Source of the DNA: Candidatus Nitrospira neomarina
Lineage (GTDB): Bacteria; Nitrospirota; Nitrospiria; Nitrospirales; UBA8639
Length of the DNA stretch: 64,000 nt
Direction of reading: 5' to 3'
Assembly (NCBI RefSeq): GCF_032051675.1
Contig: NZ_CP116968.1
Location: 682,001 to 746,000, forward strand
Within the stretch, counting starts at the first letter, position 1. Each line of letters starts with the position of its first letter. Below are positions 1 to 64,000 of the stretch, in pieces. Below the pieces are notes generated by a model, which was not told where the DNA came from, ran no database searches, and saw only the letters and a list, made by a program, of their open reading frames with translations. Both the position numbers and the translations under genes were made by a program.

Positions 1-236
1 TCCTTCTGCCAATATACCCCAACAGTCTGGGAGTGAGAGGTGCTTCTTCGACTGATTCTTGCCGGTTCATCCTCCCTATGGTAATGTCGTGTGTCGTGAT
101 CGAAGACTTTGTCGGAGTCCATGATCCTTGTTGTGTACTTTCCCTGCCTTTTTCGCATTTTCTTTATCTCAACCAGATCAATATCTAGATTCGCGTGCGA
201 TGCGTTCATAATAGAAGCTTAAGGATAGACTGATTT
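1..236. other. Upstream region of accD, no gene recognised
   Basis: All three plus frames close by about position 190 and none gives a recognisable protein tail. The stretch presumably holds the accD promoter, but I cannot point to convincing -35/-10 boxes. A weak AAGGAT ribosome-binding site lies at about 219-225. Confidence 0.4.
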
Positions 237-1097
237 ATGGGATGGTTTAAACGGAATAAAAGCACGGATCCCGAAGGTACGTCCATTAAAATCGTGGAAG
301 GGATGTGGATTAAATGCGCTGTGTGTCGCGCCATTATTTTTAAGCGCGAGATTGAGCGAAATTTAAAAGTCTGCCCGAAATGCCAATACCATTTTCCGCT
401 ATCGGTTGGTGAGCGATTGGAACTGATTGTTGATCCTGGTTCATTCGAGGAATGGGATAAAGATTTAGTTCCAGGAGATCCCCTACAATTTGTGGACACT
501 TTGCCGTACCGCAAGCGCATTCACAAGGCCCAAGAAAAAACGGGAAAAAAGGAAGCAATTTTGACCGGGCGATGCCAAATTGGCAGGAAGCCCGTGGCGC
601 TTGGAATTTTTGATTTTTCATTTATGGGTGGGAGCATGGGATCGGTGGTCGGCGAGAAAATTTGTCGGGCAATCGACCACGCGCTAACGGCGCATATGCC
701 ATTTTTGTTGGTCACGACTTCCGGTGGCGCACGCATGCAAGAGGGGACTTTGTCACTCATGCAAATGGCCAAAACCGCGTCAGCTTTGGCGAAATTGCAA
801 GAGGCTCGAATGCCCTTTGTTGTCCTGTTAACGGATCCGACCTTTGGGGGGGTCACTGCCAGTGTCGCAATGTTGGGTGATATCATTCTCGCGGAACCGA
901 AGGCGCTGATTGGGTTTGCCGGCCCACGGGTCATAGAGCAAACGATCAAAGAACATTTGCCTGAAGGCTTTCAGCGTGCTGAGTTTTTGTTGGAACATGG
1001 CATGGTTGATCATATCGTGGAACGAAAAACTCTCAAGCCAACCCTGGAAACGTTGCTTTCGCATTGTGTCACAGAACTCTCTTCCTCTTCGGCGTAA
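237..1097 (+). CDS. accD: Acetyl-CoA carboxylase carboxyltransferase beta subunit
   Basis: This is the beta subunit of the cytoplasmic carboxyltransferase that moves the carboxyl group from carboxybiotin to acetyl-CoA, giving malonyl-CoA for fatty acid synthesis. The 286-residue length is usual for the family. An N-terminal four-cysteine zinc ribbon is visible (C27, C30, C46, C49). It is followed by a crotonase-like carboxyltransferase core with SGGARMQEG at 162-170, a Gly-Gly pair at 203-204 and FAGPRVIEQT at 227-236. AccD works with AccA, which is not in this window. folC follows about 100 bp downstream on the same strand, the common accD-folC order, so the two may share a transcript. The ATG start lies 12 nt after a weak AAGGAT. 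Confidence 0.97.
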   Translation: MGWFKRNKSTDPEGTSIKIVEGMWIKCAVCRAIIFKREIERNLKVCPKCQYHFPLSVGERLELIVDPGSFEEWDKDLVPGDPLQFVDTLPYRKRIHKAQEKTGKKEAILTGRCQIGRKPVALGIFDFSFMGGSMGSVVGEKICRAIDHALTAHMPFLLVTTSGGARMQEGTLSLMQMAKTASALAKLQEARMPFVVLLTDPTFGGVTASVAMLGDIILAEPKALIGFAGPRVIEQTIKEHLPEGFQRAEFLLEHGMVDHIVERKTLKPTLETLLSHCVTELSSSSA

Positions 1098-1247
1098 TGG
1101 CCGAAAGGTCAGGCTCTCCTTGTGTCCAGGTGGATCTCAACAGCCATGACGATGGGCTATCCCCTTCATGGTGAGAGCCATACGTTGTAGTTATTATTGA
1201 TACGAAAACTCCTTCCCTTTATTGTCTCCCGCCCAGTTTCGATTCCT

Positions 1248-2537
1248 GTGGCTAGCTATCCAGAAACGCTTAACTATCTTTTTTCCTTGCACCGGTTTGG
1301 CATCAAGCTCGGCCTGGAAGCTATTACCGATACTCTTGCCAGGCTAGGGAATCCTCAGCACCGATATCCTACCCTGCATATTGCCGGCACGAACGGGAAG
1401 GGTTCTTCCTCAGCCATGCTAGCCAGGATCCTTGAAGCGAGCGGGTACCGGGTTGGTCTGTATACGTCCCCGCATTTGATTGATTTCCGAGAGCGCATTC
1501 GTGTTCAGGGAACAGACATTTCGCAAGAATCGGTTTGTGCCCTGACCGAGCAGATTCGGCGAACCGCCAATCCCCTCACAACCCTCACCTTTTTTGAATT
1601 TACGACCGCGCTGGCTTTTCTCCATTTTAAAAACCAACAAGTGGACATGGCGGTGGTAGAAGTCGGGATGGGCGGACAGTTTGATGCGACCAATGTGTTG
1701 AGCCCCATGGGTGCTTTGATAACGGGGATTAGTTTCGATCATGAGGCCTATTTGGGAGATTCTCTTCAGAAGATTGCGAGGGAGAAAGCCGGCATCATTA
1801 CACAAAAGGCTCCGGTGGTTTTGGGACCCATGCCGGAAGATATTCTTCAGATTTTTGAGACTCAGGCCAGGAAGTGGCAGGCGCCCTGCTTTCGTATGGG
1901 GCAGGACTTTTTCCTTCTGGAAACCAGCGCAACGACTTTTACCTATCAAGGGCCGGGATGGACTATTCCAGGCCTACAGACGAATTTGCCCGGCCGGCAT
2001 CAGTTGGTGAACGCGACCAATGCTCTTGCGTTATTGGAGATGGCCGTCGATGGCACATTCCCTATTTCACCGTCGGCCATTCGAACCGGTTTGCAAGAGG
2101 TGAGATGGAGAGGTCGATTAGAAATCGTGCAACGAAATCCACTTCTGGTTCTGGATGGGGCGCACAATCTTGCGGGTGCTCACGTGTTATTTGACTTTCT
2201 CCACTCACAAATTCATGATGGCGCGGGACGAAAACTCATTCTGGTGGTTGGGATGATGCGCGACAAGAATCTTCAGGGATTTCTGCGTGTGTTCATTCCA
2301 ATTGTTGACCACCTGATTCTCACCCAGCCACGGATGGAAAGGGCGGCGTCGGTAGATGAGCTCAATCAGGCCGTCGATCGCGAAGACCTGGTGCCGTGTC
2401 TACTTGCAGATTCATGGGAGGCTGTTTGCAGGGCCAAAGACAACTCCAATCCCGCAGACGTGATCTGTGTGACCGGGTCGTTATTTCTGGTTGGGGAGGT
2501 ACTCAAACGGCTCACTCAGCCGGATTTTCCAACGTGA
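1248..2537 (+). CDS. folC: Bifunctional folylpolyglutamate / dihydrofolate synthase
   Basis: FolC ligates glutamate to folates and, in many bacteria, also makes dihydrofolate from dihydropteroate. It belongs to the Mur ligase superfamily and is cytoplasmic. The ATP-binding P-loop GTNGKGSS lies at about residues 47-54 from the chosen start, followed by the family's TSPHL and GMGGQFDATN segments and a C-terminal Mur-ligase domain with LDGAHN. The frame is open from a TTG at 1197, but family members begin a few residues before the YPETLxYL segment, so I chose the GTG at 1248 (429 aa). Neither start has a good ribosome-binding site. The stop overlaps the lptD start (GTGA). Confidence 0.92.
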   Translation: MASYPETLNYLFSLHRFGIKLGLEAITDTLARLGNPQHRYPTLHIAGTNGKGSSSAMLARILEASGYRVGLYTSPHLIDFRERIRVQGTDISQESVCALTEQIRRTANPLTTLTFFEFTTALAFLHFKNQQVDMAVVEVGMGGQFDATNVLSPMGALITGISFDHEAYLGDSLQKIAREKAGIITQKAPVVLGPMPEDILQIFETQARKWQAPCFRMGQDFFLLETSATTFTYQGPGWTIPGLQTNLPGRHQLVNATNALALLEMAVDGTFPISPSAIRTGLQEVRWRGRLEIVQRNPLLVLDGAHNLAGAHVLFDFLHSQIHDGAGRKLILVVGMMRDKNLQGFLRVFIPIVDHLILTQPRMERAASVDELNQAVDREDLVPCLLADSWEAVCRAKDNSNPADVICVTGSLFLVGEVLKRLTQPDFPT

Positions 2538-4831
2538 CTGGTGCGGGCGTGGGTGGAGGCCTGTGTGTGCTCTCGCGCCGGTCTCATGGAGTATTGCTTG
2601 GTATATTGATCTTCCTCACGATACTGGCAGCGGGAAAAACCGCGTTCGGGCAATCGGACGTCTCACGTGTGGAATCCGAGGAGGTCCCGGCAGCATCCTC
2701 AGCTGAGAGGGGCTCTGTTGAACCAACCTCACAGGGAATTCCCGTCACCATTAATGCCGACCGAATTGAATATGATAATGATCGGGAAGAATATCATGCC
2801 ACCGGGGCAGTGGATATCACACGGGGCCCCATTCATCTCAATGCGGATGAAGCCACCCTTCAAAAGCTCACGGGGCGTCTCACGGCGCGTGGTCATGTGC
2901 ATTTACGGGATGTGAAGACCGATATCTGGTCGGAAGAGCTTGAGCTCAATCTCAATACCGAAGCGGGAGTGATCACGAACGGCAGTATTTATCTCAAGGA
3001 GCAGAATTCCTTTGTGACGGGGCGACGGCTTCAGCGGTTTTCTGAAACCCATTATCGGGTCAAGGAGGGTTCCTTTACCAATTGTGATGCGAAGAATGGC
3101 GAGATTCCAGCCTGGCGATTTAACTTTCATGATATGGATGTGGAATATGAGGACAGTTTGTTTGGTAAAGGCGTATGGTTCAATGTGAACGATGTGCCGG
3201 TCGTCCCGATTCCCACCTTTCGATATCCGCTTGGCGCTTCTCGAAAAAGCGGATTCTTATTTCCTACGACCGGGTACAATACGCAATTTGGTTACCAGTA
3301 TCGGCAGGGATATTTTTGGGCCATCAATCCCAGCAATGATTTAACCATTTCCCCCCAAATCTTAACGGAGCGTGGAGGAGGTGCGGATCTGGAATATCGC
3401 TATATGTGGAATCGCCTCACAAAGGGAGAATGGTTGATACGCTCGCTTTATGATACCCAGCAAAATCGTGGGCGAGCCGAAGTTCGAGGAGCTCATGCTC
3501 AGCAATTCAATCCTGATTTGTCCTTACGAATGCGCGCCAATTTTTCAAGTGATCGAACGGTATTGCAAAATTTTAGCAGTTCTGGGACTCAACGGGCTTT
3601 ACCCAGCCAAGAGTCGCACCTCACTATTTTGCAACGGCTTGATCATGGAGCGCTATATCTTACCGGCCAATATATTCAGCCGTTAGCCACCGGCGGGAAT
3701 TCGACCTTTCAGCGGTTACCCGAAATCGGACATCGCTTCATGAATCCCAGTGTCTTGGGCAGTCCCATATCGCTGACCGCGGAAACGACTGCGGTGCAAT
3801 TTCACAGGCAGACAGGATTCGATGTCGGTCGGATCGATGTGATGCCGGGACTGTCAATGGAAGGGCTCCATCTGGGGCATGCCCTGGGATTCCGTCCCCA
3901 GGTAAAATTTCGTGAAGTAGGTTATACGCGGGGGCTCACGGAGAAATCAGCCCAACATCGTGAAACCTTTTGGGTTGGGGCTGAATTGTTCTCGAATGTC
4001 TCGAAACGGTTTTCCCTCGGCGATGGGAATTGGATCCGTCATTCTCTACAACCGAATGTAATTTATGAGTATGTGCCACAAACGAAACAATCGGAATTAG
4101 TTCAGATCGATGCCGTGGATGATTTAATTCAAAAGAGTTTGGTGACCTATTCCTTGAAAAATCGTCTGAGCCAAATTGGTGGCGGAAAATCCAATGCCTG
4201 GTTGGATCTGTTCTTTGCCCAAAGTTATCATGTGGCCAATCCGCCACCCCTCGCCTCCCGGTTTTCGGATATCTGGACACGGGGGCATTTTCATTCACCG
4301 GTCGATTCCTCAGCTTTCATCTCGGCCTTTAATCTGAGGGTCGATGCCTTTTACGATCCGAATAGGAAATATTTTTCTCAGATGAACACCGATGTGCTCA
4401 TCCAAAGCCGGCAGACATGGTATATGACCGTTGGTCAGCGGTACACCAAAGAGGGAACGAGAGTCCGCCGTGGAGATATTTGGAATCCCGTGTCGTTTAA
4501 TGAGGTGTTGGCTCCGGATGAGGAAATCCTCTATCTCACGACTGGAGGTGGAGTGCGTTTGCCCTATGGTGTGACCGTAGGCACCAAGTGGTATCATGAC
4601 CTCCGAACGGGACAGACGGCGGAATGGGATGTGGTCGGGCTCTACCAAAATCCCTGTCGATGTTTTTCCCTCGGGCTCACGTATACACGGCTTCCTGACC
4701 GCTCACAATTTGAATTTCTCATCAGCTTGACCGGGTTGTGGGGGACCCAAGGGCATGGGACGCAATTAATGAAGCTGATCTTGGGCCCCATCATGGCGGG
4801 AGAGCGTGGAATTCCTTGGGACTATCGCTAA
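2534..4831 (+). CDS. lptD: LPS-assembly protein LptD (OstA)
   Basis: LptD is the outer-membrane beta-barrel that, with lipoprotein LptE, inserts lipopolysaccharide into the outer leaflet. The frame is open from 2396 inside folC, but a GTG at 2534 overlaps the folC stop by four bases. It gives 765 aa with a hydrophobic signal segment ending near a TAFGQS cleavage region, so I take it as the start. After a low-complexity linker comes an LptA/OstA-like jellyroll (INADRIEYD, TGAVDITRG), then a long beta-strand-rich barrel. A C-x-C pair (PCRC) near the C-terminus recalls the cysteines used in LptD disulfides. It shows that the host makes an LPS-bearing outer membrane. Confidence 0.93.
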   Translation: MTGAGVGGGLCVLSRRSHGVLLGILIFLTILAAGKTAFGQSDVSRVESEEVPAASSAERGSVEPTSQGIPVTINADRIEYDNDREEYHATGAVDITRGPIHLNADEATLQKLTGRLTARGHVHLRDVKTDIWSEELELNLNTEAGVITNGSIYLKEQNSFVTGRRLQRFSETHYRVKEGSFTNCDAKNGEIPAWRFNFHDMDVEYEDSLFGKGVWFNVNDVPVVPIPTFRYPLGASRKSGFLFPTTGYNTQFGYQYRQGYFWAINPSNDLTISPQILTERGGGADLEYRYMWNRLTKGEWLIRSLYDTQQNRGRAEVRGAHAQQFNPDLSLRMRANFSSDRTVLQNFSSSGTQRALPSQESHLTILQRLDHGALYLTGQYIQPLATGGNSTFQRLPEIGHRFMNPSVLGSPISLTAETTAVQFHRQTGFDVGRIDVMPGLSMEGLHLGHALGFRPQVKFREVGYTRGLTEKSAQHRETFWVGAELFSNVSKRFSLGDGNWIRHSLQPNVIYEYVPQTKQSELVQIDAVDDLIQKSLVTYSLKNRLSQIGGGKSNAWLDLFFAQSYHVANPPPLASRFSDIWTRGHFHSPVDSSAFISAFNLRVDAFYDPNRKYFSQMNTDVLIQSRQTWYMTVGQRYTKEGTRVRRGDIWNPVSFNEVLAPDEEILYLTTGGGVRLPYGVTVGTKWYHDLRTGQTAEWDVVGLYQNPCRCFSLGLTYTRLPDRSQFEFLISLTGLWGTQGHGTQLMKLILGPIMAGERGIPWDYR

Positions 4832-4836
4832 CCGTC

Positions 4837-5481
4837 ATGCGCCTTTTACCTATGCGAATGTGCACGGTCCCGGTGATGGTTCTATGGGGCTTAGTCGCCT
4901 GGCCGTTTCATCTCTGGGCGCAAGAAGTCGTGACTGATCAGGTCACCATCACGTCGGCAAGAGGACAGCTGTTTGGCATCACGTCCGGCGAGGGAATTGC
5001 CAGAAAGGGGTTAGCGTCGGGGGAAGACGTGCTGGTGGTCGAAAGCAAAGGTATGACGGGATATGTTCAGACAACCACACGGTTGCTTGGATTTTCAGGT
5101 CGGTTACAACGGTGGGTGGACATGAATCTTTCCTCGGCGGAGGAAGTGATCACTGCCACGGTCACTCCCAAAATGATTATTGTTCAAGGTCAACAGGCGG
5201 CCTACGGTTTTCAAAGTGATCTTGGTCGTTGGAAACGGGAACCGTGGGGAGCCGGAGAGGTGTTGGTGAAGAGTATCGTGAATGACTATGTGGCCGTGCT
5301 CATTACCAATCGACGGGCCCTGGGATTTTCTGCGTTGACCGGAGGGTTTTTTTCGCAAGATCTTCCATCCGGCAATGCGATTGACCAGACGGAAGCCAAT
5401 GCGAATATTGTGATCATCCACCTGTCCGGATTGATGTTGGTGTTCCGATCCGGCTTGGCGATTTGGACGGTGTTGCCCTGA
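4837..5481 (+). CDS. Secreted hypothetical protein
   Basis: I do not recognise the family. The ATG at 4837, five bases after the lptD stop, gives 214 aa with a clear signal peptide (hydrophobic segment MVLWGLVAWPFHLWA, likely cleavage after AWA). The mature part is rich in beta-type sequence with repeated short valine-rich strands and no cysteines or catalytic motif I can name. The spacing suggests co-transcription with lptD, so an envelope role is reasonable but unproven. A frame extension upstream to 4738 lies inside lptD and is less likely because it would bury the signal peptide. Confidence 0.7.
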   Translation: MRLLPMRMCTVPVMVLWGLVAWPFHLWAQEVVTDQVTITSARGQLFGITSGEGIARKGLASGEDVLVVESKGMTGYVQTTTRLLGFSGRLQRWVDMNLSSAEEVITATVTPKMIIVQGQQAAYGFQSDLGRWKREPWGAGEVLVKSIVNDYVAVLITNRRALGFSALTGGFFSQDLPSGNAIDQTEANANIVIIHLSGLMLVFRSGLAIWTVLP

Positions 5482-5709
5482 CTAATGGGAGGTAGGACTA
5501 CTGGCCAATTCCTGGTGCTTGGTCACGCCCGGGTAATCCACCCCAATAGGGCTGTTCGAGCAATAATGGCTCCACCAGTCAATAACTTCCTGAAGAAAAG
5601 GATCTTCCGGTCCCGTCGCAAAGAGGTGACCATAGAGATAGCCGGTTTGGGTATCAAAGAGGATGAATATCGGCATGGGAGCCGGTTGTGGAGGATGTGG
5701 CGTGTCCAT
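5482..5709 (-). CDS. Small hypothetical protein, convergent
   Basis: This 75-aa reading frame on the minus strand ends directly against the stop of the secreted protein on the plus strand. Composition looks protein-like (PMPIFILFDTQTGYLYGHLF, then a WWSHYC segment), and the frame stays open about 75 nt upstream of the ATG with plausible sequence but no ATG, GTG or TTG. It could be a real small gene, or the 3' part of one that has lost its start. It breaks the otherwise plus-strand layout. No family recognised. Confidence 0.45.
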   Translation of the reverse strand: MDTPHPPQPAPMPIFILFDTQTGYLYGHLFATGPEDPFLQEVIDWWSHYCSNSPIGVDYPGVTKHQELASSPTSH

Positions 5710-5997
5710 GGGTCGTCGGGATCGTGCGTCAGAGGTTCCTTCCGTTTTCTCTAGGTATTCTTGTCGGAACGTGTTGGATATTTCTTAAATATACCCTTGG
5801 ATCAAGGGGATTTGGTCGTTCATGGAAATTTGAGTCTCTTTGGTGATTCAAAAGCGAGGGGCAGGAACCCGGTAATGATCGCGTCAAATTAGAAGACAAC
5901 CCTTGACCTTCCCCGTCAAATGGGGTAGCTATGTTCCTTTACCGCACAATCGAGTCAACGGTATGTGCGTTTATCCGGGCTGAGAGGGAGGCTATTC

Positions 5998-7458
5998 ATG
6001 GAAGCGTTCGATTCTGCTGGATCAGCTATCGCGAAGCAGGTTGCCAGGATCCTGCTGGTTGAAGATGAAATCGATGTGCGGGAGTCCATCAAGTTGCAGC
6101 TTGAGGATGAGGGGCATCAGGTTGTGGATACGGAATCCGGCGGCGACGCCTTGGTTCTGGCCGAGGCTTCCCAGTTCGATATTGTCTTGACCGACGTGAT
6201 GATTCCCGACATCAACGGAATTGAGTTAGTTCAGCGCATCACGCAACTTCCCAATCATCCGGTCATGATCGTCATGACGGGATATGGGTCGGTAGAGATG
6301 GCGGTAAAAGCGATTAAGGCCGGTGCCTTTGATTTTCTCTCTAAACCTTTTTCCATGGATGTGTTGAGTGCCACGCTTGCCAGTGCCTTACGGGTCAAGA
6401 GTCTTCAGGACGAGAATGTCGAATTGAAGAAAACCGTCAAAGGCCAATTTAGTTTAGGAAAACTCATTAGCTCCAGTCAGGTGATGCAGGAAGTATTTCA
6501 ACTGATCGATTGCGTCGCCGATACCGATAGCACGGTGCTGATTTTAGGAGAAAGTGGAACCGGAAAAGAATTAATTGCCCAGACCATTCATTGTCATAGC
6601 ATGCGGCGCCAGGGAAGCCTGATTCCTGTTAATTGCGGAGCGATTCCCGAGGCGTTATTAGAAAGTGAATTGTTCGGTCATGAGAAAGGGGCCTTTACCG
6701 GAGCGGTCGCATCTCGGGTCGGACGATTTGAGTTGGCGACGGGGGGAACAATTTTCCTTGATGAAATCGGAGATCTGAGTCCCCCGCTCCAAGTCAAGCT
6801 TTTGCGGGTCCTACAGGAGCGAACGTTTGAACGTGTAGGGGGGACTCGAACGTATAAATCGGACGCCCGGGTTATTGCCGCTACGAACCAAGATCTTGAA
6901 ACCCTGGTGGCCGCGAAACAATTTCGGGAGGATTTGTTTTATCGATTAAACGTGGTGCCGGTTCTGGTTCCGCCTCTACGGCAGCGGGTCGAAGATATCC
7001 CGCTCCTGCTCCAGCATTTCATCACGATGTTCAATGATCGCCGGAAAGCAGAACTCACCGGAGTGGCCGATGATGCGATGAGTCTCTTATGTGAATATCC
7101 CTGGCCGGGAAATGTTCGTGAACTCGGAAACATTGTTGAGCGGATAGCGATCTTGAAACGGCGGGGGATGATCGTCCCGGATGATTTGCCGGAAAAAATC
7201 CGGCGATTACCCTCCTCTCATCTCCCCACCATGCCGGCGGCAATTCCCGTGGCCGGGATGGATCTCTCGAGAACGGTTGAGGAGTTTGAAAACCGGTTGA
7301 TTCTTGAAGCGCTCGAGCGAACGAATTGGGTCAAAAGTAAAGCGGCTCGTCTCCTGCAAATCAATCGCACCACCCTCATTGAAAAGTTAAAAAAGAAATC
7401 CCTGGCCGAAGTGGTCGCACAACGGGCGACCCCATCGGAAGATCTGGCCGACGTGTAG
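5998..7458 (+). CDS. Sigma-54-dependent response regulator (FlrA/FleQ or AtoC type)
   Basis: This is a three-domain bacterial enhancer-binding protein that activates RNA polymerase carrying sigma-54. The receiver domain covers about residues 15-130 with acceptor D66. The AAA+ domain has Walker A GESGTGKE at 184-191, the sigma-54-contacting GAFTGA at 231-236 and Walker B IFLDEIGD at 252-259. A Fis-type helix-turn-helix ends the protein (about 440-465; NRTTLIEKLKKK resembles FleQ/FlrA tails). I chose ATG 5998, 486 aa, because a strong GAGGGAGG precedes it; the frame is open to 5965. It stands directly ahead of the kinase-regulator pair and the flagellar genes, so it is a candidate top-level flagellar activator. 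The intact receiver Asp differs from FleQ/FlrA, where the pocket is degenerate. Confidence 0.9.
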   Translation: MEAFDSAGSAIAKQVARILLVEDEIDVRESIKLQLEDEGHQVVDTESGGDALVLAEASQFDIVLTDVMIPDINGIELVQRITQLPNHPVMIVMTGYGSVEMAVKAIKAGAFDFLSKPFSMDVLSATLASALRVKSLQDENVELKKTVKGQFSLGKLISSSQVMQEVFQLIDCVADTDSTVLILGESGTGKELIAQTIHCHSMRRQGSLIPVNCGAIPEALLESELFGHEKGAFTGAVASRVGRFELATGGTIFLDEIGDLSPPLQVKLLRVLQERTFERVGGTRTYKSDARVIAATNQDLETLVAAKQFREDLFYRLNVVPVLVPPLRQRVEDIPLLLQHFITMFNDRRKAELTGVADDAMSLLCEYPWPGNVRELGNIVERIAILKRRGMIVPDDLPEKIRRLPSSHLPTMPAAIPVAGMDLSRTVEEFENRLILEALERTNWVKSKAARLLQINRTTLIEKLKKKSLAEVVAQRATPSEDLADV

Positions 7459-7646
7459 TAAGCGAAAACGCCCGGCCTCTCCCGCCGTGTTTTTGCCTTC
7501 CCATTCCAAACAAGCCTGAGGTTCTGACCATTCCGTCAACTCCTTGACGTCGGCAATATTGTCCGTTCGTCTTCGTCCTTACAAAACTTCCTGGTTTTTC
7601 AACGAAAACCCTGTTGTCGATTTTTTGCCATCGGCAAGAATGACTC

Positions 7647-7662
7647 CGGTCTAATTTTTGCT
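7647..7662 (+). promoter_or_regulatory. Possible sigma-54 promoter before the TPR-kinase-regulator operon
   Basis: The sequence CGGTCTAATTTTTGCT keeps the GG-N10-GC spacing and the T-rich -12 half of a sigma-54 promoter, but the -24 half (CGGTCT) fits TGGCAC poorly. It lies 34 bp before the GTG start of the TPR protein. Proposed by analogy with flrBC of Vibrio, which is sigma-54 dependent; weak on sequence alone. Confidence 0.35.
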
Positions 7663-7695
7663 GAAGAGGTCTATCAGGTTGGAGCAGAAACCAAA

Positions 7696-9774
7696 GTGAG
7701 GAAATTTACTTGGATTGCCCTGTTGTGTGTTTTCTGGCCCAGCGCAGTTTTGGGAGGCCCGTGTTCTGAATTTTCCTGGTACGTTTCCCGCGACATGATG
7801 ATGCCGGAAATTATTCGACAGGGACAGGATGCAGTACGCGCGGGACAACTCTTGGAAGCCAGAGATATGTTTGCCACCTATTTAAAAGAGCAGGAGCATG
7901 GGCAGTTTGCAGAAGGGACCCGTTGGATCCTGTCCTCTCTTCCTGATCCGTTGGATGAACCGGGTAGAGAAAAATTTCAACGCATCGAGCGTCTGCAAGC
8001 GATGAAAATGAGTGATCCGCAGAGTGTGTATGTCCCATGGGCCGTGTGTGCCATGGGTAATGTGTATTGGGAGGCTGGATGGTTTTCAGAAGCCAGCGGA
8101 ATATTCGAAGATTTTCTCCGGTCCTATCCCGATCATCCGTTAGCGGGAGGAGTCATGGTCGAAGCCGGACTAGGGTATCTGAGCAATAGGCAATATTTGG
8201 AGGCAGCACTGATTCTCAGACGAGTGGTAGAAGAACCCAAGTGGAGTGGCCATCGCCTGAAGGCGGCATTGGGGTTGGCGGATGCCACGGCCATGGCGAA
8301 GGCTTGGAAGCAGGCCTACTACTGGTACCGGGTGGTCGAAGCCGAAAAGCCTGAACTCATTCGCCGGTCTGGGAATTCATCGTATCAGTATGGATTAACG
8401 GAACTTGCGGTTGGAAATCCTGCCATGGCGATATCCAGATTTTTGTTGACGGTGAATCTTCATCCGCATGAGGAAACAGCCGGGATGGCCTTGAACCAAA
8501 TATCCGAAAAATTACGGAAAGACGGGCATGAATATCTGGCCTTGTATTTTGCCGATCAAGCCCGACAACGTTTTCCCGACCAGGAACCCGGTCGACGTGG
8601 ACAGGCCGCGCTCACCAGATGGGTCGTGGCGTTTGTCACCCAGGAGCACGCCAAGGAGGACTGGGTCAAAGAGTACCATCGGTTTGATGATTTGGAAATC
8701 TATCTCTCGCTCTCATGGGATTATGTTCTAGAAACGGCCGGTAAGCTCAGTCATGCCCTGGAAAGGGATGTGGCTGATGAGAGCCTGTTGTGGATGGGAC
8801 AAGCCTATCAGGCGCTAGGGGAGTACGCTGATGCGGTTCAAACCTATACCCGTCTCATTGTCGTCACCTCGTCCGATGAGAGCCGCCAGACAGGTCAGGA
8901 TCGACTCGCCCGCTTGTTACAGCATCAGATTCGTTCTTTCTATGATTCGAAAGCCTGGGTGCCGTTACTCAAGTTTCACACCGACTATCAAGACGCCTTT
9001 CAGCTGGTGCCATTGGAACGGGAGCGTCTCTTGATGGTGGCGCAGGCCTATCAGCAAGTGAATCTTCCGGCAGAAGCCTGGCATTGGTATGGCCAACTCT
9101 TAAAGGAGTACCCCGACAGTCCTCTTCGGGAGGACATTCGCCTTCAGCAGGTGGTGGTTGCTCAAGAGCAGAAAAACAAATCTTGGGTGCAAGAGGCGGG
9201 AACGTCCTATCTCCGTGAGTTTCCCAATGGCCGGGGGCGTGGGCAGGTGGAGACCATTCTTGCCTTGGAAGCTCTCACGGACAAACGGTATGCAGAAGCG
9301 ATACAAGGTTTCTCGGCGGCTCTCCAGCATGTGGACGGTGAAATGGAGCAACGCTATGTGCTCCGGAATCGGGCACGCGCCTATCGAGCGCTCGGACGGA
9401 TGGAGTCCGTGGTGCAAGACCTCCGACAGGTAGTGTCCATTCAACCCACGCAGGTTTCCGATGTCCTCCGTTTGGGGGATGCCATGTTTGATCATGGGGA
9501 CTATGTCGAAGCTCAGCATCTGTACGATCAAGCCCTGGCCTTTGATGCGCCGCCGGCCTTGCACACCTGGGCCAAATATCGGCTAGCGGCCTCGCTTGAA
9601 TACATGGGGAAGTCCGATGAAGCGGCCGCGCTGCTCGCTGAAATCCGTCAATTACCAACCCGTTCTCCAGAATTGGAACATACGATTCGTTCAGCCGCCA
9701 CGGCGGTGTTGGATGAAATGTCCTCGAAAGAAACCCCACCAACCAGGATACCCGATGCCCCAATTCAATCCTAA
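7696..9774 (+). CDS. Secreted tetratricopeptide-repeat protein
   Basis: This 692-aa protein starts at GTG with a signal peptide (IALLCVFWPSAVLGG) and is then almost wholly helical TPR/Sel1-like repeats. Recurring pieces include EAxxxFxxxLxxYPDHP near residues 130-150, YPDSPLREDI near 475, and AEAIQGFSAALQHVDG and RAYRALGRMESVVQDL near 530-570. Such proteins are periplasmic scaffolds and resemble the YbgF/BamD type in repeat style only. The next gene, a histidine kinase, starts inside its last 20 nt, so translation is coupled. That arrangement suggests the TPR protein may sense or stage flagellar assembly for the kinase, which is inference. A specific family name is not supported. Confidence 0.75.
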   Translation: MRKFTWIALLCVFWPSAVLGGPCSEFSWYVSRDMMMPEIIRQGQDAVRAGQLLEARDMFATYLKEQEHGQFAEGTRWILSSLPDPLDEPGREKFQRIERLQAMKMSDPQSVYVPWAVCAMGNVYWEAGWFSEASGIFEDFLRSYPDHPLAGGVMVEAGLGYLSNRQYLEAALILRRVVEEPKWSGHRLKAALGLADATAMAKAWKQAYYWYRVVEAEKPELIRRSGNSSYQYGLTELAVGNPAMAISRFLLTVNLHPHEETAGMALNQISEKLRKDGHEYLALYFADQARQRFPDQEPGRRGQAALTRWVVAFVTQEHAKEDWVKEYHRFDDLEIYLSLSWDYVLETAGKLSHALERDVADESLLWMGQAYQALGEYADAVQTYTRLIVVTSSDESRQTGQDRLARLLQHQIRSFYDSKAWVPLLKFHTDYQDAFQLVPLERERLLMVAQAYQQVNLPAEAWHWYGQLLKEYPDSPLREDIRLQQVVVAQEQKNKSWVQEAGTSYLREFPNGRGRGQVETILALEALTDKRYAEAIQGFSAALQHVDGEMEQRYVLRNRARAYRALGRMESVVQDLRQVVSIQPTQVSDVLRLGDAMFDHGDYVEAQHLYDQALAFDAPPALHTWAKYRLAASLEYMGKSDEAAALLAEIRQLPTRSPELEHTIRSAATAVLDEMSSKETPPTRIPDAPIQS

Positions 9775-10918
9775 ACCGATGATCGCTTTGAGTAGCAAGA
9801 GGAATGAGGAATTGAGCTGGCCGACACTCGACTCTATCATGGAGCCGACGATCTCCAGTGAAACCCTCAGCCTGGCGCTAGAGGCCAAATATGCAGAAAC
9901 GCAACGATTGCATCATCACCTGCATCGTTTGGTGAAAAGTCTTCCGTTGCCTGCCCTGCTCTATAACCGCAAAGGGCGGATTGTGACGGCTAATCACGAG
10001 GCCCATGTGCTGATGGGCGGAATCGATTGGAAGAAGATGAACTGGCAGGTTCAGGATCTCTGGACAAGCCTGGGATGGCCACCGGTTCCCTTTTCCGACT
10101 GGAAGTGGAAGGCAGGCCGGATATCCTGTTGGGATTGTCCGTTAGGAGGGATGGATCAACCGTCCAGTCTGACGGTTCGTTATCTCAAATACGAAGGAGA
10201 TGCGCACAGTGGACGAACGGAACAGATTCAACGTTTGGCAACCATAGGCGAACAGGTTGGGAAGCTGGCGCATGATATTCGAAATCCACTGGCGAGTATT
10301 GAATGGTTTGCCACACTGTTGGGGCGGGACAGTCCATCCGGTAAGGGACGTCAAGAGCTGGCGGATCAATTACTTCACGCCATTCGTTCATTAGATGGAC
10401 TGGTCTCGAATCTCTTAACATCCACCACGCCATTGAAGGGAAATCGGCAGTGCGTGAATCTCTTGGAACTGTTGGATGATGTGGAGCTCTTGGCCACGTT
10501 TCCCCTCAGAACCAAACGGCTGACCATTCACCGGCAGCGAGAAACCTCGCTTCTCGAGATCTTGGGACATGAGCAGTTATTAAAACAGGCACTCTTGAAT
10601 CTGCTCCTGAATGCCATTCAGGCCTCTCCACCTGATGGTCATATTGAGATTCAGTGCCGGCGGACTTCTCGGCCGGTTTCGGGAGGGGACGTCTCTACCG
10701 GAGTCAATGGCGTGGCATTGAGTATTCGAGATGAAGGATGTGGCATGTCGGAAGAAGAACTCACCAGAGTTTTTCAGCCATTTTATTCGAAACGTCAGGG
10801 AGGGACCGGCCTGGGACTCCCGATCGTGAAAGACATTATGCAGGTGCATCAAGGCATGATTGAGATGGAAAGCCTGACCGGCAAAGGCACAACCGTCAAA
10901 CTATTTTTTCCTCAATAA
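9755..10918 (+). CDS. PAS-domain histidine kinase (FlrB/FleS-like)
   Basis: This is a soluble sensor kinase of 387 aa from the ATG at 9755, which has an AGGA six bases upstream and overlaps the TPR stop by 20 nt (ATG 9779 is the alternative). A PAS-like segment covers about residues 60-140 with the typical LPxPALLYNRKGRIVxAN start. The HisKA H-box has H173 in HDIRNPL. The ATPase domain shows the N-box LLLNAIQAS, the G1 box DEGCGMSEEEL and the G2 box GGTGLGLPIV. No membrane segment is visible. The next gene, 11 bp downstream, encodes a sigma-54 response regulator, as in flrB-flrC and fleS-fleR, so that regulator is its probable partner. Confidence 0.85.
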   Translation: MPQFNPKPMIALSSKRNEELSWPTLDSIMEPTISSETLSLALEAKYAETQRLHHHLHRLVKSLPLPALLYNRKGRIVTANHEAHVLMGGIDWKKMNWQVQDLWTSLGWPPVPFSDWKWKAGRISCWDCPLGGMDQPSSLTVRYLKYEGDAHSGRTEQIQRLATIGEQVGKLAHDIRNPLASIEWFATLLGRDSPSGKGRQELADQLLHAIRSLDGLVSNLLTSTTPLKGNRQCVNLLELLDDVELLATFPLRTKRLTIHRQRETSLLEILGHEQLLKQALLNLLLNAIQASPPDGHIEIQCRRTSRPVSGGDVSTGVNGVALSIRDEGCGMSEEELTRVFQPFYSKRQGGTGLGLPIVKDIMQVHQGMIEMESLTGKGTTVKLFFPQ

Positions 10919-10929
10919 AGGAGATTGGC

Positions 10930-12318
10930 ATGATCGATACCGAGGGTGGAGTGGGCCGGGGTATTCTGGTCGTTGAAGATGATGAACAGTTGCAATCGGC
11001 CCTGACTCACGCGTTGAGTCAGCATGGGTATGCCGTCACGGTTGCCAGAGATGGCTATGAAGGATTGGAGCGGATGGAACGTGAGGCCCCCTGGCTGGTG
11101 CTGACTGATCTGAATTTGCCCGGCAAAGGAGGAATGGATTTTTTACGAGAAGTCCGAAGCCAGGGTTACCATATGCCGGTGGTGGTTATGACCGCCTATG
11201 GTGGAGTGGATGCAGCCGTCGAGGCCCTCAAATATGGGGCAACCGATTTTCTTCAAAAGCCATTTCCCCTTGATCGTCTCGAAAAACTCATAGACCAATT
11301 GAAAGATGCGCAGCCTGTGTCAGGGCTGGAGGTTCTGAGGGAACAGGAACGATGTCGCCGTGAAGAGCCGCGCGAAGGGTTTCTGACCAGGGATCCGAAA
11401 GTGTTGAACACGATCAGCATGTTGGAGATGGTGGCGGCCAGCCCGGCAACCATTTTGATTCAAGGCGAAAGCGGGACGGGAAAGGAAGTCCTGGCCCGGC
11501 ATGTCCATCGTCATAGTCCCAGGGCTTCTCAACCATTTGTGGCGATCAATTGTGCCGCCCTGCCGGAAGGACTCTTGGAAAGTGAATTGTTTGGCTATGA
11601 AAAGGGGGCCTTTACCGGTGCGCTGGCGAGACGATGCGGCAAGTTTGAATTAGCTCACCAGGGAACATTGTTGTTGGATGAAATCGGAGAAATGAGTTTG
11701 GGATTACAAGCCAAATTACTCAGGGTCCTTCAAGAACGTGAAGTGGATCGCCTTGGCTCCAGGCAGCCGGTGCAGGTGGATGTGCGGGTGATTGCCACGA
11801 CTAATCGGAATTTGGCGCAGGAAGTTCAGTCCGGCCGGTTTCGTGAGGATGTGTATTACCGGTTGAGTGTCATGCCGTTTACCATTCCGCCATTGCGTGA
11901 TCGCCCGGAGGACGTTCAATTATTGGCGGAATATTTTGCCAATCGGTCATTGCGGCGAAACCGGCGCACGCCGTGCGAGATCTCAGATGAGGCGATGGCC
12001 TATTTAAAACGGCGGCCGTGGCGAGGAAACGTACGCGAACTGGAAAATGTGATTGAGCGGGGTGTGTTATTAGCCGGGAATGGACCATTACTGATTGAGC
12101 ATTTTCAGTTTGAAGAACCCATGTTGGCGGCCAATCATGCCAGTGCGCCAAGTGGGACTATCTGGGAAATGGAACGAGAACTCATTTTGAGAACTCTGGA
12201 GCGCCATGATGGAAATCGGACGCATGCGGCCAGGACATTGGGAATCAGTATTCGTACCTTACGGAATAAATTACGGGAGTATCGACAGTTAAACGGGGGG
12301 CTTTCCCTGAGTATTTAA
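10930..12318 (+). CDS. Sigma-54-dependent response regulator (FlrC/FleR-like)
   Basis: This 462-aa enhancer-binding regulator has a receiver domain with acceptor D60 and an AAA+ domain with Walker A GESGTGKE at 179-186, GAFTGA at 226-231 and Walker B LLLDEIGE at 247-254. A Fis-type DNA-binding helix-turn-helix ends it (NRTHAARTLGISIRTLRNKL). The ATG follows AAGGAG with good spacing. It sits downstream of the kinase and immediately upstream of flgB, whose leader carries a sigma-54 promoter at 12518-12533. In Vibrio and Pseudomonas the FlrC/FleR regulators drive basal-body and hook genes, which matches this position. The functional assignment is by family and context. Confidence 0.88.
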   Translation: MIDTEGGVGRGILVVEDDEQLQSALTHALSQHGYAVTVARDGYEGLERMEREAPWLVLTDLNLPGKGGMDFLREVRSQGYHMPVVVMTAYGGVDAAVEALKYGATDFLQKPFPLDRLEKLIDQLKDAQPVSGLEVLREQERCRREEPREGFLTRDPKVLNTISMLEMVAASPATILIQGESGTGKEVLARHVHRHSPRASQPFVAINCAALPEGLLESELFGYEKGAFTGALARRCGKFELAHQGTLLLDEIGEMSLGLQAKLLRVLQEREVDRLGSRQPVQVDVRVIATTNRNLAQEVQSGRFREDVYYRLSVMPFTIPPLRDRPEDVQLLAEYFANRSLRRNRRTPCEISDEAMAYLKRRPWRGNVRELENVIERGVLLAGNGPLLIEHFQFEEPMLAANHASAPSGTIWEMERELILRTLERHDGNRTHAARTLGISIRTLRNKLREYRQLNGGLSLSI

Positions 12319-12440
12319 GCAAAGGCAAGCGGAAGAATATCTGAATGCTCCTTTTTGCGGATTGTGCGGAATGGGAGGAGTAGAGCGGAAAAAAATGCCG
12401 GTGCGGGCAAAAGTTACCTTGAGGCCATTAACGACGGACG

Positions 12441-12511
12441 GTGTGAGAGTTGAGGCGCGGGAGGAATGCGGGAGAACCTCATTCTTCCCTTCCTGTTCAC
12501 TCCTTACCCGT
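12441..12511. repeat. Possible degenerate heptamer inverted repeat
   Basis: A left arm beginning GTGTGAG AGTTGAG and a right arm containing CACTCCTTACCC recall the heptamer arms found elsewhere in this window. Pairing is poor, so this may be a decayed copy or chance. It lies just before the flgB sigma-54 promoter. Confidence 0.3.
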
Positions 12512-12517
12512 AATTTC

Positions 12518-12533
12518 TGGCATTGGTGTTGCT
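12518..12533 (+). promoter_or_regulatory. Sigma-54 (RpoN) promoter of the flgB operon
   Basis: TGGCATTGGTGTTGCT matches the sigma-54 consensus (TGGCAC-N5-TTGCW) at all but one core base and keeps the invariant GG-N10-GC spacing. It lies 96 bp before the flgB start, in the only long gap (310 bp) between the regulator genes and the basal-body genes. Two sigma-54 activators are encoded directly upstream. Confidence 0.8.
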
Positions 12534-12628
12534 GACTGGAGTGAGAATGGCGAGGTTTGCACGGATCGGTAGCAGGGTATACAGGTGAAGACACAGGAGA
12601 ACATGAAAACCGGGAAGGAGAGAAAGCC

Positions 12629-13045
12629 ATGATGATTTCCCCGTGGGATGAAGGCACGCGACTCTTTGAGCGGTCACTGGATGTCCGGAGCGGCATTCAG
12701 GAAACGATTGCCTCCAACATGGCCAACGAAGAAACGCCTGGCTACAAGTCCAGGATCCTACCCTTCCAAGAAACCTTCAATGCAGTTCTTCGAGGGGATG
12801 GTCCATTGGAATCAGTCGTCACCAATCCAAAACATGTGCGCACGGCCTCAGAGGATTCCCGGATCTTTCAGCACACCATCAAACAGGATGCCGGAGCGGG
12901 GTTAGACGAGAATACCGTGAATTTGGAAAAAGAAATGACCCTGATGGCGGAAAATACCTTGATGTATATGGCGGTCAGTCAATTCTTAAAAGGGCGCTTC
13001 GATGGCTGGAATGCGGCCATTGATGGAGGGAGTGGCGGTAGGTGA
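12629..13045 (+). CDS. flgB: Flagellar proximal rod protein FlgB
   Basis: FlgB is a rod subunit exported through the flagellar type III apparatus, forming the base of the drive shaft with FlgC, FlgF and FliE. The 138-aa product has the family N-terminal heptad helix with the ASNMANEETPGYKSR signature at about 29-43, and a C-terminal helix (EMTLMAENTLMYMAVSQFL). I chose ATG 12629 because GGAAGGAGA precedes it; the frame is open to 12557. It is the first gene of the flgB-flgC-fliE-fliF cluster and lies under the sigma-54 promoter at 12518. Confidence 0.93.
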   Translation: MMISPWDEGTRLFERSLDVRSGIQETIASNMANEETPGYKSRILPFQETFNAVLRGDGPLESVVTNPKHVRTASEDSRIFQHTIKQDAGAGLDENTVNLEKEMTLMAENTLMYMAVSQFLKGRFDGWNAAIDGGSGGR

Positions 13046-13173
13046 CCCCCATTGAGCGCATGGTTCCCATGACGCTGATCCATGGAAAGCCGAGAGAACA
13101 GGTGAAACGGGAGTTTGCTGAAGCAGAGATGGATATGACGATCTGAAATGGGTGTCGGAAAAAGGAGGGGACG

Positions 13174-13617
13174 ATGAATATTGATCGAGTGTTTTCGGTT
13201 GTGGGGTCTGCTTTGGATGCACAGCGGCAGCGGTTAAATATCATTGCCAGCAATTTGGCCAATGCGGAATCCACCCGGACGCCGGAAGGGGGACCATACA
13301 TCAGGCGTGATGTCGTGTTTCAAGCCTCACCGGCAGGGCAGCAGTTTTCCAATGTTTTTGCCAATGCCTTTGGCGACCAGTCCGGACCATCCGGCGTTCG
13401 GGTGACGGATGTGATCCAAGACGAGCGACCGTTAAGGACCGTGTACGATCCCAGTCATCCCGATGCGGATGAACAGGGGTATTTACACCTTCCCAATGTA
13501 AATCCGATCGAGGAAATGGTCAATCTCATGTCGGCGACCCGCGCCTACGAGGCCAATTTAGCCGTGATGGAAACCGGCAAGACGATGACGCTTCGTGCAT
13601 TAGAAATGAGTCGTTAA
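13174..13617 (+). CDS. flgC: Flagellar basal-body rod protein FlgC
   Basis: FlgC is a proximal rod subunit of 147 aa. It has the rod/hook N-terminal motif (LNIIASNLANAESTRTPEG, about residues 22-40) and the C-terminal helix with NPIEEMVNLMSATRAYEANL, the family's ExMxxxxxAxRxYEAN motif. A strong AAGGAGGGG precedes the ATG. It is separated from flgB by 128 bp with no reading frame of note and is followed closely by fliE. Confidence 0.95.
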   Translation: MNIDRVFSVVGSALDAQRQRLNIIASNLANAESTRTPEGGPYIRRDVVFQASPAGQQFSNVFANAFGDQSGPSGVRVTDVIQDERPLRTVYDPSHPDADEQGYLHLPNVNPIEEMVNLMSATRAYEANLAVMETGKTMTLRALEMSR

Positions 13618-13651
13618 GGCTCTTCAATCCTGAATGAAGGAGAACAGCGAA

Positions 13652-13954
13652 ATGGACTATCTTCCGATAAAAAGCATTGAGGGTGTTTCAGAACCGTTTG
13701 GGGTCACCCCGCTCAAAGGCCCCGCCAGTCAGGACCAGGGATTCGGCGATCTCTTGAAAAAAGCGGTGGAGTCCGTCAATACCATGCAGCATGAGGCCGG
13801 ACGTTTAGAAGATGCCGTCGCCCGTGGAGAGAACGTCAACATCCATCAAGCGGTCATCGCCGGAGAAAAGGCCGGTTTATCATTTAAGCTGTTAATGCAG
13901 GTCAGAAATAAAGTGATTGATGCGTATCAGGAAGTTATGCGGATGCAAGTGTAA
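13652..13954 (+). CDS. fliE: Flagellar hook-basal body protein FliE
   Basis: FliE joins the MS-ring to the rod and is an early export substrate. The product is 100 aa, usual for FliE, ending in the conserved LLMQVRNKVIDAYQEVMRMQV-type helix. The frame opens at 13634, but that ATG overlaps the ribosome-binding site; the ATG at 13652 lies nine bases after AAGGAG and is the better start. It sits 34 bp after flgC and 147 bp before fliF, the standard order. Confidence 0.94.
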   Translation: MDYLPIKSIEGVSEPFGVTPLKGPASQDQGFGDLLKKAVESVNTMQHEAGRLEDAVARGENVNIHQAVIAGEKAGLSFKLLMQVRNKVIDAYQEVMRMQV

Positions 13955-14101
13955 AAAGGGTTGAGTTGATGCTGATGCCGATCATGGCGGAGACCCCAAT
14001 GAGAGAGAGCCGGTCCCGGTCATATCGAGCACCACTCATCGGTGTAAGACTGGGGCCTACATTTCTTCAATCGAGAGCGTTGAGCAAAATCCGTTAACCT
14101 T

Positions 14102-15694
14102 ATGGACAGTCTCCTTAGTAATTTTCAAGCCCTAACTTTAACGCAGCGGATCGGCGTGGTGGTCGTCCTGGCCTTAGCCCTGGCGACCATTCCGATGTTG
14201 ATGATGGTCGGAAAAGCCCCTGAATTGGTGGTCCTGTTCTCCCAGCTCAATCCCGACGATACGCGAGCGATTATCCAAGAACTTGGCAAGCAAGGCGCCG
14301 TCTATGAGGTGGGGGAAGGCGGGAATACGATTAAAGTTCCGGCAGAACGGGTGCATGAGTTGCGACTCCAGCTGGCGTCGTTGGGACTTCCTGAATCAGC
14401 TGGAGTGGGATTTGAAATTTTCGATCGAACCGGGCTGGGCGTGACGCCTTTTACGCAACAAATGAATTATCGACGCGCGCTTCAAGGAGAACTGGCCCGG
14501 ACCATTGGCCAGTTATCCCAAGTTGAGCGGGTACGCGTGCATCTGGTGATGCCTGAGAAGCGTCTATTCGCGACGGAACAAAAGCCAGCCCAGGCGGCCG
14601 TCGTGTTGACGCTCAAGCGGGGGGCTCCTCTTGGTGGCACGCAGGTTCAGGGGATCGTGCATTTAGTCGCCAGTAGCGTTGAAGGATTAGAGCCCAGCCA
14701 GGTGACGGTCGTGGACAATCATGGTCAGGTGCTCAGTCAAAACTCTGCGGATAGTGACGCTCAACTGACGGCTTCTCAAATTGAAACGCAACGACGGGTA
14801 GAACGGGATCTGGAGCAACGGGTGCAGACGATGTTGGACCAGGTCTTGGGCCGGGACAAGTCTGTGATTCGGGTCACCGCGCCGTTGGAGTTTCGGCAAG
14901 TCGAAATCACCGAAGAAAGCTTTGACCCCAATAGCCAGGTGGTACGAAGCGAAAACCGGAGTCAGGAGAAGGTGTTGGAATCCGGTTCGACCCACGGTGG
15001 ACCGGGTGTTCCAGGTGTCAGGAGCAATGTGCCCAGCGAGCTCAAGGCAGGCAACGGAACAGAGCAAAAAGAAGCCAAACGAAAAAATGAAACATTGAAT
15101 TATGAAGTCAATCGTAAAGTGAGCAAAATCATTGAACCGACCGGCGCCATTAAGCGGTTAAGCGTGGCGGTCTTAGTGGACGGGACCTATGAGGCGGCTC
15201 AGGGGGCCGAGGGTCAGGCGAATGAGAATACGGCGGAAAAGAAATATGTGCCACGACCTGAGCAGGAAATCCAGAATTTGGTCCAAATTGTGAAAAAAGC
15301 GGTCGGATTCTCGGAAGAACGCGGGGATCAAATCGAAGTCATCAATGTGCCGTTTGAATCTCCCACCATCCTTGAGGGTGAGGAGAGTATGACGGCAGGT
15401 GTGCAATCGTTCCTGGCCACCTGGGGTGGATTTCTGAAGCCCATTCTCTTTTTCTTCCTGGGAGTGATGGTGTTGTGGTTTGTGGTTCGACCGATGGCGC
15501 TGAATCTCACCAAGCCTACTGCGGCAGCGGTGGTCCTGCCACACAAAGGCTTGCCGGCCACGGTGACCGAGTATGAAGCGGAAATTTCCGAAACTCCCCA
15601 GGAGCAAGCCATTAAGCTGGCAGCAGATAATCCGGCTTCCGCCGCGCAAGTGATTCGAACCTGGATCAAAGAAGAACAAGGAGAAAAGGTGTAA
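14102..15694 (+). CDS. fliF: Flagellar MS-ring protein FliF
   Basis: FliF forms the inner-membrane MS-ring on which the motor and export gate are built. The 530-aa product has a first membrane segment at about 17-38 (IGVVVVLALALATIPMLMM), two ring-building YscJ/FliF domains, and a second membrane segment at about 445-466. Its cytoplasmic tail ends in AAQVIRTWIKEE, the usual FliG-binding helix. Length is at the short end of the normal 530-570 range. fliG begins 3 bp after its stop. Confidence 0.96.
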   Translation: MDSLLSNFQALTLTQRIGVVVVLALALATIPMLMMVGKAPELVVLFSQLNPDDTRAIIQELGKQGAVYEVGEGGNTIKVPAERVHELRLQLASLGLPESAGVGFEIFDRTGLGVTPFTQQMNYRRALQGELARTIGQLSQVERVRVHLVMPEKRLFATEQKPAQAAVVLTLKRGAPLGGTQVQGIVHLVASSVEGLEPSQVTVVDNHGQVLSQNSADSDAQLTASQIETQRRVERDLEQRVQTMLDQVLGRDKSVIRVTAPLEFRQVEITEESFDPNSQVVRSENRSQEKVLESGSTHGGPGVPGVRSNVPSELKAGNGTEQKEAKRKNETLNYEVNRKVSKIIEPTGAIKRLSVAVLVDGTYEAAQGAEGQANENTAEKKYVPRPEQEIQNLVQIVKKAVGFSEERGDQIEVINVPFESPTILEGEESMTAGVQSFLATWGGFLKPILFFFLGVMVLWFVVRPMALNLTKPTAAAVVLPHKGLPATVTEYEAEISETPQEQAIKLAADNPASAAQVIRTWIKEEQGEKV

Positions 15695-15697
15695 TCC

Positions 15698-16693
15698 GTG
15701 AATAGCCAGTTGTCCGGATATGAAAAGGCGGCGATTTTGTTGCTGGCCATTGGGGAGAGTGCCGCGGTGGAAGTCTTGAAAGTGCTTGACCAAAAAGACA
15801 TCCGGCAAATCGGTGCGTATTTGGGGGCGTTGGTCAATGTCGGGCAGGACGAACATCGGTTGGTGTTAAAGGAATTCCGGGAATTGGCCGGAACATCCGG
15901 TCTGTCGGTGGAAGGCAAAACCTATCTCTCAAAAATTCTCAATGCGGCCCTGGGAAAAGATAAAGCCCGGCGTATTCTGAGTTCCCTGAACACGTCGGAG
16001 AATGCCGGATTTGAAACCTTAAAATCCCTTGATGCGGCATCGATTGCGAATTTATTGGCCATTGAACATCCTCAAACAGGGGCATTGATTCTGGCCAATT
16101 TGGAATCCGATCACGCAGCTCAGATTTTATCATTGCTCCCTGCGAATAAACGGGATGCCATCGTCTACCGGCTAGCCACCACAGAAGAAGTTTCGCCCAA
16201 TATGTTGGACGAATTAAATGCCGTACTTCAGGAGGAATTGCGCCTGGGTTCTTCCAAAAATGCGGTGGCTGTGGGTGGGACCGGACTGGTGGCCGAAATC
16301 CTCAATTCTGTGAAACGCAATGTGGAAGGGGAAATCCTGACCTCCCTGGAAAGCAAAAATCCGGAGATCGCCGAAGAAATCCGTGGGAAGATGTTCGTGT
16401 TCGAAGATCTGGAAAATGTCGATGATCGCGGGATGCAGGAATTGTTGCGTGAAGTCAGCAAAGAAGAATTACTGCTGGCTCTGAAGCCGATCGACGGTCC
16501 GCTCCGGGATAAATTCTTCAAGAATATGTCCAGTCGAGCGGCGGAATCCCTCAAGGAAGATATGGAGACTCGCGGCCCAGTCAAGCTGAGTGATGTGGAA
16601 ACCGCTCAGCAGAACATTATTAAAACCGTTCAGCGCCTGGCCGGTGAAGGCCGCGTAGTATTGGGAGGAAAGGGTGAGGAGCAAATGGTCTAA
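15698..16693 (+). CDS. fliG: Flagellar motor switch protein FliG
   Basis: FliG couples the rotor to the stator and changes rotation sense with FliM and FliN. The 331-aa product shows the N-terminal FliF-binding domain (YEKAAILLLAIGE), the middle domain with the EHPQTGALILANL stretch (the EHPQR region) and a C-terminal torque domain with charged helix residues (FEDLENVDDRGMQELLREV). The start is GTG, three bases after the fliF stop, with AAGGAGA about 18 nt upstream inside fliF. Translation is probably coupled to fliF. Confidence 0.96.
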   Translation: MNSQLSGYEKAAILLLAIGESAAVEVLKVLDQKDIRQIGAYLGALVNVGQDEHRLVLKEFRELAGTSGLSVEGKTYLSKILNAALGKDKARRILSSLNTSENAGFETLKSLDAASIANLLAIEHPQTGALILANLESDHAAQILSLLPANKRDAIVYRLATTEEVSPNMLDELNAVLQEELRLGSSKNAVAVGGTGLVAEILNSVKRNVEGEILTSLESKNPEIAEEIRGKMFVFEDLENVDDRGMQELLREVSKEELLLALKPIDGPLRDKFFKNMSSRAAESLKEDMETRGPVKLSDVETAQQNIIKTVQRLAGEGRVVLGGKGEEQMV

Positions 16694-17312
16694 GGTGCGC
16701 CCGCTTATGGAACAGGATGACGCAGTCAAACATTTTCAGATGGTGGAATTAGTCCACAAAAGTGCGAAGCAACGCGCCGAGGAGGCCCAACCTCATGATT
16801 GCAGGGAACTCCAACAAGCCGCGTTTGAGCGGGGACGCCAGGCCGGGATCGCCGAGGGGCGTGCCCAGTGTCAAGCCCAAGTGGAGGAGGAGGTTAAAAA
16901 GGCACTCCGATTAGCCAATCAGATTGGTCGGGCCCGGGTGGTCGCGTTAGAAGAACATGAACGGGATATTGTGGAGGTCGCGCTGGCGATTAGCAAAAAA
17001 ATCCTGTTACGGGAATGTGAGATCGATAAAGAACTCGTGGTTCGACAAGTGCGTCAGGTGCTTGGACTACTTCCCGACAAAACGTTAGTGACGCTGAAAG
17101 TCCATCCGCAAGACTTCAAAATCTTAGAGCCCCTTCAACACACATTACGCCCGGAGTGGGCCGATGGCGATCATCTGGCGCTTGAAGCCTTTGATGACGT
17201 GGATCCTGGTGGATGCCTGGTTGAGCAGGCCGGCCTCCTGTTCGATGCCAGGCTCACTCAACAACTGGCACTGGTGGCCAGCGAATTCGGATTGGAAGCA
17301 CCCCTGCCATGA
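16674..17312 (+). CDS. fliH: Flagellar export ATPase regulator FliH
   Basis: FliH binds the export ATPase FliI as a dimeric stator and links it to the FliN ring. The 212-aa frame has a glutamine/alanine-rich helical middle containing FERGRQAGIAEGRAQ, a short GxxxG-like run typical of FliH, and a C-terminal V-type ATPase subunit-E-like domain. I take the GTG at 16674, which has GGAGG five bases upstream and overlaps fliG by 20 nt; GTG 16695 and ATG 16707 are alternatives. The stop overlaps fliI by four bases. Confidence 0.88.
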   Translation: MRSKWSKVRPLMEQDDAVKHFQMVELVHKSAKQRAEEAQPHDCRELQQAAFERGRQAGIAEGRAQCQAQVEEEVKKALRLANQIGRARVVALEEHERDIVEVALAISKKILLRECEIDKELVVRQVRQVLGLLPDKTLVTLKVHPQDFKILEPLQHTLRPEWADGDHLALEAFDDVDPGGCLVEQAGLLFDARLTQQLALVASEFGLEAPLP

Positions 17313-18652
17313 GCCTCGCCACGATTCAACAGCGTTTGGACGACATTGCTCCTGTGACGATTACCGGACGGGTCGTCAAAGCCGTGGGGCTGACTCTGGA
17401 AGGCACCGGCCTGGGGGCATCGGTCGGCCAGCGTTGCCATATCTTCAGCAAACGAGGGCAGTCGATGGTGGAGGGAGAAGTCATCGGGTTTCGGGAGCAA
17501 CGGGTGGTGGTCATGCCGTTTGGAGCTGTACGCGGCATCGCCGCCGGAAATCTCATTCGCTACGATCCGACCTCTCCACGATTATTGGTCGGGCCTCAAA
17601 TGTTGGGACGAGTCGTGGATGGGCTCGGGCAGCCGTTGGATGAAAAAGGGCCGCTGTCCCGTAGCCGCCGCTATGCCCTCTACGCGCCCGCTCCGGCGCC
17701 CATGCTCCGGGAGCGCATTACCACACCTATGGATTTGGGCGTACGAGCCATCAATGCCCTGCTGACCTGCGGGGTCGGGCAAAAACTCGGGATTTTTGCC
17801 GGAAGCGGGGTGGGGAAAAGTGTCTTGATGGGAACGATGTGCCGTCACACGTCTGCGGATGTGAACGTGATCGCGCTGGTGGGTGAGCGAGGGCGGGAAG
17901 TCAGGGAATTTCTGGAACGGGATTTGGGACGGGAAGGTCTCCGCCGTTCGGTGGTGGTGGTAGCTACCTCCGATCAATCGCCGTTAGTGCGGGTTCGGGC
18001 GGCGTTTGTGGCCACCGCCATCGCCGAGTTTTTTCGGGATCAGGGCAATCAGGTCCTGCTCCTGGTTGATTCCCTAACCCGGTTGGCACATGCACAACGG
18101 GAGGTGGGACTGGCTGCCGGTGAACCCCCTACGACCAAAGGGTATCCGCCATCTGTTTTTACGCTCTTTCCTCAGGTCCTGGAGCGGGTGGGGCCCGTGG
18201 GTACGGGATCCATTACCGGTCTGTATACGGTGCTTGTTGACGGTGACGACTTAAACGATCCCATTGCCGATTCCATCCGGTCCATTTTAGACGGACACAT
18301 TGTGTTGACACGGCGGTTGGCGATGCAAGGACACTTTCCCGCGATCGATGTTCTGCAAAGCGTGAGTCGGGTGATGTCGGATATCGTGTCGACCGCCCAG
18401 CAGGATGCTGCCAGATTTCTGGTGCAGATGATGGCCGAATACCGGAACGCGGAAGATCTCATCAATTTAGGGGCATACCAATTAGGCACGAATCCTCGAC
18501 TCGATGCGGCAATTCACATGAAAGGACCGATCGATGCCTTTCTCCGGCAAACACGTGAGGAAGGGGTGGGCATACCGGAAAGCTGTCAGGCTCTCGAATT
18601 GTTGGCACAACAGGGCCGGCGTCTTCTTGAGAGAAAGGGAAAAACCGTATGA
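17309..18652 (+). CDS. fliI: Flagellum-specific export ATPase FliI
   Basis: FliI is the ATPase of the flagellar type III export apparatus, homologous to the F1 beta subunit. The 447-aa product has the P-loop GSGVGKS near residues 166-172, the Walker B-type LLLVDSLTRLAHAQREVGLA segment, and the family signature PPTTKGYPPSVFTLFPQ, split in effect across 270-290. Its ATG overlaps the fliH stop (ATGA), and its stop overlaps fliJ in the same way, so fliH-I-J form a translationally coupled block. Confidence 0.97.
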   Translation: MSLATIQQRLDDIAPVTITGRVVKAVGLTLEGTGLGASVGQRCHIFSKRGQSMVEGEVIGFREQRVVVMPFGAVRGIAAGNLIRYDPTSPRLLVGPQMLGRVVDGLGQPLDEKGPLSRSRRYALYAPAPAPMLRERITTPMDLGVRAINALLTCGVGQKLGIFAGSGVGKSVLMGTMCRHTSADVNVIALVGERGREVREFLERDLGREGLRRSVVVVATSDQSPLVRVRAAFVATAIAEFFRDQGNQVLLLVDSLTRLAHAQREVGLAAGEPPTTKGYPPSVFTLFPQVLERVGPVGTGSITGLYTVLVDGDDLNDPIADSIRSILDGHIVLTRRLAMQGHFPAIDVLQSVSRVMSDIVSTAQQDAARFLVQMMAEYRNAEDLINLGAYQLGTNPRLDAAIHMKGPIDAFLRQTREEGVGIPESCQALELLAQQGRRLLERKGKTV

Positions 18653-19095
18653 ATTGGACGACATTACTCCGATTTCGAAAACAAGTGGAAGACCTCGCCC
18701 GTGAAGAAGTGGTCTTGGCGGAGTGGGAAAAAAGTCAGATCGTCTCGAAACGGGATGACCTGATGGTTGAAATAGAAGTGGTGGCCTCTGAATTAGACCA
18801 GCGGATACGAGGGGGTATCGACACGATGATTGCTGAGCAACGCTATCAGTGGTTGGATCAAATCAGTACGGCCATCGAACACCAGAGCCAACAGATTCAG
18901 ATGGCGGAAACCAAGCTGGTTGAGTTACGGGCCACATTAAAAAAGGCCCATCATGCCAGACGTGTGGTGGAGTTGGTGATCGCCAAGAAGGAGGAAGAGG
19001 TCATGCAGAAAGTCGCCACGCAGGAACAACAGATGCAGGAAGATGTGACGGCTCATGCGTATGCCACTTCTCAACTTGAAGAAATGATCCAATAG
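18649..19095 (+). CDS. fliJ: Flagellar export protein FliJ
   Basis: FliJ is a small coiled-coil protein in the centre of the FliI hexamer and an escort for export chaperones. The 148-aa product is almost wholly alpha-helical, rich in Glu, Lys and Gln, without a signal peptide, as expected. The sequence is weakly conserved in this family, so the call rests on coiled-coil form, length and position directly after fliI with a four-base overlap. Confidence 0.85.
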   Translation: MNWTTLLRFRKQVEDLAREEVVLAEWEKSQIVSKRDDLMVEIEVVASELDQRIRGGIDTMIAEQRYQWLDQISTAIEHQSQQIQMAETKLVELRATLKKAHHARRVVELVIAKKEEEVMQKVATQEQQMQEDVTAHAYATSQLEEMIQ

Positions 19096-19203
19096 GGAAT
19101 GGAAATATGTCAAAAAAAATGTCTGTTCAGCCTATGTATGGTCTTGACCAACAACCCAACAATGGAGCCTTCGGCAAGGCTCGGGGTGGAAGCCCGCCTG
19201 GGA

Positions 19204-19299
19204 TCGAAAGAAATGAGGGGAGGTCAGGAGAAACGAGGCATCTGTTGGTTTCACGCTATACGCCTCACACCTCCCGTGTTCCGTTTCACTCTTCACAGA
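19204..19299. repeat. Heptamer inverted-repeat element (copy A)
   Basis: The right arm, 19250-19298, reads as seven consecutive heptamers in register (TTCACGC, then TATACGC, ending TTCACAG). The left arm, about 19204-19239, is degenerate. It lies between fliJ and the MotE-like gene. The frame of the latter stays open through it, which would give a false N-terminal extension. Confidence 0.5.
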
Positions 19300-19346
19300 C
19301 CCAAGAACGCGGCTGGCGGCAATGTTCAACACTCCTGAGTAGAACA

Positions 19347-19949
19347 ATGTTGCCTAGTCGATCACTCATGGTGTGTTGGGTGCTGGCCATGATCTTGTGG
19401 GCAACCACGGTCGGGTCCGTTCAAGAAACCCCGGAGGTGGGAACAACGGATTCATTTGAAAATCAAACAGTTGAAAACGGGTTGAATGAGGAAGCGCCCA
19501 GTGCAGAAACCACATTATTGGAACAACTGCAAGCGCGTCTTAAAGAGGTGGAAGAGAGGGAACGTGGTTTGCAACAACGTGAAGAACGGCTCATTGCACT
19601 CCAGCAGGATTTGGAGGCGCTGGCTGCACGACAAACCAAAGAGGGGAAACGGTTAGAGGGGGAGGCCTCTTCGCTTGCAGAAGAACAACGTCGATATGTG
19701 GAACAGGATCCGGCGTTAATTCATCTAATTAAAATCTATGAATCCATGGATCCCGAAGAAGCGGCGTTGCGAATCGCAGAAATGCGGGAAGGCTTAGCCC
19801 TGGATATTTTGGCCGCGATCAAAGACAAAAAAGCCGCCGGCGTGTTAGCAGGCGTCGAACCGGTCAAAGCGGCCAGATTGTCAGAAGGCCTCAGACGATA
19901 TCGAGACATTAAACTGAACCAACGTAAGAACTCCAAGATTCAGAATTAA
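19347..19949 (+). CDS. MotE-like flagellar chaperone (MgtE N-terminal type)
   Basis: The 200-aa product has an N-terminal hydrophobic segment (MVCWVLAMILWATTVGS), a long coiled coil (about 55-115, many Glu/Gln/Arg) and a C-terminal MgtE-intracellular-like domain with YESMDPEEAALRIAEM and AGVLAGVEPVKAARL. This matches MotE-type proteins, which in other bacteria stabilise or help MotC or the stator and lie between fliJ and fliK. I chose ATG 19347; the frame is open from 19107, but that extension is coded by a repeat element and would bury the membrane segment. fliK starts at the next base after the stop. Confidence 0.75.
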   Translation: MLPSRSLMVCWVLAMILWATTVGSVQETPEVGTTDSFENQTVENGLNEEAPSAETTLLEQLQARLKEVEERERGLQQREERLIALQQDLEALAARQTKEGKRLEGEASSLAEEQRRYVEQDPALIHLIKIYESMDPEEAALRIAEMREGLALDILAAIKDKKAAGVLAGVEPVKAARLSEGLRRYRDIKLNQRKNSKIQN

Positions 19950-21527
19950 ATGATGATCAATGCCGTGCCATTTCTTTTCGGACCTCTGGAAAGTCCCCCA
20001 CAGGTAACCGGTCAGGCTGGTGGAGCCGGGCTGGATCATGCAGGCACCACGGAGAATCCTACCAAAGATTTGTTTGCGAAAATTTTTCGTAACCAGACGA
20101 CACCGGATTCTTTTTTGAATAATGTATCCAAGACGAGGTTAGGGGAGGACGGAGGACGAGGGTCGAACCAGGATTGGCTTTTCGGCACCCAGGCCCTATC
20201 TGGTGAGACCCTCCCGTCCCTGTACCTGGCGAGTCTCTTGGAGAACAATGGGCAAGAGGTACCTGAAGAAGGTGCCGTAGTGGGAAATTATTCGATTTCC
20301 TTGAGAGCAGAAGGTGTGAATGGAGACAAGACAGGCGGCCAGGTGGAGAGCCCAACGGCGTTGTTCGAATTTTTGCCCGGGAATGGATCCCAGGATGGGT
20401 CTGTGGTTCCTGGGAATGTGGCGCCCCTGGCATTCCTCCAAGGAAAACCCGGAGGAGAGATACGACAACCTCCGGTATGGGGCATTCAGACAGGCTTGCC
20501 TCCCTTTGCGGGCGCCCCTGCAAGTCAGACGGCAGGGGTAGGGAGCACGCTCGCTGATCAGAGTGCGGCTCCTCTCGTAACCACGGTCGATTCGGAACGG
20601 GTTCTCCAAAATGCCCTCGCAGCGGTGGCTGGGAAGTCTGTCACAGAATCTGACGCGAATCAGCTGAATACAGTGTACCGCGTCTTGAGCCCTGTTCAAG
20701 AAACCGGGCCTCGTCTGCTGAAAAATCCTCCATCACCGATAGGGCCTCCGCAGGAATCACTCAAGCCTGCGAACACTCCAGTCAATCAGGCATTCCCGGT
20801 TCCAGAACCTTTTGAAGACACGCCCGCAGGTATGGCGAATGTAGCTCAATTGAGTCAGAACCGATTGAATTATGTGAGCAGGGTTTCGTCCGTTCTTAGT
20901 GAATCTCCAGCGAACGGGAAGGAGTCCTCGATCGGGATTCCCCTGGATCTTCTTGCTGATGCCAATGTGTCTTTGACAGGCGATCGTTCAAGAGACGTCC
21001 TTGAGGCCACAGGAAAAGCCGTGGGAGTCGATCCCAATGCCGGGCAGGGGCTCAATCATGGCATGGGCAATCCGACACATTCTCAGCCGGGCTTTCAGCA
21101 GTCCTCTTCCTCACCTGGATCGACTATACGAATGGCGGAAGAGCGTGTCCCGGATCTTCCCGGCCCGGCGCTTCAACGCCTCCAATTGGAGGTGCAACTT
21201 TCCGAAACCAATCGAGTGCAGATTGATGTGGGCGTGCAGCATCGGCAGGTCTATGCCAGTTTGTTAATGGATCAAGCTACGTTGAAAAATCTGGCGGTCC
21301 AATTTGTTCCACAATTGGAAGAGCAACTGACCCAGGGCGAGATGGAGTTGCAGGAATTTTCCGCGGAAGTCCGCGATCACCAGAATGGGCCGGAATCAGA
21401 CACACGTTCGGATGGGGCGGGAACGCAGACGAGCCAACGGGGTACGACTTTCCTCCATCAGACACCAGGATCGCTCTCCCATAGGGCCGGGCGGGTTGAG
21501 GAACAGGGATTCCATTTGGTGGCATGA
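19950..21527 (+). CDS. fliK: Flagellar hook-length control protein FliK
   Basis: FliK is the secreted molecular ruler that stops hook growth and switches export specificity through FlhB. The 525-aa product has a long low-complexity N-terminal part rich in Gly, Pro, Ser and Asn, and a conserved C-terminal Flg_hook domain at about 410-480 (LQLEVQLSETNRVQIDV, then LKNLAVQFVPQLEEQL). The ATG immediately follows the stop of the MotE-like gene. flgD follows at 58 bp. Position between fliJ and flgD supports the call, and length is within the family's wide range. Confidence 0.9.
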   Translation: MMINAVPFLFGPLESPPQVTGQAGGAGLDHAGTTENPTKDLFAKIFRNQTTPDSFLNNVSKTRLGEDGGRGSNQDWLFGTQALSGETLPSLYLASLLENNGQEVPEEGAVVGNYSISLRAEGVNGDKTGGQVESPTALFEFLPGNGSQDGSVVPGNVAPLAFLQGKPGGEIRQPPVWGIQTGLPPFAGAPASQTAGVGSTLADQSAAPLVTTVDSERVLQNALAAVAGKSVTESDANQLNTVYRVLSPVQETGPRLLKNPPSPIGPPQESLKPANTPVNQAFPVPEPFEDTPAGMANVAQLSQNRLNYVSRVSSVLSESPANGKESSIGIPLDLLADANVSLTGDRSRDVLEATGKAVGVDPNAGQGLNHGMGNPTHSQPGFQQSSSSPGSTIRMAEERVPDLPGPALQRLQLEVQLSETNRVQIDVGVQHRQVYASLLMDQATLKNLAVQFVPQLEEQLTQGEMELQEFSAEVRDHQNGPESDTRSDGAGTQTSQRGTTFLHQTPGSLSHRAGRVEEQGFHLVA

Positions 21528-21585
21528 AGCAGATGAAATGATGCACTCGTGTAAACAAGATCGCATAACAAAGGAGCCCTGAATC

Positions 21586-22257
21586 ATGGATGCCATTACG
21601 CCGACCCAACCAGGAACAAATGCCACGGCAACAGGCGGTGCCAATGTGCAAGCGGCGGTTTCGGCACTTGGGTCGGATGTCTTTCTTCGCTTATTAGTCA
21701 CACAGTTGCAAAGCCAGGACCCCACCAACCCGGTCCAGAATGAGGAATTTGTGGCGCAGTTAGCGCAGTTCACGACGTTGGAGCAGGCCACGAGTACCAA
21801 TAAACTCTTGGAAAAATTGATCGGCCAGGATACCCAACGGACACAATTAGATCTGGTGAATTTGATTGGACGGACGGTGGTTGCGCAGGGCGATACCGTC
21901 AGTCTTGCCGAAGATGAGCAGCCCACGCTGGGCTATGCCTTAAGCGGGGAGGCCAGGTCGGTCATTATCAAGGTGTTGGACTCGAACAAGCAGGTGGTTC
22001 GGACGTTAGAGTCCACAGATGTTCAAAAGGCCGGAGCCAATCAGGTTCAATGGGATGGGTTGAATGATTCGGGAGATCGAGTGCCGGAAGGTGTCTACCA
22101 GTTCATTGTGAAAGCCGAAGACGTGAATAAACAGCCTGTCCCGAATTTCACCTTCGCTCGTGAACGCGTTATGACGATTGCCTTTGGGGCGGAGAATCCG
22201 GTCGTCCTGCAAAGTGGAAAAAGCTTACACACGGAGGACATTCTTTCAATTCTTTGA
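21586..22257 (+). CDS. flgD: Flagellar hook assembly scaffold FlgD
   Basis: FlgD caps the growing hook and is left behind when FlgK joins. The 223-aa product has the conserved N-terminal segment with FLRLLVTQLQSQDPTNP and the FVAQLAQFTTLEQ run at about residues 35-75. A beta-rich C-terminal FlgD Ig/Tudor-like region follows, with QVQWDGLNDSGDRVPEGVY. AAAGGAG precedes the ATG. It lies between fliK and flgE, the usual hook-gene order. Confidence 0.95.
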   Translation: MDAITPTQPGTNATATGGANVQAAVSALGSDVFLRLLVTQLQSQDPTNPVQNEEFVAQLAQFTTLEQATSTNKLLEKLIGQDTQRTQLDLVNLIGRTVVAQGDTVSLAEDEQPTLGYALSGEARSVIIKVLDSNKQVVRTLESTDVQKAGANQVQWDGLNDSGDRVPEGVYQFIVKAEDVNKQPVPNFTFARERVMTIAFGAENPVVLQSGKSLHTEDILSIL

Positions 22258-22320
22258 AGTGGACGGTTGTAGGGGAAACAGCATCAGATTGGTTAATCGA
22301 GAAACAAGGAGTACACGCCA

Positions 22321-23661
22321 ATGGGAATTACCTCAGCATTTTTTGCCGCGACAAGTGGAATCAACGCGACCAGCCGGGCGCTCAGTGAGATCGGTAACAA
22401 CATCGCCAATGCGCAGACGATCGGCTATAAGAGCCGGTCGGTCTCGTTTGGCGATCTCTTTGGAGCCACGATCGGCGGTGGAGGGACCAGCACGGCTTTA
22501 GTGGAAGGTCGTGGCGTGCGGGTGTTGGGGATCGACCCGAGTTTTACGCAAGGATCGCTCCAGACGACGTCCAATGCCTTGGATCTGGCCATTGATGGTG
22601 ACGGATTTTTTCGGGTGAGTGATGCCACCGGAAATATTTTCTACTCCCGTGCCGGCCAGTTTGATATCGACGCACAAGGGAATCTGGTCAATCCGGCAGG
22701 TCTACGGTTACAGGGAGACCAAGCAGATGATACGGGGCTTCTAAGCGGGAGTGTTGGCAATTTAACGTTAACCACGAGCACCCAACCAGGAATCCAAACA
22801 TCGGAGATCACGATGTCCGGGCGTCTGGCGGCCAATGCTCCAATCAACGCATACACCACGGCACAGGTTCTCGATCCTCAATCAAATAGTGGGTTGTTTC
22901 CAGGAAGTACCTCTGTCCGGGTTTTTGACTCTCAGGGGAGGGGGCATGACTTAACGGTGTATTTTGCTAAAACAGCTAATAATACCTGGGACTATAATGT
23001 GATTGCACCAGACTCGGAGGTGACCGTTCCAGCCGGAGATAACAATCCCACTACAGGCAATGCATTAGTGGCCCAAGGAACTCTGACGTATACCACGGAT
23101 GGTTTTTTGTCATCAGAAAGTGATCCTACGGGGCATGACATTACATTTACAGGTGGAGTTGGCGCGCCACAGAGAATCATTTTTGATTTTGGAACCAGTA
23201 TTACCGAAGGGGGAGCTGGAACGGATGGCATATTACAACAGGGTGAGAGTTTGAATAACAAGGCGTTGATTCTCGACACCTTATCCCAAGACGGGTATGG
23301 ACCGGGATCACTTGCAGGAACTTCCATTGGTGAGGATGGGGTGATTACGGGCCGATTTGATAATGGAACCACCCGGACGTTGGGACAGGTTCGACTCACC
23401 CGGTTTATTAATCCTGATGGCTTGCAACCGATTGGACGAAATTTGTTTATTCAATCCGGTGATTCCGGAACCCCCTTGGATGGAGTACCCGGCACGGGGG
23501 CGTTTGGCAAGGTATCGGCAAGCACGCTTGAGGCTTCCAATGTGGATTTGGGTGAAGAGTTAGTGAATATGATTACCATGCAGCGTGGATTCCAGGCGAA
23601 TTCACGAATCATCACCACTACCAACGATCTACTTGGAGAACTGGTGAATCTGGCCCGTTAG
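22321..23661 (+). CDS. flgE: Flagellar hook protein FlgE
   Basis: FlgE is the subunit of the universal joint between rod and filament. The 446-aa product has the rod/hook N-terminal motif (SALSEIGNNIANAQTIGYKS-like, near 20-40), a central beta-rich FlgE domain and the C-terminal helix with ELVNMITMQRGFQANSRII. CAAGGAG precedes the ATG. It closes the operon that begins at flgB: a perfect hairpin terminator follows 27 bp after the stop. Confidence 0.96.
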   Translation: MGITSAFFAATSGINATSRALSEIGNNIANAQTIGYKSRSVSFGDLFGATIGGGGTSTALVEGRGVRVLGIDPSFTQGSLQTTSNALDLAIDGDGFFRVSDATGNIFYSRAGQFDIDAQGNLVNPAGLRLQGDQADDTGLLSGSVGNLTLTTSTQPGIQTSEITMSGRLAANAPINAYTTAQVLDPQSNSGLFPGSTSVRVFDSQGRGHDLTVYFAKTANNTWDYNVIAPDSEVTVPAGDNNPTTGNALVAQGTLTYTTDGFLSSESDPTGHDITFTGGVGAPQRIIFDFGTSITEGGAGTDGILQQGESLNNKALILDTLSQDGYGPGSLAGTSIGEDGVITGRFDNGTTRTLGQVRLTRFINPDGLQPIGRNLFIQSGDSGTPLDGVPGTGAFGKVSASTLEASNVDLGEELVNMITMQRGFQANSRIITTTNDLLGELVNLAR

Positions 23662-23688
23662 ATTTTGACCGAGCAGGTGACTGATTAA

Positions 23689-23726
23689 GCCCCCAGGCAG
23701 GTGTTCCTGCCTGGGGGCATTTTTTT
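23689..23726 (+). terminator. Rho-independent terminator after flgE
   Basis: A perfect 13-bp stem (GCCCCCAGGCAGG with its complement), a TGTT loop, then AT and a run of T residues to 23726. This is the strongest terminator in the window and separates the flgB-flgE unit from the fliL unit. Confidence 0.95.
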
Positions 23727-23776
23727 GTCTTAGTGGAATGTTGAACCATCATGTCTCGTGAATGGTGAAAATTAAA

Positions 23777-23917
23777 GCGTAAGGAGTCAAAAGTAAGGGG
23801 TAAAGAGTAAGTAGAAAAGAATACTTGCCTTAATTTGCTGAATGCATCTTTATTTCTCTCTCCTTCCGTTTTTCCTTTCACACTCCGCACTCCTGACTCC
23901 TCACGCCTCACGTTCTC
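23777..23917. repeat. Heptamer inverted-repeat element (copy C)
   Basis: The left arm (23777-23821) runs in sevens as GCGTAAG, GAGTCAA, AAGTAAG, GGGTAAA, GAGTAAG. The right arm (about 23866-23912) has CCTGACT then two CCTCACG units. It lies between the flgE terminator and the fliL promoter. Confidence 0.75.
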
Positions 23918-24085
23918 ATAGACGACCCTGTCAAATGTTCCCGCGAATTGCCAGGAAAATGACGAAAAGGCAGGCCTCATCTTGTTACAGAGCCTAAGAG
24001 ATATAAGGCAGGACTGCGGAAGAAACATATGCATATTCAATGTATTACAGGATGAGCTGAAGCGTGTCTACGTAGAAAAGTGGAG

Positions 24086-24101
24086 TGGCACAAAGGTTGC
24101 T
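24086..24101 (+). promoter_or_regulatory. Sigma-54 (RpoN) promoter of the fliL operon
   Basis: TGGCACAAAGGTTGCT agrees with TGGCAC-N5-TTGCW at every conserved base and keeps GG-N10-GC spacing. It lies 57 bp before the fliL ATG, after a terminator, so it should start the fliL-to-fliA transcript. Confidence 0.9.
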
Positions 24102-24157
24102 GACTTGGGAAGTGGAACGTGAAGGTCCAAAAATTTCTTAGCGTGTGAGGTTGATGT

Positions 24158-24652
24158 ATGGCTGAAGAAGATGACAAAGGGGAAGCGCCCGTTAAAGCAG
24201 GGGCCGGAAAAAAAATGCTGTTGATCATTATCGCGGGCGTTCTTCTTCTCGGAGGAGGAGGAGGCGCAGCCTGGTATTTCATGAGTGGGCAGGAGGAGAA
24301 GCCCGCCGAGCACGACGAGCATGCCAAAGCTGAGACAGGTCATGAAGAGCCCGGGCCGGTGATGGAGTTAGAGCCCTTTCTGTTGAATTTGGCGGACCGG
24401 GAGGAACTGCGATTTTTAAAAGTAAGTATCAAACTCGAGTTAGACCGGCCTGAGGAAAAAACGGATTATCAACACAAAATCCCCGCAATTCGCGACGCCT
24501 TGTTGGTGTTACTGAGCAGTAAAGAATCGCACCTACTCAGAACAGTGAACGGAAAGCGCCGGGTGCGGGAAGAAATCATGACGCGGGTGAACGGCGTCAT
24601 GAGTAAAGGGAAAGTCGCCAATGTGTATTTTACTGATTTTATTATTCAGTAG
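24158..24652 (+). CDS. fliL: Flagellar basal body-associated protein FliL
   Basis: FliL is a single-pass inner-membrane protein around the stator. The 164-aa product has a short cytoplasmic N-terminus, a membrane segment at about 22-45 (MLLIIIAGVLLLGGGGGAAWYF), a charged periplasmic linker with His and Glu, and a C-terminal stomatin-like FliL domain (PFLLNLADREELRFLKVSI, ending VANVYFTDFIIQ). It is the first gene after the sigma-54 promoter at 24086 and precedes fliM, as in many flagellar clusters. Confidence 0.93.
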   Translation: MAEEDDKGEAPVKAGAGKKMLLIIIAGVLLLGGGGGAAWYFMSGQEEKPAEHDEHAKAETGHEEPGPVMELEPFLLNLADREELRFLKVSIKLELDRPEEKTDYQHKIPAIRDALLVLLSSKESHLLRTVNGKRRVREEIMTRVNGVMSKGKVANVYFTDFIIQ

Positions 24653-24653
24653 G

Positions 24654-24674
24654 GCGTGAGGAAAAAGACGTAAA
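24654..24674. repeat. Heptamer half-element (copy Q)
   Basis: Three left-arm-like heptamers (GCGTGAG, GAAAAAG, ACGTAAA) start one base after the fliL stop codon. No matching right arm is visible, so this may be a remnant. Confidence 0.35.
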
Positions 24675-24745
24675 AGGCCTGGAGTCCGGAATCAGAAAGA
24701 GGAGAGAAGAGACAGCAGGGCTGTTTCTTTGTGCCACGTCCCAAC

Positions 24746-25735
24746 ATGGAAAAAATTCTTAGTCAGGATGAAGTTGATGCCCTTCTTCGGGGTGTGTCCG
24801 ATGGCGGCGTGGAGACGGAACCTGAAGATCCGGTAGATGCCGGACTACAGGACGGACCGGTTCCATATGATCTGGGGAATCAGGAATGGGTCGTTCGCGG
24901 GCGAATGCCGACCCTCGATGTGATTCACCAGCAATTCTCGCGTGGGTTCCGTCTCTCTTTGAGCGACGTGCTTCGTAAAACCGCCGAAGTGACGGTCACG
25001 AACCAAACGGTGATGAAGTTCGGGGAGTTCACCAAACGTCTTCCCGTCCCGGCCTATCTCCAGATTATCTCCATGGAGCCTCTTCGCGGCTTGGCGATGA
25101 TCGCCATGGATGCGGCGACGGTGTATTTGCTGGTTGATCATTTTTTCGGGGGAGCCGGCCAGACCCATGTCAAGCCGGAAGGGCAGGACTTTACCATTAT
25201 TGAGCAGCGCGTGATGAAGAAGGTCATGCTGATGGGTTTGGGGAATCTCCAAAAAGCCTGGGACCCTGTCCAAAAACTCCTCATCAATGCCGTTCGGGTA
25301 GAAATGAATCCCCAGTTGGCCGCCATTGTGTTGCCGGCGGATATCGTCATTGTCGTCACCTTGGGTATCGAGTTAGGCAATTCGGTGGGAGATCTCCACC
25401 TCTGTCTTCCCTATGCGATGTTGGAACCGATTCGCGAACGTCTGCAGGTGAGTTTCCAGGGAGACTCGTTTGAAACGGATCATGGCTGGTTGAAACGATT
25501 TTCAGCCAGGCTGAAGGAGGCCTATGTCACCCTGTCCGTGTGTTTGGGAGAAACGGAAATCTCGGTGGAGGAATTGATGCAATTTTCTACTGGCGATGTG
25601 ATCGGGTTGAATCAAGGGACCACCCAGCTACTCACAGCCACAGTGGAAGGGGTGCCAAAGTTTCTTGGTTCTCCGGGAACGACAAAGGGCATGCAATCAT
25701 TTCAGATCAAGGACATCATTCTGACGAGGGAGTAA
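24746..25735 (+). CDS. fliM: Flagellar motor switch protein FliM
   Basis: FliM is the switch-ring protein that binds CheY-P. The 329-aa product opens with the CheY-binding peptide form MEKILSQDEVDALL. It is followed by the CheC-like middle domain with FFGGAGQ near 135 and a C-terminal SpoA (FliN-like) domain. The frame is also open from a GTG at 24731, giving five more residues. I preferred ATG 24746 because family members begin close to the ILSQDE motif; neither has a clear ribosome-binding site. Confidence 0.94.
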   Translation: MEKILSQDEVDALLRGVSDGGVETEPEDPVDAGLQDGPVPYDLGNQEWVVRGRMPTLDVIHQQFSRGFRLSLSDVLRKTAEVTVTNQTVMKFGEFTKRLPVPAYLQIISMEPLRGLAMIAMDAATVYLLVDHFFGGAGQTHVKPEGQDFTIIEQRVMKKVMLMGLGNLQKAWDPVQKLLINAVRVEMNPQLAAIVLPADIVIVVTLGIELGNSVGDLHLCLPYAMLEPIRERLQVSFQGDSFETDHGWLKRFSARLKEAYVTLSVCLGETEISVEELMQFSTGDVIGLNQGTTQLLTATVEGVPKFLGSPGTTKGMQSFQIKDIILTRE

Positions 25736-25796
25736 GGGCCGGTGAACGCGATGAGGTGCCGGCCGGTCACGGACTGTGGAAACCCGGAGATAAACC

Positions 25797-26222
25797 ATGA
25801 GTGAAGACGAGAACATCGACCTGGACACGTTTGATGCTGAGAAGGAAATGATGGAGGCGTTAGCGCAGGAAGCCGCTACGAAAGAACCGAACTCGGCTGC
25901 GAAAAAACAGGAGGTGGCGGCGAGTACCAGCAGTCACACGCCACAATTGAATGGGTCTCATGATCAGAACTTAAATCGAATCCTAGATATTCCGTTGGTG
26001 CTCTCTGCGCAACTGGGCAATACCCGCATGCTGATTAAGGACTTATTGCAGTTAGGACCGGGTTCCATCGTTGAATTGGATAAGCTCGCCGGTGAACCGT
26101 TGGAAGTGTTGGTGAATGAACGGTTAGTTGCGCGTGGTGAGGTGGTGATGGTGAATGAGAAATTCGGCATCCGTCTCACCGATGTGATCAGCCCGACCGA
26201 GCGTGTGAATAAACTTCGATAG
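25797..26222 (+). CDS. fliN: Flagellar motor switch protein FliN
   Basis: FliN forms the lower C-ring and docks FliH during export. The 141-aa product has a variable acidic N-terminus and a C-terminal SpoA domain from about residue 60 (ILDIPLVLSAQLGNTRM, PGSIVELDKLAGEPLEVLVN, then the KFGIRLTDVISPTERV end). It follows fliM at 61 bp. A heptamer repeat element begins two bases after its stop. Confidence 0.95.
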   Translation: MSEDENIDLDTFDAEKEMMEALAQEAATKEPNSAAKKQEVAASTSSHTPQLNGSHDQNLNRILDIPLVLSAQLGNTRMLIKDLLQLGPGSIVELDKLAGEPLEVLVNERLVARGEVVMVNEKFGIRLTDVISPTERVNKLR

Positions 26223-26224
26223 GG

Positions 26225-26351
26225 ACGAAAGGGTGAAGGGTAAAGAGAGAAGGGAAAAGCTAGAAGTAAATAGATAAAAAGTAGAGAACCAGGATAAGAA
26301 ATCTTTTGCTGATTCTCCTTACTCCTCACTTTTTCCTTCGTACTTTCAACG
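26225..26351. repeat. Heptamer inverted-repeat element (copy D)
   Basis: The left arm runs ACGAAAG, GGTGAAG, GGTAAAG, AGAGAAG, GGAAAAG in register, starting two bases after the fliN stop. The right arm, about 26313-26351, is the pyrimidine-rich complement and ends nine bases before the fliO ATG. Confidence 0.75.
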
Positions 26352-26359
26352 AGAACATT

Positions 26360-26794
26360 ATGGATCTTACCCATGAAGCGCTCAAAATGGCGGGAACGCT
26401 GGCTCTGGTAGTTCTGGTCCTTCTTGGAGGATTAGCCTGGGTTCGGCGCACGTTCGGGGAATTGCCGGGAAAGAGCGGCGATCCGGTGATGCGCATTTTA
26501 GGGGGACTCCGGGTCGGAACGGGAAAGCACATCATGCTCGTGGAGGTGGCCGGAGAAGTGTTGGTGTTGGGGACGACGGCCCGGGAGATGACGTTGCTGA
26601 CGACCGTTGCGGATGCCGACCGGATTAATCGGCTCCGCTCCATTGGGAATCCGCTCGTCGGGCCGCTAGGGGCCTGGTTGGGACAGTGGACCCGGCAGGC
26701 GTTTGAGAAGTCCGAACGAGGATCGGTGACCTCTGAACCGCCCAACCGAATGTCCAATAGCGTTACACGGGTGAGGGGAGAAGAGAGGTCGTGA
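26360..26794 (+). CDS. fliO: Flagellar biosynthetic protein FliO
   Basis: FliO is a small membrane protein that helps FliP assemble in the export gate. The 144-aa product has an N-terminal membrane segment (about 9-30, AGTLALVVLVLLGGLAWV) and a cytoplasmic FliO domain with GGLRVGTGKHIMLVEVAGEVLVLGTT split across 47-75. The frame is open from 26306, but that extension is coded by the repeat element, so I chose ATG 26360. The stop overlaps the fliP GTG by four bases. Confidence 0.88.
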   Translation: MDLTHEALKMAGTLALVVLVLLGGLAWVRRTFGELPGKSGDPVMRILGGLRVGTGKHIMLVEVAGEVLVLGTTAREMTLLTTVADADRINRLRSIGNPLVGPLGAWLGQWTRQAFEKSERGSVTSEPPNRMSNSVTRVRGEERS

Positions 26795-27570
26795 AGTACC
26801 TCTTGTGCGGGTTTCGTGGAGGAGGTGTCTTTTGGCGATTGTCAGCCATGAGTCTGCTCTTGGGACTGCCCGCCTCGGCTTTTGCCCAGGCCACCAAGGA
26901 TCCCGCGATCAGTTTGCAGGTATCCGGATTGGACGGGACCGAACCATGGACGTTCGGGCTTCGTATTCTCTTTCTCCTGACGGCCTTAACGCTTGCGCCA
27001 GCCCTGTTGATGTTGGTGACGGCATTTACACGCGTCGTGATTGTTCTGGGTCTTCTTCGGCAGGCGTTGGGGACCATGCATGCCCCACCGAATCAGGTGA
27101 TGATTGGACTGGCCATGTTTTTGACCCTGTTTATTATGATGCCGGTGTGGGAACAGATTCGGGTTGAGGCCCTTAATCCGCTATTGGAACAGCAGGTGAC
27201 ACAGGAAGTGGCACTTGATCGGGCCAAGATTCCGTTAAGAACGTTCATGCTGAAACAAGTACGGGAAAAGGATTTGACCTTGTTTGTGGAGATGGCAAAA
27301 GTTCCTCACCCTCAGACGCCCGATGATGTCCCGTTCCATGTCCTGGTGCCGGCGTTTGTCACGAGTGAATTGCGAACGGCGTTTCAAATCGGGTTTCTCA
27401 TTTATGTGCCTTTCCTTGTGATCGATATGATTGTTGCCAGTATTCTCATGTCCATGGGGATGATGATGCTGCCACCGATCATGATTTCGCTGCCGTTTAA
27501 ATTAGTGTTGTTTGTGTTGGCTGATGGATGGTTTTTGGTCGTGGGAGCGCTGATGAATAGTTTTCAATGA
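26791..27570 (+). CDS. fliP: Flagellar export gate protein FliP
   Basis: FliP forms the core of the type III export channel with FliQ and FliR. The 259-aa product has an N-terminal cleavable signal (ending near ASAFAQ), as known for FliP, and four membrane segments. The signature LTAFTRVVIVLGLLRQALG-type stretch lies near 72-90, and FLIYVPFLVIDMIVASILMSMGMMMLPP covers the conserved C-terminal half. It begins with GTG overlapping the fliO stop. A heptamer element follows three bases after the stop. Confidence 0.96.
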   Translation: MKYLLCGFRGGGVFWRLSAMSLLLGLPASAFAQATKDPAISLQVSGLDGTEPWTFGLRILFLLTALTLAPALLMLVTAFTRVVIVLGLLRQALGTMHAPPNQVMIGLAMFLTLFIMMPVWEQIRVEALNPLLEQQVTQEVALDRAKIPLRTFMLKQVREKDLTLFVEMAKVPHPQTPDDVPFHVLVPAFVTSELRTAFQIGFLIYVPFLVIDMIVASILMSMGMMMLPPIMISLPFKLVLFVLADGWFLVVGALMNSFQ

Positions 27571-27573
27571 AAA

Positions 27574-27698
27574 ACGTGAAGCGTAAGGCGTAAGTCGTGT
27601 ATCGAATGCTGAGGTGCAAAGATCGGTTCTTTCTTCTGTCTCCTTACGCTTTACGCCTTACGCCTCGCGGCTTTTCCTTCACGCCTCACGTTTCACAG
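27574..27698. repeat. Heptamer inverted-repeat element (copy E), best right arm
   Basis: The left arm (27574-27594) has ACGTGAA, GCGTAAG, GCGTAAG. The right arm (27642-27697) is eight heptamers in exact register, most fitting CCTYACG or a one-base variant. It starts three bases after the fliP stop and ends 23 bp before fliQ, inside what should be one transcript. Confidence 0.85.
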
Positions 27699-27720
27699 CA
27701 AGACTGAAAGGGGTAGGGAG

Positions 27721-27990
27721 ATGACAACCGAAAGTGTCCTGAGCATCGGTCAGGAGGCGATTCAAACAATCCTGCTGGTGGCGGGCCCCATGTTGGGTCT
27801 CAGCTTACTGGTCGGACTCTGCGTGAGTGCCTTTCAAGCCATGACACAAATTAACGAAATGACCCTCACCTTTTTGCCAAAGGTTGCAACCATGTTTGTG
27901 GTGCTCTTGGTGACATTCCCCTGGATGGTGGAAATTCTCGTGGGATTCATGACGGGGATATGGGCCAGGATACCCCAGTTTGCCCAATAA
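27721..27990 (+). CDS. fliQ: Flagellar export gate protein FliQ
   Basis: FliQ is an 89-aa integral membrane subunit of the FliPQR export gate. Two membrane segments are visible (about 17-40 and 52-76), with the conserved SLLVGLCVSAFQAMTQINE and LTFLPKVATM runs. AAGGGGTAGGGAG precedes the ATG. It stands between fliP and fliR but is set apart from fliP by a 150-bp gap that holds a heptamer repeat. Confidence 0.96.
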   Translation: MTTESVLSIGQEAIQTILLVAGPMLGLSLLVGLCVSAFQAMTQINEMTLTFLPKVATMFVVLLVTFPWMVEILVGFMTGIWARIPQFAQ

Positions 27991-28038
27991 TCGAGGGAGT
28001 CGAACTGCGGCATGTATCAGAAAGATGTCCGGTAACCG

Positions 28039-28824
28039 GTGTTGCAATGGGATATGGCGATTCAGCAAGTGTGGCAATTCGTGGTCGTGCTCGTGCGCAC
28101 GGCCGTTATCTTGTCGGCGTTACCGTTGATGGGCGGGCATTCGGTTCCGAGTCGCATCAAAATCGGCATGGCGGTGATCATCGCCATCCTGTTGATGCCC
28201 ATCGTGACGTTTACCCTTCCTCCCAATTGGTTGCAACCTGGAAATCTGGTGATTGCCTTGGGTGCCGAATTGCTCGTCGGTCTGGTGTTGGGTTTGGCCC
28301 TGCGATTAATTATGACGGCGGTGGAACTGGCGGGAAGTGTGATGGGCTTTCAAGTGGGGTTTGCCATGGCCGGAGTGTTGGACCCTGTCACGCAAGTGGA
28401 GACCCCGGTGTTCGGGCAATTACTGACCATTCTGGCAACCCTTCTGTACTTTCAAGTCGATGGGCATCATTTGGTGTTGTTGGCGTTGGGCAGTAGTTTT
28501 CTGTTGATCCCTCCCTTTGGCGCTCATTTGAGCGCCCCCCTCCTGAGCGATGTGACCGGCGTGATTCAACGCACCTATGACACGGGAATGAAACTGGCCT
28601 TCCCCGTGATGGGGGCCACATTTCTGGTTCATTTCATCATGGGGATTCTTGGCCGGCTGGTTCCCCAGATGAACGTGATGCTCACCAGTTTTCCCATTAC
28701 GATTGCGGTCGGTTTGTTGGTGTTAGGCCTGGGTTTGCCCTTCATCGCCCTAGTGTTTCAAGACTCCATTGTCGGAATGGAAACGGTCTTGTGGGACTTA
28801 TTACAGGAATTAGGGCATGGCTGA
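28039..28824 (+). CDS. fliR: Flagellar export gate protein FliR
   Basis: FliR is the third subunit of the export gate, about 261 aa with six hydrophobic segments. Family features include VRTAVILSALPLMGGHSVPSR near 17-37 and GFQVGFAMAGVLDPVTQ near 97-113. The frame opens with GTG 28039 immediately after an in-frame TAA; ATG 28054 is an alternative start, and no clear ribosome-binding site decides. Its end overlaps the flhB start by eight bases. Confidence 0.94.
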   Translation: MLQWDMAIQQVWQFVVVLVRTAVILSALPLMGGHSVPSRIKIGMAVIIAILLMPIVTFTLPPNWLQPGNLVIALGAELLVGLVLGLALRLIMTAVELAGSVMGFQVGFAMAGVLDPVTQVETPVFGQLLTILATLLYFQVDGHHLVLLALGSSFLLIPPFGAHLSAPLLSDVTGVIQRTYDTGMKLAFPVMGATFLVHFIMGILGRLVPQMNVMLTSFPITIAVGLLVLGLGLPFIALVFQDSIVGMETVLWDLLQELGHG

Positions 28825-29893
28825 GAATAAAGACGGGGCGGATAAATCAGAGCAACCGAGTCCGAAACGTTTAGCGGAAGCTCGTCGCAAGGGCCAGGTG
28901 CCGATGACCCGGGAATTGCCCTCGTTGTTTGTCTTGTTGGGTGGGGTTGGGCTGCTTTCTCTGTGGGCGCCTCACGCGTTTGTTCAATTTTTTGATCATT
29001 ACCGTCAGTGGTTGGGGCAAGCTGGAACTCTTCAGTTAGATGCTCAATCCACACATGTCCTGTTGTTAAATATTGCCTATCAGGCCTTTGTTCCCCTGAT
29101 TCCGTTCGGGCTCCTGGTTGGGGTATTCGCCTTCCTCGCCATTATCCTGCAAACGGGGCCGCTTTGGATTGAAAAGGCCCTGCAACCCAAGCCGTCCAAA
29201 TTAAATCCTTCCAATGGGTTGAAGCGCATTTTTTCCTGGAAAGGGGTCGTCGATCTTTTAAAGTCCCTGCTCAAATTAGCAAGCGTGAGTGGGATTGCCT
29301 ATCTGATTCTGTCTCATAACCTGCTCGCGATTCTTCAACTTCCCCTCCTTGAGTTAACGGAGGCGGTTGGGGGTGTGTGGGGTCTCCTGGAAAAAATTAT
29401 GTGGTCGGTCGGAGGATCGCTGCTCCTGTTGGCGATCATCGATTTCGTGTATCAGCGGTGGCAGCATACCGAAGATCACAAGATGACCAAACAGGAAGTC
29501 AAAGACGAGTCGAAGGATGTGGAAGGTGATCCGCAGATTCGATCCCGCCGGCTCAGTTTACAACGGGAACGTGCCCGACAACGAATGTTGCAGGCTGTGC
29601 CTAAAGCCGATGTGGTGATTACCAATCCTACGCACGTGGCAGTGGCGCTCAGGTATGAAACAGGAAAAATGGACGCGCCGGTGGTGGTGGCGAAGGGCGC
29701 AGGATTTATGGCGGATAAGATTAAGCAAATCGCGCGTCATGCGGGAGTGCCGATTATTGAAAACCGCAGTTTGGCTCGAGGGCTGTATAAGGCCGTAAAA
29801 ATCGGTCAAGAAGTGCCCAGTGCGTTGTATAAGGCGGCCGCTGAGGTGTTGGCCTACGTGTATCGCCTGAAGAACATGCATGAGGGAAATTGA
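28817..29893 (+). CDS. flhB: Flagellar export switch protein FlhB
   Basis: FlhB controls export specificity by self-cleavage. The 358-aa product has an N-terminal cytoplasmic peptide (EQPSPKRLAEARRKGQVPMTRE), four membrane segments to about residue 212, and a cytoplasmic domain with the autocleavage motif N270-P271-T272-H273, matching position and sequence in well-studied FlhB. It overlaps fliR by eight bases. A heptamer element begins two bases after the stop, and flhA follows at about 195 bp. Confidence 0.97.
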   Translation: MAENKDGADKSEQPSPKRLAEARRKGQVPMTRELPSLFVLLGGVGLLSLWAPHAFVQFFDHYRQWLGQAGTLQLDAQSTHVLLLNIAYQAFVPLIPFGLLVGVFAFLAIILQTGPLWIEKALQPKPSKLNPSNGLKRIFSWKGVVDLLKSLLKLASVSGIAYLILSHNLLAILQLPLLELTEAVGGVWGLLEKIMWSVGGSLLLLAIIDFVYQRWQHTEDHKMTKQEVKDESKDVEGDPQIRSRRLSLQRERARQRMLQAVPKADVVITNPTHVAVALRYETGKMDAPVVVAKGAGFMADKIKQIARHAGVPIIENRSLARGLYKAVKIGQEVPSALYKAAAEVLAYVYRLKNMHEGN

Positions 29894-29895
29894 AG

Positions 29896-30020
29896 ACGGG
29901 AAGCGTGAAAAGCGAGAAGGAAAACGTAAAAAGTAAAAAGAAAGCAGAAAAACAGATTTCCTGCGTTCCTTCTTTACTTTTGACTTCTCACTTTTCACTT
30001 TCCACCCCTTACGTCTCACG
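29896..30020. repeat. Heptamer inverted-repeat element (copy F)
   Basis: The left arm from 29896 runs ACGGGAA, GCGTGAA, AAGCGAG, AAGGAAA, ACGTAAA, AAGTAAA, in register. The right arm to 30020 ends CCCCTTA CGTCTCA CG. It starts two bases after the flhB stop. Confidence 0.8.
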
Positions 30021-30088
30021 AGGTTGAGGAGAGTCATGTGGAACTAAATTACAACCATATGCAACAGCGGTAATCGATCAAGGCACGT

Positions 30089-32197
30089 ATGGCATTTGAT
30101 TCTCAGAAATTACGAGACGAACTGACTCCCGCGCATTATGGGGATGTGCTCCTACCGATCGGGGTGGTGGGGATGCTCCTCCTCATGCTCTTACCCCTTC
30201 CTTCATTTCTTTTGGACCTGTTTTTATCCTTTAGCATTACACTGGCCGTTTTGATTTTACTCGTGACCATGCATGCCGGGCGTCCGGCCGAGTTCTCCGT
30301 CTTCCCCTCGGTGGTTTTACTCACCACGTTGTTCCGTCTTGCGTTAAACATTGCGTCGACGAGGGCCATTCTCATGCATGGGAACGAAGGACCCGCCGCC
30401 GCCGGACAGGTCATTGCCGTGTTTGGGGAGTTCGTGGTCGGGGGGAATTATGCGGTGGGCATTGTAGTCTTCTCCATTCTGGTCATTATCAATTTTGTCG
30501 TGATCACAAAGGGCGCCACCCGTATTGCGGAAGTCGCCGCGCGATTTACCCTGGATGCGATGCCCGGTCGGCAGATGAGTATCGATGCGGATTTGAATGC
30601 GGGGATCATTGACGAAGGCGAAGCGCGGAAACGCCGGGAGGCCATTTCCCAGGAAGCCGATTTTTACGGATCGATGGACGGTGCCAGCAAGTTTGTTCGT
30701 GGCGATGCGATTGCCGCGCTGCTCATTATCTTCATCAATGTCATTGGCGGGTTGGGCATCGGTGTGCTGGAGCACGGGATGTCCATCATTGATGCCGCCA
30801 AACGCTTCACCCTGCTGACGGTCGGGGACGCCATTGTGGCGCAAATCCCTGCCCTGATTATGTCGACGGCCGCCGGTATCATCGTGACGAGGGTTTCGAC
30901 CAAAACCAGCCTTGGGCGTGATTTAACCGAACAAATCTTTTTTAATCCTCATCTTGTGGCTGCCGTGGCCGGAATGTTGTTCTTTTTAGGATTTCTTCCC
31001 GGGCTGCCGCATGTTGCGTTTTTGATGTTGGGAACGATGACCGCCGGTCTCGCCTACGTCCTGTGGAATCAGAAACAAGAAGCCGCTCGCCTGAAAAATC
31101 TCCCCAAGAAAAAAGACCCGGCCATCTCCTCCGGTACGGAATCGGTGGATTCCGTGACTCCTCCGGACCTTATGGAGCTGCATGTCGGTTATGGACTTGT
31201 GCCGTTTGTTGATCAAGCTCAGGGAGGAGAGTTGCTGGAACGGATTCGGGCTATCCGGCGACAAACGGCTCTTGACATGGGATTTGTCGTGCCCGCAGTC
31301 CATATCCGGGATAATCTTCAGCTCAAGCCGCATGAGTACAACATTCTGTTGAAGGGAATTCAGGTGGCTAAGGGAGAATTGGTGCCTCGACATTTATTGG
31401 CCATCAATCCCGGTCATGCCAAAAAGGGTCTGCAAGGAAAGCCGGGAAAAGATCCCTGTTTTGGATTGCCGGCCGTCTGGATTGCTCCGACCGAAAAAGA
31501 GCGTGCTCAAATGGATGGCTATACCGTCGTCGATGGCCCGGCCATTATCGCCACGCATATGACCGAATTTATTAAAACCAATGGGCATGAATTGCTGGGT
31601 CGGCAAGAGGTCCAGAATTTGCTGGATAACCTCGCTAAGACGTACCCCAAGGTGGTGGATGACTTGATTCCGACTCAAATATCGTTAGGAGCGGTGGTGA
31701 GAATTCTCAAGAATCTCTTGCGGGAACGAGTGTCGATCCGCGATTTACGGACTATTTTGGAGACTGTTGCGGATTACACCACTCAGAGTAAGGATCCTGA
31801 CACCCTGACCGAATATGCTCGGCAAAATTTATCCAGAACGATTTCGTCCCAATACGCCAATCCCGACGGATTGCTGCAGGTGATTAGCCTGGATCCGATG
31901 CTGGATCGCCGCCTGATGGAGGCGATGCGGCCGAGTGGTAATGGAGAGCAAGGCGGGTTACCTCCCAGTTTGTTGAATCAGGTGATTCTGTCGGTCCGTC
32001 AAGCCATTGAGCGAGTCGTGAGCCAAGGATATCAACCCGTGCTGTTATGTTCCCAGTCGATTCGATCCCAACTGTATCGTCTAGTCTCGCCGGGCGTGCA
32101 TGCCCTGGCGGTACTTTCTCCGAACGAGTTGGACCCTAAAACCCAAATTCAAGCAATTGAAGTTGTGAGGATGCCACATGAAGCTGAAACGGTTTGA
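30089..32197 (+). CDS. flhA: Flagellar export protein FlhA
   Basis: FlhA is the export-gate subunit that uses proton motive force and receives chaperone-cargo complexes. The 702-aa product has eight hydrophobic segments in its first half. The FHIPEP-family signature lies near residues 150-170 (RFTLDAMPGRQMSIDADLN). A large cytoplasmic domain follows from about 350, ending with the ELDPKTQIQAIEVVRM strand. Length is typical. flhF starts 20 nt before its stop, so the two are translationally coupled. Confidence 0.97.
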   Translation: MAFDSQKLRDELTPAHYGDVLLPIGVVGMLLLMLLPLPSFLLDLFLSFSITLAVLILLVTMHAGRPAEFSVFPSVVLLTTLFRLALNIASTRAILMHGNEGPAAAGQVIAVFGEFVVGGNYAVGIVVFSILVIINFVVITKGATRIAEVAARFTLDAMPGRQMSIDADLNAGIIDEGEARKRREAISQEADFYGSMDGASKFVRGDAIAALLIIFINVIGGLGIGVLEHGMSIIDAAKRFTLLTVGDAIVAQIPALIMSTAAGIIVTRVSTKTSLGRDLTEQIFFNPHLVAAVAGMLFFLGFLPGLPHVAFLMLGTMTAGLAYVLWNQKQEAARLKNLPKKKDPAISSGTESVDSVTPPDLMELHVGYGLVPFVDQAQGGELLERIRAIRRQTALDMGFVVPAVHIRDNLQLKPHEYNILLKGIQVAKGELVPRHLLAINPGHAKKGLQGKPGKDPCFGLPAVWIAPTEKERAQMDGYTVVDGPAIIATHMTEFIKTNGHELLGRQEVQNLLDNLAKTYPKVVDDLIPTQISLGAVVRILKNLLRERVSIRDLRTILETVADYTTQSKDPDTLTEYARQNLSRTISSQYANPDGLLQVISLDPMLDRRLMEAMRPSGNGEQGGLPPSLLNQVILSVRQAIERVVSQGYQPVLLCSQSIRSQLYRLVSPGVHALAVLSPNELDPKTQIQAIEVVRMPHEAETV

Positions 32198-33512
32198 AGC
32201 CCTTTCATTACAAGAAGCTCTCCAAGCGGTAAAAGCCGAGCTGGGACCTGAAGCGGTCATCGTCTCATCGCGGCGTATTCAGAAAGGGGGAGGCTTGTTC
32301 GGTCTGCTCAGTCAGTCCGTCATTGAGGTCACCGCGGCGGTGGATCGTTCGGCTCAGGCGGAGGAAGGTCCTGCCGTACGTGTTGATCGATCCCTTCAGT
32401 CCCTTATGGCCAAACGTTATGTGCCGGAGGAGCCTGTTCGTCAACCGGGACCACCGAAAACGGATGCCAGTTTTTCGGAAGCTCTTCAAGTGGCGACCGT
32501 CCTCGATCCGGTGACTCAGAACCTCCAGGAAATGCGCCAGGAAATTCAACGGTTGCGTGAAGAACAACAAGATCCTGAACGGGTGTTAGGGCCCTTGCGA
32601 CAGGAATTGGAAGGCTTGCGGATTGTGGTGGGACAAGTCTTGGGAAGCCAGATGGACAAACGTGTTGAAGGGTTACCTGGAGACGTAATGGACGTCTACC
32701 AGTCCTTGGTGAGTCAGGGCGTGAATCCTCAGACTGCGCATCACCTGCTTCGTACGGTTGTGGAAACGCTCGGGACAGCCGGCGTGGGAAATCGCGAAGC
32801 CATGAAAAGTCTGTTGTGGGAACGAATGGAGGAGACCGTGGCCGTCTCGGGTCCATCGGTGTCCAAACATTATGGCCAAAAAGTGATGATGATGGTTGGG
32901 CCGACCGGCGTGGGAAAAACGACGACTATTGCCAAGCTGGCCGGGTTGGCCCGTCAACAGGATGAGCATCGGCGAACCGTGTTGATTACGTTGGATACGT
33001 ATCGTGTGGCAGCGGTAGAACAACTTCGGGTGTTTGCAAAAATTTTAAAAATTCCCTTGGAGGTGGCCGTGTCCCACAAGGATTTTATGGAATGCATGGG
33101 ACGACATCAGCACGCGGATTTGCTGTTGATTGACACGGCGGGGCGAAGCCCAAAGGATCAAGCCGGGTATGATGAACTGCTGGCGATCACCCGTGGACAA
33201 TTACACGTCGAAACGCATCTGGTGTTAGCCGCTCCGATGGCCGAGTCGGTGCAGATGGACACCATCCGCCGCTACCAATCGGTTCCTATCCATAAGCTCA
33301 TCATCACGAAACTGGATGAGGTATCGATGGGCGGCGGTCTGTATAACGTCTTGTCACAGACGGGACTGCCGGTTTCTTATCTCTCGGCCGGACAGCGTGT
33401 GCCGGAAGATTTAGAAATCGCCACCCGGACACGCCTCGTGGAATTGGCTTGGGCCCACTCACCAGGCCAGGTCCTTCAAGAACGTGTGCCGTTAACGGAG
33501 GTGGCGCACTAA
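32178..33512 (+). CDS. flhF: Flagellar placement GTPase FlhF
   Basis: FlhF is an SRP-type GTPase that marks the pole for flagellar assembly. The 444-aa product has the B-domain start (MKLKRFEALSLQEALQAVKAELGPEAVIVSS region, residues 1-31), a linker with coiled coil (about 115-160), an N-domain, and the G-domain with P-loop GPTGVGKTTT at 241-250, LIDTAGRSPKD and TKLDE. It overlaps flhA by 20 nt and shares one base with the flhG start (TAATG). Confidence 0.96.
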   Translation: MKLKRFEALSLQEALQAVKAELGPEAVIVSSRRIQKGGGLFGLLSQSVIEVTAAVDRSAQAEEGPAVRVDRSLQSLMAKRYVPEEPVRQPGPPKTDASFSEALQVATVLDPVTQNLQEMRQEIQRLREEQQDPERVLGPLRQELEGLRIVVGQVLGSQMDKRVEGLPGDVMDVYQSLVSQGVNPQTAHHLLRTVVETLGTAGVGNREAMKSLLWERMEETVAVSGPSVSKHYGQKVMMMVGPTGVGKTTTIAKLAGLARQQDEHRRTVLITLDTYRVAAVEQLRVFAKILKIPLEVAVSHKDFMECMGRHQHADLLLIDTAGRSPKDQAGYDELLAITRGQLHVETHLVLAAPMAESVQMDTIRRYQSVPIHKLIITKLDEVSMGGGLYNVLSQTGLPVSYLSAGQRVPEDLEIATRTRLVELAWAHSPGQVLQERVPLTEVAH

Positions 33513-34444
33513 TGGCCGGGTCATTATCCACACCGGTCCTGATGACTGACGTCCCGGCGCAACGACGACTGGATCAAGCCAGTGGATTGCGTGCCGCCAT
33601 GACCTCCAACCCACAGGACCCCTCAAGGATTCAGGTGATTGCGGTCAGTTCCGGAAAAGGCGGGGTAGGAAAAAGTAATGTCGTCGCGAATTTAGCAGTG
33701 GCTGCGGCTCGGCAGGGGCGGAAGGTCCTGATCATGGATGCAGATCTCGCCTTAGGCAACGTCGACATTCTCCTGGGCCTCACTCCGCAATATACGATTG
33801 AGGACGTGCTTTCCGGGCAGCGAGGCTTGAAGGACGTCCTCGTGACCGGACCCGAAGGTATTCGCCTGTTGCCGGCGACCTCCGGAGGTCAGGCATTCAC
33901 TCAGCTGACGCATGATCAGCAACTCCATTTGCAATCGGCGTTTCTTCAGTTGGCGTCTCCGCCGGATTTGCTGCTCATTGATTGCGCGGCAGGGATTTCG
34001 GCCAATGTGCTGTACTTTAGTTTAGTGGCCCACGAAACACTGGTGGTGGTAACGCCCGACCCGACGTCTCTGACTGATGCGTATGCCCTCGTCAAAATCC
34101 TTTCGACCCGCTATCACTTACGGACATTCCGCATGCTGGTCAACAAAGTGAAGCATACCCAGGAAGGTAAAGATGTGTTTCGGAAGTTGAGTTTGGTGAC
34201 GGATCGGTTTTTAAATATTTCGCTCGATTACCTCGGGTGTGTTCCCGCGGACGACTATGTGACGATGGCCGTGGCTCAACAACGCGCGGTGTGCGAGGTC
34301 TATCCGCGCGCCCCGGCGAGTCGGGCCCTTTCTTCGTTGGCGAAGACCCTCAATCATTGGAGAGGAGAATGTTCCTGGCAGGGGGGCTTTCAACTGTTCG
34401 GTCCTGCTGCCTTGGGAGCCACTCGAACTGTGACGGAAGGATAA
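33512..34444 (+). CDS. flhG: Flagellar number regulator FlhG (FleN, MinD-like ATPase)
   Basis: FlhG is a MinD-type ATPase that limits flagellar number and stimulates FlhF. The 310-aa product has the deviant Walker A GKGGVGKS at 48-55 and LIDCAAGISAN as switch II. The N-terminal helix carries the DQASGLR motif at 21-27, the DQAxxLR activator of FlhF GTPase in known FlhG proteins. I chose ATG 33512 because GGAGG precedes it and it overlaps the flhF stop; the frame extends to 33449. fliA follows at 3 bp. Confidence 0.95.
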   Translation: MAGSLSTPVLMTDVPAQRRLDQASGLRAAMTSNPQDPSRIQVIAVSSGKGGVGKSNVVANLAVAAARQGRKVLIMDADLALGNVDILLGLTPQYTIEDVLSGQRGLKDVLVTGPEGIRLLPATSGGQAFTQLTHDQQLHLQSAFLQLASPPDLLLIDCAAGISANVLYFSLVAHETLVVVTPDPTSLTDAYALVKILSTRYHLRTFRMLVNKVKHTQEGKDVFRKLSLVTDRFLNISLDYLGCVPADDYVTMAVAQQRAVCEVYPRAPASRALSSLAKTLNHWRGECSWQGGFQLFGPAALGATRTVTEG

Positions 34445-34447
34445 CGT

Positions 34448-35242
34448 ATGAAACGTGGCGCGGTAACAACGGTTTCAGAGAGCCCGGTTTCGGAGAAACC
34501 GGCATCGTCCAATCCGACGAAACTTTCTCTTTCCACGCAGGAACGGGAGACGTTGGTTCAGGAATTTTTGCCGGTGATTAAATACATGGCGATGCGAATG
34601 GCCATGCGGGCATCGAGTGGGCTCAATGTGGAAGATCTCATGAGTGCCGGGATGGTCGGGCTTCTGGATGCCCTGACGAAATTTGATCCCTCACGGGAAA
34701 TAAAATTTCGTACCTATGCCGAGTTTCGTATTCGTGGAGCGATGCTCGATGAAATCCGGGCGATGGACTGGGTCCCGCGGTCGCTTCGTGAACGCATCGG
34801 GAAAATTCAGCATGCGGCCAATGAATGGACGAAACGCAAAGGGCGGCCACCGACGGAGGATGAGCTCGCAGAATCCTTAGGCATGGAGGCTCAGGAGGTG
34901 GACGAGACGCTTCTGCAAGCCAAAGGGGCCGTCGTGTTAAGTCTCGATGATTTGGGCTCCAATGATGAAGACTCCCATCCCATCTTGGATGCGCTGGCGG
35001 ATCGAGATCAACCCTCGCCCTTGGAGACCTTGGTGTCGGAGGATGCCCGCCAGGCATTGGTCGATGCCATTGAGCGATTGCCGGAACGTCAACGCCTGGT
35101 ATTGACCCTCTATTATTTTGAAGAGCTGACCATGAAAGAAATTGGAGTCGTGTTGCACGTCACGGAATCCCGAATTTGTCAGTTACATGCCCAAGCCATG
35201 ATTCGTCTGAAGGCCCTTCTCCATACCCGGCTCGGACCGTAG
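34448..35242 (+). CDS. fliA: Flagellar sigma factor FliA (sigma-28)
   Basis: FliA directs transcription of late flagellar and chemotaxis genes and is held by FlgM until the hook is complete. The 264-aa product shows region 2 (KYMAMRMAMRASSGLNVEDL, AGMVGLLDALTKFDP, KFRTYAEFRIRGAMLDEIR), region 3 and region 4 (RLPERQRLVLTLYYFEELTMKEIGVVL, split over 205-232, with ESRICQLHAQAMIRLK). It ends the flhA-F-G-fliA block. No flgM is seen in the window. A heptamer element follows five bases after the stop. Confidence 0.96.
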   Translation: MKRGAVTTVSESPVSEKPASSNPTKLSLSTQERETLVQEFLPVIKYMAMRMAMRASSGLNVEDLMSAGMVGLLDALTKFDPSREIKFRTYAEFRIRGAMLDEIRAMDWVPRSLRERIGKIQHAANEWTKRKGRPPTEDELAESLGMEAQEVDETLLQAKGAVVLSLDDLGSNDEDSHPILDALADRDQPSPLETLVSEDARQALVDAIERLPERQRLVLTLYYFEELTMKEIGVVLHVTESRICQLHAQAMIRLKALLHTRLGP

Positions 35243-35247
35243 ACATG

Positions 35248-35361
35248 CTTGAGGGGTAAGGCGTGAGGAGTAGGGCTTAAGCAGCCAGAACTTTTCCGTC
35301 ATACCCGACAGGGTTTTTCGAGTATCCATCTTCACGTTTCCCTTGTTACTCAATTCCTGAC
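35248..35361. repeat. Heptamer inverted-repeat element (copy G)
   Basis: The left arm runs CTTGAGG, GGTAAGG, CGTGAGG, AGTAGGG, CTTAAGC, starting five bases after the fliA stop. The right arm (about 35330-35361) is more diverged (CTTCACG, then TTACTCAATTCC). The loop contains GTATCCATC, a string also seen in the interiors of the elements near 50580 and 53900. Confidence 0.65.
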
Positions 35362-35377
35362 TATCGCTGTGGGTTCC

Positions 35378-36586
35378 ATGAAGCAGATGACGACGGAAAA
35401 AGTCCTCGATATGAAAATGCCTCCCGGCGATCCTCTTTATACCATTCTCATTGTAGATGATGAAACAGTTATGCGGATGGTTGCCAAGAAGCGTTTGGCC
35501 AAACTGCCGTGTCGGTTACTGGAGGCCGGTAGTGGGGAAGACGCGCTATCCATCCTGAATCAGGAGCCGGTGGATCTCATTCTTTCGGATTGGGTGATGC
35601 CCGGTCTTGATGGTCCAGGACTGTGTGAAGCGATTAAACAGGATGAACGCTATCGCACGATTCATTTTATCCTGATGACGGCATTGGACCACCCGACACA
35701 AATTGCCGAAGGGCTTAGCCGGGGAGCCGATGATTTCCTATCCAAAACCGCATCCGATCATGAAATTGTCGCCAGAGTGTGCGCGGGCCTTCGAGCCCGA
35801 CAGTTGATGTTGTATGTGGAAAAGTCTAATCGGCTGTTGTCACAGAAGCAGGCGGAATTAGACTCTGAACTCCGTTCGGCCTCCACCTTTGTGCGAGGTC
35901 TCCTCCCCCGGACCGGTGAAGTGATTCCTGGAGTGCGGGTGGAGTGGGAATTTTTGCCGTCTTCACATTTGGGAGGAGATTTTTTTCAGATCGCCCGGTG
36001 GGGAGACGATCATCTTGGGCTCATGGTGTTGGATATGTCGGGGCATGGGATCGGACCGGCGTTGCGGGCCGTGTCGTTATCTTTGCTGTTCAAGGGAGAA
36101 CATATGCAACAATTGTTTCCCTCTTACGATCCGGGCGAGATTCTGACGAGTCTGAACCAACAATATCCCATGAGCGATGAGGGGGATTATTTCACGATCT
36201 GGGTTGGGGTGTGGCAATGCTCCACGCGCAATCTTCGATATGCGAGCGCGGGGCATCCCGGTTCAATTGTTGTGAAAACAGACCGGTCTTCGATGGTGTT
36301 GGGCGGGAAATCCTGGCCTATTGGGTTTTCGCGTAATGAGCTGTATGCAACAGAATCCATCTCGGTGGATTCCGGTGATCGGATGTATCTCTTTAGTGAT
36401 GGGATTTATGAGGTGATGAATTCTCAGGAAGAAATCTGGGGGAGAAAAAGGCTTCAGAAGGCACTTGAGGAGGTCGCCGGACACCCGATGCAGTCGGGAT
36501 TGTCCCGTATTATCGAGCAGAGCCGGACATGGAATGCCAAAGGCGTGTTTGAGGATGACGTCGCGTTACTCGGAGTGGAATTTTAG
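35378..36586 (+). CDS. Response regulator with PP2C/SpoIIE phosphatase domain (HsbR/RsbU-like)
   Basis: The N-terminal receiver domain (about residues 22-140) has the acidic pair VDDE and the acceptor Asp in LILSDWVMPG. A short coiled coil follows (about 145-175), then a SpoIIE-type PP2C phosphatase domain with the metal-binding motifs GGDFF, DMSGHG, AGHP, LFSDGIYE and EDDVALLGVEF. Such proteins dephosphorylate STAS anti-anti-sigma proteins. A STAS gene and a receiver-HATPase gene follow, so the three probably form a partner-switching pathway. GTG 35369 is an alternative start. The closest described parallel is HsbR, which acts near FlgM/FliA in Pseudomonas. Confidence 0.85.
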   Translation: MKQMTTEKVLDMKMPPGDPLYTILIVDDETVMRMVAKKRLAKLPCRLLEAGSGEDALSILNQEPVDLILSDWVMPGLDGPGLCEAIKQDERYRTIHFILMTALDHPTQIAEGLSRGADDFLSKTASDHEIVARVCAGLRARQLMLYVEKSNRLLSQKQAELDSELRSASTFVRGLLPRTGEVIPGVRVEWEFLPSSHLGGDFFQIARWGDDHLGLMVLDMSGHGIGPALRAVSLSLLFKGEHMQQLFPSYDPGEILTSLNQQYPMSDEGDYFTIWVGVWQCSTRNLRYASAGHPGSIVVKTDRSSMVLGGKSWPIGFSRNELYATESISVDSGDRMYLFSDGIYEVMNSQEEIWGRKRLQKALEEVAGHPMQSGLSRIIEQSRTWNAKGVFEDDVALLGVEF

Positions 36587-36594
36587 CGGTGGGG

Positions 36595-36680
36595 GGTGAA
36601 GCGTCAGGAGTGAGGAGATAGAAGCCAGATACTCCTTTAGCCTTATCCCCTCACCTCTTCGTTCCACCCTGACATCTCCC
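36595..36680. repeat. Heptamer inverted-repeat element (copy H)
   Basis: The left arm runs GGTGAAG, CGTCAGG, AGTGAGG, AGATAGA, eight bases after the phosphatase stop. The right arm contains CCTTATC, CCCTCAC and later TTCCACC, ending 17 bp before the next start. Confidence 0.7.
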
Positions 36681-36697
36681 GATTGGCTGTTGTCGAA

Positions 36698-37678
36698 ATG
36701 GCATATATGACACCCACATCCCCCCGAATCCTATTGGTGGACGACGATGAGTTAAATTTGGATGTTCTTGTCGAATGTCTCAAAGATGAACCCTATGAAC
36801 TTGTTCAGGCACATAATGGTGAGGAGGCCTTAGCGTATTTACGAGAGGATGGACAGGATTTCCATGCCATGGTGTTAGATCGAATGATGCCGGGTATGAA
36901 TGGTCTTGATCTTTTGGCGCATCTGAAAGCGGATGAACTCCTCCAATGGCTTCCGGTTGTGATGCAAACCGCAGCCGGATCTCCGCAAGAAATAGGCGAA
37001 GGGATTGAAGCGGGGGTCTTTTTTTATCTCATCAAGCCCTTTGATCAGCGGCTCTTATTGCGGATTGTGAATGCCGCGGTTGAGGAGGGATTGAAATGGA
37101 AACGGATATGCCGAAATCTTAACCAACAGTCTCAAATTGTTGAATTATTACAGCAAGGCCGTTTTCACGTTCGTACCATGGAAGAGGCATATGATCTGGC
37201 ATTCCTGTTGGGGAGAGCTTGTCCCAATTCAGAAAAAGTAGTGTTCGGGTTAAATGAACTGTTGGCGAATGGTGTGGAACATGGAAATTTGGGAATCGGG
37301 TTCGATGAAAAAACAGCCCTCCAGACAAGTGGAACGTGGGAGAAAGAGATTCAACGTCGGGCGGGGTTGCCTGAGTATGTCCATAAGGTGGTGGACGTGT
37401 TGTTTGAACGGTGCCTGGATTGCATTCGGGTGACCATAACCGACCAGGGTTCCGGATTCGACTGGCGGAAGTATGAACAGATTGATCCGGATCGAATTTT
37501 GGAAAGTCACGGAAGGGGTATTGCGATGGCCAAGGCCTTAAGTTTCTCACGAGTCGAATATCGAGGGAATGGCAATCAGGTCGTGTGTATCATCAAGACT
37601 GACTTGTCGATCGGTGAAGAAGTGGGCTCGCTTTCGTCCCAAATCCCTATGGCCGCTTATCAATCAGATCGAATGTGA
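36698..37678 (+). CDS. Response regulator with HATPase (RsbW-like anti-sigma/kinase) domain
   Basis: A receiver domain (about residues 5-125) has DDDE and the acceptor Asp in MVLDRMMPGMNG. It is followed by a helical linker and a GHKL ATPase domain of the RsbW type: N-box NELLANGVEHGN, then DQGSGFDW and HGRGIAMAKALS as the G boxes. There is no HisKA dimerisation domain, so it is more likely a serine kinase for a STAS protein than a histidine kinase. I chose ATG 36698; TTG 36683 and ATG 36707 are possible. It sits between the PP2C regulator and the STAS gene. Confidence 0.8.
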   Translation: MAYMTPTSPRILLVDDDELNLDVLVECLKDEPYELVQAHNGEEALAYLREDGQDFHAMVLDRMMPGMNGLDLLAHLKADELLQWLPVVMQTAAGSPQEIGEGIEAGVFFYLIKPFDQRLLLRIVNAAVEEGLKWKRICRNLNQQSQIVELLQQGRFHVRTMEEAYDLAFLLGRACPNSEKVVFGLNELLANGVEHGNLGIGFDEKTALQTSGTWEKEIQRRAGLPEYVHKVVDVLFERCLDCIRVTITDQGSGFDWRKYEQIDPDRILESHGRGIAMAKALSFSRVEYRGNGNQVVCIIKTDLSIGEEVGSLSSQIPMAAYQSDRM

Positions 37679-37937
37679 GGAGTCCTTCGTGAGAAAAACG
37701 GTTTCCGGCTTCAACACATTTCCCCCTGGTTCCTTGCTCTTCACCTCAGGTTATGGACATCACAATAAAAAAATGAGTCCTTCTCAAGTAAGGTCCATTG
37801 GCCTCCGAAAGGTCTCGTTGTCTTCTGTTTATTCCTTGATAGGCCGAAGGGGCCTACCTGGAAAGGGAAGCGTCAGACTAGGCCGGATGGGTTGTTGGAA
37901 TGTCCACGTTTTTTTCACGAAAAAATGAGAGGGTAAC

Positions 37938-38234
37938 ATGGAAGAATGCCAAGTCACGTCAATGATTCCTGATGAGGCGATTCTCAGGCCACGAGGCGAC
38001 CTCACCATTTTTGAAGCAGCACAATTTCACGCCGATTTAGTATCCTTGCATCAACAACAAGGGCCTCTTGCGATTGATTTAGGCGGGGTGGAACGTATGG
38101 ACTCCTCCTGTGTGCAGTTGATGGTCTCAGCGACCCGCTCCGGACGTGTGACCGTGCAGGGGTATTCCAATCGTATTCGTGACAAGTTTGAGCAAATTGG
38201 ATTTGCACAGTTTCTCCCGACTCAAGAGTCGTAA
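37938..38234 (+). CDS. STAS-domain anti-anti-sigma factor (first)
   Basis: The 98-aa protein is a single STAS domain, with LRPRGDLTIFEAAQF at the first strand and ERMDSSCVQLM containing the D-S-S where the target serine lies in SpoIIAA/RsbV proteins. It is the likely substrate of the receiver-PP2C and receiver-HATPase proteins encoded just upstream. A 259-bp spacer without a recognisable gene or heptamer repeat separates it from the kinase gene. The ATG follows GAGGGTAAC. Confidence 0.82.
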   Translation: MEECQVTSMIPDEAILRPRGDLTIFEAAQFHADLVSLHQQQGPLAIDLGGVERMDSSCVQLMVSATRSGRVTVQGYSNRIRDKFEQIGFAQFLPTQES

Positions 38235-38292
38235 CACAGAATCATGAAATAATGCAGTCGATATTCATCGAGATCCAAGAATGAGGTGATGT

Positions 38293-39429
38293 GTGAATGG
38301 TGATTGGATGGTATGGATGGGTGTAGTGGTGGCCGGAGCCGGGATTGGATATGTCTTGGGCGCCAGGAGCAGGCAGATGCGAATTCATCGGCTGGAACAG
38401 CAACTGCAGGAAAGCATTCAGGCTCAGCGCCGTTGGCTGGAGAACTGGAAGGCCTTTTGCCAGTGTCTGGCACCGGTGTTTCCGGTATTTGTGGGACAGA
38501 TCAAGGCAGTGATTCAAGAAACAGGACAGGCGGCCGACGGACTGATTCAGCGGTTTCAGGCCATTTCACGAAATGCCAGGGAGCAGGTGGAGGAAACCGA
38601 AGCGTTGTTACATATGGCAGATGGCCATGGCGGGAAAGATGACTATACCGTCGATCGGATCCTTCATGACACGCAAAAAACCATAGAAATGTTTGTCAAA
38701 CAAGTCACACAGACGACCACGGTGACGCTCGCCACGGTAAGTGTGATGGAGCAGGCATTAGAAACCACCTCTCGAATTTCGGAGGTGGTGGAGGAAGTCG
38801 AATTCATTGCCGATCAAACACGACTGTTAGCGCTCAATGCGGCGATTGAAGCCGCTCGGGCGGGAGAGCATGGCCGAGGATTTGCCGTAGTGGCGGACGA
38901 AGTGACGAAATTGGCCAATCGGTCTGCGCAGGCCTCAGAGCAAATTCGTACTCTCGCGACGACGGTGAAAGGCACAACCGAATCGGCCATGTCGGAACTC
39001 CAGGTGTTGGCGTCATTAGACTTATCGGAAACGGTCGAAGCTCAGAACCAGGTTCTGGAGATGATCAAGATCATGGGTCAAAAAAATGAGACCTTAAAAA
39101 AGAGCGTTGGTCACAATTCGGGGCGAACCAAAGAACTGGGCAAGGATATCGGCCAAATTGTCATGTCCATGCAATTTCAAGATATTACCCGTCAAAAGTT
39201 AGAGCATGTGTACCAGCCATTGGAGAGAATTCATGCGCCGCTTCAAGCGGTGGCCGACGATACGGAGGGTATAGACATGATGCCGAAGGTGCTCGAAGAA
39301 ATCCGGAATCTCGAGCACACCTACACCATGGAGTCTGAACGCCTCACGATGCAGGCTGCGCGTTCGGGTCAAGGGACGGTGATGGTCGGAACCGGCTCGG
39401 ATGAAGGAGATAACATCACGTTATTCTAA
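38293..39429 (+). CDS. Methyl-accepting chemotaxis-like protein with one membrane segment
   Basis: The 378-aa product starts at GTG after a GAGGTGAT site. One N-terminal membrane segment (about 5-22, [19 protein letters not shown]) is followed directly by a helical region and a short MCP signalling hairpin with [20 protein letters not shown] and [18 protein letters not shown]. There is no periplasmic sensor domain and no HAMP, so it cannot sense external ligands in the usual way. The domain is interrupted after the hairpin tip by a less typical helical part. It precedes cheY and cheA of chemotaxis set 1. Confidence 0.82.
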
Positions 39430-39431
39430 AG

Positions 39432-39496
39432 ACGTGAAGGGGGTGAAGGGTCTGGCGTGAGGTGTAGTTCTTCTTCCTACGCCTCACTGTTACGGC
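39432..39496. repeat. Heptamer inverted-repeat element (copy I)
   Basis: A short form. The left arm begins CGTGAAG three bases after the MCP-like stop and includes GGCGTGA. The right arm is CCTACGC, CTCACTG, TTACGGC, ending at 39496. Confidence 0.7.
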
Positions 39497-39585
39497 TTTT
39501 TGAAAAACTGGGTGTAGGGTGCAGGTTCAATGCTGATCGTACAGCGTCAACAGAGAAATTCACAGAATCAAAGTGAGGTAAAGCT

Positions 39586-39957
39586 ATGGGCAAGACAGTT
39601 TTAGTCGTGGACGATTCCGTCTCGATGCGTCAAATGGTGAGTTTTACGCTGACCGGTGCTGGCTACGAGGTGGTCGAGGCTGGGGACGGAAAAGAAGCCG
39701 TGGATAAGCTCAATGGAGGGGCGAAGCCCAATTTGGTGATTACGGATCTGAATATGCCGAACATGGATGGGATTTCTCTGATTAAGGCCGTACGGGGCAT
39801 GGCCGCCCATAAGTTCACCCCGATTCTTATGTTAACCACCGAGTCATCTGATGACAAAAAGAAAGAAGGCCAAAGTGCCGGAGCCACGGGGTGGGTCGTG
39901 AAACCGTTTAATCCAGAACAAATGTTAGCCACGATTAAGAAAGTACTGCCAGGCTGA
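39586..39957 (+). CDS. cheY: Chemotaxis response regulator CheY (first)
   Basis: This single receiver domain of 123 aa has acidic pocket VVDD (D9, D10), acceptor D54 in LVITDLNMPNMDG, and the conserved Thr (TTESSDDKKK) and Lys (VVKPF). It is the phospho-relay output of the adjacent CheA and should bind FliM. TGAGGTAAAG precedes the ATG. The sequence DLNMPNMDG is of the CheY type found next to cheA in many non-enteric bacteria. Confidence 0.95.
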   Translation: MGKTVLVVDDSVSMRQMVSFTLTGAGYEVVEAGDGKEAVDKLNGGAKPNLVITDLNMPNMDGISLIKAVRGMAAHKFTPILMLTTESSDDKKKEGQSAGATGWVVKPFNPEQMLATIKKVLPG

Positions 39958-39959
39958 GA

Positions 39960-40394
39960 CGTGAGGCGTCAGGGGATAAGGCTTGACACGGGAGGCGAAA
40001 GCTAAAAGGAATCTTGAATAAGCCACATAAAAATTGGATGTATGGAATTTAGCAAGGCAACTTGTGACTGATGTGTACCAAATAACAAAAACTTTTCCTG
40101 AACAGGAGAGATATGGTCTTACCAGTCAGATGCGGCGAGCGGCAGTCAGTATTCCTAGTAATATCGCGGAAGGTGCGGCGCGGCAAACCCCAAAAGAGTT
40201 TATTCAGTATTTGCATGTTTCTCAGGGATCGTTAAGCGAGCTGGATACTCAATTGGATCTTGGGAAACGACTTAGGTGGTTACAGGCAAAGAATGTGAAT
40301 AGACTTGAAAGTGCGAGGAACCGACTAGATAAGATGCTGAGTGGGTTAATCAGGCATCAAAAATCGTCTCACCCCTTACGCCTAACGCCTCACG
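39960..40394. mobile_element. Coding heptamer inverted-repeat element carrying an S23/IVP gene (copy J)
   Basis: The left arm starts two bases after the cheY stop and runs CGTGAGG, CGTCAGG, GGATAAG, GCTTGAC, ACGGGAG, GCGAAAG, CTAAAAG, all in register (39960-40008). The right arm has TCTCACC, CCTTACG, CCTAACG, CCTCACG (40367-40394). Between the arms lies the four-helix-bundle gene. This is the only copy in the window with coding content, so it may be the full-length form of the family, the other copies being empty. No target-site duplication is visible to me. Confidence 0.7.
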
Positions 40395-40435
40395 AAAAGA
40401 TAAATTCTCCGTCCATTCGTAAAGGAGTCGAATAA
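40034..40435 (+). CDS. Four-helix-bundle protein of the S23 / 23S rRNA IVP family
   Basis: The 133-aa frame matches the small helical protein encoded in 23S rRNA intervening sequences of Leptospira and others. Key runs are DVWNLARQLVTDVYQIT, FPEQERYGLTSQMRRAAVSIP and SNIAEGAARQTPKEF. Its biochemical role is unknown; relatives bind nucleic acid or act as retroelement accessory proteins (Avd). The only in-frame start is TTG 40034. One inserted T near 40034 would restore the usual SHxKNLDVW N-terminus, so the start has probably been damaged. No stop occurs at the normal end: the frame runs through the right repeat arm and ends at the cheA start (TAATG). Confidence 0.75.
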   Translation: MDVWNLARQLVTDVYQITKTFPEQERYGLTSQMRRAAVSIPSNIAEGAARQTPKEFIQYLHVSQGSLSELDTQLDLGKRLRWLQAKNVNRLESARNRLDKMLSGLIRHQKSSHPLRLTPHEKINSPSIRKGVE

Positions 40436-42537
40436 TGGCAGTTGATCTCTCACGGTTTCAAGAATCATTTTTTACTGAATCCGCAGAACATGTAGAAACC
40501 ATCGAATCCGGATTGCTGGCGTTAGAGCAACGTCCGAACGACCTGGACTTACTGAATCGAATTTTTCGGGGCGCCCATTCGATTAAAGGGAATGCGGGGA
40601 TGTTTCATTTTACGGCCATTGCCGAGTTGACCCACAAAATGGAAAACATTCTGGATGACCTTCGGAATGAAAAAATGCCCGTGACGCCTCACGTCATCGA
40701 TGTGCTGTTACGGGCGTTGGACGGCTTGAAAAGTCTGTTGGACGCGGCGCAAGGGGGTGACGCGGCAGATGAAGCAGCCATTCACGCCTTAGAAGGTGAA
40801 CTGGAGGCCTGTCAGAAGGGACCGATCGCTTCACATGAGGGGTCTTTAGCTGGAACCGGTCCCCAGGGTTCTTCATCTCAAGCCGCCAGTTGGCGAAAGG
40901 TCCAGATTGATTGGAACGCCTTGCCGGAATTATTTCAACGGGGCATGGATCCGGCCCAGATCTTCAAGGAACTGCGTGAGTTAGGCATAGTGAAGGTGCT
41001 TCATGTGCGAACCGATGGTCTTCCGCCTTTGGACACACTCGATCCAGAACGATGTTATCTCAGTTGGAGAGTGGAATTGGAAACGGATGCCTCTATCGGT
41101 CAGATTGAAGAGGTGTTTGCGTTTGTCCGGGATGGCAGCGAATTAGCCATCATCGATTGCGCACCCAAAAAACCGGAACCCTATAAACGGGTGGGAGATA
41201 TTCTGGTGGAAGAAGGAGTGGTGACTCCGGAGCAAGTCGCCGAAAGCCTGGCCAAGCAAAAGCCTCTTGGCGAAATTCTGGTGGAAGAGAAAAAGGCGTC
41301 TCCCCAACAAGTCGATAAGGCGCTTCAGAAACAGCAGCAACTGAAAAAAAATGAAGTGGCGTCTATTCGGGTCGATACGGAAAAAATCGATAAATTGATC
41401 AATCTGGTGGGAGAGTTGGTGATTACCCAATCGATGATTACGGACCTGAGTGAGAAGTTTACTCTCGCGCAGCTTCCCGTTCTCCAGGAACGGATCACCC
41501 AATTGGAACGCAATACCCGGGAGATCCAGGAACGGGTCATGTCCATTCGGATGATGCCGATCGGCAGTGCATTCCACCGGTTCCCACGGTTAGTTCGGGA
41601 TCTCGCAGGGAAAAGCGGCAAGCAGATTCAATTGGTCATGTCCGGGGAGGAAACCGAGTTGGATAAAACGCTGATTGAGGCGATTGGCGATCCGCTCACC
41701 CATCTGGTTCGCAATTCGGCCGATCATGGGTTGGAGTTACCCGAAGACCGGGTGGCTCAAGGCAAGCCGGAGCGAGGAACCATTCGCCTTCATGCGTATC
41801 ACGATGGCGGGAGTATTTGTATTGCCGTGGAGGATGACGGGCGCGGATTGAACCGGGAAAAGATCATTAAAAAAGCCGTCGAAAAGGGGATTATTGCGGA
41901 TGGCAGCAATATGTCGGATGAAGCCGTATATCAACTGATTTTTCGTCCTGGATTTTCCACGGCGGAGACCATCACCGATGTGTCAGGTCGAGGGGTAGGG
42001 ATGGATGTGGTGAAGCGAAATATCGAAGGTCTGGGTGGGTCAGTGGACATTCAGAGCACGATGGGCAAGGGTTCCCGGCTCACGCTGAAATTGCCGCTCA
42101 CGCTGGCCATTATTGACGGGATGACTGTCCGGGTCGGTCAGGATAACTACATTATCCCGCTTATTGCGGTCACCGAATCCATTCGCCCTAAACCTAATGA
42201 GTTGCAACGGATCGTGGGAAAAGGCGAGGTGGTCAATCTTCGTGGAGAATGGGTGCCGGTGGTCAAGCTCTATGAAGCGTTTACCCTCACGCCAGACTTT
42301 ACCGATCCCTCGCAGGCTTTGTTGGTGATCGTGGAAACCGATGGTCGGCGATTGGCCGTGCTCGTGGATGAACTGACCGGCCAACAACAAGTGGTCATTA
42401 AGAGTTTGGAGCAAAACTTTCGCAAGGTCGAGGCTATTTCCGGAGCCACAATTCTGGGGGACGGGCAAGTGGCTTTGATCTTGGATGTACCGGGATTGGC
42501 CAAATTGGCACGGGTTGGCCACATTGCGGCGGCGTGA
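40435..42537 (+). CDS. cheA: Chemotaxis histidine kinase CheA (first)
   Basis: This is the 700-aa core kinase. P1 (Hpt) has H48 in GAHSIKGNAG. A P2-like domain lies at about 155-240. P3 begins near residue 310 (IDKLINLVGELVITQS). The P4 ATPase has NSADHGLE, EDDGRGLN and SGRGVGMDVVKRNIE. P5, the CheW-like regulatory domain, starts near 560. Between P2 and P3 lie two tandem short units (VGDILVEEGVVTPEQVAES and LGEILVEEKKASPQQVDKA), like the repeats seen in GspE-type N-domains. The ATG follows AAAGGAGT. Partners are cheY, cheW and the downstream MCPs. Confidence 0.96.
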   Translation: MAVDLSRFQESFFTESAEHVETIESGLLALEQRPNDLDLLNRIFRGAHSIKGNAGMFHFTAIAELTHKMENILDDLRNEKMPVTPHVIDVLLRALDGLKSLLDAAQGGDAADEAAIHALEGELEACQKGPIASHEGSLAGTGPQGSSSQAASWRKVQIDWNALPELFQRGMDPAQIFKELRELGIVKVLHVRTDGLPPLDTLDPERCYLSWRVELETDASIGQIEEVFAFVRDGSELAIIDCAPKKPEPYKRVGDILVEEGVVTPEQVAESLAKQKPLGEILVEEKKASPQQVDKALQKQQQLKKNEVASIRVDTEKIDKLINLVGELVITQSMITDLSEKFTLAQLPVLQERITQLERNTREIQERVMSIRMMPIGSAFHRFPRLVRDLAGKSGKQIQLVMSGEETELDKTLIEAIGDPLTHLVRNSADHGLELPEDRVAQGKPERGTIRLHAYHDGGSICIAVEDDGRGLNREKIIKKAVEKGIIADGSNMSDEAVYQLIFRPGFSTAETITDVSGRGVGMDVVKRNIEGLGGSVDIQSTMGKGSRLTLKLPLTLAIIDGMTVRVGQDNYIIPLIAVTESIRPKPNELQRIVGKGEVVNLRGEWVPVVKLYEAFTLTPDFTDPSQALLVIVETDGRRLAVLVDELTGQQQVVIKSLEQNFRKVEAISGATILGDGQVALILDVPGLAKLARVGHIAAA

Positions 42538-42615
42538 AACCGTGAGGCGAAGCAGACGCGGGGCGTGAAGAAAAAGACAGCTTTCCCCCTCACGCCTTAC
42601 GCGTCACGCCTTATG
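42532..42615. repeat. Heptamer inverted-repeat element (copy K)
   Basis: The left arm starts at or inside the cheA stop: the TGA is part of GGCGTGA, followed by CGTGAGG at 42541 and GGCGTGA again. The right arm runs CCTCACG, CCTTACG, CGTCACG, CCTTATG (42588-42615). Confidence 0.75.
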
Positions 42616-42673
42616 AGGGAAAAGGATGACAAGTATTGAGCCATAGAGATGATCTTCATAACAAAGGAGCCTA

Positions 42674-43216
42674 ATGATGACCACCGCAACAGGTGAACCC
42701 ACAGAACAACGCTCGATTCGAACGACGTATGCCAGGGACGATCAACAATATCTGACCTTCAATCTGGCGGATGAATATTACGGAGTGGATATTCTGAAAG
42801 TGCAGGAGATTAAGGGATACACCACGGTGACCAGGATCCCCAATACCCCGGATTTTCTCAAAGGGGTGCTCAACCTTCGTGGCACAATTGTGCCCATTGT
42901 GGATCTTCGCATGAAATTCGGCATGGGGGTGACCGAACCCACGTCGTTCACCGTGGTGGTTGTGGTTAATGTCCGGAATCGTGTGATGGGCTTTCTGGTC
43001 GATGCGGTGTCCGATGTGTTGGATATGAATGCCAAGGATATCCAGGCCCCTCCGGACATGGGCACCTCGGTCGATGTCACGTTTATCGCCGGCATCGGTA
43101 ATGCCCAGGATCGCTTAGTGACCCTGTTGGACATTGACCGGGTTCTCACAGAGGAGGAAGTCATCGTCGTGGAAAAGATTCAAGACGTCGAAGATCAAGC
43201 TGAGGTCCATGCCTGA
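42674..43216 (+). CDS. cheW: Chemotaxis coupling protein CheW
   Basis: CheW links receptors to CheA. The 180-aa product is a single CheW domain (about 25-170): [21 protein letters not shown], then [24 protein letters not shown] (split over 57-80) and a [11 protein letters not shown] segment. A C-terminal acidic tail follows. AAAGGAG precedes the first of two adjacent ATG codons. Position between cheA and the receptor genes fits chemotaxis set 1. Confidence 0.95.
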
Positions 43217-43293
43217 CCGGAAACGAAAGGGACCATGGATGGTCCGGCACACCGGCGGCCAACAACAACTTTAAAGAAGTCAGCGAGGATTTT

Positions 43294-45531
43294 ATGAACA
43301 GGATGGTGAACACAATTTTCAGTTTGGGAATTACAACCAAGTTGGTGGTGTTGTTCGCCATCTTTGGCATTGTCCCGATGGCCGCGGTGGGGTACTTAGG
43401 ATCTTCGGCTACCGGGGAAATGGAAACCGCTGCCGGTCTGCGTGTGCAAGCCATGGCGGAGACGATCGGGGATAAAATCGACCGGAATTTGTTCGAACGG
43501 TATGGGGATCCTCAATCCTTCGGACTCAACAGGATTGTGGGTGAACGCTACCATTGGTATAGCAAGGAGAATAATGCCATTGCGAGTGCGATGAACCAGT
43601 ACGTTGCGACATCCGGTATTTATTATTTGACGATACTGGTAGACCCGGTTGGAGATGTGATGGCCGTCAACTCCAAGGATGCGAACGGGAATCCGATCGA
43701 CACCACGGCAATTTATTCCAAGAAATATTCGGACGCCCCGTGGTTTAAGGCGATGGAAGCCAAAGAATTTACCACCAAACAACCCTTTACCGCTCCCGGC
43801 AATGATAGGGCGACCGGGACCTTCATTGAGGACGTCCATGTCGATGAAGATGTGAAATCGGTGTATTCGGGAGATGACGGATTAACCTTGGGATTTTCTG
43901 CCCCGGTGTATGTGGATGGCGATCTGATCGGGTATTGGAGCAACCGGGTCAAGTTTTCTCTGGTAGAAGAAATCGTGCAGACCGCGTATCAAGAGCTGAA
44001 AGGGGCCGGATGGGCCGGATCGGAAATTTCTCTGCTCGGTGATAAGGGACAGGTTCTTGTGGATTATGATCCTTCCAATCAAGGCACAGAGGACATGACC
44101 CATGATTTTGAAAAAACATTGTTTAAACTCAATCTCGCCGAAACCGGGATAGAAAGCGCACAATTCGCCGTTGCCGGGAAAACAGGCTATCAATTGGCGC
44201 TCCATGACGGGAAGAACATCTGGCAAATGGCTGGATATACCCATCTGAAAGGCGCCTTAGGCTATCCGGGGATGAATTGGTCGGTCCTGGTTAGAGTGCC
44301 AAAAGCCGAAGCTACGGCTGCGGCCATTGCCTTCAATCGAAATTTAATCATGACCGCTATTATTTGTCTGGTTTTGATTCTGGTTGTCGGATTGTGGGTT
44401 GGGCGACGCGGGGCTCAGAGTCTGGTTCACATCAGCGAGGTGGCCCAACGGGCGGCTGATGGAGATTTGAGTCGGCGCGTCACTGTGACATCCCATGATG
44501 AATTAGGAAGCATGGGTAAGGCCATGAATGCCATGTTGGATAATTTGGTGAAAGTGGTGTCTGAAGTCCGCCAAGCGGCGGAACATGTCTCCACCGCGTC
44601 AGGTGAAATCACCCAAGGCAATGAAGACCTTTCGCAACGCACCTCGGCCCAGGCGGGCGCTTTGCAGGAGACCAGCGCGTCAATGGAGGAGATGACGTCT
44701 ACCATCAAGCAAAATGCGGATAATGCCAAACAGGCCAATCAATTAGCCGTCGCGGCCCGTGAAGTGGCGGAGAAGGGGGGGGCGGTCACGGACAAGGCTG
44801 TGGTGGCCATGGATGAGATTAATAAGAGCAGCAAGAAGATCGCGGATATAATCAACGTGATCGACGAAATTGCCTTCCAAACGAATCTCCTGGCTTTGAA
44901 TGCCGCCGTGGAAGCGGCACGGGCGGGCGAGCAGGGACGGGGTTTTGCGGTGGTGGCCTCGGAAGTACGGAATCTGGCGCAACGTTCGGCGTCGGCTGCC
45001 AAGGAGATCAAGGCCCTGATCAATGAATCGGTGCAAAAGGTAGGTGACGGCAGCGAGTTAGTGAATCGCTCGGGCCAGACGCTGGGCGAGATTGTAAATT
45101 CGGTCAAACGGGTGACGGATATTATTTCCGAAATCAGTGCGGCGTCCCAGGAGCAGGCGGCGGGGATCGATCAGGTGAATAAGGCGGTGATGCAGATGGA
45201 TCAGGGCACGCAGCAGAATGCGGCCTTGGTGGAAGAAGCCACGTCGGCTTCCCAGTCCATGAAGCAGCAGGCAGCGGAACTGTTGAATCAAGTCGCGTTT
45301 TTTAAGTTAGAAGAAACAGGTCACCGGCAGTTTGCAGGAGTCAAACGCGGAACTGGAGCCACGTCTGGGTTATCAAGCGGCAAAAAGACTTCCGCTATGA
45401 GTCAGCCCATACAATCGGTGAAGGCTGCCTCTCCTCCAAAATCAACGGCTAAGTCTCAACCGGTTGGGGTGGGCAGCTCGAATGGCCATGATCGGCGTCA
45501 ACGTGAGAACGATTTTTTTGAAGAGTTTTAG
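43294..45531 (+). CDS. Methyl-accepting chemotaxis protein with periplasmic Cache domain
   Basis: The 745-aa receptor has membrane segments at about 8-30 and 349-370. A long periplasmic double-Cache-type sensor lies between them ([31 protein letters not shown]). A HAMP domain follows ([22 protein letters not shown]), then an MCP signalling hairpin with the tip [21 protein letters not shown]. After a Ser/Pro/Lys-rich tail it ends in NDFFEEF, which fits the x-[HFYW]-x-x-[HFYW] form of CheR-tether pentapeptides. Its signalling domain is nearly identical in DNA to the next gene (see repeat entries). Confidence 0.93.
44758..45234 (+). repeat. Long direct repeat within MCP signalling domain (copy 1)
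   Basis: About 477 bp here reappear at 46599-47075 (offset 1841) with only scattered, mostly silent differences. It codes the methylation helices and hairpin tip. Flanking domains of the two genes are unrelated, so this looks like a domain duplication or gene conversion. Confidence 0.85.
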
Positions 45532-45572
45532 CAAATCAGTCTGATTATTTAACAAGGAAATTAGGAGGTCGC

Positions 45573-47381
45573 ATGGGGAAAGTTTGGCATTCAATAGGCA
45601 TTGGTCCAAAAGTGGTAATGACTATTATGGTGGTCTTCTCGGGGTTGTTGGCTGCGGGAGCATACTTGCTCGGTCAGCAGTTGCATTCGGATCTTGAACG
45701 GGTCTTATCCGATCAGGCCTATATTGTTCAAAAACAAATAGAGGTCACGCGTGCCTATGTGACCAAAGAGTTTGTGGTAAAAGCCAAGGCGGCAGGGATG
45801 AACACCGGCGTGGATCATAGTGCACCCGATACGATTCCCTTTCCGGCCACATTTGCTCGTGAAACCTCTGAGCTCTTAGCTGAGGAAGGCGTCTTCAATG
45901 CCCGGATCGTGAGTCTCGCGCCCTTGAATCCCAAAAATGCTCCGCAAGATACCTTTGAGAAAGAAGCCCTTGTTGCCCTCGCCAACGGTCAAAAAGAATT
46001 TACTAAAAACGATACCGTGAATGGGAAAATGATGTTCCGCCGTGCGACCCCGGATTTGGCGACCGCTCAAGCCTGTATCGGCTGTCATGAGGGTAAAAAA
46101 ATCGGGGATATGTTGGGAGCGGTATCAGTACAGATTCCCATGGATGGTCCCGCGGCACAATTACAAGGGAATCTCAGCAATATGTATATGGGGATTCTGG
46201 CCGTGGGTGTTTTGATGATGGGGCTGTTGTATCTGATGATTGCGAAGTTGGTGGTCCAGCCGATGAAGAGTCTGGAGTCTATGGCCGTGCGAGCTAGGGA
46301 CGGAGATCTCACCGGTCGGGCCAGCGTGAACAGTCAGGACGAAATCGGCCGAACCAGTGAGTCGTTTAATATGATGTTTGACCGGGTGAGTGAAGTGATT
46401 GCGTCTGTAAAAACCGCTGTGTCCGGTATTACGACCGGAACGTCGGAGATTAATGCCGGAACCTCGGATCTCGCCGGGCGAACTTCGGCGCAAGCGGGAG
46501 CCTTAGAAGAAACCAGTGCCTCCATGGAAGAGATGACCTCTACCATTAAACAGAATGCGGATAACGCCAAGCAGGCGAACCAATTAGCGGTGGCTGCCCG
46601 TGAAGTGGCGGAGAAGGGTGGGGCGGTCACGGACAAGGCCGTAGAGGCCATGGATGAGATTAATAAGAGTAGCAAGAAGATCGCGGATATTATCAACGTG
46701 ATCGATGAAATCGCCTTCCAAACGAATCTCCTGGCTTTGAATGCCGCCGTGGAAGCGGCACGGGCGGGGGAGCAGGGACGAGGATTTGCGGTGGTGGCCT
46801 CGGAAGTACGGAATCTAGCGCAACGTTCCGCCACGGCGGCCAAAGAGATTAAGACGCTGATCAACGAATCGGTGCAAAAAGTTGGGGGTGGCAGTGAGTT
46901 GGTCAATCGCTCGGGCCAGACGCTGGCCGAAATTGTGAACTCGGTCAAACGGGTGACGGATATTATTTCCGAAATCAGTGCGGCGTCCCAGGAGCAGGCG
47001 GCGGGGATCGATCAGGTGAATAAGGCGGTGATGCAGATGGATCAGGGCACACAGCAGAATGCGGCCTTGGTGGAACAGGCGACCTCGGCGTCCCAGTCGA
47101 TGGCACAACAAGCTGAGGATTTGTTGCGGCAGGTCGAATTTTTCAAGGTCCAGACTGAGTTGGGAACTCAACGTTCGGAGACCACACCAAAAACCCGCGC
47201 ATCTGTTCACGCTCAATCGACCGGCGGAACGGGGTCTCAATATTCTCGTGCGGTCTCGTCGATAACTGGCGCAGCTCAGGGAAAGCATTCTCCCAATAAA
47301 AGAGAGGTCGCTGTGGGTGTTGGGAGCTCGGCGTCCAACGGGCATAAAAAGTCCGGGGATGATTTTTTTGAAGAATTCTAA
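45573..47381 (+). CDS. Methyl-accepting chemotaxis protein with c-type haem sensor domain (DUF3365/Tll0287-like)
   Basis: The 602-aa receptor has an N-terminal membrane segment (about 14-33) and a periplasmic domain of the Tll0287-like/DUF3365 type ending in a haem-binding C168-I-G-C171-H172. Conserved FRRATPDLATAQACIGC and LGAVSVQIPMD surround it. A second membrane segment lies at about 205-225, then HAMP and an MCP signalling domain. Haem suggests sensing of redox state, oxygen or NO. The C-terminus is DDFFEEF, like its neighbour. AGGAGG precedes the ATG, 41 bp after the previous receptor. Confidence 0.92.
   Translation: MGKVWHSIGIGPKVVMTIMVVFSGLLAAGAYLLGQQLHSDLERVLSDQAYIVQKQIEVTRAYVTKEFVVKAKAAGMNTGVDHSAPDTIPFPATFARETSELLAEEGVFNARIVSLAPLNPKNAPQDTFEKEALVALANGQKEFTKNDTVNGKMMFRRATPDLATAQACIGCHEGKKIGDMLGAVSVQIPMDGPAAQLQGNLSNMYMGILAVGVLMMGLLYLMIAKLVVQPMKSLESMAVRARDGDLTGRASVNSQDEIGRTSESFNMMFDRVSEVIASVKTAVSGITTGTSEINAGTSDLAGRTSAQAGALEETSASMEEMTSTIKQNADNAKQANQLAVAAREVAEKGGAVTDKAVEAMDEINKSSKKIADIINVIDEIAFQTNLLALNAAVEAARAGEQGRGFAVVASEVRNLAQRSATAAKEIKTLINESVQKVGGGSELVNRSGQTLAEIVNSVKRVTDIISEISAASQEQAAGIDQVNKAVMQMDQGTQQNAALVEQATSASQSMAQQAEDLLRQVEFFKVQTELGTQRSETTPKTRASVHAQSTGGTGSQYSRAVSSITGAAQGKHSPNKREVAVGVGSSASNGHKKSGDDFFEEF
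46599..47075 (+). repeat. Long direct repeat within MCP signalling domain (copy 2)
   Basis: This is the partner of 44758-45234. The two stretches can be aligned without gaps over about 477 bp and differ at only scattered positions. Confidence 0.85.
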
Positions 47382-47393
47382 GGAACCCTAAAA

Positions 47394-47438
47394 TGTGAGG
47401 CGGAAGGCGAAAGATTGTTCTTCGCCTTCCGCCTCACA
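47394..47438. repeat. Perfect heptamer hairpin (copy L)
   Basis: TGTGAGGCGGAAGGCGAA (47394-47411) and its exact complement (47421-47438) flank a 9-nt loop. It lies 12 bases after the haem-MCP stop. This is the smallest and most perfect member of the heptamer family. No T-run follows, so it is not a standard terminator. Confidence 0.85.
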
Positions 47439-47737
47439 AAGGATACTTCCGCCCGTGTTTTCCTCTCGTGTCGCTGACGAAGGGTTTCCTTACTCTCTTC
47501 TGATGCTTTGCTTTTTTATTTTCAGTCTGTCATTCCCTCTTCTTGGGATTTTGAGTCTGGCCTCCGAAGATGGGTCTTCTTCACTTTTCATTTTTCCAGC
47601 TTGATGCCCTCTCAAGGAGTGGAAGAGTTACTTTCATATTGACTGTTCCTGGTTATGTCGGCTACCCTAACGAGCCAAAGAAGTAGATTCGAACCGTTCA
47701 CCTCATGTTTTTTAACACTCACAGGAGGAGGGCTGTT

Positions 47738-48277
47738 ATGAGAAGATGGGCTGCATTCGCAATGATGTTTGTCGTCTTCATGATCGGGCTCGCCTTGATG
47801 GTGCCGATGGGCCAAGCCGCAGACGCTGCCAAGGATTTGGCGGCGAAGTACATTCTGGCAACGGCTAAGGCCGCCAGAACGGTGTACGTCAAAGGTGTGG
47901 TGGCCGATGCGAGCAAAGGAGGCATGAAACCTGATGAAGATTGGGTGAAGGATGACCACGGTATGATGCTTCCTGCTCAATTCGTGAAAGAACTAGGAAA
48001 GGAAATTAAAGAATTTGATCTGTCCTTGGTGGGAACCGATCCCTTGTATGCGTCCAATGCACCTAAGAGCGCAAAAGAAAAAGAAATGCTAGCGGAATTA
48101 GCCAAAGGAAAAGAAAAAATGATCGTGACGGAAGATGGCGGGGCGACCGTTGGCATGTCCGCCGATTATGCTATTGCGGACAGTTGTGCCGATTGCCATA
48201 ACAAACATCCTAAGACCACTAAAAAAGATTGGAAGAAGGGTGACTTTATGGGAGCCATTGTTGTCAGGCTGAAATAA
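47738..48277 (+). CDS. Periplasmic c-type haem protein, DUF3365 family
   Basis: The 179-aa product from ATG 47738 (AGGAGGAGG upstream; the frame is open to 47705) has a signal peptide (hydrophobic 6-24, likely cleavage after GQAA). It is a stand-alone DUF3365/Tll0287-like domain with haem motif C150-A-D-C153-H154 followed by NKHPKTTKKDWKKGDFMGAIVV. The same domain type is the sensor of the upstream MCP, so it may be a soluble sensor partner or an electron carrier. That link is inferred from adjacency. A hairpin terminator follows 30 bp later. Confidence 0.85.
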   Translation: MRRWAAFAMMFVVFMIGLALMVPMGQAADAAKDLAAKYILATAKAARTVYVKGVVADASKGGMKPDEDWVKDDHGMMLPAQFVKELGKEIKEFDLSLVGTDPLYASNAPKSAKEKEMLAELAKGKEKMIVTEDGGATVGMSADYAIADSCADCHNKHPKTTKKDWKKGDFMGAIVVRLK

Positions 48278-48306
48278 TTTCATTTTAAGACTAATCGTCT
48301 TGAGAG

Positions 48307-48345
48307 AAGGCGGGGAGGGTTTAACAACCTTCCCCGCCTTTTTTT
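48307..48345 (+). terminator. Rho-independent terminator after the haem protein
   Basis: A 15-bp stem (AAGGCGGGGAGGGTT with its complement, one G-T pair), a TAAC loop and then a run of seven T residues. It ends the cheA-cheW-MCP-MCP-haem protein transcript. Confidence 0.92.
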
Positions 48346-48418
48346 ATTCCTACCCTAAGTTTCCTTTTTGAAAAAGTACTTCCTGACCTTAAATTCGGTC
48401 ATAGGTGTGCCGATAAGA

Positions 48419-48530
48419 CGAGGTGGAAGAGAAAAAGGGAAAAGTAAGGCTGAAGGATATGGGTTAAAGCGAATGGTCTATCCTTTCATGCCTCATGAGG
48501 TCATATTTTTCTTACATCCCTTACCTATTG
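48419..48530. repeat. Possible degenerate heptamer element (copy P)
   Basis: A purine-rich left side with GTGGAAG, AGAAAAA, GTAAGGC-type units and a right side ending ACATCCCTTACC. Register is poor, so the assignment to the family is weak. Confidence 0.3.
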
Positions 48531-48724
48531 TTTCCAGTTCATTGACTTCCTAGAACGGAAATCCTCCAGCAAAAAATATGTGGCCATTGAAAGTCCATTA
48601 TGGAAGTTGGTTCCGTTTCGAAAGACCATGGCCATGGTCTATCTCTTTTTAGGGTTCGTGCCGCCAAGCGGCCTACTGTGAAAGCACACAGAAGCTTGAT
48701 GATGGTTGCTTGCAGTCTGGTGGG

Positions 48725-48758
48725 CCATTGACTGGTGACGTATGTCACCAAGCAATGG
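48725..48758. promoter_or_regulatory. 34-bp near-palindrome with CRP/FNR-like core
   Basis: The core TGGTGACGTATGTCACCA (48733-48750) is a perfect palindrome of the form GGTGA-N6-TCACC, close to CRP/Vfr-type sites (TGTGA-N6-TCACA). CCATTG and CAATGG extend the symmetry outwards, giving 14 paired positions of 17 per half. It lies about 180 bp before cheR, after a terminator. It may be an operator for a CRP/FNR-family regulator. Confidence 0.5.
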
Positions 48759-48937
48759 CTTGTCGGGTGTGACCGGTTTGGGGGAACAGTCGGGCAATAT
48801 TGGTCTTTGTAGATGCGGGTGTTTTTTCGCCGGCCTCGCGATGGCCACCATAGGATTGTGATCCACGAATATGATGGATGGAGACCGGAAGCTTCGAAAT
48901 GGGACGATGGTTGGTGTAATTGACCATAAAGGACAAG

Positions 48938-49777
48938 ATGATGACAGCAATGTTGACGGACAAAGAATTTGAACTGTTTAAGCATCTGATTTATCAGCAG
49001 GTTGGTATCAAACTGGATGGGCCAAAAAAAACTCTCTTAGTGTCTCGTTTGGGAAAAAGGCTTCGGGATCTTCACCTTTCCTCCTATCAAGCTTACTACG
49101 ACTGCGTAAGTGGGGAAGGCGGGGAAGAGGAGCTCATCAAATTGCTGGATCTGGTGTCGACGAATAAGACGGAGTTTTATCGGGAGCCGGTGCATTTTGA
49201 TTTTCTTCGAGACCAGGTTCTTCCAGAGGTGCAATCGTCCAAGACCTTAAGAATTTGGTCTTCTGCGTCATCTTCCGGTGAGGAGCCCTATACGATTGCC
49301 ATGAGCTTGTCTGATGCGATTCCCGATATCAATCGATGGGACATCAAAATTCTCGCCTCGGATATTTCTACACGGGTGTTGGCAAAGGCCTCTTCGGCTA
49401 TTTATGAGGAAGAGCGGGTCAGTCAACTTCCCAATGATCTGGTGAAACGACATTTTCTCCGAGGGAAAGGTCCGCAGGCGGGAAAACTGCAAGTGCGCCC
49501 TCAGGTCGCGCGTCTTGTGGCCTTTCGACGGATAAACTTAATGGATCCGACATTTCCCATACGCAGTCAACTGGATGTGATTTTTTGTCGGAATGTCATG
49601 ATTTATTTCGATCGTCCCACCCAAGCCAAGCTCATGGAGAAGTTTTTCCGATACCTCCGGCCTGGAGGGTATTTATTTATCGGACATTCAGAAAGTTTGC
49701 AATGGATTGACCATCAATTTACGTATCTGCGCCCAACCATTTATCAAAAACCGGTCGGTGTGAATAGTAAGGCGTAA
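48938..49777 (+). CDS. cheR: Chemotaxis methyltransferase CheR (first)
   Basis: CheR methylates receptor glutamates using S-adenosylmethionine. The 279-aa product has the helical N-terminal domain (EFELFKHLIYQQVGIKLDGPK split over 7-30), then the SAM-binding fold with RIWSSASSSGEEPYTIAM and the IFCRNVMIYFDRPTQ motif. I chose ATG 48938, preceded by AAAGGA; TTG 48920 is upstream in frame. The last codons (Ser-Lys-Ala-stop) are supplied by heptamers AGTAAGG and CGTAAGG of a repeat element. Confidence 0.94.
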   Translation: MMTAMLTDKEFELFKHLIYQQVGIKLDGPKKTLLVSRLGKRLRDLHLSSYQAYYDCVSGEGGEEELIKLLDLVSTNKTEFYREPVHFDFLRDQVLPEVQSSKTLRIWSSASSSGEEPYTIAMSLSDAIPDINRWDIKILASDISTRVLAKASSAIYEEERVSQLPNDLVKRHFLRGKGPQAGKLQVRPQVARLVAFRRINLMDPTFPIRSQLDVIFCRNVMIYFDRPTQAKLMEKFFRYLRPGGYLFIGHSESLQWIDHQFTYLRPTIYQKPVGVNSKA

Positions 49778-49846
49778 GGGGGGTGAGAAGTGGAGAAGAA
49801 AGCATTCAACCCGTTTCTCCTCGGCTTGACGGTTTACCCCTTAAGG
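49766..49846. repeat. Heptamer inverted-repeat element (copy M), overlapping the cheR stop
   Basis: AGTAAGG (49766-49772) and CGTAAGG (49773-49779) contain the cheR stop codon. The right side ends ACCCCTTAAGG just before the cheD ribosome-binding site. The insertion has therefore set the C-terminus of CheR. Confidence 0.65.
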
Positions 49847-49856
49847 TAAGGAAATT

Positions 49857-50465
49857 ATGTCATCGACAGGATTGATGGAATTCGGACATATTCGTCGCAT
49901 GCAGGATACCCGCTTTCCTTATGAAGTGGCAGTCATACTCCCTGGTGAATATTTTGTGAGCCGGGAGCCCAAAGTCGTTTATACCGTGTTGGGCTCCTGT
50001 ATTTCAGTGTGTTTACGGGATCCACTGGCGGGCGTGGGAGGGATGAATCATTTCATGTTAGCGGCCCCTTCCAACACTGAAGGGCACGATAATTGGGCCG
50101 ATTCCGGACGATACGGCAGTTTTGCCATGGAAATGCTGATGAACGATATTTTCAAGCGTGGCGGAAAAAAGGAGCGACTCGAAGCGAAGGTCTTTGGTGG
50201 TGGGAAAATTTATGATGGCACCATTGATATTGGGGCTCAAAATGCCGCTTGGGCTCTCGCCTTTTTGGAGCAGGAGGGTCTGTCTCCTATCAAAGCGGAT
50301 GTCGGGGATGTGTGTCCCCGGAAGGTATACTATTTTACCGATTCGGGGAAAGTGCTCATGAAAAAACTCGATCGTATCGTGGCCAGTGAGATTGCGAAGG
50401 AGGAGGGGCAGTATCGGAAGAAACTTCAACTTGCTCCGGTGCAATCGGACGTCACGCTATTTTGA
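49857..50465 (+). CDS. cheD: Chemoreceptor glutamine deamidase CheD
   Basis: CheD deamidates glutamines of chemoreceptors and in many species is also linked to CheC. The 202-aa product shows the catalytic dyad in its usual context: C48 in TVLGSCISVCLRDP and H65 in GGMNHFML, with a later FGGGKIYDG segment. AAGGTAAGGAAAT precedes the ATG. Its location between cheR and cheB marks this group as the receptor adaptation block. No cheC is seen in the window. Confidence 0.95.
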   Translation: MSSTGLMEFGHIRRMQDTRFPYEVAVILPGEYFVSREPKVVYTVLGSCISVCLRDPLAGVGGMNHFMLAAPSNTEGHDNWADSGRYGSFAMEMLMNDIFKRGGKKERLEAKVFGGGKIYDGTIDIGAQNAAWALAFLEQEGLSPIKADVGDVCPRKVYYFTDSGKVLMKKLDRIVASEIAKEEGQYRKKLQLAPVQSDVTLF

Positions 50466-50510
50466 GGAAAATGTAAGACGAAAAAATGGTGAAATCTCAA
50501 TTGAGAATGA

Positions 50511-50757
50511 GATAAGGAGAAAAGCGTGAGGCGTAAAGAGGAAAGGCATTCTTCGTCCTATCCGCAGATCGTTAGCGGATATCCATTCAAAAAGGGGTAA
50601 GATGGCTTCCCGGGGAGACCTGGCAGCCAGGACGAAGCAGGTGCAAAGAAGAAGGGTTTTCATAGTAAGGAGTCAAGACAACAGAAAAAAGAGTTCAGGG
50701 ATCAAAATGCTACCGGAGATTTTTTTCCAACTTCTGACTTTTCACTCCTTTAGTAGG
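50511..50757. repeat. Long heptamer inverted-repeat element (copy N)
   Basis: The left arm (50511-50545) runs GATAAGG, AGAAAAG, CGTGAGG, CGTAAAG, AGGAAAG. The right side has CTTCTGA, CTTTTCA, CTCCTTT (50731-50751). About 185 bp separate the arms, with no coding frame but with TAGCGGATATCCATTC, which recurs almost unchanged near 53910. It fills most of the cheD-cheB gap. Confidence 0.6.
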
Positions 50758-50785
50758 GAATAATTTTGTCACAGAGGGGAACCGT

Positions 50786-51853
50786 ATGATTGAGAAAAAA
50801 ATACGCGTGTTGATTGTTGATGACTCGGCGTTAATTCGAAATGTCATGACGGAAATTTTAGCGCAAGATCCTGAAATTGAGGTGGTTGGAACGGCTCCCG
50901 ATCCGTATGCCGCCAGGGATAAGATGAAGGCTCTGAATCCTGATGTGCTGACATTAGATGTAGAAATGCCAAAAATGGATGGGCTTACCTTTTTACAGAA
51001 AATTATGGCCGCGAGGCCGATGCCGGTGGTGATGGTGAGTTCATTAACTGAACAAGGAGCTGCGACGACGCTACAGGCATTGGAAGCCGGTGCCGTGGAT
51101 TTTGTGACGAAGCCTACAGTGGATATTCAGCATGGGCTTTCGGACTTAGCTCATCAAATTATCAGCAAAGTGAAGATTGCCGCCCTAGCCAGCGTGAAAA
51201 AACGAACTCCCCCTGCCGACTGCACTGAACGGATTAAAGCCCTGGCTGCCCAATCCGCAATGATTAAAACTACTGACACAATTATAACCATTGGTGCGTC
51301 AACGGGTGGGACCGAAGCGCTTCGGGAATTATTGGAAGTGCTGCCACCGAATACTCCCCCCATCATTATGACGCAACATATGCCGGAGCAATTTACGAAA
51401 TCGTTTGCGAACCGGCTGAATGAACTGTGCCAGATTCACGTGAAAGAAGCTCAGGAAGGTGACAGCGTGCTGCCCGGACAGGCCTTGCTGGCGCCGGGTA
51501 ATTATCATATGGAACTTCGCCGAAGCGGTGCTCGCTATTATGTCTCTCTCAATCAAGCGCCACCGGTCAATCGTTTTCGTCCTTCGGTAGATGTCATGTT
51601 TCGATCAGTGGCGCGGTTTGCCGGGGGAAATAGTCTCGGGGTGATTCTGACCGGAATGGGGAATGATGGAGCTGCCGGTATGTTGGAAATGAAACAGGCC
51701 GGAGCCTTTAACTTTGCCCAGGATGAAGCATCCTGTGTCGTTTTTGGGATGCCAAAAGAAGCCATCAAGGCTGGAGGAGTCGACAAAATTCTTCCGTTAC
51801 AGGACATCCCAGCGGCCATGCTGGCTCATTTAAAAATGCTGGCTCCGCGTTAG
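50786..51853 (+). CDS. cheB: Chemotaxis methylesterase / response regulator CheB
   Basis: CheB removes methyl groups from receptors when phosphorylated by CheA. The 355-aa product has a receiver domain (VDDSALIRNVMTEIL, acceptor D58 in LTLDVEMPKMDG) and a C-terminal methylesterase with the catalytic Ser in GASTGGTEAL (S172), His in MTQHMPEQF (H198) and Asp in GMGNDGAAGM. AGAGGGGAACC precedes the ATG. It closes the cheR-cheD-cheB block. An 8-bp perfect hairpin spans its stop codon (51841-51861). Confidence 0.97.
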   Translation: MIEKKIRVLIVDDSALIRNVMTEILAQDPEIEVVGTAPDPYAARDKMKALNPDVLTLDVEMPKMDGLTFLQKIMAARPMPVVMVSSLTEQGAATTLQALEAGAVDFVTKPTVDIQHGLSDLAHQIISKVKIAALASVKKRTPPADCTERIKALAAQSAMIKTTDTIITIGASTGGTEALRELLEVLPPNTPPIIMTQHMPEQFTKSFANRLNELCQIHVKEAQEGDSVLPGQALLAPGNYHMELRRSGARYYVSLNQAPPVNRFRPSVDVMFRSVARFAGGNSLGVILTGMGNDGAAGMLEMKQAGAFNFAQDEASCVVFGMPKEAIKAGGVDKILPLQDIPAAMLAHLKMLAPR

Positions 51854-51861
51854 GCGGAGCC
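51841..51861 (+). other. Hairpin spanning the cheB stop codon
   Basis: GGCTCCGC, five-base loop GTTAG containing the TAG stop, then GCGGAGCC. The stem is perfect, but no T-run follows, so a terminator role is uncertain. Confidence 0.5.
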
Positions 51862-52191
51862 TCCCAGGTAGGGAAGGTCCCGAGACATGGACACGATTGC
51901 CTGTTTGACGGTCCATAAGATTCTCCTAACATCGTGAGGCTGAACTCTGATCTTTTTGTACAATTCGACATGGGGAGGTCGTTGAGGTCTGTACCTATAG
52001 TTTGTGAGCCCTCATCTCATTCCTCTCGTTTTGGCTTTGTTGAATTTCCATAGATGACGTGCCACCTATGTGTTACACCTTTTCTGTAGGTCTGGAAGAT
52101 GTGCCACCCGGTGTATGGGTTTTGAAGAGCTTGCCTTAAATGGTGCGTATTCATTCGTTTCTTTATCAACTTCAATACCGATAGAAGCACA
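51862..52191. other. Gene-free gap before the second cheR
   Basis: About 330 bp with no convincing gene. Two copies of GTGCCACC lie about 42 bp apart (near 52051 and 52093), which could be a small direct repeat or chance. Minus-strand frames here overlap the next gene and are Arg/Thr/His-rich shadows. Confidence 0.4.
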
Positions 52192-53022
52192 GTGGTCCCA
52201 GAAATTTCTTTTGAAGATGTTGCGTATATCCGGAATCTGGTCCGGGTCCAGGCAGCCATGGTTTTAGAGGAGGAGAAAATCTATTTGGTGCAGTCACGCC
52301 TTGGACCTTTTGCCAAACAGGAAGGCTTTGGATCAATGTCGGATCTGGTTTCTCACCTCCGACAGACTACCTATGGCCCATTACACAAACGGGTTGTGGA
52401 GGCGATGACCATTAACGAAACAAGTTTTTTTCGGGACCTCCTTACATTTCAAGCACTGAAAAACCGGCTCCTGCCGGAAATGATTCAAACAAATCGGGAT
52501 ACCAAGCGTGTACATATTTGGTGCGGGGCCAGTTCCAGCGGACAGGAACCCTATTCGATTCTCTTGACGATTTTGCATCATTTTCCTGAACTGACGTCCT
52601 GGCATATTCGTTTGATTGCCACTGATTTTTCCCAGGAAATGGTCAGACGTGGCCAGGAAGGCCGATATGGACCATTCGAAGTCAGGCGGGGTCTTTCTCC
52701 CCCTATGCTGAATGCCTATTTTGCGCGGCAAGGGATGGAGTGGCAGATTCGTGATGATGTGCGGGACAGGATCGAGTTTTTTGAGATGAACCTGGCTGGT
52801 CTGTGGCCGGTTCTTCCGCGAATGGATCTGGTGTTTATACGCAATGTCATGATGTATTTCGATATGGAGACCCGGATGAATATTTTTCGACGAATTCGAG
52901 GCATCCTCGCCCCCCATGGGTATTTGATTCTCGGAGCCACGGAAACGACGTTGGCCGTGGATGATCATTTTGAGCGTGTTCCGGTGAATGGCACGTCAGT
53001 GTACCGAGTAAAGAAGGATTAA
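52192..53022 (+). CDS. cheR: Chemotaxis methyltransferase CheR (second)
   Basis: A second receptor methyltransferase of 276 aa, clearly diverged from the first. The SAM-binding motif is IWCGASSSGQEPYSI, and FIRNVMMYFDMETR is the later family motif; NETSFFRD is typical of CheR. The start is GTG 52192 without a clear ribosome-binding site. Cysteine and histidine content is ordinary. It may serve different receptors from the first CheR, for example those without a tether peptide. That division is inference. Confidence 0.9.
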   Translation: MVPEISFEDVAYIRNLVRVQAAMVLEEEKIYLVQSRLGPFAKQEGFGSMSDLVSHLRQTTYGPLHKRVVEAMTINETSFFRDLLTFQALKNRLLPEMIQTNRDTKRVHIWCGASSSGQEPYSILLTILHHFPELTSWHIRLIATDFSQEMVRRGQEGRYGPFEVRRGLSPPMLNAYFARQGMEWQIRDDVRDRIEFFEMNLAGLWPVLPRMDLVFIRNVMMYFDMETRMNIFRRIRGILAPHGYLILGATETTLAVDDHFERVPVNGTSVYRVKKD

Positions 53023-53382
53023 TGGAGGGTGTGGTTTTTTTTAATGTCCGTTCGGTTCGTATTGCTCCCGTTGATGAAGGTAATCATTTGATACGTTAAA
53101 TTTATCTTTCTTGATGGAGTCAGGTAGTCGCATTCGACTGCCTCAGCACGAAGGGATCTCTTACTCGTGACCGGTTTGCTCTGTGTGGTTCTAAGAAAAA
53201 ATTGTGAGGGGGTGGAGAAAACTATGGCGGCATGATGCCAAACAAGAGCCAACTGCAGTTTTCTTCACTGTTATGAAGTGAATCAATCTGATGTTAAAGC
53301 CATTATGCAGCAGTGTTTAATTCTTTGCGAATCCACACCGATAAAGTGAGTTGGATGATCACAGGCTTGTCAAGGAGATTTC
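53023..53382. other. Gene-free gap before the second STAS gene
   Basis: About 360 bp without a convincing gene. It holds a small hairpin (53121-53144, CAGGTAGTCG / CGACTGCCTC with CATT loop). No heptamer arms and no sigma-54 or terminator signature are visible. Confidence 0.4.
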
Positions 53383-53406
53383 TTGGCATACACCATGGAG
53401 GAGTTT

Positions 53407-53748
53407 ATGAATGTTACGCAGGAAAAGAGAGAAAATGTCGTGGTCGTGCATCTGGCGGGACGGTTTGACTTTGGCGCAAGAAAAACTTTTAAAGACGGCT
53501 TAGGAGAGGCAATGAAAGAAGAGTTGCCGATTGTCTTAAATTTTGGAGAAGTATCGTTTGTAGATAGTTCCGCCTTGGGTATTTTGGTCATTGCCCATCA
53601 AACTCTTAAAAGTAAAAAAATCCCCTTTAGTCTGGTGAATCCCCAACCTTATGTTCGCCAGGTTTTAGATTTAGCCAATGTGGCCAAGATGATCCCCATT
53701 TACCAGACAATTGGTGAAGTCCCACAAATGGCGGTTGTGTCATCATAG
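53407..53748 (+). CDS. STAS-domain anti-anti-sigma factor (second)
   Basis: The 113-aa single-domain protein of the SpoIIAA/RsbV type has VVVVHLAGRFDFGARKTF at the first strand and FVDSSALGILVIAH with the D-S-S phosphorylation loop. Two starts are credible: ATG 53407 after GGAGGAG, which I chose, and TTG 53383 after AAGGAG. It is distant from the PP2C/HATPase pair at 35-37.7 kb but may still be a substrate of it. Followed after 311 bp by an HD-GYP-like gene. Confidence 0.85.
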   Translation: MNVTQEKRENVVVVHLAGRFDFGARKTFKDGLGEAMKEELPIVLNFGEVSFVDSSALGILVIAHQTLKSKKIPFSLVNPQPYVRQVLDLANVAKMIPIYQTIGEVPQMAVVSS

Positions 53749-53821
53749 GTCTAATCGTCATTTTCCTTTTTCCGGCCTGAATTATCTTTCTCACCTATTG
53801 AATTTTGATATGGATCATGAA

Positions 53822-53868
53822 ACGAAAGAGGAGCGCGTGAGGGGTAAGGCTAAGGCGTGAAATTAAGG
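53822..53868. repeat. Heptamer half-element (copy O)
   Basis: The left arm runs ACGAAAG, AGGAGCG, CGTGAGG, GGTAAGG in register. No clear right arm follows; instead comes GTAGCGGGTATCCATCC, shared with the interior of copy N. It fills part of the 311-bp gap before the HD-GYP gene, which is otherwise without a gene. Confidence 0.55.
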
Positions 53869-54059
53869 TCAACGGTTTTCCACCCTCCCTGCCGGTGGGT
53901 AGCGGGTATCCATCCGAAAACGCGAAGAAGAATTCTTAATAAGCAATGTCGGGAATCCCGGCGTCTGTCGGAAGGCGTAGGGGCAGGGTGGGTAGTTCGG
54001 CTGAACTGTTATGCTTCAGCCATTCAAGGAATAGCCTTTTATTCGGGACGGTCTCACCT

Positions 54060-55328
54060 ATGACGACTCGAAAGCGTCTTGCCTGTTCACAGATATGTGC
54101 AGGCATGTATTTGGTTCGAATTCTCGATTCCTGGTGGAAGTCGCCCTTCTTTCGTCACCGCCGACTGCTTTCTTCCCACGATGTGCAGCAATTGCTCCAG
54201 TCCGGCATTCATGAAGTTGAAATTGATACTGCCAAGGGGCTTGATGTCCCGACCGATGCAGAAGCCTTTCCGCTCCCGGGCACCCTCGAATGTCATTCGA
54301 AATCCAAGACGCCTTTCGATCAGGATGAATCATCCCGTTATGAGTCCTCCGCATGCCCTCCAGAGAGAAAGGATGGACTGGAAGATGGTCATCAAGAACG
54401 GTTAATACGATTGCGGGAAGATACGATTGCGGCCTTGGAAGACATGTTCGAAGGCGTCAAAACCGGTCAGGCCATTCCTTCTGTTGCCATGCAGGAGACG
54501 GCTAAGGCCTTTGTGGAGAAAGCCTTAGCCCATCCAACTGTGCTCGCCGAGATCATGCTCATTGAGCATCTTGAACAGTTTGATCCCACCCTGTACTCGC
54601 ATGTGGTTGATACAGCCTTGTTGTCCATTCTCGTTGGCCTTCAACTGAAGTGGGAGGTAAAGCAACTTGAAGAGATTGCTGTCGCCGCGTTGTTACATGA
54701 TGTTGGCTATATGCGACTGCCTCTCAACTTGGTTCAGTCACGATGGGGGAGCATTGGGATTGATTATTCGTTGTTGCAGCAACATGTCGATATGGGCGTG
54801 GCGCTGATTCATAAACATTCGGAATTTTCACAGGATATCGTTCAAATGGTGCAGGAGCATCATGCCTATCTGGATGGCTCCGGGTATTCCACCATTTTAG
54901 GGGGGAAGCCGGTCTCCGATTCTGGAATTTTACTGGGACTCACCGATTATGTTGATGAGTTGCTCGCCGTGGGGAATGTCGGCGGATCATTTCCTGTGGC
55001 CTTAGCGATTCGGCGAGTCTACCAAGAAGCACAAAAGGGGAAGTTCCCGACGCGGTTTGTCGAAGCCATGATTCGTGTGTTGGGAGTGTATCCTGTGGGC
55101 ACGGTTGTTCAACTTTCCACGGGCGAGGATGCCGTGGTGGTGAAGCAGAATCCTGAGATGAGCGTCAGACCACAAGTCAAGATTTTCAGGACATGCACGG
55201 GTGAGATTCTCAAGAACCCGGAGATGAGAAATTTGGGGATTCATTCAGAATTAAAGTATGAAGTGAGGATTACGAAAGTGCTTGATTCTGCAGATCCTTC
55301 TATTAACCTTCGCGAAATCGTTTCCTAG
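54060..55328 (+). CDS. HD-GYP-like domain protein (DUF3391 + HD)
   Basis: The 422-aa product has an N-terminal DUF3391-like part (SQICAGMYLVRILDSWW) and a C-terminal HD domain with H213-D214 in ALLHDVGYM and EHHAYLDGSGYS at 266-277. HD-GYP proteins break down cyclic di-GMP, which in many bacteria favours motility. Two signature positions differ: HDxGK reads HDVGY and GYP reads GYS. Activity is therefore uncertain and it may be a binding or signalling variant. I chose ATG 54060; the frame runs upstream to 53946 with unlikely sequence. The hybrid kinase starts 3 bp after the stop. Confidence 0.8.
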   Translation: MTTRKRLACSQICAGMYLVRILDSWWKSPFFRHRRLLSSHDVQQLLQSGIHEVEIDTAKGLDVPTDAEAFPLPGTLECHSKSKTPFDQDESSRYESSACPPERKDGLEDGHQERLIRLREDTIAALEDMFEGVKTGQAIPSVAMQETAKAFVEKALAHPTVLAEIMLIEHLEQFDPTLYSHVVDTALLSILVGLQLKWEVKQLEEIAVAALLHDVGYMRLPLNLVQSRWGSIGIDYSLLQQHVDMGVALIHKHSEFSQDIVQMVQEHHAYLDGSGYSTILGGKPVSDSGILLGLTDYVDELLAVGNVGGSFPVALAIRRVYQEAQKGKFPTRFVEAMIRVLGVYPVGTVVQLSTGEDAVVVKQNPEMSVRPQVKIFRTCTGEILKNPEMRNLGIHSELKYEVRITKVLDSADPSINLREIVS

Positions 55329-55331
55329 CTC

Positions 55332-58300
55332 ATGTGGCGTAATCCTCTCTTGTTTCAGACACTATGGGATGGTTTGATGGTTGGAGTGTGTCTGGTTGAT
55401 CGGGAGGGCCAGCTCACCCATATGAATTTAGCCGGCTCCCGCCTGTTAGGGTGGGGAGCCGCTTGTCCCACGAATGTTTCATGTCATGACCTGTTGGAAT
55501 GTCTGGTTCCCTATGACGAGGACCGAACGGCCGTCTGCCCATTTTCTGGCTTACTGCTCGAAAAAAAGATGCTTTGGGTCCCGCGGACTCGTTTACGAAG
55601 GCGGCAGGGGACATGGTGTTGGGTTGAATTGAAGGGCCTTGTGGTGGATGACGTGGAGGCGTCTGGATTCCTGTTGATGTTTCGAGATCTCAGTTCAGAA
55701 ATGAAATTGACCGAAGAAACCCGCCGATTAGCGTCCATTCCAAAGGAAAATCCATTTCCGGTGATTGAAGTCGACTCGGCAGGTCAACTGCTGTATGCCA
55801 ATCCCGCCATGGTTCGCCTGATGGAGGAAGCCCATATTGGTCAGGACGGTTTTTCCACGGCCCTGCCGGATCGATTTTTAGAGTTGGCTAAGCGTTGTTT
55901 GTCCCAAAAACATCTGGAGATGCATTACGAAGTGAGTGTTGGGGAAAGACAGTATTCATGGACATTCGCTCCCCATGCCGATTTGGGTTTACTTCGTGGG
56001 TATGGCATGGATATCACGGAACCCAAGCGAGCCGCAGAGGAATTGTCCGCCTTTGCGGATACGTTGGAAGCGAAAAATCATGAACTGGATCAGGCGTTAA
56101 TGAAGGCTGAATCTGCTACCCGAGCTAAGGCCGCGTTTCTGGCTGTGATGAGTCATGAAATTCGCACTCCCTTAAACGGAGTGATTGGTATGGCGGAGGT
56201 CCTGCTTGGGTCCTCTCTCAATCACGAGCAACAGGAATGTGTCAACATTATCCGTATGTCCGGTGAGGGGTTGCTGACTATCATTAACGATATTTTAGAC
56301 TTTTCAAAGCTTGAGTCTGGTCAATTGGCCCTGGAAAACATTGGGTTCAATTTGACGTCCTTATTTGAAGAGGTCGTTGATTTGTTTTCAGAGCGGGCTC
56401 ATCGAAAGGGTCTGGATTTGGCTGCCTATGTCGACCCCGATGTACCCTCCCAGCTGTTTGGCGATCCGCATCGTTTGCGACAAATTCTTTGTAATTATCT
56501 TTCCAATGCTCTCAAATTTACGATGGAGGGATCGGTCCTTCTGCGTGGTTCTCTGATTCATTCATTGAGCTCCGAGTGTGATGATTCTCTGGGTGGGATT
56601 AATCAACTTCCCGGTGATCCCGACGAAGAGATTCGGTTGTGGATTCACTTATCGGTACAAGACACTGGCCTTGGTATGTCGGAAGAAGTGCAGAAAAAAA
56701 TTTTTCACGTGTTCACTCAGGCGGATAGTTCCATGAGTCGAAAATTTGGAGGGTCCGGTTTAGGGTTAGCGATTTGCAAGCAATTAGCGGAGCTGATGCA
56801 CGGGACCGTCGGGGTGAAGAGTCAACCAAATCAGGGATCAACATTTTGGTGTGACATTCCCTGTCGGGGATCACGGATACCGCATTTCCCTAATACGGAG
56901 GGCATACAGGGTGCGGGCAAGGAGGTCTGGGTGATCGGTCCCCATGAATCATCAGGGTGGGTGATGGCGAAGCTTCTTCAGGAAGTTGGTGTCAGGGTCG
57001 TGCAGATCGCCAGCATTCAGGAGGCGATGACCTTATACGAAAGTGTCCACGAATCGGACGGTCTCGTCGCGGGAGTGATTCTGAGTGAGCGCTTGGAGAA
57101 AGCGGCTGTTCATGATGGGTTTGAACGATTGCGATCCTCTTCGCTGTTTCAGGACGTTAAAATTTGGGGTATGAAGCCATTTTGGTATCGCAAGGATGAT
57201 GAAGAAACCCGTGTGAGGTTTGACGGGATGATCACGCTTCCCTTGCACCGTCAGCAATTTTTCCACTGTTTATTCGGCCAATCGGACCATCCCGGACCGT
57301 CAGATTTCACGAGAGTGACTGAGCTACATCCCGTTGAAATAGTGCAGAGACCGATTGAGGTTCTCGAGCAGCCCTTGCTCAATAAGCAGGCCGGACCTTC
57401 GGTGCTGGTTGTGGAAGATAATCCGGTGAATCAACGGGTCGCCGCCGGCATGTTAGGAAAACTCGGGTGTCAGGTGATCATCGTGGACACGGGAGCCCAA
57501 GCTTTGACGTTGTTGAAAAAGTCAGTTGTGGATTGCATTCTAATGGACTGGGAACTTCCCGACATGGATGGGATCGCCATTACGCAACACATTCGGGAAT
57601 TGGAGCATGCCGGAGCATTGGTTCATACAGCTGCGTATTGGCATCGCCATCATGGTTCGGGTTCGCCTCCGGTACTCCATATTCCGATTGTTGGGATGAC
57701 AGCTCATGTGCTTTCTGAGCATGGGCAACACTGCCTGGAGAACGGCATGGATGATTGTCTTTTTAAGCCGGTTCATTTACGAGATTTTGAACGAATACTC
57801 CGGCGATGGGTAGGGTTTCCTCCCAATGGATTGGATTCGTCCTCATCTAAGACACATGGACCCGAACGGGCAGGGATTCAGTCTGTTGCCACCAAACAGT
57901 CCGGAACTGCTCATCAGGAGAGAACTTTTCCACAGTACCCGGCAACCAGAGAAGGTTATGACGTCTCTGCCGCGTTGCAAGTCCTGGAGGGAGATGAAGA
58001 GCTGCTGTATTCCTTGTTCAACATTTTTACTGCCACAGCCCCTGACCTACTCAAAGGAATGCATCAGACCATTCATTTGGAAAATCGGCAAGAGCTTCAA
58101 AGGCTTGCTCATCAGATGAAAGGGGCGCTGAATGCGTTGCACGCCAAGCATGAAGGGAAGGAAGCGGAACAACTTGAACTCACGGCCGTCTCGGCAGCAT
58201 TTTCGCATCTGAATTCGACAGTGATCAGATTGGAGCGAATGGTCAAACGGTTGATCGGAAAATTCGAACGCCTGATTGCCCTTCAAGGAGAAAAGTATGG

Positions 58301-58349
58301 GCGTTCCTCTGAACCCCCTTTTTTTCGGGAAGGGAGGTACACAGAATGA
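55332..58349 (+). CDS. Hybrid sensor histidine kinase with receiver and Hpt domains
   Basis: A 1005-aa cytoplasmic hybrid kinase. Two PAS-type domains cover about 5-125 and 135-235. A coiled coil leads to HisKA with H275 in MSHEIRTPLNG. The ATPase domain has VQDTGLGMSEEV and GGSGLGLAI. A degenerate receiver-like region lies at about 530-660 (VWVIGPHESSGW) without an acceptor Asp. A true receiver from about 688 has D739 in LMDWELPDMDG, and a C-terminal Hpt domain has H927 in AHQMKGALNAL. All relay stations are in one chain. The output partner is unknown; the small HTH protein and CheY lie downstream. Confidence 0.92.
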   Translation: MWRNPLLFQTLWDGLMVGVCLVDREGQLTHMNLAGSRLLGWGAACPTNVSCHDLLECLVPYDEDRTAVCPFSGLLLEKKMLWVPRTRLRRRQGTWCWVELKGLVVDDVEASGFLLMFRDLSSEMKLTEETRRLASIPKENPFPVIEVDSAGQLLYANPAMVRLMEEAHIGQDGFSTALPDRFLELAKRCLSQKHLEMHYEVSVGERQYSWTFAPHADLGLLRGYGMDITEPKRAAEELSAFADTLEAKNHELDQALMKAESATRAKAAFLAVMSHEIRTPLNGVIGMAEVLLGSSLNHEQQECVNIIRMSGEGLLTIINDILDFSKLESGQLALENIGFNLTSLFEEVVDLFSERAHRKGLDLAAYVDPDVPSQLFGDPHRLRQILCNYLSNALKFTMEGSVLLRGSLIHSLSSECDDSLGGINQLPGDPDEEIRLWIHLSVQDTGLGMSEEVQKKIFHVFTQADSSMSRKFGGSGLGLAICKQLAELMHGTVGVKSQPNQGSTFWCDIPCRGSRIPHFPNTEGIQGAGKEVWVIGPHESSGWVMAKLLQEVGVRVVQIASIQEAMTLYESVHESDGLVAGVILSERLEKAAVHDGFERLRSSSLFQDVKIWGMKPFWYRKDDEETRVRFDGMITLPLHRQQFFHCLFGQSDHPGPSDFTRVTELHPVEIVQRPIEVLEQPLLNKQAGPSVLVVEDNPVNQRVAAGMLGKLGCQVIIVDTGAQALTLLKKSVVDCILMDWELPDMDGIAITQHIRELEHAGALVHTAAYWHRHHGSGSPPVLHIPIVGMTAHVLSEHGQHCLENGMDDCLFKPVHLRDFERILRRWVGFPPNGLDSSSSKTHGPERAGIQSVATKQSGTAHQERTFPQYPATREGYDVSAALQVLEGDEELLYSLFNIFTATAPDLLKGMHQTIHLENRQELQRLAHQMKGALNALHAKHEGKEAEQLELTAVSAAFSHLNSTVIRLERMVKRLIGKFERLIALQGEKYGRSSEPPFFREGRYTE

Positions 58350-58482
58350 CCATGGCGCAAAGGCTCAAATGGATGGGTGAGGTGACCACAATATCCTACT
58401 ATCCGGGAAGAAGTCTCAAGTTTCCACATGATCGGTCCGATACCACAAACATTACAGACCAAACTCTAATGAGGGTGCCACA

Positions 58483-58710
58483 ATGAAAGATTTGCTGACC
58501 TTAAGTGAAGTCTCGACGTTTTTGAAAGTGCCAAAATCGACCATCTACAAGCTTGCGAGAGAACGTCGACTCCCAGGGCATAAAGTTGGAAAACATTGGC
58601 GTTTCGTTCGAGAAGAAATTGAAGCCTGGGTTCAAAATGCCGGAGGAGATTCGGTGATGGTTGGTGCTGGGTCTCAACAGGGGGTTCGGGATAGGTTTAG
58701 TTTAAATTAA
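58483..58710 (+). CDS. Small helix-turn-helix (excisionase/AlpA-type) DNA-binding protein
   Basis: The 75-aa protein has the MerR-like HTH_17 pattern: LLTLSEVSTFLKVPKSTIY, LARERRLPGHKVGKHWRF and EEIEAWV. The family includes phage excisionases and stand-alone regulators. No integrase or phage gene is near, so a regulatory role is more likely than excision. AGGGTGCCACA precedes the ATG. It lies between the hybrid kinase and the second chemotaxis cluster, with a 133-bp gap before it and a 507-bp gap after. Confidence 0.85.
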   Translation: MKDLLTLSEVSTFLKVPKSTIYKLARERRLPGHKVGKHWRFVREEIEAWVQNAGGDSVMVGAGSQQGVRDRFSLN

Positions 58711-59217
58711 CTTCTCCCTGAAGGCCTCTGACTCTCTCCCGGGAGGAAGGGCCGACAGCCACAGGAATGACCTGCTCATATTCTGAGGGCAAGATGCCCC
58801 GGAATGAGCAAGGCTCTTTTTTGATAGGCTTTGCAACTCTCAACTCATTTAATTTTCGATCTCTTTTCTCCTTCCTACAAAGCATTCTTTCCTTCCCATC
58901 ATTTCTGTTTAATCGTACTTGTCCATTTGTCGTCAGTTGCGTTGGGTTTTTTCTGTATTCCGGTATCACGAATTTTTTAAAATCGCGTAAGGTCGAAACA
59001 ACCTTGGGAGAAGGTTTACATTCTTTTACATTATGAACAGGGGCCGACCTGTGATTTTCCAGAGACGGCTAAAGATCACAGAGAAGTTAACCGAATTTCG
59101 AATATGCCACGTTATGATCATCACAATATGCACGTGTACCGTTAAAGAAAATTCTTCATTGGTTGAAAAACCCGAATTTGCCTGGGATTCCATGCCCCAA
59201 GGCGTAAGGAGCGCATC
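58711..59217. other. Gene-free gap before cheY2
   Basis: About 507 bp. A short C/G-rich palindromic stretch with CTCTCTCCCGGGAGG lies near 58731-58745. Plus frames at 58767-59036 and 59033-59221 are Phe/Ser- or Ile/Thr-rich and unlikely to be genes. Presumably holds the promoter of chemotaxis set 2; no sigma-54 site seen. Confidence 0.45.
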
Positions 59218-59619
59218 ATGATTGATACCGGGATGAAAGTGTTGGTGGTAGACGATATGTCTACTATGCGTCGAATTGTGAAAAACGTGTTACGTCAAAT
59301 CGGCTATTCGGACATCGTGGAAGCTGAAAACGGGCAGGACGCCTTGACGAAATTGAAGGCCGGCGGATTTGGGTTGGTGGTGTCGGATTGGAATATGCCC
59401 GTGATGCAGGGTATTGAGCTCTTGCGGGCAGTTCGTGCCGATGCAGAATTGAAAACGCTCCCGTTTTTGATGGTCACGGCTGAAGCGCAAAAAGAAAATT
59501 TGATAGAGGCCGTTCAAGCCGGGGTCAGCAACTATGTCGTCAAGCCGTTTACCGCAGAAGTTTTACAAGGAAAATTGGAAAAAATATTTGGCAATGTTCA
59601 GCCGGCAAAAACGTCATAA
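59218..59619 (+). CDS. cheY: Chemotaxis response regulator CheY (second, enteric-like)
   Basis: The 133-aa receiver has pocket residues [13 protein letters not shown], acceptor D57 in [12 protein letters not shown], Thr in [12 protein letters not shown] and Lys in YVVKPFTAE. The DWNMP form and the position of D57 match the enterobacterial CheY that is dephosphorylated by CheZ, and cheZ is the next gene. AAGGAG stands eight bases before the ATG. It is distinct from the CheY at 39.6 kb (DLNMP). Confidence 0.95.
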
Positions 59620-59664
59620 TTGGGAAGGACATCCTCCGACTATAACGATATAAAGGAGAATCTT

Positions 59665-60306
59665 ATGCTCGTGGATCGGATGATTGAGGCCGATGTGCCA
59701 GGCGATGAAGAGCTATCCGAAGAGGGCCTGGATGAGAAGCGTTCGATTAAAGCGGAAATGGAGGAGTTGGCCAAGTATGTTGAAGTGATTACCCAAACAA
59801 TCCGGGAAATGGAATCTCCGGTGACATCCACTTCCGATCAACTTCCTCAAGCCACATCACATTTACATGATCTTGCCAAGATGACGGAAGACGGAACGCA
59901 TAAGGTTCTCAGCTTGACAGAGGAACTGGAACGAAATCGGGAGGCCGTTCAACATCATTTGGAGCAATTACGGGCTAATGTGGCGGGGAGAGCGGCTAAG
60001 GATCTTGATGCAATTTTAGTTTTGGTGAAGGCGGATGAAGGACGATTGTTGAATATTCATGTGGCACTATCTTTCCAGGATCTCGTGGCCCAACGCGTGG
60101 CCAAGCTTGTGACGATTTTAAACGAAATCCAACATAAATTATTAAAGTTGGTGGTCATTTTTGGAATCCAGCAAAAAAAGGGTGAAGCAGGTTCATCGAG
60201 TGAAGGACGGGGGTACGAAATGCTGCGCCAGTTGGAATCATCCAAAACCACTGCCCTTCAACAAGATCTGGTGGATAGCATCATGTCCGAATACGGAATG
60301 TCCTAA
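59665..60306 (+). CDS. cheZ: CheY-P phosphatase CheZ
   Basis: CheZ removes phosphate from CheY-P. The 213-aa product is a helical protein with a long hairpin and the active-site run FQDLVAQRV at 137-145. D139 and Q143 have the same Asp-x3-Gln spacing as the catalytic pair of E. coli CheZ. A C-terminal CheY-binding helix follows (LQQDLVDSIMSEYGM). The frame is open from a TTG at 59620, but ATG 59665 has AAAGGAG at the right distance, so I chose it. It sits between cheY2 and cheA2. Confidence 0.9.
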   Translation: MLVDRMIEADVPGDEELSEEGLDEKRSIKAEMEELAKYVEVITQTIREMESPVTSTSDQLPQATSHLHDLAKMTEDGTHKVLSLTEELERNREAVQHHLEQLRANVAGRAAKDLDAILVLVKADEGRLLNIHVALSFQDLVAQRVAKLVTILNEIQHKLLKLVVIFGIQQKKGEAGSSSEGRGYEMLRQLESSKTTALQQDLVDSIMSEYGMS

Positions 60307-60383
60307 TGTGTATGCACGGATCATCAGTGCAACGTCGCAGGGTGTTCGATGGAAAAAGTCTAGGAGCTGAGAACAGGTGATCG

Positions 60384-62288
60384 ATGAATGACGAAATGAA
60401 AGAAATCCTCAACGACTTTTTGGCGGAAAGTTCTGAAATGCTGGAAGCCCTGGACCAACATTTCGTAAAGTTGGAAACGGAGCCATCCAACACCGAACTG
60501 CTAAACGAGATTTTCCGGTGTATGCACAGTATGAAAGGATCCGCCGGCTTTTTGGGGTTTACCCATTTGGTGGAAGTGGCGCATCAAGCTGAGAGTTTGT
60601 TGAACAAGTTGCGACAGGGTGAGATGACGGTTTCTCCGTTCATAATCGATATCATTTTGGAAGCTGTGGATGCCGTGAAAATGCTCCAAACCGATATTCG
60701 GGAAACCGGAGGAGATTCTCATGTCGAGACCCAGGGCATTGTGAATAAATTGGCGCTAACCATGGATAGCGCCGACGATCTGATGCTGACTGTCTCTCCT
60801 CCCAAAAAGGCAGGGATTGAGACGATTTCTGTCGCTCACTCTTCGCCTCCTGCAGAGATGACGGCGTCTTCTATGGCTGAGCCCCCTGATACCTCTTCCT
60901 TGGCTTCTCCTTATGAGGAGCCGTCCCTTGAAGGACCGGTAGAGGTTGAAGGGGTACCGGAGCCTGCGGCCGTTTCTGAGGGTCCCGTTGGATTGTCGGA
61001 TGTATTACATAAAATGAAAGAAGCGACGACCCGAACCGTCCAGGCCGCTAGTGCTCCGGGTTCCAAGCTATCAGGGGGTAAAGAAGAAGATCAGACGGTT
61101 CGAGTTGAAACCAAACGCTTAGATCATGTCATGAATCTGGTGGGCGAATTGGTGTTGAACCGCAACCGTCTTATGAAACTGGGGAATGGCCTGGAAGAGC
61201 AAGATGAGATCAATCCGGCTCTCCGGGAATTAAATATGACGTTGGCGCAACTCAATCTGGTGACCTCCGATTTGCAATTGGCGGTGATGAAAACACGTAT
61301 GGTTCCTATTCGTAAGGTGTTTTCACGATTCCCCCGGTTGGTCCGGGATTTGGCCGGTAAGCTAGGGAAGCAAGTGCGATTGGAATTAGTGGGAGAAGAT
61401 ACCGAAGTCGATAAGTCCGTAGCCGACGAGTTAAGTGATCCATTGGTCCATTTGGTGAGAAATTCGATGGACCATGGCTTGGAAACGGCAGCCGACCGGA
61501 AACAACACGGGAAAAGCCCTGAAGGGTATGTGCGATTGTCGGCCCAGCAGGAAGGTAACAGTATTGTCATTCGGATTGAGGATAATGGTCGCGGATTACA
61601 AATTGAGAAAATTGCCGCAAAAGCCCTCGAAAAAGGTCTGGTGGCTCAATCCGAACTGGATTCCATGAGTCCCCGGGAAATCATGAATTTAATTTTTCTT
61701 CCAGGATTTAGTACGGCGGATCAAGTCAGTGATGTGTCAGGCCGTGGCGTGGGCATGGATGTGGTGCGAACCAATATCAGCCGAATGAATGGGAGTTTGG
61801 AGTTAGATTCCGATCCGGGTCAAGGGAGTCGCGTGACGATCAAGCTGCCGCTGACCGTGGCGATTATTCAAGCCCTCATGGTTGAGGTGGAATGTGCCAC
61901 ATTTGCTATCCCGCTGGCTTCCGTGGTTGAGGCCGTCAAGGTCACCAAAGATGAAATTAAAAGTGTCAATCGACAGGCGGTGTTGAACCTCCGTGAACGC
62001 ATTCTACCGCTGCTGGATCTTGGTGAAACCTTTCATATTCCTCGGGACCGGACTGATGAGGAATGCTATGTAGTAGTCGTCAAGATCGGGGAACAACAGT
62101 TTGGAGTTGTGGTGAATCGATTGCGGGCACAAGAGGAGGTCGTGATTAAATCGTTGGGGGAATTTTTGGCAAACGTGAAGTGCGTGGCGGGAGCTACCAT
62201 TACCGGGGATGGCAAAGTGGTGTTGATTCTGGATATGGCCGATTTAGTGCGGGAAGTGCAGGCGTCAACGTATACCGGTATGCGCTAA
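60384..62288 (+). CDS. cheA: Chemotaxis histidine kinase CheA (second)
   Basis: The 634-aa kinase has P1 with H48 in CMHSMKGSAGFLGF, a long Pro/Glu/Ser-rich linker at about 145-230 and no obvious P2 domain. P3 (LDHVMNLVGELVLNRNRL) begins near 250. P4 has NSMDHGLE, EDNGRGLQ and SGRGVGMDVVRTNI, and P5 starts near 510. It differs markedly from the first CheA and belongs with cheY2-cheZ-cheV. The ATG follows an AACAGGTGATCG weak site. The lack of P2 suggests a different way of docking CheY or CheB. Confidence 0.96.
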   Translation: MNDEMKEILNDFLAESSEMLEALDQHFVKLETEPSNTELLNEIFRCMHSMKGSAGFLGFTHLVEVAHQAESLLNKLRQGEMTVSPFIIDIILEAVDAVKMLQTDIRETGGDSHVETQGIVNKLALTMDSADDLMLTVSPPKKAGIETISVAHSSPPAEMTASSMAEPPDTSSLASPYEEPSLEGPVEVEGVPEPAAVSEGPVGLSDVLHKMKEATTRTVQAASAPGSKLSGGKEEDQTVRVETKRLDHVMNLVGELVLNRNRLMKLGNGLEEQDEINPALRELNMTLAQLNLVTSDLQLAVMKTRMVPIRKVFSRFPRLVRDLAGKLGKQVRLELVGEDTEVDKSVADELSDPLVHLVRNSMDHGLETAADRKQHGKSPEGYVRLSAQQEGNSIVIRIEDNGRGLQIEKIAAKALEKGLVAQSELDSMSPREIMNLIFLPGFSTADQVSDVSGRGVGMDVVRTNISRMNGSLELDSDPGQGSRVTIKLPLTVAIIQALMVEVECATFAIPLASVVEAVKVTKDEIKSVNRQAVLNLRERILPLLDLGETFHIPRDRTDEECYVVVVKIGEQQFGVVVNRLRAQEEVVIKSLGEFLANVKCVAGATITGDGKVVLILDMADLVREVQASTYTGMR

Positions 62289-62414
62289 TCCGTCAGGCGT
62301 GAATTGGATCTGAGTGGTCAGAGAAATTTTGTAGACGGACGGGCAATCGACTCAAAAGATAAAGATTGGACGAATGATACCTCCTGTGGTGAATGGAGGT
62401 CTGAGGAGACCGTA

Positions 62415-63350
62415 ATGGCAAAATGGATGGCCGAAATTGACCAACGTACCGGACTTGCCGGTGCCAATAAGATGGAACTATTAATGTTTCATTTTGGGAC
62501 GAGTGAAACCTACGGAATAAATGTGTTTAAGATTCGAGAAGTCATGAAGCTCCCACCCGTGGTGAAAATTCCCGATTCCGATCCTCGAATTCTGGGCCTG
62601 GTGAATCTTCGTGGAGAAAATATTGCCTTAGTGGATTTGAAGCAGGCGATTGGACTTGGACCGTTGGATCCTGTTGGTGCGAAGTTGATCATTGCGGAGT
62701 ATAACGATAACAAACAAGGATTTTTGGTCGCGGGTGTTGATCGGATCATCCGTATGTCGTGGGAACGTATTCAAATACCTCCGCCGATGGTCCAATCGAG
62801 CCGGCAGGGGGCAGTCACGGCTATTACCAAATTAGAAGATGGCCGTATGGTGTTAATTTTGGATGTGGAAAAGGTCTTGGCCGAACTGCATCCACGAAGT
62901 GAGGAAGAAGTTTTCGTTGGCATTGAACCGCACGAGGAATTAGCCGGGAAACGTGTCTTAGTTGCCGATGACTCGCTTGTGGCCAGAAAGCAAATTACCA
63001 AAACGTTAGAACGATTGGGAATGAAATACGAAGAAACACAAACGGGAAGAGAGGCGCTCACCCGTTTACGACAGTATGCGGAGTTGAGTGTCAAAACGGA
63101 GCGAACCATTTTTGATTTTGTCGTGGGTGTGATTACCGATATCGAAATGCCGGAAATGGATGGGTTTTCCCTGACGAAGGCTATCCGTGAAGATCCCCGA
63201 TTACAGGGTCTTCCGATTTTGATGCATTCTTCTTTGTCCGGCCAGTGCAATGTGGATAAGGGCAAGGCTTTGGGTGTGACAGATTATGTGACCAAATTTC
63301 ATCCAACGGACCTTCGTGACAAATTGGTTGAACATCTTGGAACGCCGTAG
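62415..63350 (+). CDS. cheV: Chemotaxis coupling protein CheV (CheW + receiver)
   Basis: The 311-aa protein fuses an N-terminal CheW domain (LMFHFGTSETYGINVFKIREV; ILGLVNLRGENIALVDL) to a C-terminal receiver with VLVADDSLVARKQI and the acceptor Asp in GVITDIEMPEMDGF. CheV couples receptors to CheA and may adapt or act as a phosphate sink. I chose ATG 62415 because GAGGAG precedes it at good distance; the frame is open from 62304. It follows cheA2 directly and is followed by a receptor gene. Confidence 0.95.
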   Translation: MAKWMAEIDQRTGLAGANKMELLMFHFGTSETYGINVFKIREVMKLPPVVKIPDSDPRILGLVNLRGENIALVDLKQAIGLGPLDPVGAKLIIAEYNDNKQGFLVAGVDRIIRMSWERIQIPPPMVQSSRQGAVTAITKLEDGRMVLILDVEKVLAELHPRSEEEVFVGIEPHEELAGKRVLVADDSLVARKQITKTLERLGMKYEETQTGREALTRLRQYAELSVKTERTIFDFVVGVITDIEMPEMDGFSLTKAIREDPRLQGLPILMHSSLSGQCNVDKGKALGVTDYVTKFHPTDLRDKLVEHLGTP

Positions 63351-63455
63351 TGATTCGTGGTGCGGTTTCACAGGGAAAACGCATCGTTGGAGGGGATGAA
63401 AAAAATTTTACTGCCATAGGACGAGACACATGAAACGTGTATTAAGAGGATACCA

Positions 63456-64000
63456 ATGATGAAGGCGACGTGGAATGTAGGCATTACAACAAAGTTAGTC
63501 TGGATCCTTCTGTTTTTTTCGTTGATTCCTCTGAGTGTTCAGGTCTATTCATTGTTTCAGACTGCAGAGGTTTTGAAAAAGGAGGTTGGAGTCCAATACC
63601 AAGAGCTGGCGGAAGTGATTGTTGAAAAAATTCACCTCTATCTCGCTGAACGGGCCGCAGATGCTCAAATTCTGAGTCGGAGTACGTTTTCTGGCGTTCC
63701 GGAGCATCTGGGACAAGGTGTGAGTCCCTCATACGAATTAGTGCAGGTCTTGAATTCGTATGTTCAGATAACCGGGATGTACTCTCTGGTTCAAGTGGTA
63801 GATCTGGATGGGAATTTGATCGCTGTGAATGATCATGATGCAGAAGGCGTGCCTCTTCAGACGGAGAAATTGTATGGAAAAAATTATCGATCGACTCCGT
63901 GGTTTCGGGCCCTCCGAGGGGCCGGAGAGAGGGCCAGCCCGACAGATCCTTCTTCAAGAAGCGATGTGAGCCGAGAGGTCTTTGTGGAAAGCGTCATGCT
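63456..64000 (+). CDS. Methyl-accepting chemotaxis protein, N-terminal part (cut by window edge)
   Basis: From ATG 63456 (AGAGGATA upstream) the frame is open to the window end. It codes for 181 residues: a membrane segment at about 15-33 (LVWILLFFSLIPLSVQVY) and the start of a periplasmic Cache-type sensor (YVQITGMYSLVQVVDLDGNLI; YRSTPWFRAL). The pattern closely follows the Cache receptor at 43294 ([25 protein letters not shown]). The HAMP and signalling domains must lie beyond 64000. It is probably the receptor of chemotaxis set 2. Confidence 0.85.
   Translation, partial: MMKATWNVGITTKLVWILLFFSLIPLSVQVYSLFQTAEVLKKEVGVQYQELAEVIVEKIHLYLAERAADAQILSRSTFSGVPEHLGQGVSPSYELVQVLNSYVQITGMYSLVQVVDLDGNLIAVNDHDAEGVPLQTEKLYGKNYRSTPWFRALRGAGERASPTDPSSRSDVSREVFVESVM

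What the first reader, a model, noticed from the sequence alone, without database searches (positions are those of the whole stretch)
39960..40394. One heptamer element carries an S23/IVP four-helix-bundle gene
The arms of copy J flank exactly one gene, and that gene belongs to the family encoded inside 23S rRNA intervening sequences, which are themselves bounded by inverted repeats and excised by RNase III. Arms plus S23 gene therefore look like an IVS-type element that has left rRNA and lives between protein genes, with the other copies as empty, non-coding members possibly moved or maintained in trans. This is the best candidate in the window for an undescribed system.
Basis: partly seen in the sequence, partly recalled or inferred. 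Interest (0 to 1): 0.9.

Follow-up and report, generated by a model that had tools for sequence, protein, structure and literature searches.

The report
S23 gene cassettes with matched heptamer arms
A small gene known from inserts inside bacterial ribosomal RNA also occurs all over bacteria as a compact cassette between ordinary genes, each copy bracketed by its own pair of mirror-image arrays of imperfect 7-base repeats, which points to a transposase-less, probably selfish DNA element not described in the papers I could search.

Summary
Confirmed and much broader than the finding. Window 40034-40435 is an S23/IVP gene (PF05635) between inverted arrays of degenerate heptamers, in the cheY-cheA spacer. 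Of 76 S23 loci across Bacteria, 64 have a 7-periodic array in at least one flank and 52 in both (control windows 4.9%); flank autocorrelation peaks only at lags 7, 14, 21 and 28. The heptamer differs from element to element, even within one genome, but an element's own two arms match. At three recurrent sites (cheY-cheA, trxB-thiI, accB-accC) related species carry S23 with different, self-matched arms; in sister species gene and arms are swapped together. S23 lies sense to both neighbours in 51 loci, antisense to both in 3. Gene-less hairpins of similar heptamers cluster around S23 here; in this genus they are abundant where S23 is intact and eroded or absent where it is decayed or missing. 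Best reading: S23 plus arms is one self-contained element, with gene-less hairpins as satellites. That S23 protein maintains or spreads the arms is inferred. Escape from rRNA is not shown (this genome's 23S 5' part is masked). A published Coxiella 23S IVS also has heptamers before its S23 ORF. I found no paper linking S23 with heptamer arms.

The parts
39960..39999 (+). left (5') heptamer arm of the S23 cassette: CGTGAGG CGTCAGG GGATAAGG CTTGACA CGGGAGG CGAA
   Evidence: period-7 scan; pairs with the right arm in the predicted RNA fold
40014..40033 (+). N-terminal S23 codons (NKPHK) put out of frame by a one-base loss in an A run (5 A here, 6 A in G002)
40034..40435 (+). S23/IVP four-helix-bundle ORF as called (133 aa, TTG start); conserved domain about 40034-40345; its tail reads through the right arm
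   Evidence: PF05635 127.9 bits, TIGR02436 124.8 bits, PDB 2gsc relative E 6e-31 with the G005 protein
40370..40394 (-). right (3') heptamer arm, CACCCCTTACGCCTAACGCCTCACG
39586..39957 (+). upstream neighbour, cheY-like response regulator
   Evidence: PF00072
40435..42537 (+). downstream neighbour, cheA
   Evidence: CheW, H-kinase_dim, Hpt, HATPase_c
23757..23912 (.). gene-less inverted heptamer hairpin
   Evidence: RNA fold z -3.5
26221..26350 (.). gene-less inverted heptamer pair; ortholog spacer 27-31 nt (array absent) in G014 and G017
   Evidence: fold z -1.2, not significant
27559..27690 (.). gene-less inverted heptamer hairpin
   Evidence: fold z -4.5
29896..30022 (.). gene-less inverted heptamer hairpin
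   Evidence: fold z -4.0
39449..39489 (.). short gene-less inverted pair upstream of cheY
42541..42615 (.). gene-less inverted heptamer hairpin after cheA
   Evidence: fold z -5.2
19250..19297 (.). single heptamer array
35245..35281 (.). single heptamer array
36582..36633 (.). heptamer array in a spacer; ortholog spacer 49 nt in G014
49760..49786 (.). heptamer array; extended to a full hairpin in G002
50511..50543 (.). heptamer array

Best explanation
The S23 gene and its two heptamer arms form one evolutionary unit, a compact cassette (about 430 bp here) without a transposase. SHOWN: the unit recurs across Bacteria; each element has its own heptamer, shared by its two inverted arms; gene and arms change together at fixed sites; it is inserted sense-wise in operon spacers at or just after the upstream stop codon; the protein is under purifying selection in five orthologs; gene-less hairpins of related sequence gather around it in this genus and their sharpness and number follow S23 intactness. 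INFERRED: it is selfish. S23, a homolog of the DGR protein Avd, binds the arms, probably as a hairpin in the operon transcript or in exposed single-stranded DNA, and promotes template switching or slippage between the arms. That would keep the arms complementary to each other while their sequence drifts, expand the 7-base units, and now and then seed gene-less hairpins in nearby spacers. The arms' built-in stop codons (GTGA/GTAA) let it end the upstream gene cleanly. Rough odds: one unit 0.9; S23-dependent upkeep of arrays 0.6; mobility, including occasional landing in 23S rRNA to give an IVS, 0.55; RNA-level step 0.4.
For: Arms: inverted-arm score >=30 in 53% of 77 loci, against 4% for swapped pairs and 5% for neighbouring ORFs, p about 5e-16; autocorrelation only at lags 7/14/21/28, 64/76 loci with an array in at least one flank and 52/76 in both, control 4.9%. 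Element-private: 20 S23 elements from six genomes, own arms score >=28 in 65%, other elements of the same genome 1.7%, p 3e-11. Distance profile: 3294 arrays per Mb within 250 nt of S23, falling to about 210-310 at 2-4 kb; other periods stay low. Swap as a unit: G005 and G006 CheA 96% identical but S23 61% with different arms; G000 and G019 CheA 96% identical but different element types; G019 S23 is closest to G006, which has similar arms. Same site, different vocabularies: trxB-thiI, accB-accC. Sense bias 51:3, p 3e-12. dN/dS 0.07-0.19. Clustering: 156-533 arrays per Mb around S23 against 0-35 elsewhere in G000, G002, G005, G006. Genomes with intact S23 (G000 frameshifted) have 2-45 CGTRAGGCGTRAGG copies, decayed or absent 0-2, p 6e-4, scattered on the cheA tree. 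In the same spacers G002 (intact S23) has sharper arrays than G000, G019, G014, G017, p 0.0004-0.003. Hairpin present in G014 and absent from four relatives at one spacer, starting right after the stop codon. Coxiella 23S IVS has GACAGAT heptamers upstream of its S23 ORF (PMC4990558).
Against: No transposition event or target-site duplication seen; every gain could be read as losses in relatives. In Nitrospira UBC2 (G042) S23 is full-length yet has no gene-less halo, so S23 is not sufficient. The arms at cheY-cheA persist for long with decayed genes. 12 of 76 loci show no period-7 array by this test. Intact against decayed comparisons are few and phylogenetically correlated. The halo follows one long flagellar/chemotaxis operon, so a local cause unrelated to S23 is possible. 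No binding or expression data; Coxiella S23p seemed not to be made in vivo (PMC4990558).
Confidence: 0.6

Rival explanations
1. Landing-pad model: heptamer arrays are independent, host-made tandem repeats (STRR type) and S23 genes merely prefer to insert between them.
For: Gene-less arrays outnumber S23 genes; GGGAATC and GGGGATT arrays are known in Xanthomonas and Nostoc without mention of S23 (PMC4692102); empty cheY-cheA sites keep a right-arm-like sequence.
Against: Each S23 element in one genome has its own heptamer; G042 has no other array in 140 kb sampled; arms change with the gene at the same site; arrays are scarce where S23 is decayed or missing.
Confidence: 0.15
2. Regulatory or RNA-processing module: S23 is an RNA-binding protein that controls its own operon, arms and gene-less hairpins being its binding or RNase III sites; kept by selection on the host, not selfish.
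For: Sense orientation in operons and purifying selection; hairpins stable as RNA, z -3.5 to -5.2; orthologous sites conserved across genera.
Against: S23 is decayed or lost in many close relatives while cheY and cheA stay intact; host operons have nothing in common (chemotaxis, thiI, accBC, polysaccharide, cas genes); arm sequences share no common site.
Confidence: 0.2
3. One reading: an rRNA intervening sequence that escaped from 23S rRNA into operons.
For: Same protein family; inverted repeats; Coxiella IVS also carries heptamers before its S23 ORF (PMC4990558).
Against: All S23 loci read here lie outside rRNA, in many phyla; nothing shows the direction rRNA to operon. The 23S 5' part of this genome is masked.
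Confidence: 0.08
4. A reverse-transcriptase-dependent, DGR-like retroelement in which S23 plays the role of Avd.
For: Weak bAvd and Avd matches (25.2 and 27.7 bits); sense bias.
Against: Below the bAvd and Avd cut-offs; no RVT_1 match in G000, G042 or G044; unit-to-unit substitutions follow base composition, no adenine bias.
Confidence: 0.04

Closest known systems
23S rRNA intervening sequences (IVS) with S23/IVP ORF (Leptospira, Coxiella)
   Same: S23 ORF inside terminal inverted repeats; Coxiella IVS has tandem heptamers GACAGAT before the ORF (PMC4990558)
   Different: This element lies between protein genes, has heptamer arrays as its arms, and has gene-less relatives nearby; excision untested
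Heptameric repeats GGGAATC of Xanthomonas and GGGGA(C/T)T of Nostoc (PMC4692102); cyanobacterial STRR
   Same: Tandem 7-mers, often as inverted pairs, in spacers; S23 arms in Luteimonas and Dokdonella fugitiva are GGGAATC; Nostoc plasmid S23 arms are GGGAGTA-like
   Different: Described without any associated gene; here the arrays bracket S23 and differ from element to element
TAACTGA direct repeats of Beggiatoaceae (PMC4679880)
   Same: Abundant intergenic heptamers of unknown carrier
   Different: Direct rather than inverted, one fixed heptamer, no S23 mentioned
REP/RAYT and BIME
   Same: Gene-less intergenic hairpins plus a small gene flanked by the same repeats (from my own knowledge of REP/RAYT)
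   Different: RAYT is a tyrosine transposase; S23 is a four-helix bundle; arms are not one fixed sequence
DGR accessory protein Avd (bAvd)
   Same: Distant homology of the protein
   Different: No RT partner in three S23-bearing genomes; no adenine-directed variation

Membership tests
S23 / 23S_rRNA_IVP protein family (PF05635, TIGR02436) | profile score over curated cut-off | tested here: met
   127.9 vs 33.8 bits; 124.8 vs 24 bits
23S rRNA intervening sequence (IVS) | located inside a 23S rRNA helix (9, 25 or 45) | tested here: not met
   lies between cheY and cheA
23S rRNA intervening sequence (IVS) | terminal inverted repeats able to form a stem | tested here: met
23S rRNA intervening sequence (IVS) | excised by RNase III | not testable with these tools
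   no RNA data
23S rRNA intervening sequence (IVS) | same arms in this organism's own 23S | tested here: inconclusive
   23S 5' part withheld as N; the 3' part read (model 1932-2912) shows no insert
Heptanucleotide tandem repeats (STRR / GGGAATC type) | head-to-tail 7-bp units in spacers | tested here: met
REP/RAYT | RAYT (Y1 transposase) gene between the repeats | tested here: not met
   the enclosed gene is S23
DGR Avd | score over Avd/bAvd cut-off | tested here: not met
   25.2 vs 40 and 27.7 vs 80 bits
DGR Avd | reverse transcriptase partner | tested here: not met
   no RVT_1 match in G000, G042, G044
Insertion sequence / MITE | target-site duplication | tested here: inconclusive
   filled and empty sites compared at two loci and several spacers by eye, no clear duplication

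The most novel reading that the evidence does not exclude
S23 cassettes are a previously unrecognised, domain-wide class of minimal mobile element whose ends are private, self-matching heptamer arrays kept in concert by the S23 protein; rRNA IVSs, cyanobacterial STRRs and Xanthomonas GGGAATC repeats are its rRNA-resident and gene-less forms.
Probability: 0.4. Interest if true: 0.95.

Novelty: new variant of a known kind. Interest (0 to 1): 0.85.

Why it matters
S23/IVP is a widespread family with solved structures and no known function. A family-wide tie to self-matched heptamer arms gives it its first general genomic context, joins separately described oddities (rRNA IVSs, cyanobacterial STRRs, Xanthomonas heptamers), and makes the origin of bacterial heptamer repeats directly testable. 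Terminal repeats that differ in every copy yet match within a copy do not fit a transposase reading a fixed sequence.

Tried and rejected
Profile of nine diverse S23 proteins for the collection scan: no conserved stretch; four closer ones used instead, so the 80 loci lean to one subfamily. More distant S23 from the order were scored apart: 8 of 12 have an inverted-arm score of 27 or more. 23S check blocked by masking. Adenine-directed (DGR-like) variation: absent. RT dependence: no RT in three S23 genomes. Near-identical S23 on two Calothrix plasmids: annotated neighbours are shared too, so a larger duplicated segment rather than element movement. Rfam: no known RNA in the window. The whole S23 cassette folds only slightly better than shuffles, z -1.8, although its ends pair.

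Full report
WHAT IS THERE. The cheY-cheA spacer of the window holds an S23/IVP gene (40034-40435) between an upstream array starting CGTGAGG CGTCAGG at 39960 and a downstream array ending CCTTACG CCTAACG CCTCACG at 40394. The protein is a clear PF05635 / TIGR02436 member and the only one in the 4.80-Mb genome. This copy has lost one A in a run of six compared with G002, so its first ~8 codons are out of frame, and its tail is read through the right arm. Around it, within window 19-50 kb, lie further inverted or single arrays of the same kind in spacers of one co-directional flagellar/chemotaxis operon. CGTRAGG is enriched in the window, 36 against 12.8 expected.

IT IS A FAMILY-WIDE RULE. I fetched 80 S23 loci from as many contigs across many phyla, 24 from the order and several from cyanobacterial plasmids. 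Upstream and downstream flanks match as inverted repeats (score >=30) in 53% of 77 loci, against 4% when flanks of different loci are paired and 5% for neighbouring ORFs. Autocorrelation of the flanks rises only at lags 7, 14, 21 and 28; 64 of 76 loci have a period-7 array in at least one flank and 52 in both, against 4.9% of control windows from the same loci. Arrays are six to fifteen times denser within 250 nt of S23 than at 0.25-4 kb, where a weaker halo remains; other periods stay low throughout, apart from a smaller rise at period 8 next to the gene. Some elements use periods 8 or 9 instead.

EACH ELEMENT HAS ITS OWN HEPTAMER. In 20 S23 elements from six genomes, an element's own arms match (65% score >=28) while arms of other elements in the same genome do not (1.7%, p 3e-11). 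At three orthologous spacers related species carry S23 with different, self-matched heptamers: cheY-cheA (CGTGAGG or GAGAAGT/GTGAAAG), trxB-thiI in Nitrospira (CGTGAGG or CGTGAAA), accB-accC in Lysobacterales (GGGAATC, GGGATTC or GTGATTG). G005 and G006 share 96% of CheA but only 61% of S23 and have different arms; G000 and G019 likewise share 96% of CheA with different element types. So gene and arms are exchanged together, and the two arms stay matched while the vocabulary turns over.

ORIENTATION AND SELECTION. Between co-directional neighbours S23 is sense in 51 cases and antisense in 3. In five trxB-thiI orthologs dN/dS is 0.07-0.19 where it could be computed, so the protein is functional there. 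The 5' arm is purine-rich and twice as rich in stop codons as its complement; at trxB the arm itself supplies the stop codon.

GENE-LESS HAIRPINS FOLLOW S23. In G000, G002, G005 and G006 arrays are 156-533 per Mb around S23 and 0-35 per Mb elsewhere (own genome 10 in 64 kb against 3 in 380 kb). Genome-wide CGTRAGGCGTRAGG counts are 2, 21, 8, 43, 45, 7 in genomes with intact (or, in G000, frameshifted) S23 and 0-2 in ten genomes where it is decayed, lost or absent, p 6e-4, the states being scattered on the cheA tree. In the same spacers G002 (intact) has sharper arrays than G000, G014, G017 and G019. One hairpin is present in G014 right after a stop codon and absent from four relatives. Nitrospira UBC2 has full-length S23 and no halo, so S23 alone does not make satellites. 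Four of five window hairpins tested fold far better than shuffles as RNA.

MECHANISM. Shown: a recurrent unit, concerted arms, sense insertion in spacers, satellites that follow intact S23 in this genus. Inferred: S23 binds the arms and promotes template switching or slippage between them, which keeps them complementary, expands units and seeds nearby copies. An RNA step is suggested by the sense bias and by homology to Avd, but an RT is not required and variation is not DGR-like.

KNOWN OR NEW. The held papers describe the parts separately: S23 in 23S IVSs, with GACAGAT heptamers noted in Coxiella (PMC4990558); GGGAATC inverted heptamer pairs in Xanthomonas and heptamers in Nostoc, reported as not generally associated with mobile elements (PMC4692102); TAACTGA repeats in Beggiatoaceae (PMC4679880). 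Ten searches gave none that links S23 with heptamer arms; subscription journals are not covered. I therefore call it a new variant of a known kind (the S23-bearing IVS-like element), with a real chance that it deserves a class of its own.

Noticed in passing
L243-L267, trxB-thiI spacer of Nitrospira: Where S23 is missing, most Nitrospira carry an unrelated ~130-nt palindromic element (CAGGATGCTCAAAATGG...CCATTTTCAGCATCCTG), often in two versions, at the same spot.
   Followed up: no
L236 (Pseudanabaena galeata plasmid) 1998-2357: An S23 cassette with AGCTAAA/AGCCAAA arrays sits inside a CRISPR-Cas operon between cas6 and cas4.
   Followed up: no
L237 (Nostoc edaphicum plasmid) 1986-2354: S23 with GGGAGTA arms lies antisense between the two ribonucleotide reductase subunit genes, one of the rare antisense cases.
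   Followed up: no
L084, L089, L099, L115, L118: accB-accC is a recurrent S23 site in Lysobacterales with arm vocabulary changing between congeners.
   Followed up: partly
L056, L059, L062, L063, L065, L068, L073, L075, L085, L113: S23 cassettes are frequent inside polysaccharide gene clusters (rfbB/rfbA/rfbD, wecB, ABC exporters), judged by eye from the flanking reading frames.
   Followed up: no
window 44638-44937 and 46479-46778: Two 300-nt stretches 1841 nt apart are 89% identical, probably neighbouring duplicated chemoreceptor-like genes or a recent conversion.
   Followed up: no
L272, L281-L284, L286 (Geobacter, Flavobacterium, Psychroflexus): Some S23 elements have arms of period 6, 8 or 9 rather than 7 but still self-matched (by eye).
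   Followed up: no
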